NCBI GenBank assembly: GCA_027364735.1
Contig: DAHXOT010000042.1
Span: 1 to 36,010 of the forward strand
DNA from: Hydrotalea sp.
Lineage (GTDB): Bacteria > Bacteroidota > Bacteroidia > Chitinophagales > Chitinophagaceae
DNA: 36,010 bases
Direction: 5' to 3'
In this document: in pieces, positions 1-36,010 of the stretch
How positions within the stretch are numbered: position 1 is the stretch's first letter
How the letters are laid out: each line of letters starts with the position of its first letter
Made by a program: the position numbers and the translations under genes
The notes under the pieces: generated by a model
What the model saw: the letters and a program-made list of their open reading frames with translations, nothing else
What the model was told of the DNA's origin: nothing
The model's database searches: none

Positions 1-53
1 AGCTCGTCGGGCTCATAACCCGAAGGTCGGAAGTTCGATCCTTCCCCTCGCAA
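1..53 (+). tRNA. tRNA-Met (initiator, CAT anticodon), 5' truncated
   Basis: This is the 3' part of a tRNA cut by the window edge. The anticodon arm has the GGG/CCC stem pairs and CTCATAA loop typical of initiator tRNA, giving anticodon CAT. It is followed by a variable loop, a T-arm with stem GGAAG/CTTCC around TTCGATC, and the acceptor 3' strand CCTCGCA plus discriminator A. The terminal CCA is not encoded (the bases after position 53 are CAAAA), so it would have to be added by the CCA-adding enzyme encoded at 18497. The three consecutive G:C pairs in the anticodon stem are the basis for calling it initiator rather than elongator. Confidence 0.9.
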
Positions 54-62
54 CAAAATTAG

Positions 63-90
63 AGCCTCGATAGAGGCTTTTCTTATTTTT
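63..90 (+). terminator. Intrinsic terminator after tRNA-fMet
   Basis: A 6-bp stem AGCCTC/GAGGCT with a GATA loop is followed by TTTCTTATTTTT. It lies directly after the tRNA and before era, so it should separate the two transcripts. Confidence 0.85.
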
Positions 91-108
91 ACATACAACC
101 TTATCACT

Positions 109-978
109 TTGAAAGCGGGCTTTGTAAATATTTTTGGTAAACCAAATGCAGGAAAAAGCACATTGTTAAATGCTTTACTTGGAGAAAAGTTAGCTATTGT
201 ATCTCCTAAAGTACAAACAACTCGGCATCGTATAAAAGGGTTTTTAACTAAAGCAGCGGAATATCAAATCATTTTTTCAGATACACCAGGTATTATTGAA
301 GCTAAATATAAGCTGCACGAGAAAATGATGCAAGCAGTTAAAAATGCTTTAGAAGATGCAGATCTTGCTTTACTAATTGTAGATGTAAACGATGATTTAA
401 ATGAATGCGATATTGTTTTTCAATCCTTACATTTAAAAGTTCCTTCAATTATTGTGCTTAACAAAATTGACGAAGCTAAAAATGGAAAAATTGCAGAAGC
501 CGAATTATTTTTTGCTAATAAGCCTTACTCTAAAAAAATAATAAAAATTTCTGCTTTACAGCAACATCATCTTCAAAAACTATTGCAAGCTATTATTGAA
601 TTTTTGCCGGAAGGTGAACCATTTTATAATGGAGATGATTTAAGTGATTTGCCTACCAAATTTTTTGTAAGCGAAATTATTCGCGAAAAAATATATGAGT
701 TATTTGAAGATGAAATTCCTTACCATGTTGCAGTAATAATTAATGAATTTAAAGAAAAAGAAAAATTGGTTAAAATTCAGGCAGATATTATTGTACATCG
801 CGAAACACAAAAAGCAATTGTGATTGGCCAAAAAGGGAAAATGATTAAAGAAATAGGAATATTGGCAAGAAAAGACATTGAAGCTTTTATTCAGCAAAAA
901 GTATTTCTGGAACTTTTTGTAAAAGTAAAACCCAAATGGCGTGATAATGAATTGCAGTTGAAAGAATATGGATACTGA
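109..978 (+). CDS. era: GTPase Era
   Basis: Era is an essential GTPase that binds the 3' end of 16S rRNA and assists 30S subunit maturation at the membrane/cytosol interface. The G motifs are all present: G1 GKPNAGKS at residues 10-17, G2 in the QTTRHR segment near 36-41, G3 DTPG at 58-61, G4 NKID at 118-121 and G5 SAL at 148-150. The C-terminal KH domain (about 195-289) carries the GQKG turn at 240-243. The 289-aa length is normal for the family. The start is a TTG; no ATG or GTG is available upstream in frame, and a Met followed by KAGFVNIFG fits where Era proteins begin. No Shine-Dalgarno sequence is seen. Der follows 79 bp downstream under its own promoter. Confidence 0.96.
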   Translation: MKAGFVNIFGKPNAGKSTLLNALLGEKLAIVSPKVQTTRHRIKGFLTKAAEYQIIFSDTPGIIEAKYKLHEKMMQAVKNALEDADLALLIVDVNDDLNECDIVFQSLHLKVPSIIVLNKIDEAKNGKIAEAELFFANKPYSKKIIKISALQQHHLQKLLQAIIEFLPEGEPFYNGDDLSDLPTKFFVSEIIREKIYELFEDEIPYHVAVIINEFKEKEKLVKIQADIIVHRETQKAIVIGQKGKMIKEIGILARKDIEAFIQQKVFLELFVKVKPKWRDNELQLKEYGY

Positions 979-1014
979 TAGTTAATTAGCTTTCGGTATC
1001 AATAAAAATATTTG

Positions 1015-1046
1015 TTGAATTTTAAACATACTATCAATTAATTTTG
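1015..1046 (+). promoter_or_regulatory. Bacteroidota-type promoter of der
   Basis: TTG at 1015-1017 is followed after 21 bp by TAATTTTG at 1039-1046, matching the phylum consensus TTG-N19-21-TAnnTTTG. Transcription would start a few bases later, giving a leader of only about 5-8 nt before the der ATG at 1058. Confidence 0.65.
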
Positions 1047-1057
1047 ATAATAATATT

Positions 1058-2371
1058 ATGAGTTATACTGTAGCAATAGTAGGCCGACCAAATGTAGGAA
1101 AGAGTACTTTCTTTAACAGGTTATTGGAACAACGAAAAGCCATTGTTGATGATATAAGTGGAGTTACACGTGATAGGCAATATGGTATAACCGAATGGAA
1201 CGGTAAAACTTTTAACGTAATTGATACCGGTGGTTTTGTACCCGATAGTGACGATATTTTTGAAAAAGAAATAAGAAAGCAAGTTCGTATTGCAATAGAT
1301 GAAGCTAATGCTATTGTATTTATAGTAGATGTTGCAATTGGTATTACAGAATTAGATGAAGCAATGGCCGACCTTTTACGCCGAACAACTAAACCTGTTT
1401 ATTTGGTAGTAAATAAAGTAGATAATTCTGAACGACATTTAGAAGCAGCAGAATTTTATTCATTAGGTTTCGATACCATTTATAATATTAGCAGTATTAG
1501 CGGAAGTGGTACAGGAGAACTGTTAGATGCAATAACCGATAATATTAAACAAGAAGATGTTGCAGAAGTTCTTTCAGAAATTGCTTTACCTAAATTTGCC
1601 ATAATTGGTCAACCTAATGTAGGTAAATCATCCTTATTAAATTCGCTTATAGGAAAAGAAAGAACAATTGTAAGTAATATTGCAGGCACCACCAGAGATA
1701 CTATTCATACGCATTATAATTTGTTTAATAAAGAATTTATTTTAATAGATACTGCAGGGCTTAGAAAGAAAAATAAAGAAAAAGATGATCTTGAATTTTA
1801 TTCGGTAATTCGTGCCATTAATGCAATGGATGAAGCAGATGTTTGTTTATTATTAATAGATGCAACAAAAGGCATTACTTCTCAAGATGTAAATATTTTT
1901 AGTTTAGCAACAAGAAAAGGAAAAGGTATTGTAGTACTTGTAAATAAGTGGGATTTAATGGAAAAGCAAACCAATACCTCGCGTAACTATGAAGCCGAGT
2001 TAAAAAGAAAATTAGCTCCCTTTACCGATATTCCGGTTATTTTTATTTCTGCCATAGAAAAATTAAGAATATTTAAAGTAATTGAAGTTGGGTTAGAAGT
2101 ATATGCTAATAGGCAACGTAAAATAACCACTTCGCAATTAAATGATATAATGTTAAAAGCTGTAGAAGCTTATCACGCACCGGTTGTACGCGGTAATACT
2201 GTTAAAATAAAATATGTAACTCAACTTCCTACAGTAGTGCCTTCGTTTGCGTTTTTTACCAACTATCCGGATGATATTAAACAACCTTATAAAAACTACC
2301 TTGAAAATCAGCTCCGTACACATTTTAATTTTAGTGGTGTTCCGGTAAGAATATTTTTTAGAAAAAAGTAA
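1058..2371 (+). CDS. der: Ribosome biogenesis GTPase Der (EngA)
   Basis: Der is a tandem-domain GTPase needed for 50S subunit assembly. The first G domain has GRPNVGKS at residues 9-16, DTGG at 56-59 and NKVD at 119-122. The second has GQPNVGKS at 184-191, DTAG at 231-234 and NKWD at 296-299. The last 85 or so residues form the KH-like C-terminal domain, ending in FFRKK. At 437 aa it is full length. The ATG start places the P-loop eight residues from the N-terminus, as usual. It sits downstream of era with its own promoter (1015-1046), so the two ribosome-assembly GTPases are neighbours but probably separately transcribed. Confidence 0.97.
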   Translation: MSYTVAIVGRPNVGKSTFFNRLLEQRKAIVDDISGVTRDRQYGITEWNGKTFNVIDTGGFVPDSDDIFEKEIRKQVRIAIDEANAIVFIVDVAIGITELDEAMADLLRRTTKPVYLVVNKVDNSERHLEAAEFYSLGFDTIYNISSISGSGTGELLDAITDNIKQEDVAEVLSEIALPKFAIIGQPNVGKSSLLNSLIGKERTIVSNIAGTTRDTIHTHYNLFNKEFILIDTAGLRKKNKEKDDLEFYSVIRAINAMDEADVCLLLIDATKGITSQDVNIFSLATRKGKGIVVLVNKWDLMEKQTNTSRNYEAELKRKLAPFTDIPVIFISAIEKLRIFKVIEVGLEVYANRQRKITTSQLNDIMLKAVEAYHAPVVRGNTVKIKYVTQLPTVVPSFAFFTNYPDDIKQPYKNYLENQLRTHFNFSGVPVRIFFRKK

Positions 2372-2390
2372 GAATAAAAAATAGTTAAAA

Positions 2391-2421
2391 TTTGGATAGT
2401 TTGTATAGGAAGCTATCTTTG
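2391..2421 (+). promoter_or_regulatory. Strong Bacteroidota-type promoter of the small lipoprotein gene
   Basis: TTTG at 2391-2394, a 19-bp spacer and TATCTTTG at 2414-2421 give a full match to the -33/-7 consensus. The predicted start near 2426 leaves a leader of about 29 nt before the ATG at 2455. It is the best promoter match in the window. Confidence 0.8.
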
Positions 2422-2454
2422 CGGCAATTTAATTTAAACTCAAAAACAAGTACA

Positions 2455-2640
2455 ATGAAAAAAGTTATTGCTTTATTAGCTATCGCTGGTTTTGTAGCTT
2501 GCAACAGCGGTGAAAACAAACCTGCTGCAACTGACACAGCAAAAACTACAGTAGATACAGCTAAACCTGCAACTGCAGATACTGCAATGCATGGTATGGC
2601 TATGGATTCTACAAAGAAAGATACTGCTGCTAAGAAATAA
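2455..2640 (+). CDS. Small lipoprotein, 61 aa, Thr/Ala/Asp/Lys-rich
   Basis: This encodes a very short exported lipoprotein. Residues 1-15 form a signal peptide with lipobox GFVA|C, giving lipidated Cys16. The mature part is only about 46 residues of Ala, Thr, Asp and Lys with no predicted fold, and it contains a Met/His cluster MHGMAM around residues 45-50 that might bind a metal. I place the start at the ATG at 2455. A TTG 63 bp upstream in the same frame lies inside the promoter and would bury the signal peptide. The gene is monocistronic, framed by a strong promoter and a strong terminator, which suggests abundant expression. I do not recognise a functional family. It may act as an envelope spacer or periplasmic filler lipoprotein, but that is a guess. 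Confidence 0.8.
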   Translation: MKKVIALLAIAGFVACNSGENKPAATDTAKTTVDTAKPATADTAMHGMAMDSTKKDTAAKK

Positions 2641-2663
2641 TTATTTACAATTTCTTACGAAAG

Positions 2664-2701
2664 AAATCCTTTTAAGTACTCGATTTAAAAGGATTTTTTT
2701 T
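2664..2701 (+). terminator. Strong intrinsic terminator between the small lipoprotein and ispH
   Basis: A perfect 12-bp stem (AAATCCTTTTAA at 2664-2675 with its complement at 2685-2696) and a 9-nt loop run into a T tract. The opposite strand is also T-rich after the stem, so it probably terminates the convergent ispH transcript as well. Confidence 0.9.
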
Positions 2702-2713
2702 ATGCCCAATTTA

Positions 2714-3943
2714 TTATGAATTTAATTCCTTAATAAAATTTTCAACCGTTTTTTCTATTGGGAAAAAGGAAAGTATTTTTCTTATTACAGCTTCTACTAA
2801 AGCATCGGGGCAACTGGCGCCACTGGTGATTAGTATTTTTAGAATGTCTTTCTGTGGAATATAATTAGTAATTGTTTTTTGTTCTTTTGTTCGCCAATTA
2901 CAATCAATTAATTGGTCTTTGCTTAGCAATCTATCAGCCGAATCTATAAAATAAGTGGGAAGTTTTTGTTCACACAATTCAACCAAATGCGAAGTGTTGC
3001 TGCTTTTGTAGCCTCCAATTACAATGGCAAAATCGGCTGTTGTATCTAACATTCCTTTTACTGCAGTTTGGTTATCGTTGGTAGCATAACACAACGTATC
3101 GCGTGTATCGGCAAATCTTTCGCTAATGGTTACTTCCGATAACTGATAATGTTTTGTATACACTTCTTTTAAATAATTAGAAATGGCTTGTGTATCGGAA
3201 GCTAATTGTGTGGTTTGATTTACTACACCAATTCGTTGAAAGTCTTTAGCAACATCAAAATTTTCTGAATATTTTCCTTTAAACTCGATATAAAATTCTT
3301 CAGCCGATTTTTCTCCGGTAATATATTTTGCTAATGCAATTGTTTCTTTCATGTCGTTCACTATAACTGTAGGTGTATGATAGGAGGCATGAGAGAAGGT
3401 GGCTCTTGTTTCTTCGTGATTTACTTTTCCATGAATAATTATGCTGTAACCTTTAGAGGCAATTTGTTCGCTTCTATTCCAAACTTTTTCTACAAATGGA
3501 CAAGTGGTGTTGTACTTTTCTGTAGGAATTCCTTTTTCTTGCAATATTTTTTCAATTTCTAATGTTGTGCCAAAAGCAGGAATTAATACAATATCGTTTT
3601 GAGTAAGCGATTCAAAAGGAATTAATTGTTTGCCATACGTATCTTGTATAAATTGTATTCCTCTTTCCTGCAAATCGGCATTTACTTGTGGATTATGAAT
3701 CATTTCACTTAATAAAAAAATTCGTTTTCCATAATTTTCCTCTATGGTTTTAAAAGCTATTTCAATAGCATTTTCAACGCCATAGCAAAAACCAAAATGC
3801 CGTGCTAGATAAATTTGAACAATCCCGAAATCTAAAAAAGTTGGGGTAATTTTTTTTTTGAGTTTATCTTCTTGCTTGCGTTTATTTTTAATAGCACTAA
3901 TAAGACTACTGCGATAGATATTTGGAACTTCAAAATTTTTCAT
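2714..3943 (-). CDS. ispH: 4-hydroxy-3-methylbut-2-enyl diphosphate reductase (IspH/LytB), long form
   Basis: IspH is the last enzyme of the MEP isoprenoid pathway and reduces HMBPP to IPP and DMAPP with a [4Fe-4S] cluster. The three expected cluster ligands are Cys53 (FGFCYGV), Cys148 (TTCPFV) and Cys285 (LCYATND). HGKVNHEET (residues 171-179), the SSNTSH segment near 314 and GASCPDALVEA near 375 are further family motifs. The protein is 409 aa, about 90 longer than the common bacterial enzyme. It has an N-terminal extension of about 40 residues and internal insertions that look like the plant/cyanobacterial form. A minus-strand -7 box lies at 3963-3970. The gene is convergent with the small lipoprotein gene. 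Confidence 0.95.
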   Translation of the reverse strand: MKNFEVPNIYRSSLISAIKNKRKQEDKLKKKITPTFLDFGIVQIYLARHFGFCYGVENAIEIAFKTIEENYGKRIFLLSEMIHNPQVNADLQERGIQFIQDTYGKQLIPFESLTQNDIVLIPAFGTTLEIEKILQEKGIPTEKYNTTCPFVEKVWNRSEQIASKGYSIIIHGKVNHEETRATFSHASYHTPTVIVNDMKETIALAKYITGEKSAEEFYIEFKGKYSENFDVAKDFQRIGVVNQTTQLASDTQAISNYLKEVYTKHYQLSEVTISERFADTRDTLCYATNDNQTAVKGMLDTTADFAIVIGGYKSSNTSHLVELCEQKLPTYFIDSADRLLSKDQLIDCNWRTKEQKTITNYIPQKDILKILITSGASCPDALVEAVIRKILSFFPIEKTVENFIKELNS

Positions 3944-3962
3944 TGTTTTAATATAGTTGGGT

Positions 3963-3970
3963 CAAAAGTA
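3963..3970 (-). promoter_or_regulatory. -7 promoter element of ispH
   Basis: Read on the minus strand this is TACTTTTG, an exact TAnnTTTG match, ending 19 bp before the ispH ATG. No clean -33 TTTG is seen at the right distance. Confidence 0.5.
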
Positions 3971-3990
3971 CAAACTTCAATTACAAAGCC

Positions 3991-4467
3991 TTAGTTGAAG
4001 TTGATTAATTGTACAATTTGTTGAAGATATATTTTATCTGTTTCATTGAAACTATTTAATAATTCACTATCAATGTCTAATACACCCATTACGGTATTAT
4101 TATGTAAAATTGGAATTACAATTTCCGATTGAGATAAGCTGCTGCAAGCAATATGTCCGGGAAATTTTGTAACATCCTCAACAATAATAGTAATTGCTTT
4201 TTCCCAACTTGTACCACAAACTCCTTTCCCTTTTTTTATGCGAGTGCAGGCTATGGGGCCTTGAAATGGGGCTAACACAAGTTCTTCTTTTTTTACTAAA
4301 TAAAATCCAATCCAAAGCCAATTAAATTGCTGTTTTAATGCAGCACAAATATTAGCTAAATTGGCAACTAAATCATCTTCTCCTTCCAATAAACTTTTTA
4401 TTTGTGGAATGAGTGATTGATATTGTTCTGTTTTACTTCCTACAATGGTATTTATTTCTTCTGCCAT
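3991..4467 (-). CDS. msrC: Free methionine-(R)-sulfoxide reductase, GAF domain
   Basis: This cytosolic enzyme reduces free L-methionine-(R)-sulfoxide and so helps repair oxidative damage to the methionine pool. The whole 158-aa protein is a single GAF domain with family signatures: WIGFYL at 52-57, PFQGPIACTRI around 67-77, GKGVCG at 80-85 and VEDVTKFPGHIACSS at 96-110. The three redox cysteines of the family correspond to Cys74, Cys84 and Cys108, with Cys108 the expected catalytic one. Length is normal. It lies 23 bp downstream of the membrane-protein gene on the same strand and 47 bp upstream of ispH, which has its own promoter element. Confidence 0.93.
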   Translation of the reverse strand: MAEEINTIVGSKTEQYQSLIPQIKSLLEGEDDLVANLANICAALKQQFNWLWIGFYLVKKEELVLAPFQGPIACTRIKKGKGVCGTSWEKAITIIVEDVTKFPGHIACSSLSQSEIVIPILHNNTVMGVLDIDSELLNSFNETDKIYLQQIVQLINFN

Positions 4468-4490
4468 AAAAATATAACAAATTAAAATGT

Positions 4491-6041
4491 TTATGGTTTA
4501 ATGGTGGTAATGTTGTAATTGCAATAATAAATTGCTCCGTCTTCAAATCGCTTTATTTGCTTTATTTGTGCATGTTTTTTTATATCATCAATGGTAGGTA
4601 AATCGGGGTTTTCGTCAGTGAAAAACCAAATAATATAATAGTCATTATCTGAATAAAATTTTTCTACTTGTTCTGTTCTAACTTTTTCAGGAATAGTTTC
4701 TGTTGCGTATCCTGTAAATAAATACACAGCATAGTTTTGGTTGCTATATGTTTTTTGGTGATGTTTATTCAGTAAAGTATCGGTTTTTATGAAATGAACA
4801 ATAGGTGAATTTTTCCAAACATCTTCGGCGTAACCGGGAATACCATCATCCTTAATATTGTTATAGGTTTCTGCATTTGTTTTATATTGATAATACTGAA
4901 AGCCAATGAATAATACCAACATTATTGCAGCGTGTATAATTGTATTAATTTTTCTATTCTTCTCTCTTTTTACCCAATAAGGAATTCTATAGTATGGAAT
5001 GGTATGACTGAATACTAAAATAAAAGGAATATATGCCGGAGATAATAACCGGTTATTGATAGTTTCATATCTCGACAAAGTAGAAGATATAACTATAAAA
5101 TTGCTATACACTAAAAAAAAGGCAGTTAATATTTTTTCGTACGATAAGGCATATTTTTTACTTTCTATTTGTTTTAGATAAACTATTATCGGTCCAAATA
5201 AAATAATTATGCCTACAATTATAGTTAAAATATATTGAGTAGTAGAGCCGGAAAACCAATTAAAAACTACTGAGCCAAAGTAACTAATATTCATATCAAT
5301 ACCCATATTGCCTTTTAGTCTGTTGCCTGCTAAGTTGCCTGTTAAAAAAACGTTTCTAACAATATTGGCATACGGTATAAAAAAGCTAATAGCTACAAAT
5401 AATGCTATGTGCATACCTCTTTTATACCAGTGCAACGAAAAATTAGTAGCCAATACTAATACACCTGTTGCCAGTAAAGTAATTCCGGCATATCGGGTAA
5501 TAGTTGCAGTTGCGGCAATAAGTCCAAGTAAAATAATAGTTAAATAGTGTTGTGTTGTATAATACTTTTTAATGGTAATAAAGAATAATAAAGTAAGAAG
5601 TATAAATAAGGTTTCGGACCATAGCATGGTATAAATTTCTAATAAAGAAGGACTAAAAGCAATGATGCTTAGCAAAGCCCATTTATACCATTTAGATGTA
5701 CGAATAAATTGATCAATAATGCCGCCGCTAATAAAAATAACCAATGCAAAAAGAGTTGCATTTAAAATAGGGGCAAATTGCAATACATCAGTATGAAAAA
5801 TATAAATAAAAATTGATAAAAATGTGGGATAAAATATTGGAAAATCTACCAATGGTTTTTGTGTAAAATCTAACCATCCTTTTCCTGCATGAAAATTTCT
5901 TGCAACACTTGTGTACATAATAGAATCTGGCGAAATACCTATTCCACTATGGCTTGTTAAAATTAAAACTAAAATAAAACCTACAATGGCGGCAATAAGC
6001 GAATCAATATTTTTTTTAAGTGGGTTAAAAAAGATAGTCAT
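4491..6041 (-). CDS. Multispanning membrane protein, probable GT-C-type glycosyltransferase
   Basis: A 516-aa polytopic inner-membrane protein with about ten or more hydrophobic segments. After the first membrane helix comes a periplasmic loop with PDSIMYTSVARNFHAGKGW (about residues 38-56). This acidic residue with an ARN..G.GW pattern is characteristic of the GT-C fold, as in ArnT/PMT-like GT39 enzymes, which move a sugar from a polyprenyl-phosphate donor. The last 100 or so residues, after the final helix, form a soluble periplasmic domain. The acceptor cannot be told from sequence; lipid A, glycan or protein are all possible. It heads a minus-strand pair with msrC, which looks like chance proximity rather than a shared pathway. 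Confidence 0.72.
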   Translation of the reverse strand: MTIFFNPLKKNIDSLIAAIVGFILVLILTSHSGIGISPDSIMYTSVARNFHAGKGWLDFTQKPLVDFPIFYPTFLSIFIYIFHTDVLQFAPILNATLFALVIFISGGIIDQFIRTSKWYKWALLSIIAFSPSLLEIYTMLWSETLFILLTLLFFITIKKYYTTQHYLTIILLGLIAATATITRYAGITLLATGVLVLATNFSLHWYKRGMHIALFVAISFFIPYANIVRNVFLTGNLAGNRLKGNMGIDMNISYFGSVVFNWFSGSTTQYILTIIVGIIILFGPIIVYLKQIESKKYALSYEKILTAFFLVYSNFIVISSTLSRYETINNRLLSPAYIPFILVFSHTIPYYRIPYWVKREKNRKINTIIHAAIMLVLFIGFQYYQYKTNAETYNNIKDDGIPGYAEDVWKNSPIVHFIKTDTLLNKHHQKTYSNQNYAVYLFTGYATETIPEKVRTEQVEKFYSDNDYYIIWFFTDENPDLPTIDDIKKHAQIKQIKRFEDGAIYYCNYNITTIKP

Positions 6042-6195
6042 GTGCGTTGGGTATAATTATAACGAAAATAGTATTTAAAGCATTATTCTAATGAGTGTTA
6101 TAAAAATTGAGTAAAAATCCTCATAAAAACGAAAAACTGATATTTAACAGATATATGCTGAACATATTTTTTTATTTTCAGTAAAAATTTATTTT

Positions 6196-7206
6196 TTGAA
6201 AAAAGTATCTCCATTAGTTTATTGGTTTATAGTTATTCTGCTTATTAATATAATAGGTGTTGCGGGTTTTATGCTTATTGAAAAGCTTAGCTTTTTAAAT
6301 GCGTTGTATATGACTGTTATTACTATTACTACCATTGGTTATATGGAGGTTAAACCTTTATCCGATGCCGGTAGAGTATTTAATATCATTTTTATTATTA
6401 CTTCTTTTGCAACGTTTACTTATGCTTTAGCAAGATTAACAAGATATATTGCCAGTGGCGAAATGGCTTTTTATTTTAAAAACCGAAAGCTTATGCAAAT
6501 TTTACAACAAATGAATAATCATGTGATTGTTTGCGGATTTGGCCGAAATGGTCAGCAAGCTGCCAATACACTAAAAGCACATAAAGTGCCTTTTGTAGCA
6601 ATTGATTATCGCGAACATAATATTGATGAATATCTTCAAAATAATCCCGATTTGGTTTATGTAAAAGCCGATGCAACCAACGATGATGTTTTAGTAAAAG
6701 CCGGTATTAAAAAAGCAAAGGGTTTAATTTGTGCCTTACCTACCGATGCAGATAATGTTTTTATTGTATTATCGGCTCGCTCTTTAAATCCTTCAATTCA
6801 AATTATTAGCAGAGCTTCACAGGCAAGCTCTGTTCTTAAGTTAAAAAAGGCTGGAGCCAACAATGTAATTATGCCCGATAAAATTGGGGGCACACACATG
6901 GCTACACTGGTAACCAAACCCGATGTGGTTGAATTTATAGATTATATAAGTGGGGAAGAAGGTGAAAGTATTAATATTGAAACTGTAGCGTATGAAAAAT
7001 TGCCACCCGAAATAAGAGATGCTTCTTTAAAAGTAATTATGGCATGGAAAAAAACAGGGGTGAATTGTATTGGAATAAAGGATAAAGAAGGAAAATTTAT
7101 TATAAACCCTCCCAGTGAAACACATATTGCAGAAGGAATGAAAGTAATTGTTTTAGGAAATAGATCTCAAATTAATGAAATGAAACACAATGTTGGGGAA
7201 GAGTAG
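6196..7206 (+). CDS. Two-TM potassium channel with RCK (TrkA-N/TrkA-C) domains, GYM filter
   Basis: The protein is built like MthK-type channels: TM1 at about 7-27, a pore helix and filter at 37-52, TM2 at about 60-82, a TrkA-N nucleotide-binding domain from 107 (VIVCGFGRNGQ, Rossmann GxGxxG at 114-119), and a TrkA-C domain at about 245-330. It should gate K+ flux in response to a cytosolic ligand. The filter reads TTIGYMEV (residues 45-52), with Met50 where the second glycine of the canonical TVGYGD normally sits. The start is a TTG at 6196, which places TM1 right after a short basic N-terminus. The 3' end lies 7 bp from the end of the convergent lipoprotein gene. Confidence 0.9.
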   Translation: MKKVSPLVYWFIVILLINIIGVAGFMLIEKLSFLNALYMTVITITTIGYMEVKPLSDAGRVFNIIFIITSFATFTYALARLTRYIASGEMAFYFKNRKLMQILQQMNNHVIVCGFGRNGQQAANTLKAHKVPFVAIDYREHNIDEYLQNNPDLVYVKADATNDDVLVKAGIKKAKGLICALPTDADNVFIVLSARSLNPSIQIISRASQASSVLKLKKAGANNVIMPDKIGGTHMATLVTKPDVVEFIDYISGEEGESINIETVAYEKLPPEIRDASLKVIMAWKKTGVNCIGIKDKEGKFIINPPSETHIAEGMKVIVLGNRSQINEMKHNVGEE

Positions 7207-7213
7207 TTAAGTC

Positions 7214-7828
7214 TTAATTGTCAACTTTTCTTCCACCTAATATTTTTGTATTTTTTTGTGTATTATCCATATCGCTTTGCCTAACCAATAATTTTATATC
7301 AGCTGCACTATTGCAAGTACCGCACGATGCTCTATAAATAATTTTATCATACAATACATCGCAACTTCCATCTTTCCAATTGGTACCCGAAAAAATATAA
7401 AAGTCGGGCGAATATTTATTGTTAATAAACTTAAACTCATTCATATTACCTCTTTCAAAACTAACGCGTAAGCCATCTGCATCAATCGAATCGCAAACGC
7501 AAGGGGTATTAGCCGGTATTACAATTTCATTAATATATCTTCCATTTACAAACTTCACAACACCCGAATTTATTTCGGCTTTATTTACATCTATAAATCT
7601 TGTTAATACTACTTTCTGATCTACAAAAAACTGTACTTTTTTTATATCAATATTGTACGCACGTAGCCTATTAAATAAATCTCTGGTAAATGGAACATAA
7701 GTATTGGTATCTATCACTTCTTTAGTAGATTCTACTTTTTTTACAGCTGTTTGAATTTCTTTATGATGATGACAGGCAACAATTGCAAAAGCCATAAACA
7801 ATACACCTATAATAAATAACTGTTTCAT
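7214..7828 (-). CDS. Hypothetical lipoprotein with HHH motif and paired cysteines
   Basis: I do not recognise this 204-aa protein. Residues 1-18 are a signal peptide with lipobox ending at Cys19, and the mature protein begins CHHHKE, so three histidines directly follow the lipid anchor. Further on there is a CxC pair (PCVCDS), a single Cys (GSCDV) and a CxxC pair (SCGTC) near residue 170, with a conserved-looking core in between (GLRVSFERG, FYIF). The Cys and His content would allow metal binding or disulphides, but no catalytic motif is visible. It should sit in the periplasm or outer membrane. It is convergent with the potassium channel gene, and CocE lies 84 bp further upstream on the right in the same orientation. 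Confidence 0.78.
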   Translation of the reverse strand: MKQLFIIGVLFMAFAIVACHHHKEIQTAVKKVESTKEVIDTNTYVPFTRDLFNRLRAYNIDIKKVQFFVDQKVVLTRFIDVNKAEINSGVVKFVNGRYINEIVIPANTPCVCDSIDADGLRVSFERGNMNEFKFINNKYSPDFYIFSGTNWKDGSCDVLYDKIIYRASCGTCNSAADIKLLVRQSDMDNTQKNTKILGGRKVDN

Positions 7829-7912
7829 GCTTTATAATGGTTTCGAAAATTAAAAATAAATGAATTTTAGTTTTTTAAGCAGGTTTATAGTTATTTTAAG
7901 CAAACAATAAGG

Positions 7913-9760
7913 CTATTTTTGGCTCATAACAGGTAATTCAATATAAGTAGGGTATTTATTAGAGCAATAAATAGTTTGTTCTGCTTTTATAAAGTCCGAT
8001 TCTTTTGCTTCAAAAATATTGGGTATAAATTTTTGAGGATTTCTATCAATTAACGGAAACCACGAGCTTTGAATTTGAATCATTAAGTGATGATCTTTTT
8101 TAAAAACATGATTTATTTGATGCAAATCAATAACAATTTCTTCCGGTTTATTAGGAGTAAAAGGTTCTGGTTTTTCAAAACTATTTCTAAATCTTCCTCT
8201 AAAAACTTCCATAGCTATGGGTAATTGATAGCCACTCATTACATAACTCTTTTTATCGTAGTCGGGATAAACATCAATTAATTTTACAACAAAATCGGCA
8301 TCGGTACCCGTAGTAGCAACAAAAACATGGGCTTTTATATCACCGGTAACAGTTAATTCACTATCTAAACTATTGGTGGAAAAACTTACCACATCGGGTC
8401 TCGAACTTACAAAGCGTTGATCTTCTACTTGCCATGTACGCCAGCGACTTCCAATGCCATAAGTAGCTTCAATTGGTTGTGTTCTATATGGTACAGGGTT
8501 TTCGGGATCGCTAATATATTTTACTTCGGCATTAATAGAACTGGGTTTAGTAAAAGAGGCAGAATGATTGTCTTGAAGGTATAAATTTTTAATACTTGCT
8601 TCTTTAGGAGGCCATGCAGTATAAGTTTTCCATTCATTACTACCTGTTTGAAAACAAGTAGCTTCATTAAATTTCTTGCTTCCTATTCCTTTAAGCCAAT
8701 AATCGAACCAAGCTTTTTGTAGTTGTTGAAAATATGCTGCTGTATTACTTCCAAATGCAATATTTCCTAAACTATCGGCTTTAGCTCTACTCCATTGCCC
8801 ATGATTCCATGGGCCAAGAATAAGGTAGTTACGATTAAAAGTATCTTTCTTCTCCATCGAAGCATACATTAATTGTGGGCCATTCAAATCTTCTTGATCA
8901 AAATATCCGCCAACATGCAGCATAGGAATTTCGGGTTGATGCACATAGCTAAGTGTAGAATTTTTTTGCCAAAAAGAATCGTAGTTGGGATGTGCTACAA
9001 AATTATTCCATGTAGGAATGGTGTGATGGAAATATTTTTCATTTACATTTTGTAAAGAGCCCAATTTTTTATACCAATCGAATAGATCGTATTGCGGAAA
9101 TGGAAATTCGCTATCGGTAGTTTTATCGTGTTCTATTTCATAAGAATATTCTAATCCATAACTTAATCGAAATGCACCGTTATGATGAAAATCATCGCCT
9201 AAAAATAAATCGGACATGCAGGCTTGTTCCGATGCAGCTTTCATTGCCGGATGCGGGTTAACAGCTCCTACCAAAGCCAACCAACCCGGATACGAAATTC
9301 CAAAAATCCCTGCTTTGCCATTGTTGTTTTTAATGTTTTTTAAGAGCCAATCAACAGTATCGTAAGTATCTGTACTTTCATCAACTGCATTTTTTTGTTG
9401 TAGATGAATGAGGGGTTGATGAATTTGCATGGTGCCTTCACTTTTATATTTTCCCCGTATATCTTGTAAAATAAAAATATAACCTCCTTTAGCCAAAGTG
9501 CTAAAATTGGATGAAGCGGTTAAGCTAAAAACACCCCCTTCCTGAACAGGAATATCGGCGCCATACGGTGTGCGTGTAATTAAAAAAGGTAATTGAGTTT
9601 TTTGGTAAATGGGTGTTATAATAACCGTAAAGAGTTTAGTGCCATCTCGCATAGGAATCATTATAGTTTTCTTTCGGTATAATGTAACAGTATCGGCATT
9701 TTGGGAAATGCTCGATAGGCTAATTGCTAATAATAAAAAACTAAAAATATATTGTTTCAT
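7913..9760 (-). CDS. Secreted CocE/NonD family alpha/beta hydrolase (alpha-amino-acid ester hydrolase-like)
   Basis: An exported 615-aa serine hydrolase of the X-Pro dipeptidyl-peptidase/CocE group. A cleavable signal peptide covers about residues 1-20. The alpha/beta hydrolase core runs to about 370, with nucleophile Ser156 in GISYPG. The acid lies in the GYFDQED segment (about 285-291) and the histidine in GPWNHGQW (about 324-331). DQED also supplies acidic residues like the carboxylate cluster of alpha-amino-acid ester hydrolases. A jelly-roll domain with FRGRFRNSFEKPEPF and a PLIDRNPQKF segment completes the fold. It probably hydrolyses esters or amides of short acyl or aminoacyl substrates in the periplasm; the exact substrate is open. 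It has no lipobox. Confidence 0.9.
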   Translation of the reverse strand: MKQYIFSFLLLAISLSSISQNADTVTLYRKKTIMIPMRDGTKLFTVIITPIYQKTQLPFLITRTPYGADIPVQEGGVFSLTASSNFSTLAKGGYIFILQDIRGKYKSEGTMQIHQPLIHLQQKNAVDESTDTYDTVDWLLKNIKNNNGKAGIFGISYPGWLALVGAVNPHPAMKAASEQACMSDLFLGDDFHHNGAFRLSYGLEYSYEIEHDKTTDSEFPFPQYDLFDWYKKLGSLQNVNEKYFHHTIPTWNNFVAHPNYDSFWQKNSTLSYVHQPEIPMLHVGGYFDQEDLNGPQLMYASMEKKDTFNRNYLILGPWNHGQWSRAKADSLGNIAFGSNTAAYFQQLQKAWFDYWLKGIGSKKFNEATCFQTGSNEWKTYTAWPPKEASIKNLYLQDNHSASFTKPSSINAEVKYISDPENPVPYRTQPIEATYGIGSRWRTWQVEDQRFVSSRPDVVSFSTNSLDSELTVTGDIKAHVFVATTGTDADFVVKLIDVYPDYDKKSYVMSGYQLPIAMEVFRGRFRNSFEKPEPFTPNKPEEIVIDLHQINHVFKKDHHLMIQIQSSWFPLIDRNPQKFIPNIFEAKESDFIKAEQTIYCSNKYPTYIELPVMSQK

Positions 9761-9867
9761 ACAAGCTAAAATGAATAATAAATATAAGTAGTAAAAGCAG
9801 ATTAAACGATTTGTATTTGTTAATTAATTAGCTAATACATTATGGCAAACAAAAAATAAAGTAAAGG

Positions 9868-9883
9868 AATGATAAAAATCATT
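9868..9883. promoter_or_regulatory. FNR/CRP-family type palindrome upstream of hsp20
   Basis: AATGAT-AAAA-ATCATT is a perfect 6+6 inverted repeat with a 4-bp spacer and contains TGAT-N4-ATCA, the core of FNR-like binding sites. Its centre is at 9875.5. A near-consensus -7 box GATGTTTG at 9905-9912 would give a start near 9917, placing the palindrome near -41.5, the usual class II activator position. Confidence 0.5.
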
Positions 9884-9921
9884 GTAATGTTTTGCTGTAT
9901 GGTGGATGTTTGTTGTATCAT

Positions 9922-10025
9922 TTGAAGATTTACACTTCAATAAGTTTAAGATTTAAAACGGCTCTTCGATTTTTGCTTTAGATATGAAAATATAAAAGGC
10001 TGACTTATTTTTTAAGCAGCCTTTT
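9922..10025 (+). other. Noncoding stretch with two stem-loops: possible small RNA or hsp20 leader
   Basis: The 399 bp between the CocE gene and the hsp20 ATG hold no convincing coding frame. After the FNR-like palindrome come a 6-bp hairpin TTGAAG/CTTCAA (9922-9940) and a longer stem-loop. The longer one pairs AAAAGGCTG at 9994-10002 with CAGCCTTTT at 10017-10025, extended inside by CTTA/TAAG. This could be the terminator of a transcript of about 100 nt or a structure in a long hsp20 leader. The bases after it (GTATGTATG) are not a clean U tract, so terminator function on the plus strand is uncertain. Confidence 0.35.
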
Positions 10026-10148
10026 GTATGTATGTTCAGTGTACTATTTATAAAATTCCTGCAAAGTTCTATAGTTTTTTTAACTTAAAAAATGAGTTTG
10101 ATGGTTTTATTTTTTTAGAATATCAAAGAACTTTAAGCATTAAAAAAT

Positions 10149-10153
10149 GGAGG
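10149..10153 (+). promoter_or_regulatory. Strong Shine-Dalgarno sequence fixing the hsp20 start
   Basis: GGAGG ends 6 nt before the ATG at 10160. Such a clear Shine-Dalgarno is unusual in this window, where most genes have none, and it settles the start in favour of MKTLIPTNEG over an upstream in-frame ATG. Confidence 0.8.
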
Positions 10154-10159
10154 TACAAT

Positions 10160-10603
10160 ATGAAAACACTCATTCCAACTAACGAAGGAAAGCAGCATAC
10201 CATTAAGCCTCTGCTGAAAGATTTCTTCGATATTGATCCTTTTTTTGGTGGTTCTTGGTTAAGTAAATGGGAAAATAAAATGCCGGCCGTTAATATTAGC
10301 GAAACTGAAAAAGATTTTATAATAGATGTGATAGCTCCGGGATTTTTGAAAGAAGATTTTAAATTAAATATTAACGATGATGTTATTACTATTGATGCCG
10401 AAGCCAAATCTGAAGAAAATGATGAAACGAAGGATTATACCAGAAGGGAATATCATTTCAATTCTTTTACACGTTCATTCCGTCTTCCCGAAAATGTAAA
10501 AGCCGAAGCTATTGAAGCAGCTTACCACAATGGTATTTTGCAAATATTGATGCCTAAAATAAAAATTGAGAAAAAGGCTGTTAAAAACATTCCTATTAAT
10601 TAG
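10160..10603 (+). CDS. Hsp20/alpha-crystallin family small heat shock protein
   Basis: A 147-aa ATP-independent holdase that binds unfolding proteins in the cytosol. The alpha-crystallin domain begins near MPAVNISETEKDFIIDVIAPG (about residues 38-58) and continues through the REYHFNSFTRSFRLPENV strand segment to the conserved NGIL(QILMPK) signature near residue 127. The C-terminal tail ends in IPIN, giving the IxI-type motif used in oligomer assembly. The start at 10160 is chosen because GGAGG lies 6 nt upstream and the protein then begins as typical Hsp20 proteins do; the longer frame from 10028 adds 44 unrelated residues. It is monocistronic with a terminator. Control by the FNR-like site at 9868 is possible but unproven. 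Confidence 0.93.
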   Translation: MKTLIPTNEGKQHTIKPLLKDFFDIDPFFGGSWLSKWENKMPAVNISETEKDFIIDVIAPGFLKEDFKLNINDDVITIDAEAKSEENDETKDYTRREYHFNSFTRSFRLPENVKAEAIEAAYHNGILQILMPKIKIEKKAVKNIPIN

Positions 10604-10627
10604 GTGCTACTTTCTGTTAATCTCAAT

Positions 10628-10660
10628 AAAAAGCTACTCACACTGCAGGGTAGCTTTTTT
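10628..10660 (+). terminator. Terminator of hsp20, probably bidirectional
   Basis: A 10-bp stem AAAAAGCTAC/GTAGCTTTTT with a 12-nt loop is followed by T. It overlaps the stop codon of the convergent GH53 gene by two bases and can also serve that transcript, since the opposite strand also has a T-rich 3' arm. Confidence 0.85.
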
Positions 10661-11663
10661 AATGCACTGCGTATTTTGCTTTTACCGAATCGTATATTTT
10701 TAGCAAATCAGTAGTATTTCCGTTCTTATCAAAAATAGCTTCCCAAGTATTTAAAGGCTCCCAAATAAAGCTGCCCACTATTTTTTTATTGGCAACAGAT
10801 AAAGCAATATCATTTACTTCTTTTTTGTGCTCGGAATATTCTACTACAATAATATCTTGTTTATATCTTACCGATAAATCGGTTATGTTTTTATTTAAAT
10901 CATCAATAGTGCCATGCCATTGCGGATAATAAGATTCGCCAATAATATCAAACTGAACATTTCTTTCAAGCAATTTATCTATTACATCTCTCGATTCTTT
11001 ATTTTGTCCGCCACAAGCAATATGTAGCATAATTTTTATGTTGTTATCAGCTGCTTTTACTCCCGCAACACCGGCTTTAAATAAATCGGCCAAACTATCT
11101 ATATGCTCAAATTTTCCATCGGGCCAAATCATTCCATGATTAATTTCATTACCAATTTGAACCATATCGGGCAATGTGCCTTGATCCTTTAAAGCTTGAA
11201 TGGTTTTTTGTGTAAAATCTGTAACAGCCTTTTTTAGTTCTATAAAATTTAAATCTTTCCAAGCCAATGGTTTAAATTGTTTTTGAGGATCGGCCCAATA
11301 ATCGCTGTAGTGAAAATCTATTAAAAGCTTCATATTAGCTGCTTTTATTCGCTTTGCCATTTGTAATGTATGTTGCAAATCGCAAAAACCAGTTTTGGGC
11401 GAGTAACCACTATCTGCCGCCGGGTTATTAAAAATTCGTAAACGGATATAGTTAAATCCATGTTCTTTTAATATACTAATTGCATCTTTTTCAATGCCAT
11501 TTTCATAAAATTTTTTATGCCATTCTTGTTCCAACTGCGGAAGAAATGAAATATCGGCACCAATTATTTTCTCGGGTTGATAATTATGTTGTTTTTGTGC
11601 TGTTACACTTAGGCTCAACAGCATTATGATAAGTAAACAGGTTATTTGTTTCATTTTAGCCAT
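10659..11663 (-). CDS. GH53 arabinogalactan endo-beta-1,4-galactanase
   Basis: A secreted glycoside hydrolase that cleaves beta-1,4-galactan side chains of pectin. A signal peptide covers residues 1-23 (ending SVTAQ). GH53 hallmarks follow: KIIGADISFLPQ near 32, LRIFNNP at 75-81, LIDFHYSDYWADPQKQ at 114-129, acid/base Glu173 in QIGNEINHG, and nucleophile Glu275 in VVEYSEH. Length (334 aa) fits the catalytic domain alone. I start at the ATG at 11663 (MAKMKQ); 11654 (MKQ) is equally possible. The open frame continues upstream to 11945, but that part is antisense to the divergent GH5 gene and would hide the signal peptide. It shares a 91-bp divergent region with the GH5 gene. Confidence 0.93.
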   Translation of the reverse strand: MAKMKQITCLLIIMLLSLSVTAQKQHNYQPEKIIGADISFLPQLEQEWHKKFYENGIEKDAISILKEHGFNYIRLRIFNNPAADSGYSPKTGFCDLQHTLQMAKRIKAANMKLLIDFHYSDYWADPQKQFKPLAWKDLNFIELKKAVTDFTQKTIQALKDQGTLPDMVQIGNEINHGMIWPDGKFEHIDSLADLFKAGVAGVKAADNNIKIMLHIACGGQNKESRDVIDKLLERNVQFDIIGESYYPQWHGTIDDLNKNITDLSVRYKQDIIVVEYSEHKKEVNDIALSVANKKIVGSFIWEPLNTWEAIFDKNGNTTDLLKIYDSVKAKYAVH

Positions 11664-11754
11664 AGTTTTATGTAAACTTATATCTTTTTTTATTGCATAA
11701 TTGGTTATAAGTATCAATGAACAATAACTAACTTTAGTTGCTTTAAAATAGATT

Positions 11755-12996
11755 ATGAAAAAACAAATAGCTGGCATTTCATTGCTTCTTATTTTCATGC
11801 AATTGAGTATTGCACAAATAAAATTTATTTCGGTAAAAGGGAAAGAAATTATTGGCATTAATGGAAAACCTTTTTTAATTAAGGGAACTAATTTGGGTAA
11901 TTGGTTAGTTCCGGAAGGATATATGTTTAAGTTTAAAGAAGCCAATTCGCCACGATTAATTAATGAAGTGATATCGGAATTAATTGGTCCCGCCGAAGCA
12001 AAATTATTCTGGAAAAAATATCTATCTACTTACATTACAAAAGATGATATTCATTACTTACATCAGGTTGGAATTAATGCTATTCGCATTCCCTTTAACT
12101 ACAAATTATTTACCGATGAAGATTATTTAGGCGGTAAAGGAAAAGCTCGTGGTTTTGCCCTATTAGATAGTGCTGTTAAATGGTGTAGTAATGAAAAAAT
12201 ATGGGTTATTTTAGATATGCACGCTGCGCCTGGTGGCCAAACAGGTGATAATATTGATGATGGATATGGTTATCCATTTTTATACGAAAGTAAAGATGAT
12301 CAGGAATTGCTGATAAGTATTTGGACAATGATTGCCAACCATTATAAAAACAATAGCACCATTATGGGTTATGATTTATTTAATGAGCCTATTGCACATT
12401 ATTTTAACGCTCAGCAATTAAACCCATTATTAGAACCCTTATTTAAAAAAGTAACCAATGCAATAAGAACAAAAGATAAAAATCATTTAATTTTTGTAGA
12501 GGGTGCACAATGGGCATCTAACTTTTCTGCTTTTGGTAAACCTTTTGATAAAAAATTAGTGTATCAGTTTCATAAATATTGGACTCCCGTTAAGCAGGAT
12601 GTGATACAATCTTACATAGATTTTAGTAATAAATATAATGTGCCAATTTATTGTGGCGAAACCGGAGAAAATGATGATAAATGGATAGAAGATTTTAGGT
12701 TGTTGTTAGAAAAAAATAATATTGGCTGGCAATATTGGCCATATAAAAAGATGGATAATACGAAAGGTTTTGTAACATTTAAAAAACCAGAAAATTATCA
12801 GCTTGTTATAAATTTTGCCGATAGTGCACATACTTATTTTTCGGATATTCGTAAAAATAAACCTACCAATTCTGCAACTGTTATTAAGGAGGCTTTATAT
12901 GAATTTATTGAGAATAGCCGATTTTGTAATAATTGGCCTAATGAAAATTATATAAAAGCATTAGGACTAAAAGTGGTTGAAATAAAAAACAAGTAA
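11755..12996 (+). CDS. Secreted GH5 family glycoside hydrolase
   Basis: A 413-aa exported (beta/alpha)8 glycosidase of clan GH-A. The signal peptide covers residues 1-20 (ending SIAQ). KGTNLGNWLVPEGYMF at 43-58 is typical of the exo-1,3-glucanase/endoglucanase side of GH5. ILDMHAAPGGQ lies at 151-161, the acid/base is Glu210 in FNEP, and the nucleophile is probably Glu301 in CGETGEN. About 80 residues follow the barrel without a recognisable binding module, and there is no type IX sorting domain. The substrate is probably a beta-glucan, but linkage cannot be read from sequence. The gene is divergent from the GH53 gene, suggesting joint use in plant or microbial polysaccharide breakdown. Confidence 0.9.
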   Translation: MKKQIAGISLLLIFMQLSIAQIKFISVKGKEIIGINGKPFLIKGTNLGNWLVPEGYMFKFKEANSPRLINEVISELIGPAEAKLFWKKYLSTYITKDDIHYLHQVGINAIRIPFNYKLFTDEDYLGGKGKARGFALLDSAVKWCSNEKIWVILDMHAAPGGQTGDNIDDGYGYPFLYESKDDQELLISIWTMIANHYKNNSTIMGYDLFNEPIAHYFNAQQLNPLLEPLFKKVTNAIRTKDKNHLIFVEGAQWASNFSAFGKPFDKKLVYQFHKYWTPVKQDVIQSYIDFSNKYNVPIYCGETGENDDKWIEDFRLLLEKNNIGWQYWPYKKMDNTKGFVTFKKPENYQLVINFADSAHTYFSDIRKNKPTNSATVIKEALYEFIENSRFCNNWPNENYIKALGLKVVEIKNK

Positions 12997-13037
12997 TTAT
13001 TCTATTCTTTGATAAAACACCAAAAATAAATTGCCAT

Positions 13038-14486
13038 TTATTTTGTTGCATCTTGCAACACGATGGTAAAAAAGTTAAATGCTCGTTGAAAATCTTTAAT
13101 AGGCAATCGTTCATCAATTCCATGATATCCTTTGCTATCAATCAATGGAGAGAAATTAACTACTCCGTTGCTAATAGATCTATAGTTTCTGGAATCTGTA
13201 GCACCTATCATTATATAAGGAGCCGGAATAACATTATCTACAATGGAATAAATAGCGTGTTCTATTTCTTTAAAGGCAGGCGAATTAAAATCTGTTGCAG
13301 CAGAAGGTTCCGTATTAAAGTCGCCACTAATTTTAATATTTACTCTATTGTCGTTAATTTGTTTTCTGATAAATTCTTCAACATCTTTGGTAGTTTCACC
13401 GGTTAAAATTCTGCAGTTAACAATGGCTTTTGCATTTGTTGGAATAACATTTTCTCTTACACCGCTTTCAATTATGGTTGGAACTATGGTTGTGCGAAGC
13501 ATTGCATTACCTTCGGGAGTAGCAGATAGTATACTCTTTACTTTTCCTTCAAATAGCCACATATTATTTAGTGCCATTTTTTTTATAAAATCAGTAGATG
13601 ATCCACTAACTCTATTTAAAAATTCTTTTACAGGAGGTGTAATATGTGAGGGCATTTCAACTTTTCTAAGTTGATACAATGCTTTCGATAAAATATCAAT
13701 AGCAGTTTCTTTATCGGGTTTTGAAGAATGACCTCCGGGTTTTTCTACAGATAATTCAAATGTTACATACCCTTTTTCTGCAACGCCAATCATAGCAACA
13801 GGTTGTGAAATATCTTTTAGTTTGGTGGTAGTAATTTCTCCACCTTCATCAATAACTAAATTAGCTTTAATATTTTTCGATTGTAAAAAGTTGACAATTG
13901 CAATGGCACCGGTTCCGGTAGATTCTTCGTTATGCCCAAAACAAAGCAATATGCTTCTGTTTGGTTGTAGTTTCTTTTTTAATAAATATTCTGTTGCTTC
14001 TAAAATAGCTATTACGTTGGCTTTATCATCTACCGAACCTCTTCCCCAAATTATTCCATTTTTTATTTCTCCGCTAAAAGGATTTACTGTCCATAATTTT
14101 ATAGCCGAGGGTTCAACGGGTACAACATCGTAATGTGCCATTAAAATAATGGGTTGTAAATTGCTATCAGTTCCTTTCCATTCATATATATAACTATACT
14201 TGTTAATGGTAGTTTTTTTGAGTTGCTGATGAATGAGCGGATATGATTTTTCTAAAAACTGATTGAATTGGTTGAAGTGAATAGTATCAATATGTGAAGT
14301 ATCTTCAGGAGAAATGGTTGCTATTTGAATGGCTTTGCTCATGTGTATAATAGCAGAGTCGGGGAGGGATAATAATACAGTAACTTTATGTTGTGGCCAT
14401 GGTTTTGCAGTTAAAGTATTAAAAAAAATAATGGCAATTAAAGCCACAATAATAATTATTAATAATCCAAATATTTTTTTAAGCAT
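13038..14486 (-). CDS. Membrane-anchored M20 family metallopeptidase (PM20D1-like)
   Basis: A zinc peptidase of the M20/ArgE-DapE-CPG2 family with one N-terminal membrane segment (about residues 5-23) that anchors the enzyme with its catalytic part outside the cytosol. Metal ligands and catalytic residues are visible: His118 and Asp120 in MAHYDVVP, GRGSVDDK with Asp153/154, and Glu187/188 in GHNEES. A dimerisation lid domain lies around 235-370, and the last metal His lies near the C-terminus in GYHGIDERL. The layout, TM plus LWTVNPFSGE and IIWGRGS, resembles the PM20D1/Gly-Xaa carboxypeptidase subgroup, which acts on N-acyl amino acids or small peptides. At 482 aa it is full length. It is convergent with the GH5 gene. 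Confidence 0.9.
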   Translation of the reverse strand: MLKKIFGLLIIIIVALIAIIFFNTLTAKPWPQHKVTVLLSLPDSAIIHMSKAIQIATISPEDTSHIDTIHFNQFNQFLEKSYPLIHQQLKKTTINKYSYIYEWKGTDSNLQPIILMAHYDVVPVEPSAIKLWTVNPFSGEIKNGIIWGRGSVDDKANVIAILEATEYLLKKKLQPNRSILLCFGHNEESTGTGAIAIVNFLQSKNIKANLVIDEGGEITTTKLKDISQPVAMIGVAEKGYVTFELSVEKPGGHSSKPDKETAIDILSKALYQLRKVEMPSHITPPVKEFLNRVSGSSTDFIKKMALNNMWLFEGKVKSILSATPEGNAMLRTTIVPTIIESGVRENVIPTNAKAIVNCRILTGETTKDVEEFIRKQINDNRVNIKISGDFNTEPSAATDFNSPAFKEIEHAIYSIVDNVIPAPYIMIGATDSRNYRSISNGVVNFSPLIDSKGYHGIDERLPIKDFQRAFNFFTIVLQDATK

Positions 14487-14571
14487 AAAAAAAGTTAGAA
14501 GCGGAAGATACGAATTGGTATGATAGGTTTAAAAGTAAAACTTAAAAAAATAGTGTTCGGGGAGAATAAAA

Positions 14572-15513
14572 TTATACCGTGTTTTTTGCAGATCTTCCAA
14601 TTAAAATTACACCAATTATAACCAGTAAAGTTCCTATAATTTGTAGATGAATTATTGGTTCGCCTAAAATAAAGTGAGCCTGAATAATGGTAGATACAGG
14701 GCCAATACTTGTAATTATTGCAACATTATTACTACCAATTTTTTTCATCCCATAGCTTATCATAAAAGAGGGAAGTACGGTTGCAATAGTTGCTAATGCA
14801 AGGGAGTAGTTAAAAAGTTTTGTAGTAAATACAATATTGCTAATGTTTTTTGTAGTGATAAAATGTATAAATATTCCGGCTGTTGCAAATAGCATAGCAA
14901 AATTGGTATAGCGTGTAGCACCAACTTTTAATACCATTTTGCCCGTACCTACTAAGTAAAAAGAATAAGTAATGGCACATAAAAAAATCATCAGCGATCC
15001 AAAATAAAAGTTAGGGTTCGAGGTATCTAATTTCATTTCCCCAAAATAGGCAATACCAATACCTGCATAAGTAAGTATTAATGCAATTACTTGCGAGCTG
15101 CTAAGCGAAGTTTTAAAATAGGCTCTATTAATAAGAACCGCAAAAGTGGGATATAAAAACAAAATCAGTCTTTCTAATCCTGCCGATACATATTGTAACC
15201 CAATGAAATCGAATAAGCTACTTAAATAATAACCCAATACCCCCATTAGTGCAACCCAAAACCAGTTGATTAAACTTATTGTATGTAACTTTTCTTTTCT
15301 TTCGGTATAAATGGTAATTACAACATAAAATGGTAAAGCAAATAACATGCGTAGCGTAAGTAGTGTTACAGCATCAACCTTTGTTTCGTTAAAAGCTAAT
15401 TTTACAAAAATTGCTTTGGTTGAAAAAAATATGGCTCCACTTAAAGCAACAATAAAGCCAATGAGTGAAATATTTTTATTTGTGATGATTTTAGTTTTTA
15501 TGCGGTTATGCAA
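14572..15513 (-). CDS. EamA/DMT superfamily transporter
   Basis: An inner-membrane protein of 313 aa with ten predicted helices arranged as two EamA repeats. The first starts at about residue 17 (FIVALSGAIFFSTKAIFVKLAF) and the second near 165. Typical features are the LTLRMLFALPFY segment in repeat one and the GPVSTIIQAHFILGEPI segment in repeat two, followed by the IGTLLVIIGVILIGR final helix. Members export amino acids, nucleosides or other small metabolites; the substrate cannot be assigned. It lies 26 bp downstream of dapD on the same strand and could be co-transcribed with it, but a lysine or diaminopimelate link is only suggested by position. Confidence 0.88.
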   Translation of the reverse strand: MHNRIKTKIITNKNISLIGFIVALSGAIFFSTKAIFVKLAFNETKVDAVTLLTLRMLFALPFYVVITIYTERKEKLHTISLINWFWVALMGVLGYYLSSLFDFIGLQYVSAGLERLILFLYPTFAVLINRAYFKTSLSSSQVIALILTYAGIGIAYFGEMKLDTSNPNFYFGSLMIFLCAITYSFYLVGTGKMVLKVGATRYTNFAMLFATAGIFIHFITTKNISNIVFTTKLFNYSLALATIATVLPSFMISYGMKKIGSNNVAIITSIGPVSTIIQAHFILGEPIIHLQIIGTLLVIIGVILIGRSAKNTV

Positions 15514-15539
15514 TTAAAATAAATTGTTGCTGTTTTTAT

Positions 15540-16352
15540 TTACACTGCTACATTAAAATCTCTCAATGCATCATTTAAACTTGTTTTTAAATCTGTACTT
15601 GGTTTACGTTGACCAATAATTAATGCACAGTTTACATTGTATTCGCCTGCAGGAAATTTTTTTGGATAACTTCCCGGAATTACTACACTTCTTGCCGGAA
15701 CTCTTCCCATATATTCAACGGGCTCAGTTCCGCTTACATCAATAATTTTAGTTGATTTGGTTAATACAACATTTGCTCCTAATACAGCTTCTTTTTCAAC
15801 CAAAACTCCTTCAACAACAATACTTCTACTTCCTAAAAAACAACCATCTTCAATAATAACCGGACTGGCTTGTAGTGGTTCTAAAACACCACCAATACCA
15901 ACGCCTCCACTTAAATGAACACCTTTGCCTATTTGAGCACAACTTCCCACTGTTGACCAAGTATCAACCATCGTTCCTTCGTCAACATAAGCGCCAATAT
16001 TTACATAACTGGGCATTAAAACCACATTCTTTGCTAAGTAGGCTCCATAACGTGCCACTGCATGTGGTACTGCACGCACACCTTGTCCGGCATAATCTTT
16101 TTTTAAAGCCATTTTATCATAAAATTCAAAGGGAGGTAAAGAAAATGTTTGCATTTGTTGAATGCCAAAATACATTAATATGGCTTGTTTTACCCACTCA
16201 TTTACTTGCCAGCCATTTTCTGTAGGTGCAGCAGTTCTTAAACGACCTTTATCGGTTTCTTCAATTACCGTACGCACTGCATTGCTATAGGTTGCATCTT
16301 TTAATAATTCACGATTTGCCCAAGCTTCTAAAATTAATTGTTGTAAATCCAT
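15540..16352 (-). CDS. dapD: 2,3,4,5-tetrahydropyridine-2,6-dicarboxylate N-succinyltransferase (DapD)
   Basis: DapD transfers succinyl from succinyl-CoA to tetrahydrodipicolinate in the succinylase branch of lysine/meso-diaminopimelate synthesis, feeding peptidoglycan. The N-terminal helical domain (about 1-100, with RTAAPTENGWQVNEWVK) is followed by left-handed beta-helix hexapeptide repeats from about 110 to 220 (MPSYVNIGAYVDEGTMVDTWSTVGSCAQIG, GGVGIGGVLEPLQ, VIIEDGCFLGSRS). The C-terminal tail has NCALIIGQR. The 270-aa length matches the family. It is transcribed leftwards with the EamA transporter following closely. Confidence 0.97.
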   Translation of the reverse strand: MDLQQLILEAWANRELLKDATYSNAVRTVIEETDKGRLRTAAPTENGWQVNEWVKQAILMYFGIQQMQTFSLPPFEFYDKMALKKDYAGQGVRAVPHAVARYGAYLAKNVVLMPSYVNIGAYVDEGTMVDTWSTVGSCAQIGKGVHLSGGVGIGGVLEPLQASPVIIEDGCFLGSRSIVVEGVLVEKEAVLGANVVLTKSTKIIDVSGTEPVEYMGRVPARSVVIPGSYPKKFPAGEYNVNCALIIGQRKPSTDLKTSLNDALRDFNVAV

Positions 16353-16530
16353 TGGTAAAAAATTTATGCGAAAATAAGATTTGATATCAATAAATAATTA
16401 AGATAGATTAGTTGACAAATGAAACAGTATAAAAAAACATAAAATGTTGGGTAAGTAAATTTTAATCGCAGTTATTATTTTGTTGGATGAATTTATTTTA
16501 ATCTTTTTGCAGTTAAAGTGTTTTTTTTAA

Positions 16531-17100
16531 ATGGATAAATTTGAAAATGATATTAAACAATGTATTGCTGTTTTAAAGGATGGAGGAACAATTTTATATC
16601 CAACCGATACTATATGGGGTATTGGTTGCGATGCAACAAATGAAAGTGCTATTGAAAAAATTATTCATCTAAAAAACCGTCCGGAAAATAAAAGTTTTGT
16701 AGTGTTAGTTGCTACCGAAAAGCAATTACTGCAGTATGTGGCATCATTAGATTTGGCAATATTTAATTACTTAGATACAGCGAAAAAACCAACCACAGTT
16801 ATTTATGACTATCCGGTTGGATTAGCACAAAATGCTTTATCCGAAAACGGATCTGTGGCAATACGCATTTGTAAAGATGAATTTTGCAAACATTTAATTA
16901 AGCGTTTTGGCAAACCAATTATTAGTACATCGGCAAATGTAAGTGGAGAATTATCGCCTTTAATGTTTAAACATATTTCGCAAAAAATTATAAAAGGCGT
17001 TAACTATGTTGTACAGCATCGGCAGACAGAGAATACTGCTACTCAAGCTTCTGCAATTATTAAATGGGAAAATGGCAATGCTGTGATTATTAGAGCTTAA
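16531..17100 (+). CDS. L-threonylcarbamoyladenylate synthase (Sua5/YciO/YrdC family)
   Basis: The protein makes threonylcarbamoyl-AMP from threonine, bicarbonate and ATP, the first step of the t6A37 modification of ANN-decoding tRNAs. It consists of the YrdC domain only (189 aa). Recognisable parts are LKDGGTILYPTDTIWGIGCDA near 15-35, the KNRPENKSFVVLV substrate-binding segment at 50-62, TVIYDY near 90 and the ISTSANVSGE signature near 130. It starts at ATG 16531 without a Shine-Dalgarno. It stands first in a plus-strand series that also contains Cca and MiaA, so several tRNA-processing enzymes are clustered here. Confidence 0.93.
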   Translation: MDKFENDIKQCIAVLKDGGTILYPTDTIWGIGCDATNESAIEKIIHLKNRPENKSFVVLVATEKQLLQYVASLDLAIFNYLDTAKKPTTVIYDYPVGLAQNALSENGSVAIRICKDEFCKHLIKRFGKPIISTSANVSGELSPLMFKHISQKIIKGVNYVVQHRQTENTATQASAIIKWENGNAVIIRA

Positions 17101-17188
17101 AATACTGAATATCACTTTTATTAATTTTTTTATATTTTTTATTTGTTTTTTAGTGTACAATATCTTATCTTCTCATTAACTTTTTTAC

Positions 17189-17398
17189 ATGGCAAAAGTT
17201 ATATTAGATGTTCCTGCCGAAAAAATGAAATCCTTTATTCAACTTGTAATTCAACTTGGGTTGGATAAACATACAATTGCTTCGGAAACTAAGGCAGAAA
17301 TGCCTAAAAAGAAATCTATTCGTCATTTTCATTCTTTTGCCGAAAAGTATTTATTATTCGATTGGGAGTTTTTTAGTAACGAACTTGAATTCGAATAA
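17189..17398 (+). CDS. Small hypothetical protein, 69 aa
   Basis: I do not recognise this family. The protein starts AKVILDVPAEKMKSFIQLVIQLGLDKH, a strand-helix pattern that resembles short beta-alpha elements used in toxin-antitoxin or ribbon-type proteins. After a Lys-rich linker (KKKSIRHFH) it ends in an acidic aromatic segment (LLFDWEFFSNELEFE). There is no signal or membrane segment, so it is cytosolic. The reading frame has the codon use of its neighbours and occupies the space between the Sua5-like gene and the GT9 gene exactly, ending 26 bp before the next ATG, so I consider it a real gene. No partner toxin is present. Confidence 0.68.
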   Translation: MAKVILDVPAEKMKSFIQLVIQLGLDKHTIASETKAEMPKKKSIRHFHSFAEKYLLFDWEFFSNELEFE

Positions 17399-17412
17399 TG
17401 CTAATTGTACAG

Positions 17413-17420
17413 TAGTTTTG
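17413..17420 (+). promoter_or_regulatory. -7 promoter element of the GT9 gene
   Basis: TAGTTTTG matches TAnnTTTG and ends only 4 nt before the ATG at 17425, implying a leaderless or near-leaderless mRNA. A -33 TTG at the consensus spacing is not seen (nearest is N25). Confidence 0.5.
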
Positions 17421-17424
17421 TATT

Positions 17425-18426
17425 ATGCAAAAAGTATTGGTTATTCAAACGGCATTTATAGGCGATGCGGTTTTAGCAACTGGGTTATTAGAAAAATTAT
17501 ACAGTTATTTTCCCGATGCACAAATCGATTATTTAATAAGAAAAGGGAATGAAGGATTATTTGTAAACCATCCTTTTATTAAAGAGTTATTAATTTGGAA
17601 TAAAAAGAGAAATAAATTCTTTCACTTACTATCCTTACTTTTTCGAATTCGAGCTAAAAAATATGATGCTGTAATTAATGTACAACGCTTTGCTTCAACA
17701 GGCTTTTTAACTGCTTTTTCGGGTGCTAAACAAAAAATAGGGTTCAATAAAAATCCTTTTAGTTTTTTATTTACACAATCGGTAGAACATATCATTAACA
17801 ACGAACCTCAATATTTGCATGAGATAGAACGTAATCATTTACTAATTAAAAATTTAACCAACAATATTCCGGCGAAGCCTAAATTATATCCAGGTGAAAA
17901 TGATTTTTTGTTTGTTGAAAAATATAAACCCAAAAATTATATATGCATTGCTCCTTCATCGGTTTGGTTTACCAAACAATTTCCGGCCAATAAATGGATT
18001 TCTTTTATACATAGTTTGCCCATTAGTTTGAATATTTATTTGTTAGGAGCTTCATCCGACTTTAATTTATGCGAAGAAATTTATTCTCAGTGTTCACATT
18101 TAAGTATTGATAATCTTGCAGGCAAATTAAATTTTTTACAATCTGTTGCATTAATGAAAGATGCATTAATGAACTATGTTAACGATTCTGCTCCCATGCA
18201 CTTTGCATCTGCGGTTAATGCTTCTGTTACAGCAATATATTGTAGTACGCTTCCGGCTTTTGGTTTTGGACCATTAAGTGATGAAAGTGTTATTATAGAA
18301 ACTACTGAAAAATTATTATGTAGGCCATGCGGCTTGCATGGTAAAAAGCAATGCCCTCAACTGCATTTTAATTGTGCCAATACAATTCAAAATGCACAAC
18401 TGTTAAATGCTTTAAACGATATGTAA
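17425..18426 (+). CDS. Glycosyltransferase family 9 (heptosyltransferase-like)
   Basis: A cytosolic, membrane-associated GT-B enzyme of the ADP-heptose:LPS heptosyltransferase group, likely working on lipopolysaccharide or another surface glycan. The N-terminus (VLVIQTAFIGDAVLATGLLEKL, residues 4-25) is the GT9 hallmark with the GD motif at 13-14. The second Rossmann half contains the IAPSSVWFTKQFPANKW donor-binding segment near 175-191, the NDSAPMHFASAV segment (about 253-264, the equivalent of the usual NDSGxxHLA) and a CGLHGKKQC..L.. tail with conserved cysteines. At 333 aa it is full length. It starts 26 bp after the 69-aa gene and has its own -7 box. Confidence 0.92.
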   Translation: MQKVLVIQTAFIGDAVLATGLLEKLYSYFPDAQIDYLIRKGNEGLFVNHPFIKELLIWNKKRNKFFHLLSLLFRIRAKKYDAVINVQRFASTGFLTAFSGAKQKIGFNKNPFSFLFTQSVEHIINNEPQYLHEIERNHLLIKNLTNNIPAKPKLYPGENDFLFVEKYKPKNYICIAPSSVWFTKQFPANKWISFIHSLPISLNIYLLGASSDFNLCEEIYSQCSHLSIDNLAGKLNFLQSVALMKDALMNYVNDSAPMHFASAVNASVTAIYCSTLPAFGFGPLSDESVIIETTEKLLCRPCGLHGKKQCPQLHFNCANTIQNAQLLNALNDM

Positions 18427-18483
18427 CCAATAAAATGATAGTTATTTATTTTTAATCATAATTTTTACTCATTGCTCTTTTAT

Positions 18484-18491
18484 TACATTTG
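18484..18491 (+). promoter_or_regulatory. -7 promoter element of cca
   Basis: TACATTTG matches TAnnTTTG and ends 5 nt before the cca ATG at 18497, so transcription would start at or next to the start codon. No -33 element at consensus distance is clear. Confidence 0.5.
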
Positions 18492-18496
18492 CAACA

Positions 18497-19912
18497 ATGC
18501 AAATTTCTTTAACAAATAAAGAACAATTTATCTTCAAAAAAATAGGCAAAGCTGCCGATGAGTTAAATGTAGCAGCATTTATTATAGGCGGTTTTGTGCG
18601 AGATAAAATTATTGGAAGAGCTTCTAAAGATGCCGATATTGTTTGTATAGGCAATGGTATTGAGTTAGCCAATAAAGTAGCAGAGAACTTGCACCCTCGG
18701 CCTGCAGTTACTGTATTTAAAAATTTTGGTACTGCCCAAATAAAATTACCGGATATAGAAATTGAATTTGTTGGAGCACGAAAAGAGAGCTATAATTTTA
18801 ATAGTCGTAAACCTTTTGTTGAGCCGGGGTCATTGGAAGATGATCAAAACAGAAGAGATTTTACAATTAATGCACTTGCTATTAGTTTGCATAAAAATAC
18901 GTATGGCCAATTAATTGATCCATTTAATGGAATAAAGGATATTGAAAATAAAATTATTCAAACACCATTAGATCCTTTACAAACTTTTAGTGATGATCCT
19001 TTAAGAATGATGCGAGCTATTCGATTTGCTGCACAACTTGATTTTAGAATTAGCGATACAACTTTTGCTGCAATTCAAAAAGATGCCGAACGAATTAAAA
19101 TTGTTTCGCAAGAAAGAATAACGGATGAATTGAATAAAATAATGCTTAGCCCTAAACCCTCTATAGGCTTAGATTTAATGAGTAAAAGCGGTTTGATGCA
19201 AATCATTCTTCCATCAATGATGGCTTTACATGGAGCAGAATACATGGATGGAAAAGGACATAAAGATAATTTTTATCATACACTTCAAGTAATTGATAAT
19301 ATTAGCAAAAATACCAACGATTTATTTTTGAGATGGGCAGCTTTATTACACGATATTGGAAAGCCTGCTACTAAAAGGTTTGAAAAAGGGAATGGATGGA
19401 CATTTCATGGCCATGAAGTAGTGGGTGCAAGAATGGTTCCTTCAATTTTTGCAAAAATGAAATTGCCATTGAATGAGAAAATGAAGTTTGTTCAAGAATT
19501 AGTGGCATTGCATTTGCGTCCAATAAGCTTAACCAAAGAAAATATAACCGATTCGGCAATAAGAAGGTTATTATTTGATGCCGGTGAAAATATAGATGCA
19601 TTAATGATACTTTGCGAAGCCGATATAACAAGTAAAAATCAGCAAAAAGTAAAAAAGTATTTACAAAATTTTGAATTGGTGCGAGAGAGAATGAAGAAAG
19701 TAGAAGAGAGTGATCAATTACGGAACTGGCAACCACCAATTACAGGAGAAATTATTATGCAAATTTTTAACTTAAAGCCTAGTCGAGAAGTGGGATATAT
19801 TAAAGATGCCATTCGCGAAGCAATTTTAGATGGCATTATTGAAAATAACTATCAAGCGGCACATCAATTTATGTTGCAAAAAGCTGCCGAATTAAACTTA
19901 TATCCTATTTAA
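18497..19912 (+). CDS. cca: CCA-adding tRNA nucleotidyltransferase with HD domain
   Basis: The enzyme adds or repairs the 3' CCA of tRNAs using CTP and ATP. The class II nucleotidyltransferase head has [19 protein letters not shown] (about residues 32-50) with the catalytic Dx[12 protein letters not shown] near 117-127 and the [14 protein letters not shown] segment near 165 are family motifs for base selection. A C-terminal HD domain ([11 protein letters not shown], about 278-288, and FHGHEVVGA) follows, with possible phosphohydrolase activity. The length of 471 aa fits the HD-containing subgroup of Bacteroidota. The enzyme is needed here because the tRNA at position 1-53 lacks an encoded CCA. 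Confidence 0.95.
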
Positions 19913-19996
19913 ATTGTTTTTTGTTTCTTTGAAATAAAACTAAGTAATTTATTTTCTAAGAAAGTGTAATATCATTCATTATAAATTATAAATAGA

Positions 19997-20563
19997 ATGG
20001 CCATTTTAAAATTTAGAGTTTATTTAGAAGAAGATGATGCGGTGTATAGAGATATTATTATTAAGCACAAACAAACATTTGCCGATTTTCATTTTGCAAT
20101 TTTAAAAGCTTATGAATTTGATTCAAAACATCAGGCAACTTTTTATAGAAGTAATGATAATTGGCAACGTGGGCGAGAAATTAGTTTTGAAAAATATAAT
20201 AAAGCTTATGCGGCTGATCCATTAATAATGTTGGAAACAACTATTGGCAGCGAAATTTTAAATACAGATCAAAAGTTTGTTTACGTATATGATTTTCAAA
20301 AAAACTGGATTTTTTTAATTGTATTAATTAATGTTAGTAAGGAAGAAAACCCCAAAGCAGATTATCCATCAGTAACCAGAAAAGAAGGTATTGGTCCGCA
20401 GCAGTATGGAACAAGAAGTTTATTAGGAGATAAGTTTACCGATATTGAAGAGAAGTACGATTTAAAAGAAGCTGCAGAAGGTTTTGGTGAAGAAGGCGAA
20501 GAAGGTGAAGAAGAAGAAAATAAAGAAAACTTCGATGAAAATGAAACACAAGAAGATTTTTAA
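19997..20563 (+). CDS. Plasmid pRiA4b ORF-3-like (IS1096 passenger TnpR) family protein with acidic tail
   Basis: Residues 1-140 or so form the pRiA4b ORF3-like fold (PF07929 type), seen as FRVYLEEDDAVYRDIIIKHKQTFADFHFAILKAYEFD at the start and a KFVYVYDFQKNW strand near 92-103. In other contexts relatives were named as insertion-sequence passengers, but here there is no transposase or inverted repeat and the gene sits between cca and miaA like a housekeeping gene. From about 160 to 188 the protein is almost only Glu, Asp, Gly and Asn, a low-complexity acidic tail encoded by GAA-rich DNA (about 20480-20560). Function is unknown; the tail could bind a basic partner or RNA-binding protein. Confidence 0.85.
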   Translation: MAILKFRVYLEEDDAVYRDIIIKHKQTFADFHFAILKAYEFDSKHQATFYRSNDNWQRGREISFEKYNKAYAADPLIMLETTIGSEILNTDQKFVYVYDFQKNWIFLIVLINVSKEENPKADYPSVTRKEGIGPQQYGTRSLLGDKFTDIEEKYDLKEAAEGFGEEGEEGEEEENKENFDENETQEDF

Positions 20564-20598
20564 TTCATAAAAAATTATTTAAACCTTTTAATACGAGT

Positions 20599-21510
20599 AT
20601 AAAATTAAAAACTGTTTTTGTTGTTGTGGGTCCAACGGCTGTTGGCAAAACCGCATTTGCTATTCAACTTGCTCATGCGTTACAAACAAAAATTATATCT
20701 GCCGATTCAAGGCAATGTTATCGCGAATTAAATATTGGAGTGGCCAAACCCAATGATAAAGAGTTGAACGAAGTGTATCATTATTTTATTAATTCTCATT
20801 CAATTTTAGAAGAGTTACATGTTCGAAGCTTTGAACAATATGCATTGCAGGCGGTTAATGAAATATTTCAAAACAGCGATGTTGCAGTAATGGTAGGCGG
20901 AACCGGTTTGTATATAAAAACTTTTTGTGAAGGAATAGATGAAATACCGGCTATCAATAATGATGTTAGAAGCAATATTATTGATAAATACAATCAATTG
21001 GGTTTAACATGGCTACAAGAGGAAGTTAAACAGAAAGATCCGGCATTCTGGCAAGTTGCAGAGCAACAAAATCCTCAAAGATTAATCCGGGCATTAGAAA
21101 TAAAAGCTCAAACAGGAAATTCTATTCTAGATTATAGAAATAGAAAAATGGTTGATAGAGATTTTAATATTGTGAAGATTGGCTTGGAATTGCCAAGAGA
21201 AATTTTATATACAAGAATTAATAATAGGGTAGAGCTGATGATGCAATTGGGCTTATTAGAAGAGGCTGCTTCTTTAGTAGCATATAAAAAATTAAATGCG
21301 TTACAAACAGTAGGATATAAAGAGCTGTTCGATTATTTTGAAGGAAGTATTACTTTAGTAAAAGCAGTTGATTTAATTAAACAAAATTCGAGGCATTATG
21401 CCAAACGACAATTAACTTGGTTTAAAAAAGATAGAGCCATAACATGGTTTAATGCCGATTTGAATAATTTGTTACAACAAGTGTTGCTACATTTTGATAT
21501 TAAAATTTAA
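20599..21510 (+). CDS. miaA: tRNA dimethylallyltransferase MiaA, start codon unusual
   Basis: MiaA transfers dimethylallyl from DMAPP to A37 of tRNAs reading UNN codons, using a product of IspH. Visible parts are the Walker A GPTAVGKT, ADSRQCYRELNIGVAKP, the GGTGLYIKTFCEG segment, and NPQRLIRALEI followed by the C-terminal RHYAKRQLTWF motif. The first standard start in frame is GTG at 20626, but this begins one residue before the P-loop and removes the first beta-strand. Upstream the frame is open and reads KLKTVFVVVGPT, ideal for strand one. I therefore set the start at ATA 20599; ATT at 20563, overlapping the preceding stop TAA, is the other option. With GTG the protein has 294 aa. The 3' end overlaps the convergent FadL-like gene by 11 bp. 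Confidence 0.8.
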   Translation: MKLKTVFVVVGPTAVGKTAFAIQLAHALQTKIISADSRQCYRELNIGVAKPNDKELNEVYHYFINSHSILEELHVRSFEQYALQAVNEIFQNSDVAVMVGGTGLYIKTFCEGIDEIPAINNDVRSNIIDKYNQLGLTWLQEEVKQKDPAFWQVAEQQNPQRLIRALEIKAQTGNSILDYRNRKMVDRDFNIVKIGLELPREILYTRINNRVELMMQLGLLEEAASLVAYKKLNALQTVGYKELFDYFEGSITLVKAVDLIKQNSRHYAKRQLTWFKKDRAITWFNADLNNLLQQVLLHFDIKI

Positions 21511-23044
21511 CTCCAAAAGTTAGTATTAAATTGCCCATATTATTTTTAATAACTGCAAAAGTATTTTTAACGTCATTTAATCTATAGGGAAAATTTGCAT
21601 CTTGGGCAATGGTATAAGTATAAGCCATATCTATAAATATTCCACGATTCCTATAGCCTAAGCCACCACTAAATATAGTTCTATTGGCTTTTAAGCTATT
21701 ATCGGCATAAGGGCTACCATAAAATGCTGCTCCTAATCGTACCATAAAAGGATCAAATTTTAGTTCTCCTCCCAATCTCATATTTATATTGCCTTTATAG
21801 TTAGTTTTTATAGTGGCATTTACCATATCATAATAACTAACTAATCCTAAATTACTTTGATCTTGTGCAGAATATTTTGCTGCTTTATAATCAACATATT
21901 CAATATCTGCTGTAACAAATCCTTTTTGGCTTTTTACATCTTCTACTTCACCTAAAACATAACTTGCACTAATGATGGCTCGCCAAGGAGTTAATAAGTT
22001 ATAATTTCGTACTCCTGGATTACCATTGTTTAAGTTATCACTGTTTTCACTTTTAGTGCCGGCATATCCTTCGGTGTTGGCAATAATGGAAGATCTTATT
22101 TCATCTTTAAAATTAATAAGTTGCGGTGTATGTACTGCCAACCCCACTCGCCACGATTCAGTTGGTTTAAATATTGCGCCTAATTTTAACCCTATTCCCA
22201 CACCCGATGAATTAAAAGTTTCGTTATAAGTGAAGTAAGAAAAGTTATTATTCGGATTATTTGTTGCATCTTTTTCAGTATAGCTAAAAATTCTGTGATA
22301 GGATATAATGGGTATAGTTAAACTTGCGCCCATATATAATTTATCTTTTTTATTTCCTGCAATGCTTAAAGCAACTTCGTTATATCCTCCTTTTGTATCT
22401 GAATTATAGGTTTGGTTTACGCCTGAAGACGTATTTGTTACAGAAGATACGGGTACCAAACTTTTATATCCAATTTGGCCATTTACCAAGGCGGTATCAA
22501 TTAAAAATGTTCTAAAAGCTAAAGATGATCCGAAAATATAGTTACTTAATGCGGCATTGGTATCGGCTCTGTCTCTGGTTAATTCTTCTAAATATTTTTC
22601 GGTGAAAGAAGAATAATCGTTATAGCCACTATATTGGATATGATTGTTGTAATTGGCTAATTGATTATAAGAAATAGAGAAAGCATAGCTAGCCCAACTT
22701 CCTGCATATTTGGGTACTCCACCAAATACAAAACCAATGGGGCCTGTAATAAAACTATTGTTTTTGGTAGCTGTGTCTGTACCTCGATAGTTGGCTTTAT
22801 TTTTATTAAAGTTGAATGAAGGAGTAAAAACAAATTCTCTTGTTTTATATAAGCCAATACCAGCAGGATTAACGTTGGCAGCAGAAATATCTCCACCTAA
22901 CGAGCCCATTGCTCCGCCCGTTGCCATATTTCTGGCAGTTCCGTTTTGTGTAAAGAATGCCGAGCGTAAAGCATCATCGGGTTCTTGGGCAAGAATAGGT
23001 TGATAAGCAATGATGCTTATAAGAAAAAAATGCAGCCTTTTCAT
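21500..23044 (-). CDS. OmpP1/FadL family outer-membrane protein
   Basis: A 514-aa outer-membrane beta-barrel of the FadL/TodX type, which carries hydrophobic compounds across the outer membrane. A signal peptide covers about residues 1-19 (ending ILAQ). The N-terminal hatch segment shows the family pattern GTARNMATGGAMGSLGGDISAANVNPAGIGLY at about 35-66. The rest alternates as transmembrane strands, with several Asn/Thr-rich loops, and ends in the aromatic-terminated strand LILTFGVKF as outer-membrane proteins do for BAM recognition. Together with the lipoprotein at 23094 and ProS it forms a block whose gene order I believe recurs in Bacteroidota. The stop codon lies inside the miaA 3' end. 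Confidence 0.9.
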   Translation of the reverse strand: MKRLHFFLISIIAYQPILAQEPDDALRSAFFTQNGTARNMATGGAMGSLGGDISAANVNPAGIGLYKTREFVFTPSFNFNKNKANYRGTDTATKNNSFITGPIGFVFGGVPKYAGSWASYAFSISYNQLANYNNHIQYSGYNDYSSFTEKYLEELTRDRADTNAALSNYIFGSSLAFRTFLIDTALVNGQIGYKSLVPVSSVTNTSSGVNQTYNSDTKGGYNEVALSIAGNKKDKLYMGASLTIPIISYHRIFSYTEKDATNNPNNNFSYFTYNETFNSSGVGIGLKLGAIFKPTESWRVGLAVHTPQLINFKDEIRSSIIANTEGYAGTKSENSDNLNNGNPGVRNYNLLTPWRAIISASYVLGEVEDVKSQKGFVTADIEYVDYKAAKYSAQDQSNLGLVSYYDMVNATIKTNYKGNINMRLGGELKFDPFMVRLGAAFYGSPYADNSLKANRTIFSGGLGYRNRGIFIDMAYTYTIAQDANFPYRLNDVKNTFAVIKNNMGNLILTFGVKF

Positions 23045-23093
23045 TTGGAAATTTTATCAAATTTTTTTTGGCTAGTCTATGCAATTTTTAAAA

Positions 23094-23810
23094 TTAATTT
23101 CTACTACCGCGGCCTCCACCGCTACTAGTACCCTTACTGCTAAATCCGCCACTTAATCCACCAGCACTACTACTTGTATTTGAATAGCCACCCTGAGAAA
23201 CTCTAACCGGGTTACTCCAATTTTGAGTACCTGCATTATTGTAATAGGTATTTCTATAATAGCTATTATCTCCTCTGCTATTATAATTATTATAGCCATT
23301 TCTACCGGAATACGAACCATTAGTTGGAGGCACATAATAAGAATAACCTTCTCTATTGTTGGTTGTATTGTACGATCTATTATTGTATGCTGATATATTA
23401 CTTCCGCTGGAATAATTGATAGTAGAAAAAACCGGATTTTTATATCCTGCTGTTATAAATACCGGATTATAAAACCCTCCCCATATTGGAGTATATAGCG
23501 GATTATAAAAATAACTATAGTAAGGTGAATACAAATAATCATAATTCATGTTAAAAGCATACCTACTATCATACCAATAGCTATAATCATCTAATGGGCT
23601 CCAAAGGGTATAATTTTGAGCTTTTAATCGTAAATATCTATCATCATTGCTACTAATGTATTCTTGATATTGATCTTGAGATCTTGTTAACATTTCTTTT
23701 CCCGGAGAAAAATATACATCATCCGGAGTTTGACTTGCTTTATATGCCGAACAACTTGTAATTAAAAAAGTAGCTGTAAAAGCAAAAATCACTAAGATTG
23801 AATTTTTCAT
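23094..23810 (-). CDS. Tyr/Asn/Gly/Ser-rich lipoprotein
   Basis: A 238-aa exported protein. Its signal peptide ends in lipobox ITS|C with lipidated Cys20. A short conserved part follows, QTPDDVYFSPGKEML and DDRYLRLKAQ, of a type I associate with lipoproteins next to ProS in Bacteroidota. From about residue 65 on the sequence is low complexity: Tyr/Asn/Ser/Pro-rich segments (YSPYYSYFYNPLYTPIWGGFYNP) and a C-terminal Gly/Ser tail (SGGGRGSRN). No enzyme motif is visible. It is probably periplasmic or surface-anchored and could be a structural or adhesive component. It is followed by the FadL-like gene 49 bp downstream on the same strand and is divergent from proS. Confidence 0.82.
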   Translation of the reverse strand: MKNSILVIFAFTATFLITSCSAYKASQTPDDVYFSPGKEMLTRSQDQYQEYISSNDDRYLRLKAQNYTLWSPLDDYSYWYDSRYAFNMNYDYLYSPYYSYFYNPLYTPIWGGFYNPVFITAGYKNPVFSTINYSSGSNISAYNNRSYNTTNNREGYSYYVPPTNGSYSGRNGYNNYNSRGDNSYYRNTYYNNAGTQNWSNPVRVSQGGYSNTSSSAGGLSGGFSSKGTSSGGGRGSRN

Positions 23811-23848
23811 GATTTTAGTTTTGACGGGTGATTTAGTATGAAGTTACC

Positions 23849-23856
23849 TACATTTG
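23849..23856 (+). promoter_or_regulatory. Candidate -7 element of proS
   Basis: TACATTTG matches TAnnTTTG. The nearest upstream TTTG (23820-23823) is at N25, longer than ideal, and the implied leader to the proS ATG is about 90 nt, so the assignment is tentative. Confidence 0.35.
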
Positions 23857-23887
23857 CCACATTATGCAATTTCATTTATAATTGTAT

Positions 23888-23895
23888 CAAATATA
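23888..23895 (-). promoter_or_regulatory. Candidate -7 element of the lipoprotein/FadL-like genes
   Basis: On the minus strand this reads TATATTTG, an exact TAnnTTTG match, about 77 bp upstream of the lipoprotein ATG at 23810. The two divergent -7 boxes would make the proS and lipoprotein transcripts overlap at their 5' ends. Confidence 0.35.
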
Positions 23896-23951
23896 TTGCC
23901 AAGATATTTAAATTTATTTAATCTGAATAGAATCGTTTAACTTTTTTTAGT

Positions 23952-25430
23952 ATGAGCAAGGAAATTACATCACGAAGTCAAGATTATTCACAATGGTATA
24001 ACGATATTGTAATAAAAGCCGGATTAGCCGATTATAGTGCTGTTCGCGGTTGTATGGTTATTAAACCCTATGGCTTTGGCTTATGGGAAAATATGCGAGA
24101 TGCTTTAGATAAAATGTTTAAAGAAACCGGTCATGTAAATGCTTATTTCCCATTATTTGTTCCCAAAAGTTTATTTGAGGCCGAAGAAAAAAATGCCGAG
24201 GGCTTTGCAAAAGAATGTGCCGTTGTTACTCATTATCGGTTAAAAGCCGATCCGGATAATAAAGGAAAACTAATTGTTGATGCTGAAGCTAAATTAGAAG
24301 AAGAGTTAATTGTTCGTCCTACAAGCGAGGCAATTATTTGGAATACTTATAGAGATTGGATTCAATCTTATCGCGACCTTCCAATATTGGTAAATCAATG
24401 GGCTAATGTGGTTCGATGGGAAATGAGAACAAGACTTTTTTTACGCACTGCCGAATTTTTATGGCAAGAAGGGCATACTGCACATGCTACCAAAGAAGAG
24501 GCAATTGCTGAAACAAAAAAAATGTTAGAAGTATATGCCGATTTTGTTGAAAATTGGATGGCATTACCGGTAATTAAAGGCATAAAAACACCTAATGAAA
24601 GATTTGCAGGAGCCGAAGATACTTATTGTATTGAAGCCTTAATGCAAGATGGTAAAGCATTACAGGCAGGAACATCGCATTTTCTCGGACAAAATTTTGC
24701 CAAAGCTTTTAATGTTAAGTTTAGTGATAAAGACAATAAATTAGAATATGTTTGGGCAACCAGTTGGGGTGTTAGTACCCGTTTAATTGGTGCATTAGTA
24801 ATGGCTCATAGCGATGATGATGGATTAGTTCTTCCTCCTAAAATTGCACCACTTCAAGTGGTAATTGTGCCTATTTATAAGGGCGAAGAGCAAAAAACAT
24901 TAATTAATGATAAGGTAAAAAATATTGTTTCTGAACTTAAAGCAAATGGTATTTCTGTAAAATATGATGATAGCGATAATGCACGTCCGGGCTGGAAATT
25001 TGCACAATATGAGCTACAAGGTGTTCCGGTTCGTTTGGCCATTGGTGCAAGAGATTTGGAAGCTAATGTTATAGAAGTAGCAAGGCGCGATACTAAAGAA
25101 AAAAAATCGGTTAGTATAGATGGCATTGGTTCTTATATTCAAACACTACTTAACGAAATTCAGCAAAATATTTATAACAGAGCCAAAGCCTTTCAACAGG
25201 CACATATTACAACAGCAAATAATTGGGATGAGTTTATACAAAGTTTAGATGAACATACCGGCTTTGTTTCGGCACATTGGGATGGTACACCCGAAACCGA
25301 AGAGAAAATTAAAGAACTATCAAAAGCAACTATTCGCTGTATTCCATTAGATAATGTACAAGAAGAGGGTAAATGTATTTTAACAGGCAAACCTTCTTCT
25401 CAAAGAGTTTTATTTGCAAGAGCCTATTAA
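23952..25430 (+). CDS. proS: Prolyl-tRNA synthetase (archaeal/eukaryotic-type, no editing insertion)
   Basis: ProS charges tRNA-Pro. This 492-aa class II enzyme is of the ProS type that lacks the INS editing domain found in E. coli. Motif 1 lies around [32 protein letters not shown] (about 37-70), motif 2 around [40 protein letters not shown] (about 119-158) and motif 3 around [25 protein letters not shown] (about 272-297). The anticodon-binding domain starts near 300 ([14 protein letters not shown]), and the C-terminal extension with [13 protein letters not shown] and a terminal Tyr is typical of the group. The start at ATG 23952 fits family N-termini. Confidence 0.96.
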
Positions 25431-25475
25431 ACAAAAGTTAATACTTTAAAACAGTATTGCTGGTATTTTCGGTAG

Positions 25476-26063
25476 TTACAAACTGATACCCATTTTTATT
25501 GATAGCCTTTTGAAATAAAAGTTATAATTGTAGTTGGTGGTTTGTTGTAAAATTGGTGGTACTCGAGCATCACCAATAATTTGGGCATAGCTAAACTGCT
25601 TGATACTCCATCCTGCAGAAATAAAAAAATTCGTTGTTTTTGTAATTGATTTATTAATTCCTAATCCGACTTCTTCGTAAATACTGGTTTTAAAAATATA
25701 AGCGTCTTGCCCATTCCAACTCCAATGTTTTGGATAATTGCTATTGTGTAATGTAAAATTCATTCCTGTATTAACATATATAAATGGCCGCCATTCTTTA
25801 TGATTAAGGTATTTTCTAACATCAATAAAAATAGGAATGCTTGGAACTTCATACTGATCGTAAGCTATACCTACACCCACATACCAGTTATTATGCAGTT
25901 CAAATCCATTGCTGGTTTGCAAACTTGTGGAACTTGAATTTTGTCCAATAATTACGCCGGTATTATTAATACTTCTGAACTGATATTTTTTTTTGTTTTG
26001 TTGTGCATTAACTTCTTGAATTAATAGTAACAATAGCCATACATATAGGATACTTTTTTTCAT
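25476..26063 (-). CDS. Small outer-membrane beta-barrel-like protein
   Basis: A 195-aa exported protein with a signal peptide of about 20 residues (ending VNAQ) and then alternating hydrophobic/polar strands: GFELHNNWYVGVGIAYDQY, WRPFIYVNTGMNF, SIYEEVGLGINKSITKTTNFFISAGWSIKQ. It ends in YFKRLSIKMGISL, a plausible last barrel strand. The size would suit an eight-stranded barrel. It is the last gene of the four-gene minus-strand operon headed by the ECF sigma factor and begins 2 bp after the LVIVD lipoprotein gene. Its function is unknown; it may be an output of the sigma factor or part of the sensing complex. It ends 45 bp from the end of convergent proS. Confidence 0.78.
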   Translation of the reverse strand: MKKSILYVWLLLLLIQEVNAQQNKKKYQFRSINNTGVIIGQNSSSTSLQTSNGFELHNNWYVGVGIAYDQYEVPSIPIFIDVRKYLNHKEWRPFIYVNTGMNFTLHNSNYPKHWSWNGQDAYIFKTSIYEEVGLGINKSITKTTNFFISAGWSIKQFSYAQIIGDARVPPILQQTTNYNYNFYFKRLSIKMGISL

Positions 26064-26065
26064 AA

Positions 26066-27340
26066 TTAATTTTTTGGAGTAATGCTTAGTTTGCTAATTA
26101 ACCTAATATTATTTGCGTTTGAATAATTGTATTGGTATAATCCATCGGCAGCGGTAATAATAGCTGTTCCATTTAAACAAATAACATCGAAAGGATTATT
26201 AATAGAAAATGAAGTAATTAATTGCAAATTGGAAACATCGGTAGCATCGTAAAATTTTACAACATCATCACACACTATTAATATTTTTCCATCTTTACCT
26301 AACCCATTGGGTTTACTCATGTTATATGTTTTTACCCAATACGGGTTGGTAACATCGGTAACATTTACAATATCTAATTCATTGTTAACTCCATTGCAAT
26401 AAGTACCACTTCGCAAGGTTATAAAAGCATTAACACCATCTGTAATTACAGGATCGCAAGCTGTTGCGTGTGAAAATGTTTTTATTAATGTTGGATTATC
26501 GGGATTGGCAATATTAAAAATATACATTCCCGAATAAGAGCCTAAAAATAGTTTATCGTTAAAAGGATAAATGGTTTCAGGTGTGCCAATTCCTAAATGT
26601 AAGTTTTGTCTGCTTAGAAATGAGGGAGAAGATGCATCGGTAATATTTAATGCTATTAAATTCTCTGCACTTATAGTATAAAGCCTATTATTAACGATTG
26701 CAATTTTAGACATAGAACCGGCTATGCCAGTAGTTGATGCTGCCGTTGCGGCATATTGCGAGTTGTTAAAATATGCACCACCGGTTGATAAATATATTCC
26801 ACCTGCATTCCAACTAGGAATTGGAGAAGCTGCATCAACTGTTGTATCTCGCTTAATCCAATCTATAATTGTTTTACCGCTATCAACATAATATCCGTTA
26901 ACATATCTTCTATCCGGATAAACATCGGCTGTATAGCTTTTTATAGCAACATTATTTGGATTACTAATATCAATTGCCAACAAATCGGTATAGCAATCGG
27001 CAAATAAAATATTGCTATTAACACCCATATCTTCATTGCCGGGAATTTTAATAAAAGCTTTATTAATTGGGTTAGCAGAATTGCTATTATCAATTATATG
27101 AATGCCTTTTTCTTTTTCTGCTAAAAATATATAATTGCCCTGCACATAAATTTTACCCGGATTTACAATTGGTTGTGCGGCATCGCTTTTAATAGAAGCT
27201 CTTACTTCGGCATTGGTATGTATTACCGGCGTATAAATTGTATAGGTAAGTTTTCCTGAATCTTTAATACAGCTTTTTAATGCAATTAAAATTATTACGG
27301 TTAAAGGAAGCAGTAACAAAAGTTTTATTTTCTTTTTCAT
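26066..27340 (-). CDS. LVIVD-repeat beta-propeller lipoprotein
   Basis: A 424-aa lipoprotein. Its signal peptide has lipobox ending at Cys24, and the mature N-terminus is CIKDSGK. The body is made of repeats of about 40-45 residues with a consensus like 'V.G.Y.F.A....GI.IIDISNP.NP..IK', visible at IYVQGNYIFLAEKEKGIHIIDNSNSANPINKAFI, LFADCYTDLLAIDISNPNNVAIKSY, LYTISAENLIALNITDASSPSFLSR, LFLGSYSGMYIFNIANPDNPTLIKTF and ELDIVNVTDVTNPYWVKTY. This is the LVIVD (beta-propeller) pattern known from Bacteroidota surface and periplasmic proteins. It likely mediates protein contacts. It is third in the sigma-factor operon, 14 bp after the barrel protein. Confidence 0.88.
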   Translation of the reverse strand: MKKKIKLLLLLPLTVIILIALKSCIKDSGKLTYTIYTPVIHTNAEVRASIKSDAAQPIVNPGKIYVQGNYIFLAEKEKGIHIIDNSNSANPINKAFIKIPGNEDMGVNSNILFADCYTDLLAIDISNPNNVAIKSYTADVYPDRRYVNGYYVDSGKTIIDWIKRDTTVDAASPIPSWNAGGIYLSTGGAYFNNSQYAATAASTTGIAGSMSKIAIVNNRLYTISAENLIALNITDASSPSFLSRQNLHLGIGTPETIYPFNDKLFLGSYSGMYIFNIANPDNPTLIKTFSHATACDPVITDGVNAFITLRSGTYCNGVNNELDIVNVTDVTNPYWVKTYNMSKPNGLGKDGKILIVCDDVVKFYDATDVSNLQLITSFSINNPFDVICLNGTAIITAADGLYQYNYSNANNIRLISKLSITPKN

Positions 27341-27354
27341 AAAAATTTATTTAA

Positions 27355-28647
27355 TTATTTTTTTGCTGAATACTTAATTGGAAATTGTATTTGAGCAGAA
27401 AAATATTGTTTAAAATAATTGGTATTATTGAATTGATATAATGGAGTTATTCCTTGTTCAATTTCTATCGTTGCATGAACATTGTTCTTAAATTGTATCC
27501 CTAAACCAAATGTGGTAGTTAACTGAAATTTTTTTATTAATGATGCATTGTAAAAGTATAATTGCCGAGTGTTATCTGCAATTAGCCAATTATTGAATAA
27601 TAAAAATTCTGTGTTAATTCCTGTAAAGAAGTACCAATTTTTATTGTGTATAGCATTAATATAATAGTTAAGTAAGAATGGAATTTTTATGGTGTGAGCA
27701 TAATTAATAACAGTATTATTTTTTCCTGTATTGAAAAAATAATTCGAAGTGCCTAAACTACTATCCACTCTATTTCCTGTGGGTTGGTTATTTTGTTGAT
27801 AGCTATAAGTAGCACCGGTTAAAAAAGACCAATGCCGGTTTATTGTTTGTTCAACTAAAACGCCTGCATCTAAATGAAATCCTTTATTTGGATTACTACT
27901 ATTTGTTGTGGTTTGTGGTGGCGATATTGCCCCAGTTGAGCCTGAATTGTAATTTGAGCCGGCTGCTGAAGAATATCCGGGAAAAATAGTATTTACCGAT
28001 AACAGACCTGCGTTAACAGTCCAAAACCATTTTCTTTTTGCAATAATTTTTTGGGGTATATAACTATTGGATTGAACAGTAGATGAATCTGGATTTTTAA
28101 TTGAAATATTGGATGGAATAAATTTTTTATTGCAATCAATCATCTTTATTTTTTCAGCATCTGCAATAACATTTGGTGTAACCAATTTTTCTTCAATTAC
28201 TTGTCTATTATTGTTTGTAATTGCAACCGACAAATTATCGTCATTGTTGTTGGGAGGAAATATATTTCTTGTTGTAAGAAAATCTTTTTGGGCAACTTTT
28301 TTTCCTGCTGTTTTATTTTCTTTCAATTTTGGTAGTAATGTAGTTTGTTTCTTTTTTTCTATTATTGTTGCATTTTTTTTATTAAATGGTATGGCCAAAT
28401 TTTTATCTCTTTTTTGTAATTGAACTTTTGTAGTGTTGTAGTTTGCTTTGTGTTGTGTTAGTAATATTGTTTGCCAAATAATAAAGCTGCTAATTAAGCC
28501 TATTAAAGAAAACCACCACCAAAAAACACCGCTATCTTTGCGTTGCGGATGTAAAGCTCTTTCAATATCTTCCCAAATTTGCGGTGAAGGTTCAATGCTA
28601 AAATTGCTTAACTTTTTTTCAATATTTTTTTCAAATTCCTTTTGCAT
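27355..28647 (-). CDS. Inner-membrane-anchored protein with C-terminal beta-barrel domain (putative anti-sigma/sensor)
   Basis: A 430-aa protein with three parts. Residues 1-40 are a short cytosolic segment (FSIEPSPQIWEDIERAL) resembling the N-terminus of sigma-operon partners in this phylum. A single hydrophobic helix lies at about 41-63 (VFWWWFSLIGLISSFIIWQTILL) with no cleavage site. Next is a Lys/Asn-rich linker of about 140 residues without recognisable fold. From about 207 the sequence alternates like an outer-membrane barrel of the PorT/OMP_b-brl type (HLDAGVLVEQTINRHWSFLTGATYSYQQ, IKIPFLLNYYINA, KNWYFFTGINTEFLLF, LTTTFGLGIQFKNNVHATIEIEQGI). It overlaps the upstream sigma gene by 17 bp, implying translational coupling and an anti-sigma role, which is inference. 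Confidence 0.8.
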   Translation of the reverse strand: MQKEFEKNIEKKLSNFSIEPSPQIWEDIERALHPQRKDSGVFWWWFSLIGLISSFIIWQTILLTQHKANYNTTKVQLQKRDKNLAIPFNKKNATIIEKKKQTTLLPKLKENKTAGKKVAQKDFLTTRNIFPPNNNDDNLSVAITNNNRQVIEEKLVTPNVIADAEKIKMIDCNKKFIPSNISIKNPDSSTVQSNSYIPQKIIAKRKWFWTVNAGLLSVNTIFPGYSSAAGSNYNSGSTGAISPPQTTTNSSNPNKGFHLDAGVLVEQTINRHWSFLTGATYSYQQNNQPTGNRVDSSLGTSNYFFNTGKNNTVINYAHTIKIPFLLNYYINAIHNKNWYFFTGINTEFLLFNNWLIADNTRQLYFYNASLIKKFQLTTTFGLGIQFKNNVHATIEIEQGITPLYQFNNTNYFKQYFSAQIQFPIKYSAKK

Positions 28648-29191
28648 TATTTTTTATATTGAGTACTTCATTATTTTTTAAATCTTGAATTAACATTGCT
28701 CTTGCTCTGCTGTATTGACTGCGAATTGTGTTAATATTTTGTTTTAGTAAATCGCATACTTCGTTGTATTTATATCCTTCTATTGCAATAAGGTTAAAAA
28801 CAATTTGATAGTTGCCGGGCAATTGCCGAATAGTTTCTATAATATCTTGTACTTCTAATTTTATTTCAGGATTATCCTCACTTACCGCATGAAGTAAAAC
28901 ATCATCATTTATCATTTCCTTTTTATATCTTTTATGTTTGTTGATATAAGTTATTGCTGTATTAATCATTATTCTTCTTATCCAACCGCCTAATTCTCCT
29001 TCGTTTTTATATTGATGGATATTGGTAAATACTTTTATAAATCCTTCTTGCAAAACATCTTCGGCATCTTCTAAACTTTTGGTATAGCGATAGCATAGCC
29101 CCAGCATTTGTGCAGCATATTGCTGATACAATAAATACTGAGCATCTTTTTTTCTTGCAATACATTTCTTAATTAAATCTTCTTTGTTCAT
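28631..29191 (-). CDS. RNA polymerase ECF-type sigma-70 factor
   Basis: A 186-aa alternative sigma factor. Region 2 spans about residues 20-90, with RYTKSLEDAEDVLQEGFIKVF (core binding) and GWIRRIMINTAITYINKHKR (-10 recognition). Region 4 spans about 117-170, with ETIRQLPGNYQIVFNLIAIEGYKYNEVCDLLKQNINTIRSQYSRAR, the helix-turn-helix for -35 recognition. It has no region 1 or 3, as usual for ECF factors. It is the promoter-proximal gene of the operon with the membrane-anchored barrel protein, the LVIVD lipoprotein and the small barrel protein, so envelope stress or cell-surface sensing is the likely signal. Autoregulation is likely but no self-recognition motif is identified. Confidence 0.94.
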   Translation of the reverse strand: MNKEDLIKKCIARKKDAQYLLYQQYAAQMLGLCYRYTKSLEDAEDVLQEGFIKVFTNIHQYKNEGELGGWIRRIMINTAITYINKHKRYKKEMINDDVLLHAVSEDNPEIKLEVQDIIETIRQLPGNYQIVFNLIAIEGYKYNEVCDLLKQNINTIRSQYSRARAMLIQDLKNNEVLNIKNNAKGI

Positions 29192-29327
29192 TGGCTATGC
29201 TCTATTACAATGACTAAGCTATTACGGTTTTCATTGCAAATGGCAACAAAAGTTGATAAAATAGTTTGACAGAATATTTTCTGAAATTTCTTTGAAGAAG
29301 AATATTGATAGGTTTTAGAATGGACAA

Positions 29328-29357
29328 TTGCTCATTTCCATCTTTCCTATACTTTTG
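29328..29357 (+). promoter_or_regulatory. Bacteroidota-type promoter of truB
   Basis: TTG at 29328-29330, a 19-bp spacer and TACTTTTG at 29350-29357 match the -33/-7 consensus. The element ends 4 nt before the ATG at 29362, which both supports that start and predicts a leaderless mRNA. Confidence 0.7.
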
Positions 29358-29361
29358 CCGA

Positions 29362-30057
29362 ATGCAACCAATAACTTCTTTTTTAGAGGGAAAAGTATTA
29401 GTGTTTGATAAGCCATTACGATGGACTTCCTTCGATTTGGTAAAAAAAGTGCGAATACTTACTAAAGTGTCTAAAGTTGGTCATGCAGGAACTTTAGATC
29501 CGTTGGCCACAGGTATTTTAATAGTTTGCACTGGTAAGTACACTAAAAAAATTAATGAATACATGGGAATGGAAAAAGAATATACCGGAACTTTTACCAT
29601 TGGCTCTACAACGCCTACCTACGATTTAGAAAGTGAACCTATTAATTTTACCGATATAGGCTCTATTACCGAAGAACAAATTTATGCTGCAACAAAAAAA
29701 TTTATAGGTAATATTTGGCAAGTACCGCCTCAGCATTCTGCTATAAAAAAGGATGGAAAGCCTTTATACTTATCGGCCAGAAAAGGAATTGAAATAAAAG
29801 TTGACCCAAGACCTGTAACTATTAAAAGTTTTGAAATTACAGCAATTGATTTGCCAATTATTCATTTTAAAGTTGTTTGCTCAACGGGAACGTATATAAG
29901 AAGTTTGGCCCATGATTTTGGAAACGAATTACAGGTTGGTGCATATTTAAGTAGCTTATGTAGAACAAGAATTGGTAACTTTTCTATTAAAGATGCAATA
30001 AGTATTGATGGATTTGAAAATGAAATTAAACAAATGCGATTATTGTTAAACGAATAA
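29362..30057 (+). CDS. truB: tRNA pseudouridine(55) synthase TruB
   Basis: TruB converts U55 in the T-loop of tRNAs to pseudouridine. The 231-aa protein opens with the family segment FLEGKVLVFDKPLRWTSFDLVKKVR, followed by VGHAGTLDPLATGIL with catalytic Asp46. The YTGTFTIGSTTPTYDLESEP strand, PPQHSAIKKDGKPLY, and CSTGTYIRSLAHDFG segments follow. It lacks the C-terminal PUA domain, as short versions in this phylum do. I choose ATG 29362 rather than an in-frame TTG at 29305, because the promoter's -7 box lies between the two and the longer form only adds Cys/Phe-rich residues. It is convergent with tamL, 54 bp between stops. Confidence 0.95.
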   Translation: MQPITSFLEGKVLVFDKPLRWTSFDLVKKVRILTKVSKVGHAGTLDPLATGILIVCTGKYTKKINEYMGMEKEYTGTFTIGSTTPTYDLESEPINFTDIGSITEEQIYAATKKFIGNIWQVPPQHSAIKKDGKPLYLSARKGIEIKVDPRPVTIKSFEITAIDLPIIHFKVVCSTGTYIRSLAHDFGNELQVGAYLSSLCRTRIGNFSIKDAISIDGFENEIKQMRLLLNE

Positions 30058-30111
30058 TGGCTACTAATAAAATTATAATGCAGTAATGATATGTTTAGCC
30101 ACTTGTATATT

Positions 30112-32526
30112 TTAAAAAGGTAAATTAATACCAAACTGAAAAGCCCAATTATTTACTTCTACACCATTAAATCTTTTTTCTACCCATTTTAAATTTCTTA
30201 AATCGGCCCAACCATCATTATATTGCCGGGCAGGGTCTTTTAATTTATAGCCAAAATCAAATCGTAATAAAAAATAAGATAAATCAAATCTTAAACCTGT
30301 GCCAACGCCAATAGCTAAATCTTTTCCTAATCTTGATAAATCGAAAGAAGCATTTGGATTAGTAGGGTCTGCTTGAATATTCCATATATTACCCATGTCG
30401 GCAAATAAAGCACTACCAATTTTTACAGAACTAAAATTCCAGATTATAAAACGGTACTCTATGTTAGCTTCTAATGCCATATCTCCAAAGCGATCGGTGT
30501 AGCCGGTAGGGTTAATTGTATCGCTGGCAACAGAAGATACTAAACCTAATTGACGAAGATTCCATGCTCGCATACTATTGGGGCCGCCTAAAAAATATTG
30601 TTTAAATGCCGGAATAGATTTGCCTGAAGTGGGTATGCCGGCACCGGCAAAAAATCTTGCAGCAAGTTCACTTTTTTTCTGTTTATGTGAAAAAATAAAC
30701 TCCGATTCGAATTTGGCATAATCGAATATTTGATCGTTTATTTTGCTGAAAAGCGATAATAATAGCCCCGATTCTTCGGCATAAAAGCGAACACTATAAC
30801 TATTATTCATATTTTTTTTACCTACAAAAACTCTGGAAAGTTGAATATTGCTTCCTACAACATTTCCATTTCTGATAGAGTTTCGTAAAAACGGATAACT
30901 AACAAATGCATTAATTAATCCGGTTAAAGTATCTACTTTGTATAATTCAATATTGAGTGGTTTATAGGTCCATGCCCATCCCGCAGTGTTTTTGCTCCAT
31001 TCATATCCCCAACTACCTACAAATGACCTTAATCGATAATAATCTTTCCTGTCGTAATAAGTACCACTTACCGAAAATAAAGTTCTTTTATTATTCAGGT
31101 TATTTAAGTAACTCCAGTTTTTAAATGGCTGAATAAGTTTTGGAAAAATATAGGTATGTGATAGGGTAACCTGAAAACTTTGCAATAATGAGTTAGTAAT
31201 TGTATCGGTATTAGAAATAAAGCTAAGTTCGGTTCCTATACGTAAATTGGTAACAGATTGAATAGCTTGTTTCCAAACATTTCTATTTCTATAAGTGAAA
31301 TTAGTAGAGATACCAAATAAGCTTCCGGCCGTAAAATCTCCGGTATTTCTGCTTCCCTCTAAATCAACTGAAAAATTTTGTTTAATAGCAGGTACCAAAA
31401 AGTAATAAAGGTTTAGTGAATCTTTATTAGTAGGAATAATACGAGCATCGGTTTGTTGCCATGCTCCAATTCGGCTAAGCGTATTTAATGTTTTATAAAA
31501 ATCTGTTTCATTATATAAATTGCCATTATGTAAATAAGTATATTCTTTTAGTGGACGCGATACAAATTTTCCTTCTTTGTATCGCATAATCAAATTTTTA
31601 TTTTTTTCCTCTTTAAAATTCGATTGTGTAATTAAGCTATCGGGTATATCGGATAATTTTGTTTCGGGGTAGAAATAAGTTTTTGCAACAAAGTATTGAT
31701 TAAGTTTAGACGAATCTTTAAACGGTTTTTGTTTAATAACAATATCCCATTTTGGGTTTTCTCTTTTGTTTTTTGCTGCTTCTGCAATTAATTTATTTAG
31801 TTCAATAGGGTCGAGTGTAAGCGGTAATAATTGTGTATCGGTTGTATCGGTTAAGGCAAATAAGTCATCCCTCGAAAATTTATAATATCCCTTATCTCTA
31901 TATAAATTGGTTAATCTGTCTAATTCATTACTAATATTTTGTTTACTAAAAACAGTACCTTTTTTTAATAAGCTTTTGGTTTTATTGTAATCGGCAATTT
32001 TTTGCATGCTAGAATCTAATAGGATATAAGCAGTAGAATCGATAGTTACATTTTTGCCGGGTTGTATATTCATTAAAACTGTTGCTCTTATTTGATCGGG
32101 AATTATTTTCGATGGATGAAATATTTTATTCCATAATCCTAAATGCCCAATTATTGTATCAAATTTTGGAACAGAGTCTTTGATTATGGCATAATAATAA
32201 CCTTGAGAATTAAGGTAGCCCGACATTAATTTCTTAGTACGAATAATATTTCTTTCCTCAAATGTTGGCGGATTTTTAATTACATAAAAGAACCATAATT
32301 TTTGTAGTTTGGGTATTTTTAAACTATCATCCCAATAATTTTCTAAATCGGCTGTTAAGCGTTTTTTCTCATCTTTGATAAGATTACCGTTTACAGTAAT
32401 TTCGGTGTTATAAATAAAAGGTTTATTAATGGGGGCTTTTTTAACGGTGGTACACGAAATAAAAAAAATTATCGTTGCAAAAGCCGATATAAAAAATTTA
32501 ATGAATGTTTTTCTGGTACAATACAT
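30112..32526 (-). CDS. tamL: TamL: BamA/TamA-family outer-membrane lipoprotein
   Basis: An 804-aa outer-membrane protein. The signal peptide carries lipobox FIS|C (Cys25), so the mature protein is lipidated, the feature that distinguishes Bacteroidota TamL from TamA. POTRA-like segments occupy about residues 35-400 (ITVNGNLIKDEKKRL, ISNELDRLTNLYRDKGYYKFS, FYKTLNTLSRIGAWQQTDARI). The Omp85 barrel starts near 415 (FSVDLEGSRNTGDFTAGSLFGISTNFTYRNRNVW). KQYFLGGPNSMRAWNLRQLG near 660 corresponds to the conserved loop-6 VRGY/F-like region, and the last strand ends WAFQFGINLPF. With TamB it would assist envelope assembly. Its ATG is only 5 bp from that of the divergent methyltransferase gene. Confidence 0.88.
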   Translation of the reverse strand: MYCTRKTFIKFFISAFATIIFFISCTTVKKAPINKPFIYNTEITVNGNLIKDEKKRLTADLENYWDDSLKIPKLQKLWFFYVIKNPPTFEERNIIRTKKLMSGYLNSQGYYYAIIKDSVPKFDTIIGHLGLWNKIFHPSKIIPDQIRATVLMNIQPGKNVTIDSTAYILLDSSMQKIADYNKTKSLLKKGTVFSKQNISNELDRLTNLYRDKGYYKFSRDDLFALTDTTDTQLLPLTLDPIELNKLIAEAAKNKRENPKWDIVIKQKPFKDSSKLNQYFVAKTYFYPETKLSDIPDSLITQSNFKEEKNKNLIMRYKEGKFVSRPLKEYTYLHNGNLYNETDFYKTLNTLSRIGAWQQTDARIIPTNKDSLNLYYFLVPAIKQNFSVDLEGSRNTGDFTAGSLFGISTNFTYRNRNVWKQAIQSVTNLRIGTELSFISNTDTITNSLLQSFQVTLSHTYIFPKLIQPFKNWSYLNNLNNKRTLFSVSGTYYDRKDYYRLRSFVGSWGYEWSKNTAGWAWTYKPLNIELYKVDTLTGLINAFVSYPFLRNSIRNGNVVGSNIQLSRVFVGKKNMNNSYSVRFYAEESGLLLSLFSKINDQIFDYAKFESEFIFSHKQKKSELAARFFAGAGIPTSGKSIPAFKQYFLGGPNSMRAWNLRQLGLVSSVASDTINPTGYTDRFGDMALEANIEYRFIIWNFSSVKIGSALFADMGNIWNIQADPTNPNASFDLSRLGKDLAIGVGTGLRFDLSYFLLRFDFGYKLKDPARQYNDGWADLRNLKWVEKRFNGVEVNNWAFQFGINLPF

Positions 32527-32531
32527 AATCT

Positions 32532-33263
32532 ATGCTAAGTCGTAATGAGGTCAAATATATTCAATCTTTGTGCCACAAAAAACAAAGGCAACAAGAAGGG
32601 ATATTTATTGCCGAAGGACCAAAAATTATTGAGGAAATATTATTATCCAATTATAGGATAATAAAAATATATGCCATAGAGGGTGAGGCTGAATATTATT
32701 CTGCCTCTCATTCCAATGTGGTAGCAATTACTGAAAACGAATTAAAAAACATAAGTGTATTACAAACACCCAATAAAGTATTGGCTTTAGTAGAGCAAAA
32801 AAAAGAAGAAAAACAATTTGATTTACATAACCAATGGACATTGATGTTAGATGATATACAAGACCCCGGCAATTTTGGAACCATTATTAGAATTGCAGAT
32901 TGGTTTGGGATTAAAAATATTATTTGCAGTAATGGCACTGCCGATTTGTATAATCCAAAAGTAATTCAAAGTACTATGGGTAGTTTTACTCATGTAAATA
33001 TTTTTTATAAAGATTTAAGATCTTTTTTGCAAAACAATGTTATTACTGTTTATGGGGCTGTTTTAAATGGAACAAATATTTTTTCGGTTAATAAAAATAC
33101 GGAAGGAGTAGTATTGATAGGAAATGAAGGTAAAGGAATAAATAAAGAACTGCAGCAATTTATTAATCAGCCGGTAACTATACCAAAAATAGGTAATGCA
33201 GAGTCTTTAAATGCGGCCATTGCAACAGGAATTATTATTTCGCAATTATTGAATATTGGTTAA
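32532..33263 (+). CDS. TrmH/SpoU family RNA 2'-O-methyltransferase
   Basis: A SPOUT-class methyltransferase of 243 aa that uses S-adenosylmethionine to 2'-O-methylate rRNA or tRNA; substrate is not determined. The N-terminal L30e-like substrate-binding domain (residues about 1-95) starts RNEVKYIQSLCHKKQRQQEGIFIAEGPKIIEE, as in RlmB-like proteins. The SPOUT domain shows motif 1 LDDIQDPGNFGTIIRIADWFG (about 103-123, with catalytic Asn/Arg), motif 2 VLIGNEGKGI (about 194-203) and motif 3 IPKIGNAESLNAAIATGI near 217. The family-typical N-terminus supports the ATG at 32532, five bases from that of divergent tamL. The stop codon TAA directly abuts the stop of the convergent permease gene. Confidence 0.92.
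   Translation: MLSRNEVKYIQSLCHKKQRQQEGIFIAEGPKIIEEILLSNYRIIKIYAIEGEAEYYSASHSNVVAITENELKNISVLQTPNKVLALVEQKKEEKQFDLHNQWTLMLDDIQDPGNFGTIIRIADWFGIKNIICSNGTADLYNPKVIQSTMGSFTHVNIFYKDLRSFLQNNVITVYGAVLNGTNIFSVNKNTEGVVLIGNEGKGINKELQQFINQPVTIPKIGNAESLNAAIATGIIISQLLNIG
32552..32559 (-). promoter_or_regulatory. Candidate -7 element of tamL inside the methyltransferase gene
   Basis: On the minus strand the bases read TATATTTG, an exact TAnnTTTG match. It would start tamL transcription about 20 nt upstream of its ATG, within the first codons of the divergent gene. The nearest TTTG candidates for -33 lie at N16 and N23, both off the optimum. Confidence 0.4.
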
Positions 33264-34532
33264 TTATCTAAATTGAATTGCTTTAACCGGTTGAATATTT
33301 TTTATCAATATGGTTGGAATAATTAATGAAATAAAGCATACTATTGAAGTAACCAAACATATTAACAATACTTGCCACCACACAATTTGTACAGGAGCTA
33401 TAGAAACATAATAATTCGATTCATCTAATTTTAATAAACCAAAGTATTGTTGTAGCCAGCATAGCAATAACCCGCCTATTAAGCCAATTAGCACACCAAT
33501 AATGGCAATAAAGGTAGCTTGGTATAAAAATATTTTTTGTAAGGTGCTATTGTTTGTTCCGATAGATTTTAAAATGCCTACCATTTTTGTTCTTTCCAAT
33601 ACCAATATTAGTAAGCAGGTAATTAAATTAATTATCGCCACTACCGACATAATAATGAAAATTACATTTCTGTTTACATCTTGTACATTCAGCCAATCGA
33701 AAATATTTGGATAAACATCTTTAATACTTTCGCTTAACCAAATATTAGGCAATTGTTTAAGCAATTGTTTATTAATAGAATCTAATTGTGTGTAGTTATT
33801 CAAAAAAACTTCATATCCACCAATTTCATTGGGTTGCCAATCGCTTAATCTTCGTATTAATCGTATATCGCCAATGGCAAAAAGTTTATCGTACTCTTCA
33901 ATGCCGGTTTTATATATTCCTGCAACAATTAATTTTCGGTAGTTAGCAGTTTCTTGGTTTGGTGAAATAAAATAGATAGTAATGGTATCGTTGATTTTTA
34001 TTTTTAAAGCTAAAGCAATAGGTAGTGGTAAAATAATTTCTTTGCTATATAAGCTATCATTAAAATTAATCCATCTGCCTTGTTGTATAAATTGTTTCAA
34101 TTGCGTACTATCATACTGTTTATCTATGCCTTTAAATAATATTCCTTCAATTGCCTTATTTTTTTCAATAACACCACTTTTAGTAGCAAAAATTTGTACT
34201 CTTTTTACAGCAGGTTGATGTTGTAAAATATATTCAACAGTATCATTTCTTTTAATAGGCGATTCTTCGGCAATTAGCGATTTGCCTGCTTCGTATTGTT
34301 GAACTCGAATATGTCCCCAAAAGCTAAAAACCTTTTCGGCAATTGTTTTTTGAAATCCATTTACAAAAGAAACTGTTACTATCATTGCTGCTACACTTAC
34401 GGCTGTTGCTGCAATAGATAAGCGTATAATAAACCTGGAAAAAGATTTTTTTCTGTTAAAAGCTATTCGTTTTGCTATTGTAAAAGAGAAGTTCAATATA
34501 AAATTTTTTGTAACCCTCAAATCTACATGCAA
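33264..34532 (-). CDS. LolC/LolE-like ABC transporter permease (FtsX/MacB family)
   Basis: The protein has the FtsX/LolC/E architecture: one N-terminal helix (about 37-58, SIAATAVSVAAMIVTVSFVNGF), a periplasmic domain of about 220 residues, and three C-terminal helices around 288-312, 333-360 and 384-410, ending in the coupling sequence IQPVKAIQFR. SFVNGFQ and FSFWGHIRV after TM1 are typical of LolC/E-type proteins, which extract lipoproteins from the inner membrane for transfer to the outer membrane. The ATPase LolD is not in the window. The start is uncertain: ATG at 34532 gives 422 aa, while a TTG at 34496 would begin (M)NFSFTIAKR, which looks more like family N-termini. It abuts the methyltransferase stop with no gap. 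Confidence 0.88.
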   Translation of the reverse strand: MHVDLRVTKNFILNFSFTIAKRIAFNRKKSFSRFIIRLSIAATAVSVAAMIVTVSFVNGFQKTIAEKVFSFWGHIRVQQYEAGKSLIAEESPIKRNDTVEYILQHQPAVKRVQIFATKSGVIEKNKAIEGILFKGIDKQYDSTQLKQFIQQGRWINFNDSLYSKEIILPLPIALALKIKINDTITIYFISPNQETANYRKLIVAGIYKTGIEEYDKLFAIGDIRLIRRLSDWQPNEIGGYEVFLNNYTQLDSINKQLLKQLPNIWLSESIKDVYPNIFDWLNVQDVNRNVIFIIMSVVAIINLITCLLILVLERTKMVGILKSIGTNNSTLQKIFLYQATFIAIIGVLIGLIGGLLLCWLQQYFGLLKLDESNYYVSIAPVQIVWWQVLLICLVTSIVCFISLIIPTILIKNIQPVKAIQFR

Positions 34533-34578
34533 GAACTAATACAGCAAAACGATTTAAAAGAAATTGTATGTTTATTGT

Positions 34579-35859
34579 ATGAAACAGATCATTCTATTAA
34601 TAGGTAGCATAACAATTGGCAGTGTGTTAAAGGCACAAGTTTTAACCGATAGTATCTATATGCCTACTATTAAAACTATTAAATTATTTCAGCAAAATAA
34701 TCAGGAAAGTTTGCCGGTTATTCGGTTGCATTCGTCTGATGTATTAGAATTACATTTCGATGATTTGGCTGGTGTTGTTAAAAACTATTACTACACATTT
34801 CAACTATGTAATGCCAATTGGGAAGCTGCCGATATAAGTAGTTTCGATTACATACAAGGTTATCAGCAAATGATGATTTCTCAATACCGTATTTCATCTA
34901 TATCGCAAGTAAAGTATATTCATTATATGGCATTGCTTCCGGAAAATAATTATATGCCAATAAAAAGTGGCAATTATTTGTTGAAAGTGTATTTAAATGC
35001 CGATTTAACGCAATTAGCATTTACCAAAAGATTTTTTGTTGTTGATACTAAAGTTAATCTATCCACACAGTTTTCGCAGCCAATTGATAATGCGTTAATG
35101 TACACGCATCAAAAAATTCAATTTACACTTAATACAAGAGCATTAAGTGTATATAATCCTCAACAACAAATAAAAGTTACCATATTACAAAATAATAGGT
35201 GGGATAATGCTTTAACCGATTTTCGGCCAACATTTATTAGAAACAATATTTTAGAATACAGCGGAGAAGATGGATATCTTTTTCAGGGTATGCGAGAGTT
35301 TAGATGGGCTGATTTACGAACTTTTATTTTTCAATCGGAAAGAGTTGATTCTGTAAATAAAAAACTACTTCCAATTGACATATATTTAAAGCCTGACATA
35401 TCTAGAGGTAGAAGCGGATATTTAACCATGAATGATTTAAATGGCAGTTATGAAGTAAGCACTACAGAAGCCGAAAATCCATGGTGGCAAGGCGATTATG
35501 CCAAAGTGCATTTTACCTATTTGCCCAATAACCAAACTCCTTTTGAAAATAAAGATTTGTACATGGTAGGAGAACTTACAGGTAATGCATTAACCAACGA
35601 AGCTAAAATGAACTATAATGAAGAGAAAGGTGTGTATGAAAAAACTTTATTATTAAAACAAGGCTATTATAATTATGCTTATGTTACTAAAAATAAAAAT
35701 GATGCTTCAGCAAAAGCAGACGCATCATTAACCGAAGGTAACTTTTGGGAAACAGAAAATAATTATACCATTTTACTGTATTACCGTTCGGTAGATGGCC
35801 GATATGATGAATTAGTAGCCGTTACAACATTTAATACAAGAAATGGTACAAGCTTATAA
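34579..35859 (+). CDS. Type IX secretion system plug protein (DUF5103 family)
   Basis: A 426-aa exported protein with a signal peptide at about residues 1-20 (LKAQ end) and then the family first domain (about 25-155). That domain is seen as LPVIRLHSSDVLELHFDDLAGVVKNYYYTFQLCNANWEAADISSFDYIQGY, with the following domain rich in beta-strands (IDNALMYTHQKIQFTLNT, REFRWADLRTF, YLKPDISRGRSGYL). These are the marks of DUF5103, now known as the plug that seals the SprA translocon of the type IX secretion system in Flavobacterium. I start at ATG 34579 because the longer TTG start (34564) adds five residues and no better signal. The presence of the plug implies that the organism has T9SS. Confidence 0.88.
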   Translation: MKQIILLIGSITIGSVLKAQVLTDSIYMPTIKTIKLFQQNNQESLPVIRLHSSDVLELHFDDLAGVVKNYYYTFQLCNANWEAADISSFDYIQGYQQMMISQYRISSISQVKYIHYMALLPENNYMPIKSGNYLLKVYLNADLTQLAFTKRFFVVDTKVNLSTQFSQPIDNALMYTHQKIQFTLNTRALSVYNPQQQIKVTILQNNRWDNALTDFRPTFIRNNILEYSGEDGYLFQGMREFRWADLRTFIFQSERVDSVNKKLLPIDIYLKPDISRGRSGYLTMNDLNGSYEVSTTEAENPWWQGDYAKVHFTYLPNNQTPFENKDLYMVGELTGNALTNEAKMNYNEEKGVYEKTLLLKQGYYNYAYVTKNKNDASAKADASLTEGNFWETENNYTILLYYRSVDGRYDELVAVTTFNTRNGTSL

Positions 35860-35915
35860 AAAATTATTAAGCTGATTATTAAAAAAATCATCGTGTTTAA
35901 TTTCTCTCATTCCCT

Positions 35916-35923
35916 TACTTTTG
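35916..35923 (+). promoter_or_regulatory. -7 promoter element of the SRP RNA gene
   Basis: TACTTTTG matches TAnnTTTG about 5 bases before the inferred 5' end of the SRP RNA. A weak GTG at the -33 position (N20) is the only partner seen. Confidence 0.55.
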
Positions 35924-35927
35924 CAGC

Positions 35928-36010
35928 CGGCAGGTCTTACACGACCAGCTCCTGCTGAACCTCCCCAGGGTAGGAATACAGCAAGGATAAGCGGTTGTAG
36001 CGGTGCGATG
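35928..36010 (+). ncRNA. ffs: Signal recognition particle RNA (4.5S-like), 3' truncated by window end
   Basis: The helix 8 core of bacterial SRP RNA is present: CAGG (35966-35969), GTA, the GGAA tetraloop (35973-35976), TAC, the asymmetric AGCA bulge (35980-35983) and AGG. Flanking bases GCTGAACC and GGTTGTAGC pair to extend the helix. This RNA binds Ffh and guides nascent membrane proteins to the translocon. The 3' half of the outer stem lies outside the window, so the gene is partial. Confidence 0.88.

Follow-up and report, generated by a model that had tools for sequence, protein, structure and literature searches.

The four-gene operon described here, located in a 36,010-nucleotide stretch of Hydrotalea sp. 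DNA (the window), is probably a Chitinophagaceae system of the Dma/Das type, in which an ECF sigma factor would be held by an anti-sigma factor spanning both membranes, and a lipoprotein and a small barrel protein would be raised on its release. The initial annotation of the window had proposed an envelope-spanning anti-sigma factor, and sequence comparison and structural models suggest that this proposal is probably correct but already known, because the layout is that of the Dma ('dual membrane-spanning anti-sigma') family, already published for gut Bacteroidales (PMC13088901, accessible part). The type of switch itself being known, the present analysis adds the recurring four-gene order, the ECF-type promoter, the lipoprotein-biased promoter sites in relatives and the change linking the -35 element to the recognition helix. 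In the open-licence literature we found no account of the LVIVD pair, the promoter or the lipoprotein bias, although an earlier report is possible.

Organisation and conservation of the operon

Positions 25476-29191 hold four minus-strand genes: in order of transcription, those for an ECF sigma factor, for a protein of 430 aa, for an LVIVD lipoprotein and for a probable small barrel protein. The ORF coordinates confirmed the arrangement given in the initial annotation, with a 17-bp overlap between the sigma and 430-aa genes and gaps of 14 and 2 bp between the genes that follow.

29211-29238, minus strand: predicted ECF promoter (-35 TGCAATG at 29232-29238, 17-nt spacer, -10 GTCA at 29211-29214)
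28631-29191, minus strand: ECF sigma factor (Das-like), 186 aa (PF04542, 6e-17; PF08281, 4e-10)
27355-28647, minus strand: Dma-like protein, whole, 430 aa (ORF; PF13568)
28534-28647, minus strand: residues 1-38 of the Dma-like protein, cytosolic segment, putatively sigma-binding (two helices; conserved residues)
28453-28533, minus strand: residues 39-65, single TM helix (AlphaFold2; charge pattern; hydropathy)
28030-28452, minus strand: residues 66-206, disordered periplasmic tether (low pLDDT)
27379-28029, minus strand: residues 207-423, predicted 8-stranded outer-membrane barrel (PF13568; AlphaFold2; PDB matches)
26066-27340, minus strand: LVIVD beta-propeller lipoprotein, 424 aa (PF08309; model; lipobox)
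25476-26063, minus strand: probable small secreted outer-membrane barrel, 195 aa (family OMP_b-brl matches; gene order)

The order sigma-Dma-LVIVD-small barrel recurs across Chitinophagaceae. This order turned up in many genera, and the operon is therefore not a chance arrangement. Among 60 fetched LVIVD loci, a Dma-like gene lay directly upstream in 40, preceded by a sigma gene in 39 and at a contig edge in one, and the small barrel gene lay directly downstream in 50; 20 loci had no Dma neighbour. In a scan of named genomes with the lipoprotein as query, 43 of the best 80 loci carried all four genes in order. A Dma-like match was found in 50 of the 198 genomes searched within Bacteroidota, 48 of them in the class of the window, and orthologues also occur in cultured isolates, Niastella yeongjuensis DSM 17621 among them.

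In FecI/FecR-TonB signalling an ECF sigma factor is likewise controlled from the outer membrane, but anti-sigma factor and receptor are separate proteins. Pfam recognised neither a FecR nor a TonB-dependent receptor domain in any of the four operon proteins, and we rejected such a relay here, in line with the initial annotation.

The Dma-like protein

In the AlphaFold2 model of the 430-aa protein, helices at residues 2-15, 22-32 and 39-65 are followed by a segment mostly below pLDDT 50 (residues 66-206) and by eight long strands between residues 207 and 423, with block means of 82-98 for 261-420 and a poorly predicted part at 221-255. OMP_b-brl_2 (PF13568) covers residues 230-404 (1e-14, above the Pfam cut-off), and in structure comparison the best PDB matches of this domain were OmpA, PagL, LpxR, OmpX and OmpW; sequence searches of solved structures with three profiles gave weak matches only. 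The question raised earlier, whether the C-terminus closes into a barrel, is thus answered in favour of a predicted barrel by the eight strands and the OmpA/PagL-like matches, on which, together with PF13568, we rejected a soluble sandwich. In a set of 45 orthologues, 39 show a TM segment by simple hydropathy, the columns at residues 33-42 hold 251 K+R versus 34 D+E in a positive-inside pattern, and the tether spans 141-299 residues (median 178) with no Cys. AlphaFold2, Pfam and this alignment agree with the layout originally read from the window, namely a cytosolic segment, one TM helix, a linker of about 140 residues and a C-terminal barrel, and we infer that the barrel inserts in the outer membrane.

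Residues 1-38 presumably hold the sigma factor in the cytosol. This segment is positively charged, with P20 and W25 invariant and F5 nearly so, and it resembles the N-terminus of a sigma-adjacent 247-aa membrane protein without a barrel (L046; E 0.0018); similar N-termini recur beside other sigma genes of the window's genome. The sigma-binding role being a prediction here, one could argue that the 430-aa protein is no anti-sigma factor and that a barrel gene just happens to share a transcript with the sigma gene. We consider this highly improbable, given the conserved and recurring N-terminus and the identical layout that acts genetically as an anti-sigma factor in two other genera (PMC9308784 and PMC13088901, accessible parts).

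The sigma factor and its promoter

Pfam recognised both regions 2 and 4 in the 186-aa sigma factor (PF04542, PF08281), and the general sigma70-ECF model was the only one above cut-off among the 25 NCBIfam families listed for it. Relatives of this sigma factor adjoin a Dma-like gene in the operon loci. The predicted promoter, read directly from the window, ends 19 nt before the sigma start codon, and the site is identical in the other genome of the genus. TGCAAYG-N16..18-GTCA stands upstream of the sigma gene at 42 of 48 loci, the window's among them (shuffle mean 0.01), the motif having been derived from the very 48 upstream regions in which it was counted. From this recurrence we propose that the sigma factor would autoregulate the operon.

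The variable base of the -35 element tracks a residue of the sigma factor. Where this base is C, R/K-S-Q-Y in the recognition helix follows T-S (68) or T-C (1) in the 69 distinct sigma factors; where it is T, the 11 sigma factors bearing the motif, a type to which the window's sigma factor and promoter belong, have T-I/L/V at the same place. Three further T-type sigma factors come with an altered motif, and one of them (L098) has C, the residue also found once in the C type. Because of this correspondence the sigma factor probably reads the motif, with the covariation counting as one observation only, since on the tree base and residue changed together just once.

The lipoprotein, the small barrel and further promoter sites

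The 424-aa protein contains one LVIVD repeat above the Pfam cut-off (PF08309, 6e-8) and a lipobox, in which Cys24 is followed by I-K-D and C24, K26 and D27 are invariant in 8 aligned relatives; its model is an all-beta propeller (pLDDT 78.7). LVIVD repeats of 42 residues have been described in a cell-surface protein (PMC2447325, accessible part). The small barrel protein has, by reading, a signal peptide at about residues 1-20. Nothing in the window's copy was above the Pfam cut-off, and OMP_b-brl was matched by two of the five family members scanned, the window protein not being one of the two (best 4.5e-4). The chain ends in F in 28 of 51 relatives, while 12 share the terminal L of the window's copy. 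For the idea that this protein might be a copy of the anti-sigma barrel, profile comparison gave only a partial, 70-column match between the two (probability 66%).

In 16 of 40 operons the motif also lies upstream of the LVIVD gene, and among the 19 LVIVD genes lacking a Dma neighbour, 8 have it. All eight come from genomes that carry a strong Dma orthologue at another locus (8/12 with, 0/7 without; p 0.013), where orthologue thresholds were chosen after the scores had been seen, one genome (G083) was counted positive for its sigma neighbour, and the seven still have weaker, paralogue-range Dma-like matches, as some match occurs in all 20 genomes; 4 of the 12 unlinked LVIVD genes in Dma-bearing genomes are without the motif. 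At the genome-wide level, the strict, C-type motif gave 140 sites versus 14 for the reversed pattern, and was found in 47 of the 61 genomes whose Dma match reached 150 bits versus 9 of 56 others (p 2e-11); it was thus absent from 14 orthologue-bearing genomes and present in 9 without an orthologue. Other sites in relatives precede lipoprotein genes in 23 of the 32 cases examined, a bias counted at strict C-type sites, the window being T type. Within the genome of the window, the relaxed motif gave 4 sites versus 2 for the reversed control, hardly above control, so we claim no target beyond the operon there. One site in that genome (C7:2395) falls 27 nt upstream of a gene for a propeller lipoprotein, which is followed by a subtilase-like region; as this site is C type, the window's sigma factor is T type and the counts hardly exceed the control, we do not assign it to the regulon.

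The lipoprotein and small barrel had initially been taken as partners or outputs. Because their promoters are shared with the sigma gene, at the operon as well as at unlinked LVIVD genes, the best reading is that the sigma factor drives them as outputs, which supports and sharpens the second option. It is rather unlikely that they are instead mainly sensor parts, acting as feedback inhibitors that hold the anti-sigma barrel. That the genes are tightly ordered at 40 of 60 loci would fit such a role, but the LVIVD gene occurs in the other 20 loci without a Dma neighbour, 7 of 19 tested genomes have only the weaker Dma matches, and the pair has its own promoter copy in the 16 operons mentioned above. 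Occurring without a Dma neighbour or a strong Dma match, the pair seems to play an independent role.

We tentatively suggest that the Chitinophagaceae Dma acts as the switch for a stress response based on surface lipoproteins, in which one ECF sigma factor, through TGCAAC/TG-N16..18-GTCA, would drive the fixed LVIVD and small-barrel pair plus a changing set of small lipoproteins, and a disturbed outer membrane would be recoated with lipoproteins.

What the switch may sense

The Dma-like protein diverges faster than its operon neighbours. Identity to the window protein is 14-27% in 43 of the 44 other rows of the alignment (82% within the genus), versus 42-47% outside the genus for the LVIVD protein; the small barrel stands at 29-32% and the operon sigma factor at 44-56%. 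This suggests that there is no single conserved ligand, and would fit a sensor of barrel assembly, in which the anti-sigma barrel would depend on the outer-membrane assembly machinery as one of its clients, failed assembly or lipoprotein traffic leaves the barrel uninserted, the tethered protein is degraded and the sigma factor is freed with no surface ligand involved. Such a sensor is a serious possibility, though one we put below even chances. In PMC9308784 (accessible part), many other genes induced by the toxin that induces a Dma-type pair are also induced by a BamA inhibitor, and BamB is among the best PDB matches of the propeller. The latter is a likeness at fold level only, with generic matches and TM-scores of at most 0.66 among the matches listed; a BamB-like role for the lipoprotein was set aside, as unrelated propellers rank high too.

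The same divergence, however, equally fits changing ligands. Somewhat less probable in our view is a sensor of ligand or contact, whose extracellular barrel loops would bind a glycan, a toxin, a neighbouring protein or the LVIVD-small barrel pair and pass the change down the tether to the N-terminus. In PMC13088901 (accessible part) the authors put forward the hypothesis that an unknown glycan is what Dma2 senses. With its 141-299 disordered residues, the tether would transmit a conformational change poorly, so that this model would still need a proteolytic or tension step.

In the mechanism that we propose, residues 1-38 would hold the sigma factor in the cytosol, residues 39-65 would cross the inner membrane, and the disordered tether would lead through the periplasm to the 8-stranded barrel in the outer membrane. 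A disturbance of the outer membrane or the barrel would release the sigma factor, perhaps by proteolysis, to transcribe its own operon from TGCAATG-N17-GTCA; this would raise the propeller lipoprotein and the small barrel, which would most likely act jointly at the outer membrane. Sequence and models show the gene order, the architecture, the promoter motif, its occurrence at some unlinked LVIVD genes and the lipoprotein bias of its further sites in relatives; sigma binding, barrel insertion, signal, release step and the joint action of lipoprotein and small barrel are inferred. Earlier work on Dma-type anti-sigma factors dealt with gut Bacteroidales. The Chitinophagaceae system brings dozens of orthologues as well as a promoter motif and a two-gene output that are both conserved, so that what such a factor senses and directly switches on could be tested with a simple promoter reporter.

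Comparison with known systems

Anti-sigma factors that span the periplasm and end in an outer-membrane barrel are described in the accessible parts of PMC9308784 and PMC13088901. In the latter, Dma1/Das1 and Dma2/Das2 of Bacteroides thetaiotaomicron likewise combine an N-terminal anti-sigma domain, a TM helix, a long disordered tether and a C-terminal barrel with an adjoining ECF sigma factor; family traits also include a partner sigma factor of group ECF21 and restriction to Bacteroidota. The window protein shares the single TM helix, disordered tether, C-terminal barrel and adjoining ECF sigma factor, a likeness of layout. According to the same part of that paper, removal of the anti-sigma factor strongly induces the Dma2 operon, and Dma effects concern vesicles and polysaccharide-use loci. 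The genes of the Dma2 operon and the neighbouring genes that are upregulated code for DUF4943, DUF4858 and an enzyme-like protein, whereas the window has the LVIVD propeller and small barrel; the words 'LVIVD' and 'motif' do not occur in the accessible text.

The anti-sigma factor of the M0N98_03761/03760 pair of Phocaeicola vulgatus is also predicted to cross the periplasm and to carry an outer-membrane barrel (PMC9308784, accessible part). There the sigma gene is induced by toxin, probably via envelope stress, and that treatment also raises three genes for NigD, a putative lipoprotein; the regulon concerns toxin protection and a longer O-antigen, with no LVIVD pair mentioned in that part of the paper. 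Finally, the window lipoprotein resembles the LVIVD-repeat surface proteins of PMC2447325 (accessible part) in its repeats, but here the repeat-bearing protein is a lipoprotein, followed by a small barrel and placed under an ECF-type promoter.

Operon architecture and surroundings

The operon lies on contig C32 (36,010 bases) of a 2.77 Mb genome, in the following setting:

25476-29191, minus strand: ECF sigma gene, 430-aa gene, lipoprotein gene and small secreted gene (ORF reading)
29305-30057, plus strand: truB-like gene, diverging from the operon (by reading)
23952-25430: prolyl-tRNA synthetase-like gene, its 3' end converging on the operon, 45 bp past the operon end (by reading)

The 430-aa gene overlaps the sigma gene by 17 bp, the lipoprotein gene follows 14 bp further on and the small secreted gene 2 bp after that. 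The anatomy of the operon and of the 430-aa protein proposed in the initial annotation, i.e. a short N-terminus, one membrane helix, a linker and a barrel-like C-terminus, was borne out. Nearby, window positions 30112-32526 encode a protein of 804 aa, probably of the outer membrane and beginning with a lipobox-like stretch, which we take to resemble the TamL-type lipoproteins described for Bacteroidota.

The 430-aa protein carries an OMP_b-brl_2 domain (Pfam) at residues 230-404, and AlphaFold2, given an alignment of 45 rows, predicted helices at 2-15 and 22-32, a long helix at 39-65, disorder over 66-206 and eight long strands within 207-423. Mean pLDDT was 69.8 and pTM 0.53, with ten-residue blocks of 261-420 averaging 82-98; values were about 72-82 for the first strand and poor for 221-255. 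The top Foldseek matches in the PDB were OmpA, PagL, LpxR and OmpX, with OmpW just above an E of 0.001. Throughout the 45 rows the tether is 141-299 residues long (median 178) and free of cysteine, and simple hydropathy detected a TM segment in 39. Immediately ahead of the membrane the alignment columns contain 251 K/R vs 34 D/E, so the N-terminus is probably on the inner side. Within it, P20 and W25 never vary and F5 hardly does.

There are four sigma/barrel pairs in this genome. Beside other sigma genes, a profile of the N-terminus matched the barrel-bearing proteins of loci L043 (3e-6) and L041 (6e-4) and the barrel-less one of L046 (0.002), and missed a fourth barrel-bearing protein, that of L045. 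At L046 (4995-6285) the gene after sigma encodes a membrane protein of 247 aa that has this type of N-terminus and lacks a barrel. Anti-sigma factors with and without a barrel may exchange the end presumed to bind sigma.

Conservation of the operon and its lipoprotein

The 430-aa protein found matches in 10 of the 59 genomes first searched, its own among the 59, and a profile of the LVIVD beta-propeller lipoprotein in 159 of 294 genomes of the family, Chitinophagaceae, and 69 of 101 genera. From the LVIVD loci listed, 60 were hand-picked, about one per genus and mostly full-length and best-scoring. A gene for a protein like the 430-aa one, hereafter Dma-like ('dual membrane-spanning anti-sigma'), lies directly upstream of LVIVD in 40 of them (39 with a sigma gene ahead, one at a contig edge), and the small barrel directly downstream in 50. 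A further scan, run on named genomes, showed all four genes in order in 43 of the best 80 loci among at least 546 confirmed. Three loci have the same parts in a different arrangement: in L261, L272 and L281 the LVIVD gene adjoins a small-barrel gene of opposite orientation, and in L261 and L281 a sigma gene comes after the LVIVD gene. In L260, two successive Dma-like ORFs precede LVIVD, reflecting either tandem copies or a frame break.

The predicted structure of the LVIVD lipoprotein is all-beta and its structural matches include eight-bladed propellers (BamB and designed ones), from which we infer eight blades. C24, K26 and D27 are invariant in eight aligned relatives; a wider count of 125 relatives, in a search that first looked for a pattern of this kind, left 123 with a readable site, 116 of them having K at +3 and 111 having D at +4. 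Bacteroidetes surface lipoproteins are reported to bear an export signal (PMC5080379), for which C-x-K-D is a candidate.

A promoter motif linked to the sigma factor

We found TGCAAYG-N16..18-GTCA in 42 of 48 sigma upstream regions (39 from the 60 loci, the window and eight earlier relatives; letter-shuffled mean 0.01), a descriptive count since the motif was derived from these same regions, the later counts being tests. It also precedes LVIVD in 16 of 40 operons (shuffle mean 0.01) and, with the split gene L140 excluded, 8 of 19 LVIVD genes without a Dma-like neighbour (shuffle mean 0.005). The Dma profile matched something in all 20 genomes with such an unlinked gene. Of the 19 that were tested, 12 have a strong match (E below 1e-40 or, for genome G083, its sigma neighbour); the motif occurred at the unlinked LVIVD gene in 8 of these 12 and in none of the remaining 7 (p 0.013).

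A search of 117 family genomes for the strict form, TGCAACG-N15-TTGTCA, gave 140 sites vs 14 for the reversed pattern; the strict form was present in 47 of 61 genomes with a Dma match of at least 150 bits vs 9 of 56 others (p 2e-11). With genome size uncontrolled, the two groups hold 129 vs 11 strict sites, a difference that the reversed-pattern counts (11 vs 3) do not explain. The relaxed motif was absent upstream of six paralogous sigma genes.

The variable -35 base changes together with a residue of the sigma factors. Of 85 distinct sigmas, 69 go with C at this base, and the residue ahead of R/K-S-Q-Y of region 4.2 is S in 68 of them and C in one; in 11 that go with T, this residue is I, L or V. 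In three more T-type sigmas another residue replaces the Q, and C, I and V, one each, take the preceding position; two sigmas lack a site. These residues presumably face the -35 element. As the T type, window included, forms one clade in the tree (support 100/99), the change of base and helix happened once; it is compatible with this sigma reading the promoter directly.

Candidate targets in the window organism and its relatives

The relaxed motif has four sites in the window's genome vs two for the control; only the operon site, which the genus's other genome shares, is trustworthy. One strict copy lies on contig C7, 27 nt before a gene for a DUF5050/PD40 propeller lipoprotein; next comes a subtilase-like region, broken into two ORFs, at the contig end, the whole arrangement being L174 2395-4502. 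This site is of the other promoter type than the window's. Because the count is near that of the control and the C7 site differs in type, the output that can be named in this organism is likely the operon itself.

For the relatives, 40 of the 140 strict sites were hand-picked away from known operons and combined with the one in the window's own genome. Of these 41, seven precede further sigma genes and one (L209) an LVIVD gene. Without these eight and the own-genome site, 32 remain, at one of which no gene was called. By a simple, approximate rule that misses some lipoproteins, the first downstream gene has a lipobox at 23 of the 32; among 332 naively called ORFs taken as background, 25 have one (p 3e-16). 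Eighteen of the 23 products are 112-163 aa long, and Pfam gave nothing past cut-off for the seven of these searched; one of the 23 genes, at L194, is a half-length LVIVD relative.

Paralogous LVIVD propellers are apparently split into two adjacent genes at L194 (G114:C9), L214 (G104) and L140 (G030). In L194 the halves are 194 and 248 aa, each judged, by the rule or by eye, to have a lipobox, and the ECF motif lies just upstream of the split propeller in L194 and L214. Among the matches listed, 13 lower-scoring LVIVD ones run on across between one and three stop codons.

Comparison with known systems

PMC9308784 describes a Phocaeicola vulgatus anti-sigma factor, predicted to span the periplasm and to have an outer-membrane barrel, that genetic evidence shows to restrain its sigma factor; a toxin induces the sigma gene, probably via envelope stress. 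PMC13088901 defines the Dma family by an N-terminal anti-sigma domain, a TM helix, a long disordered tether and a C-terminal barrel, places its genes next to an ECF21 sigma gene and refers to the Phocaeicola paper for the family. The window's 430-aa protein is like these proteins in its four-part layout. Within the phylum, our Dma-like profile had matches in 50 of 198 genomes, and 48 of the 50 belong to the window's class. The proposal that one polypeptide holds the sigma factor at the inner membrane and reaches the outer one is well supported by the model and the published relatives; as an idea it is not new. What the analysis adds is a lipoprotein/barrel output that recurs, a promoter motif and, for the relatives, the regulon that this motif likely marks.
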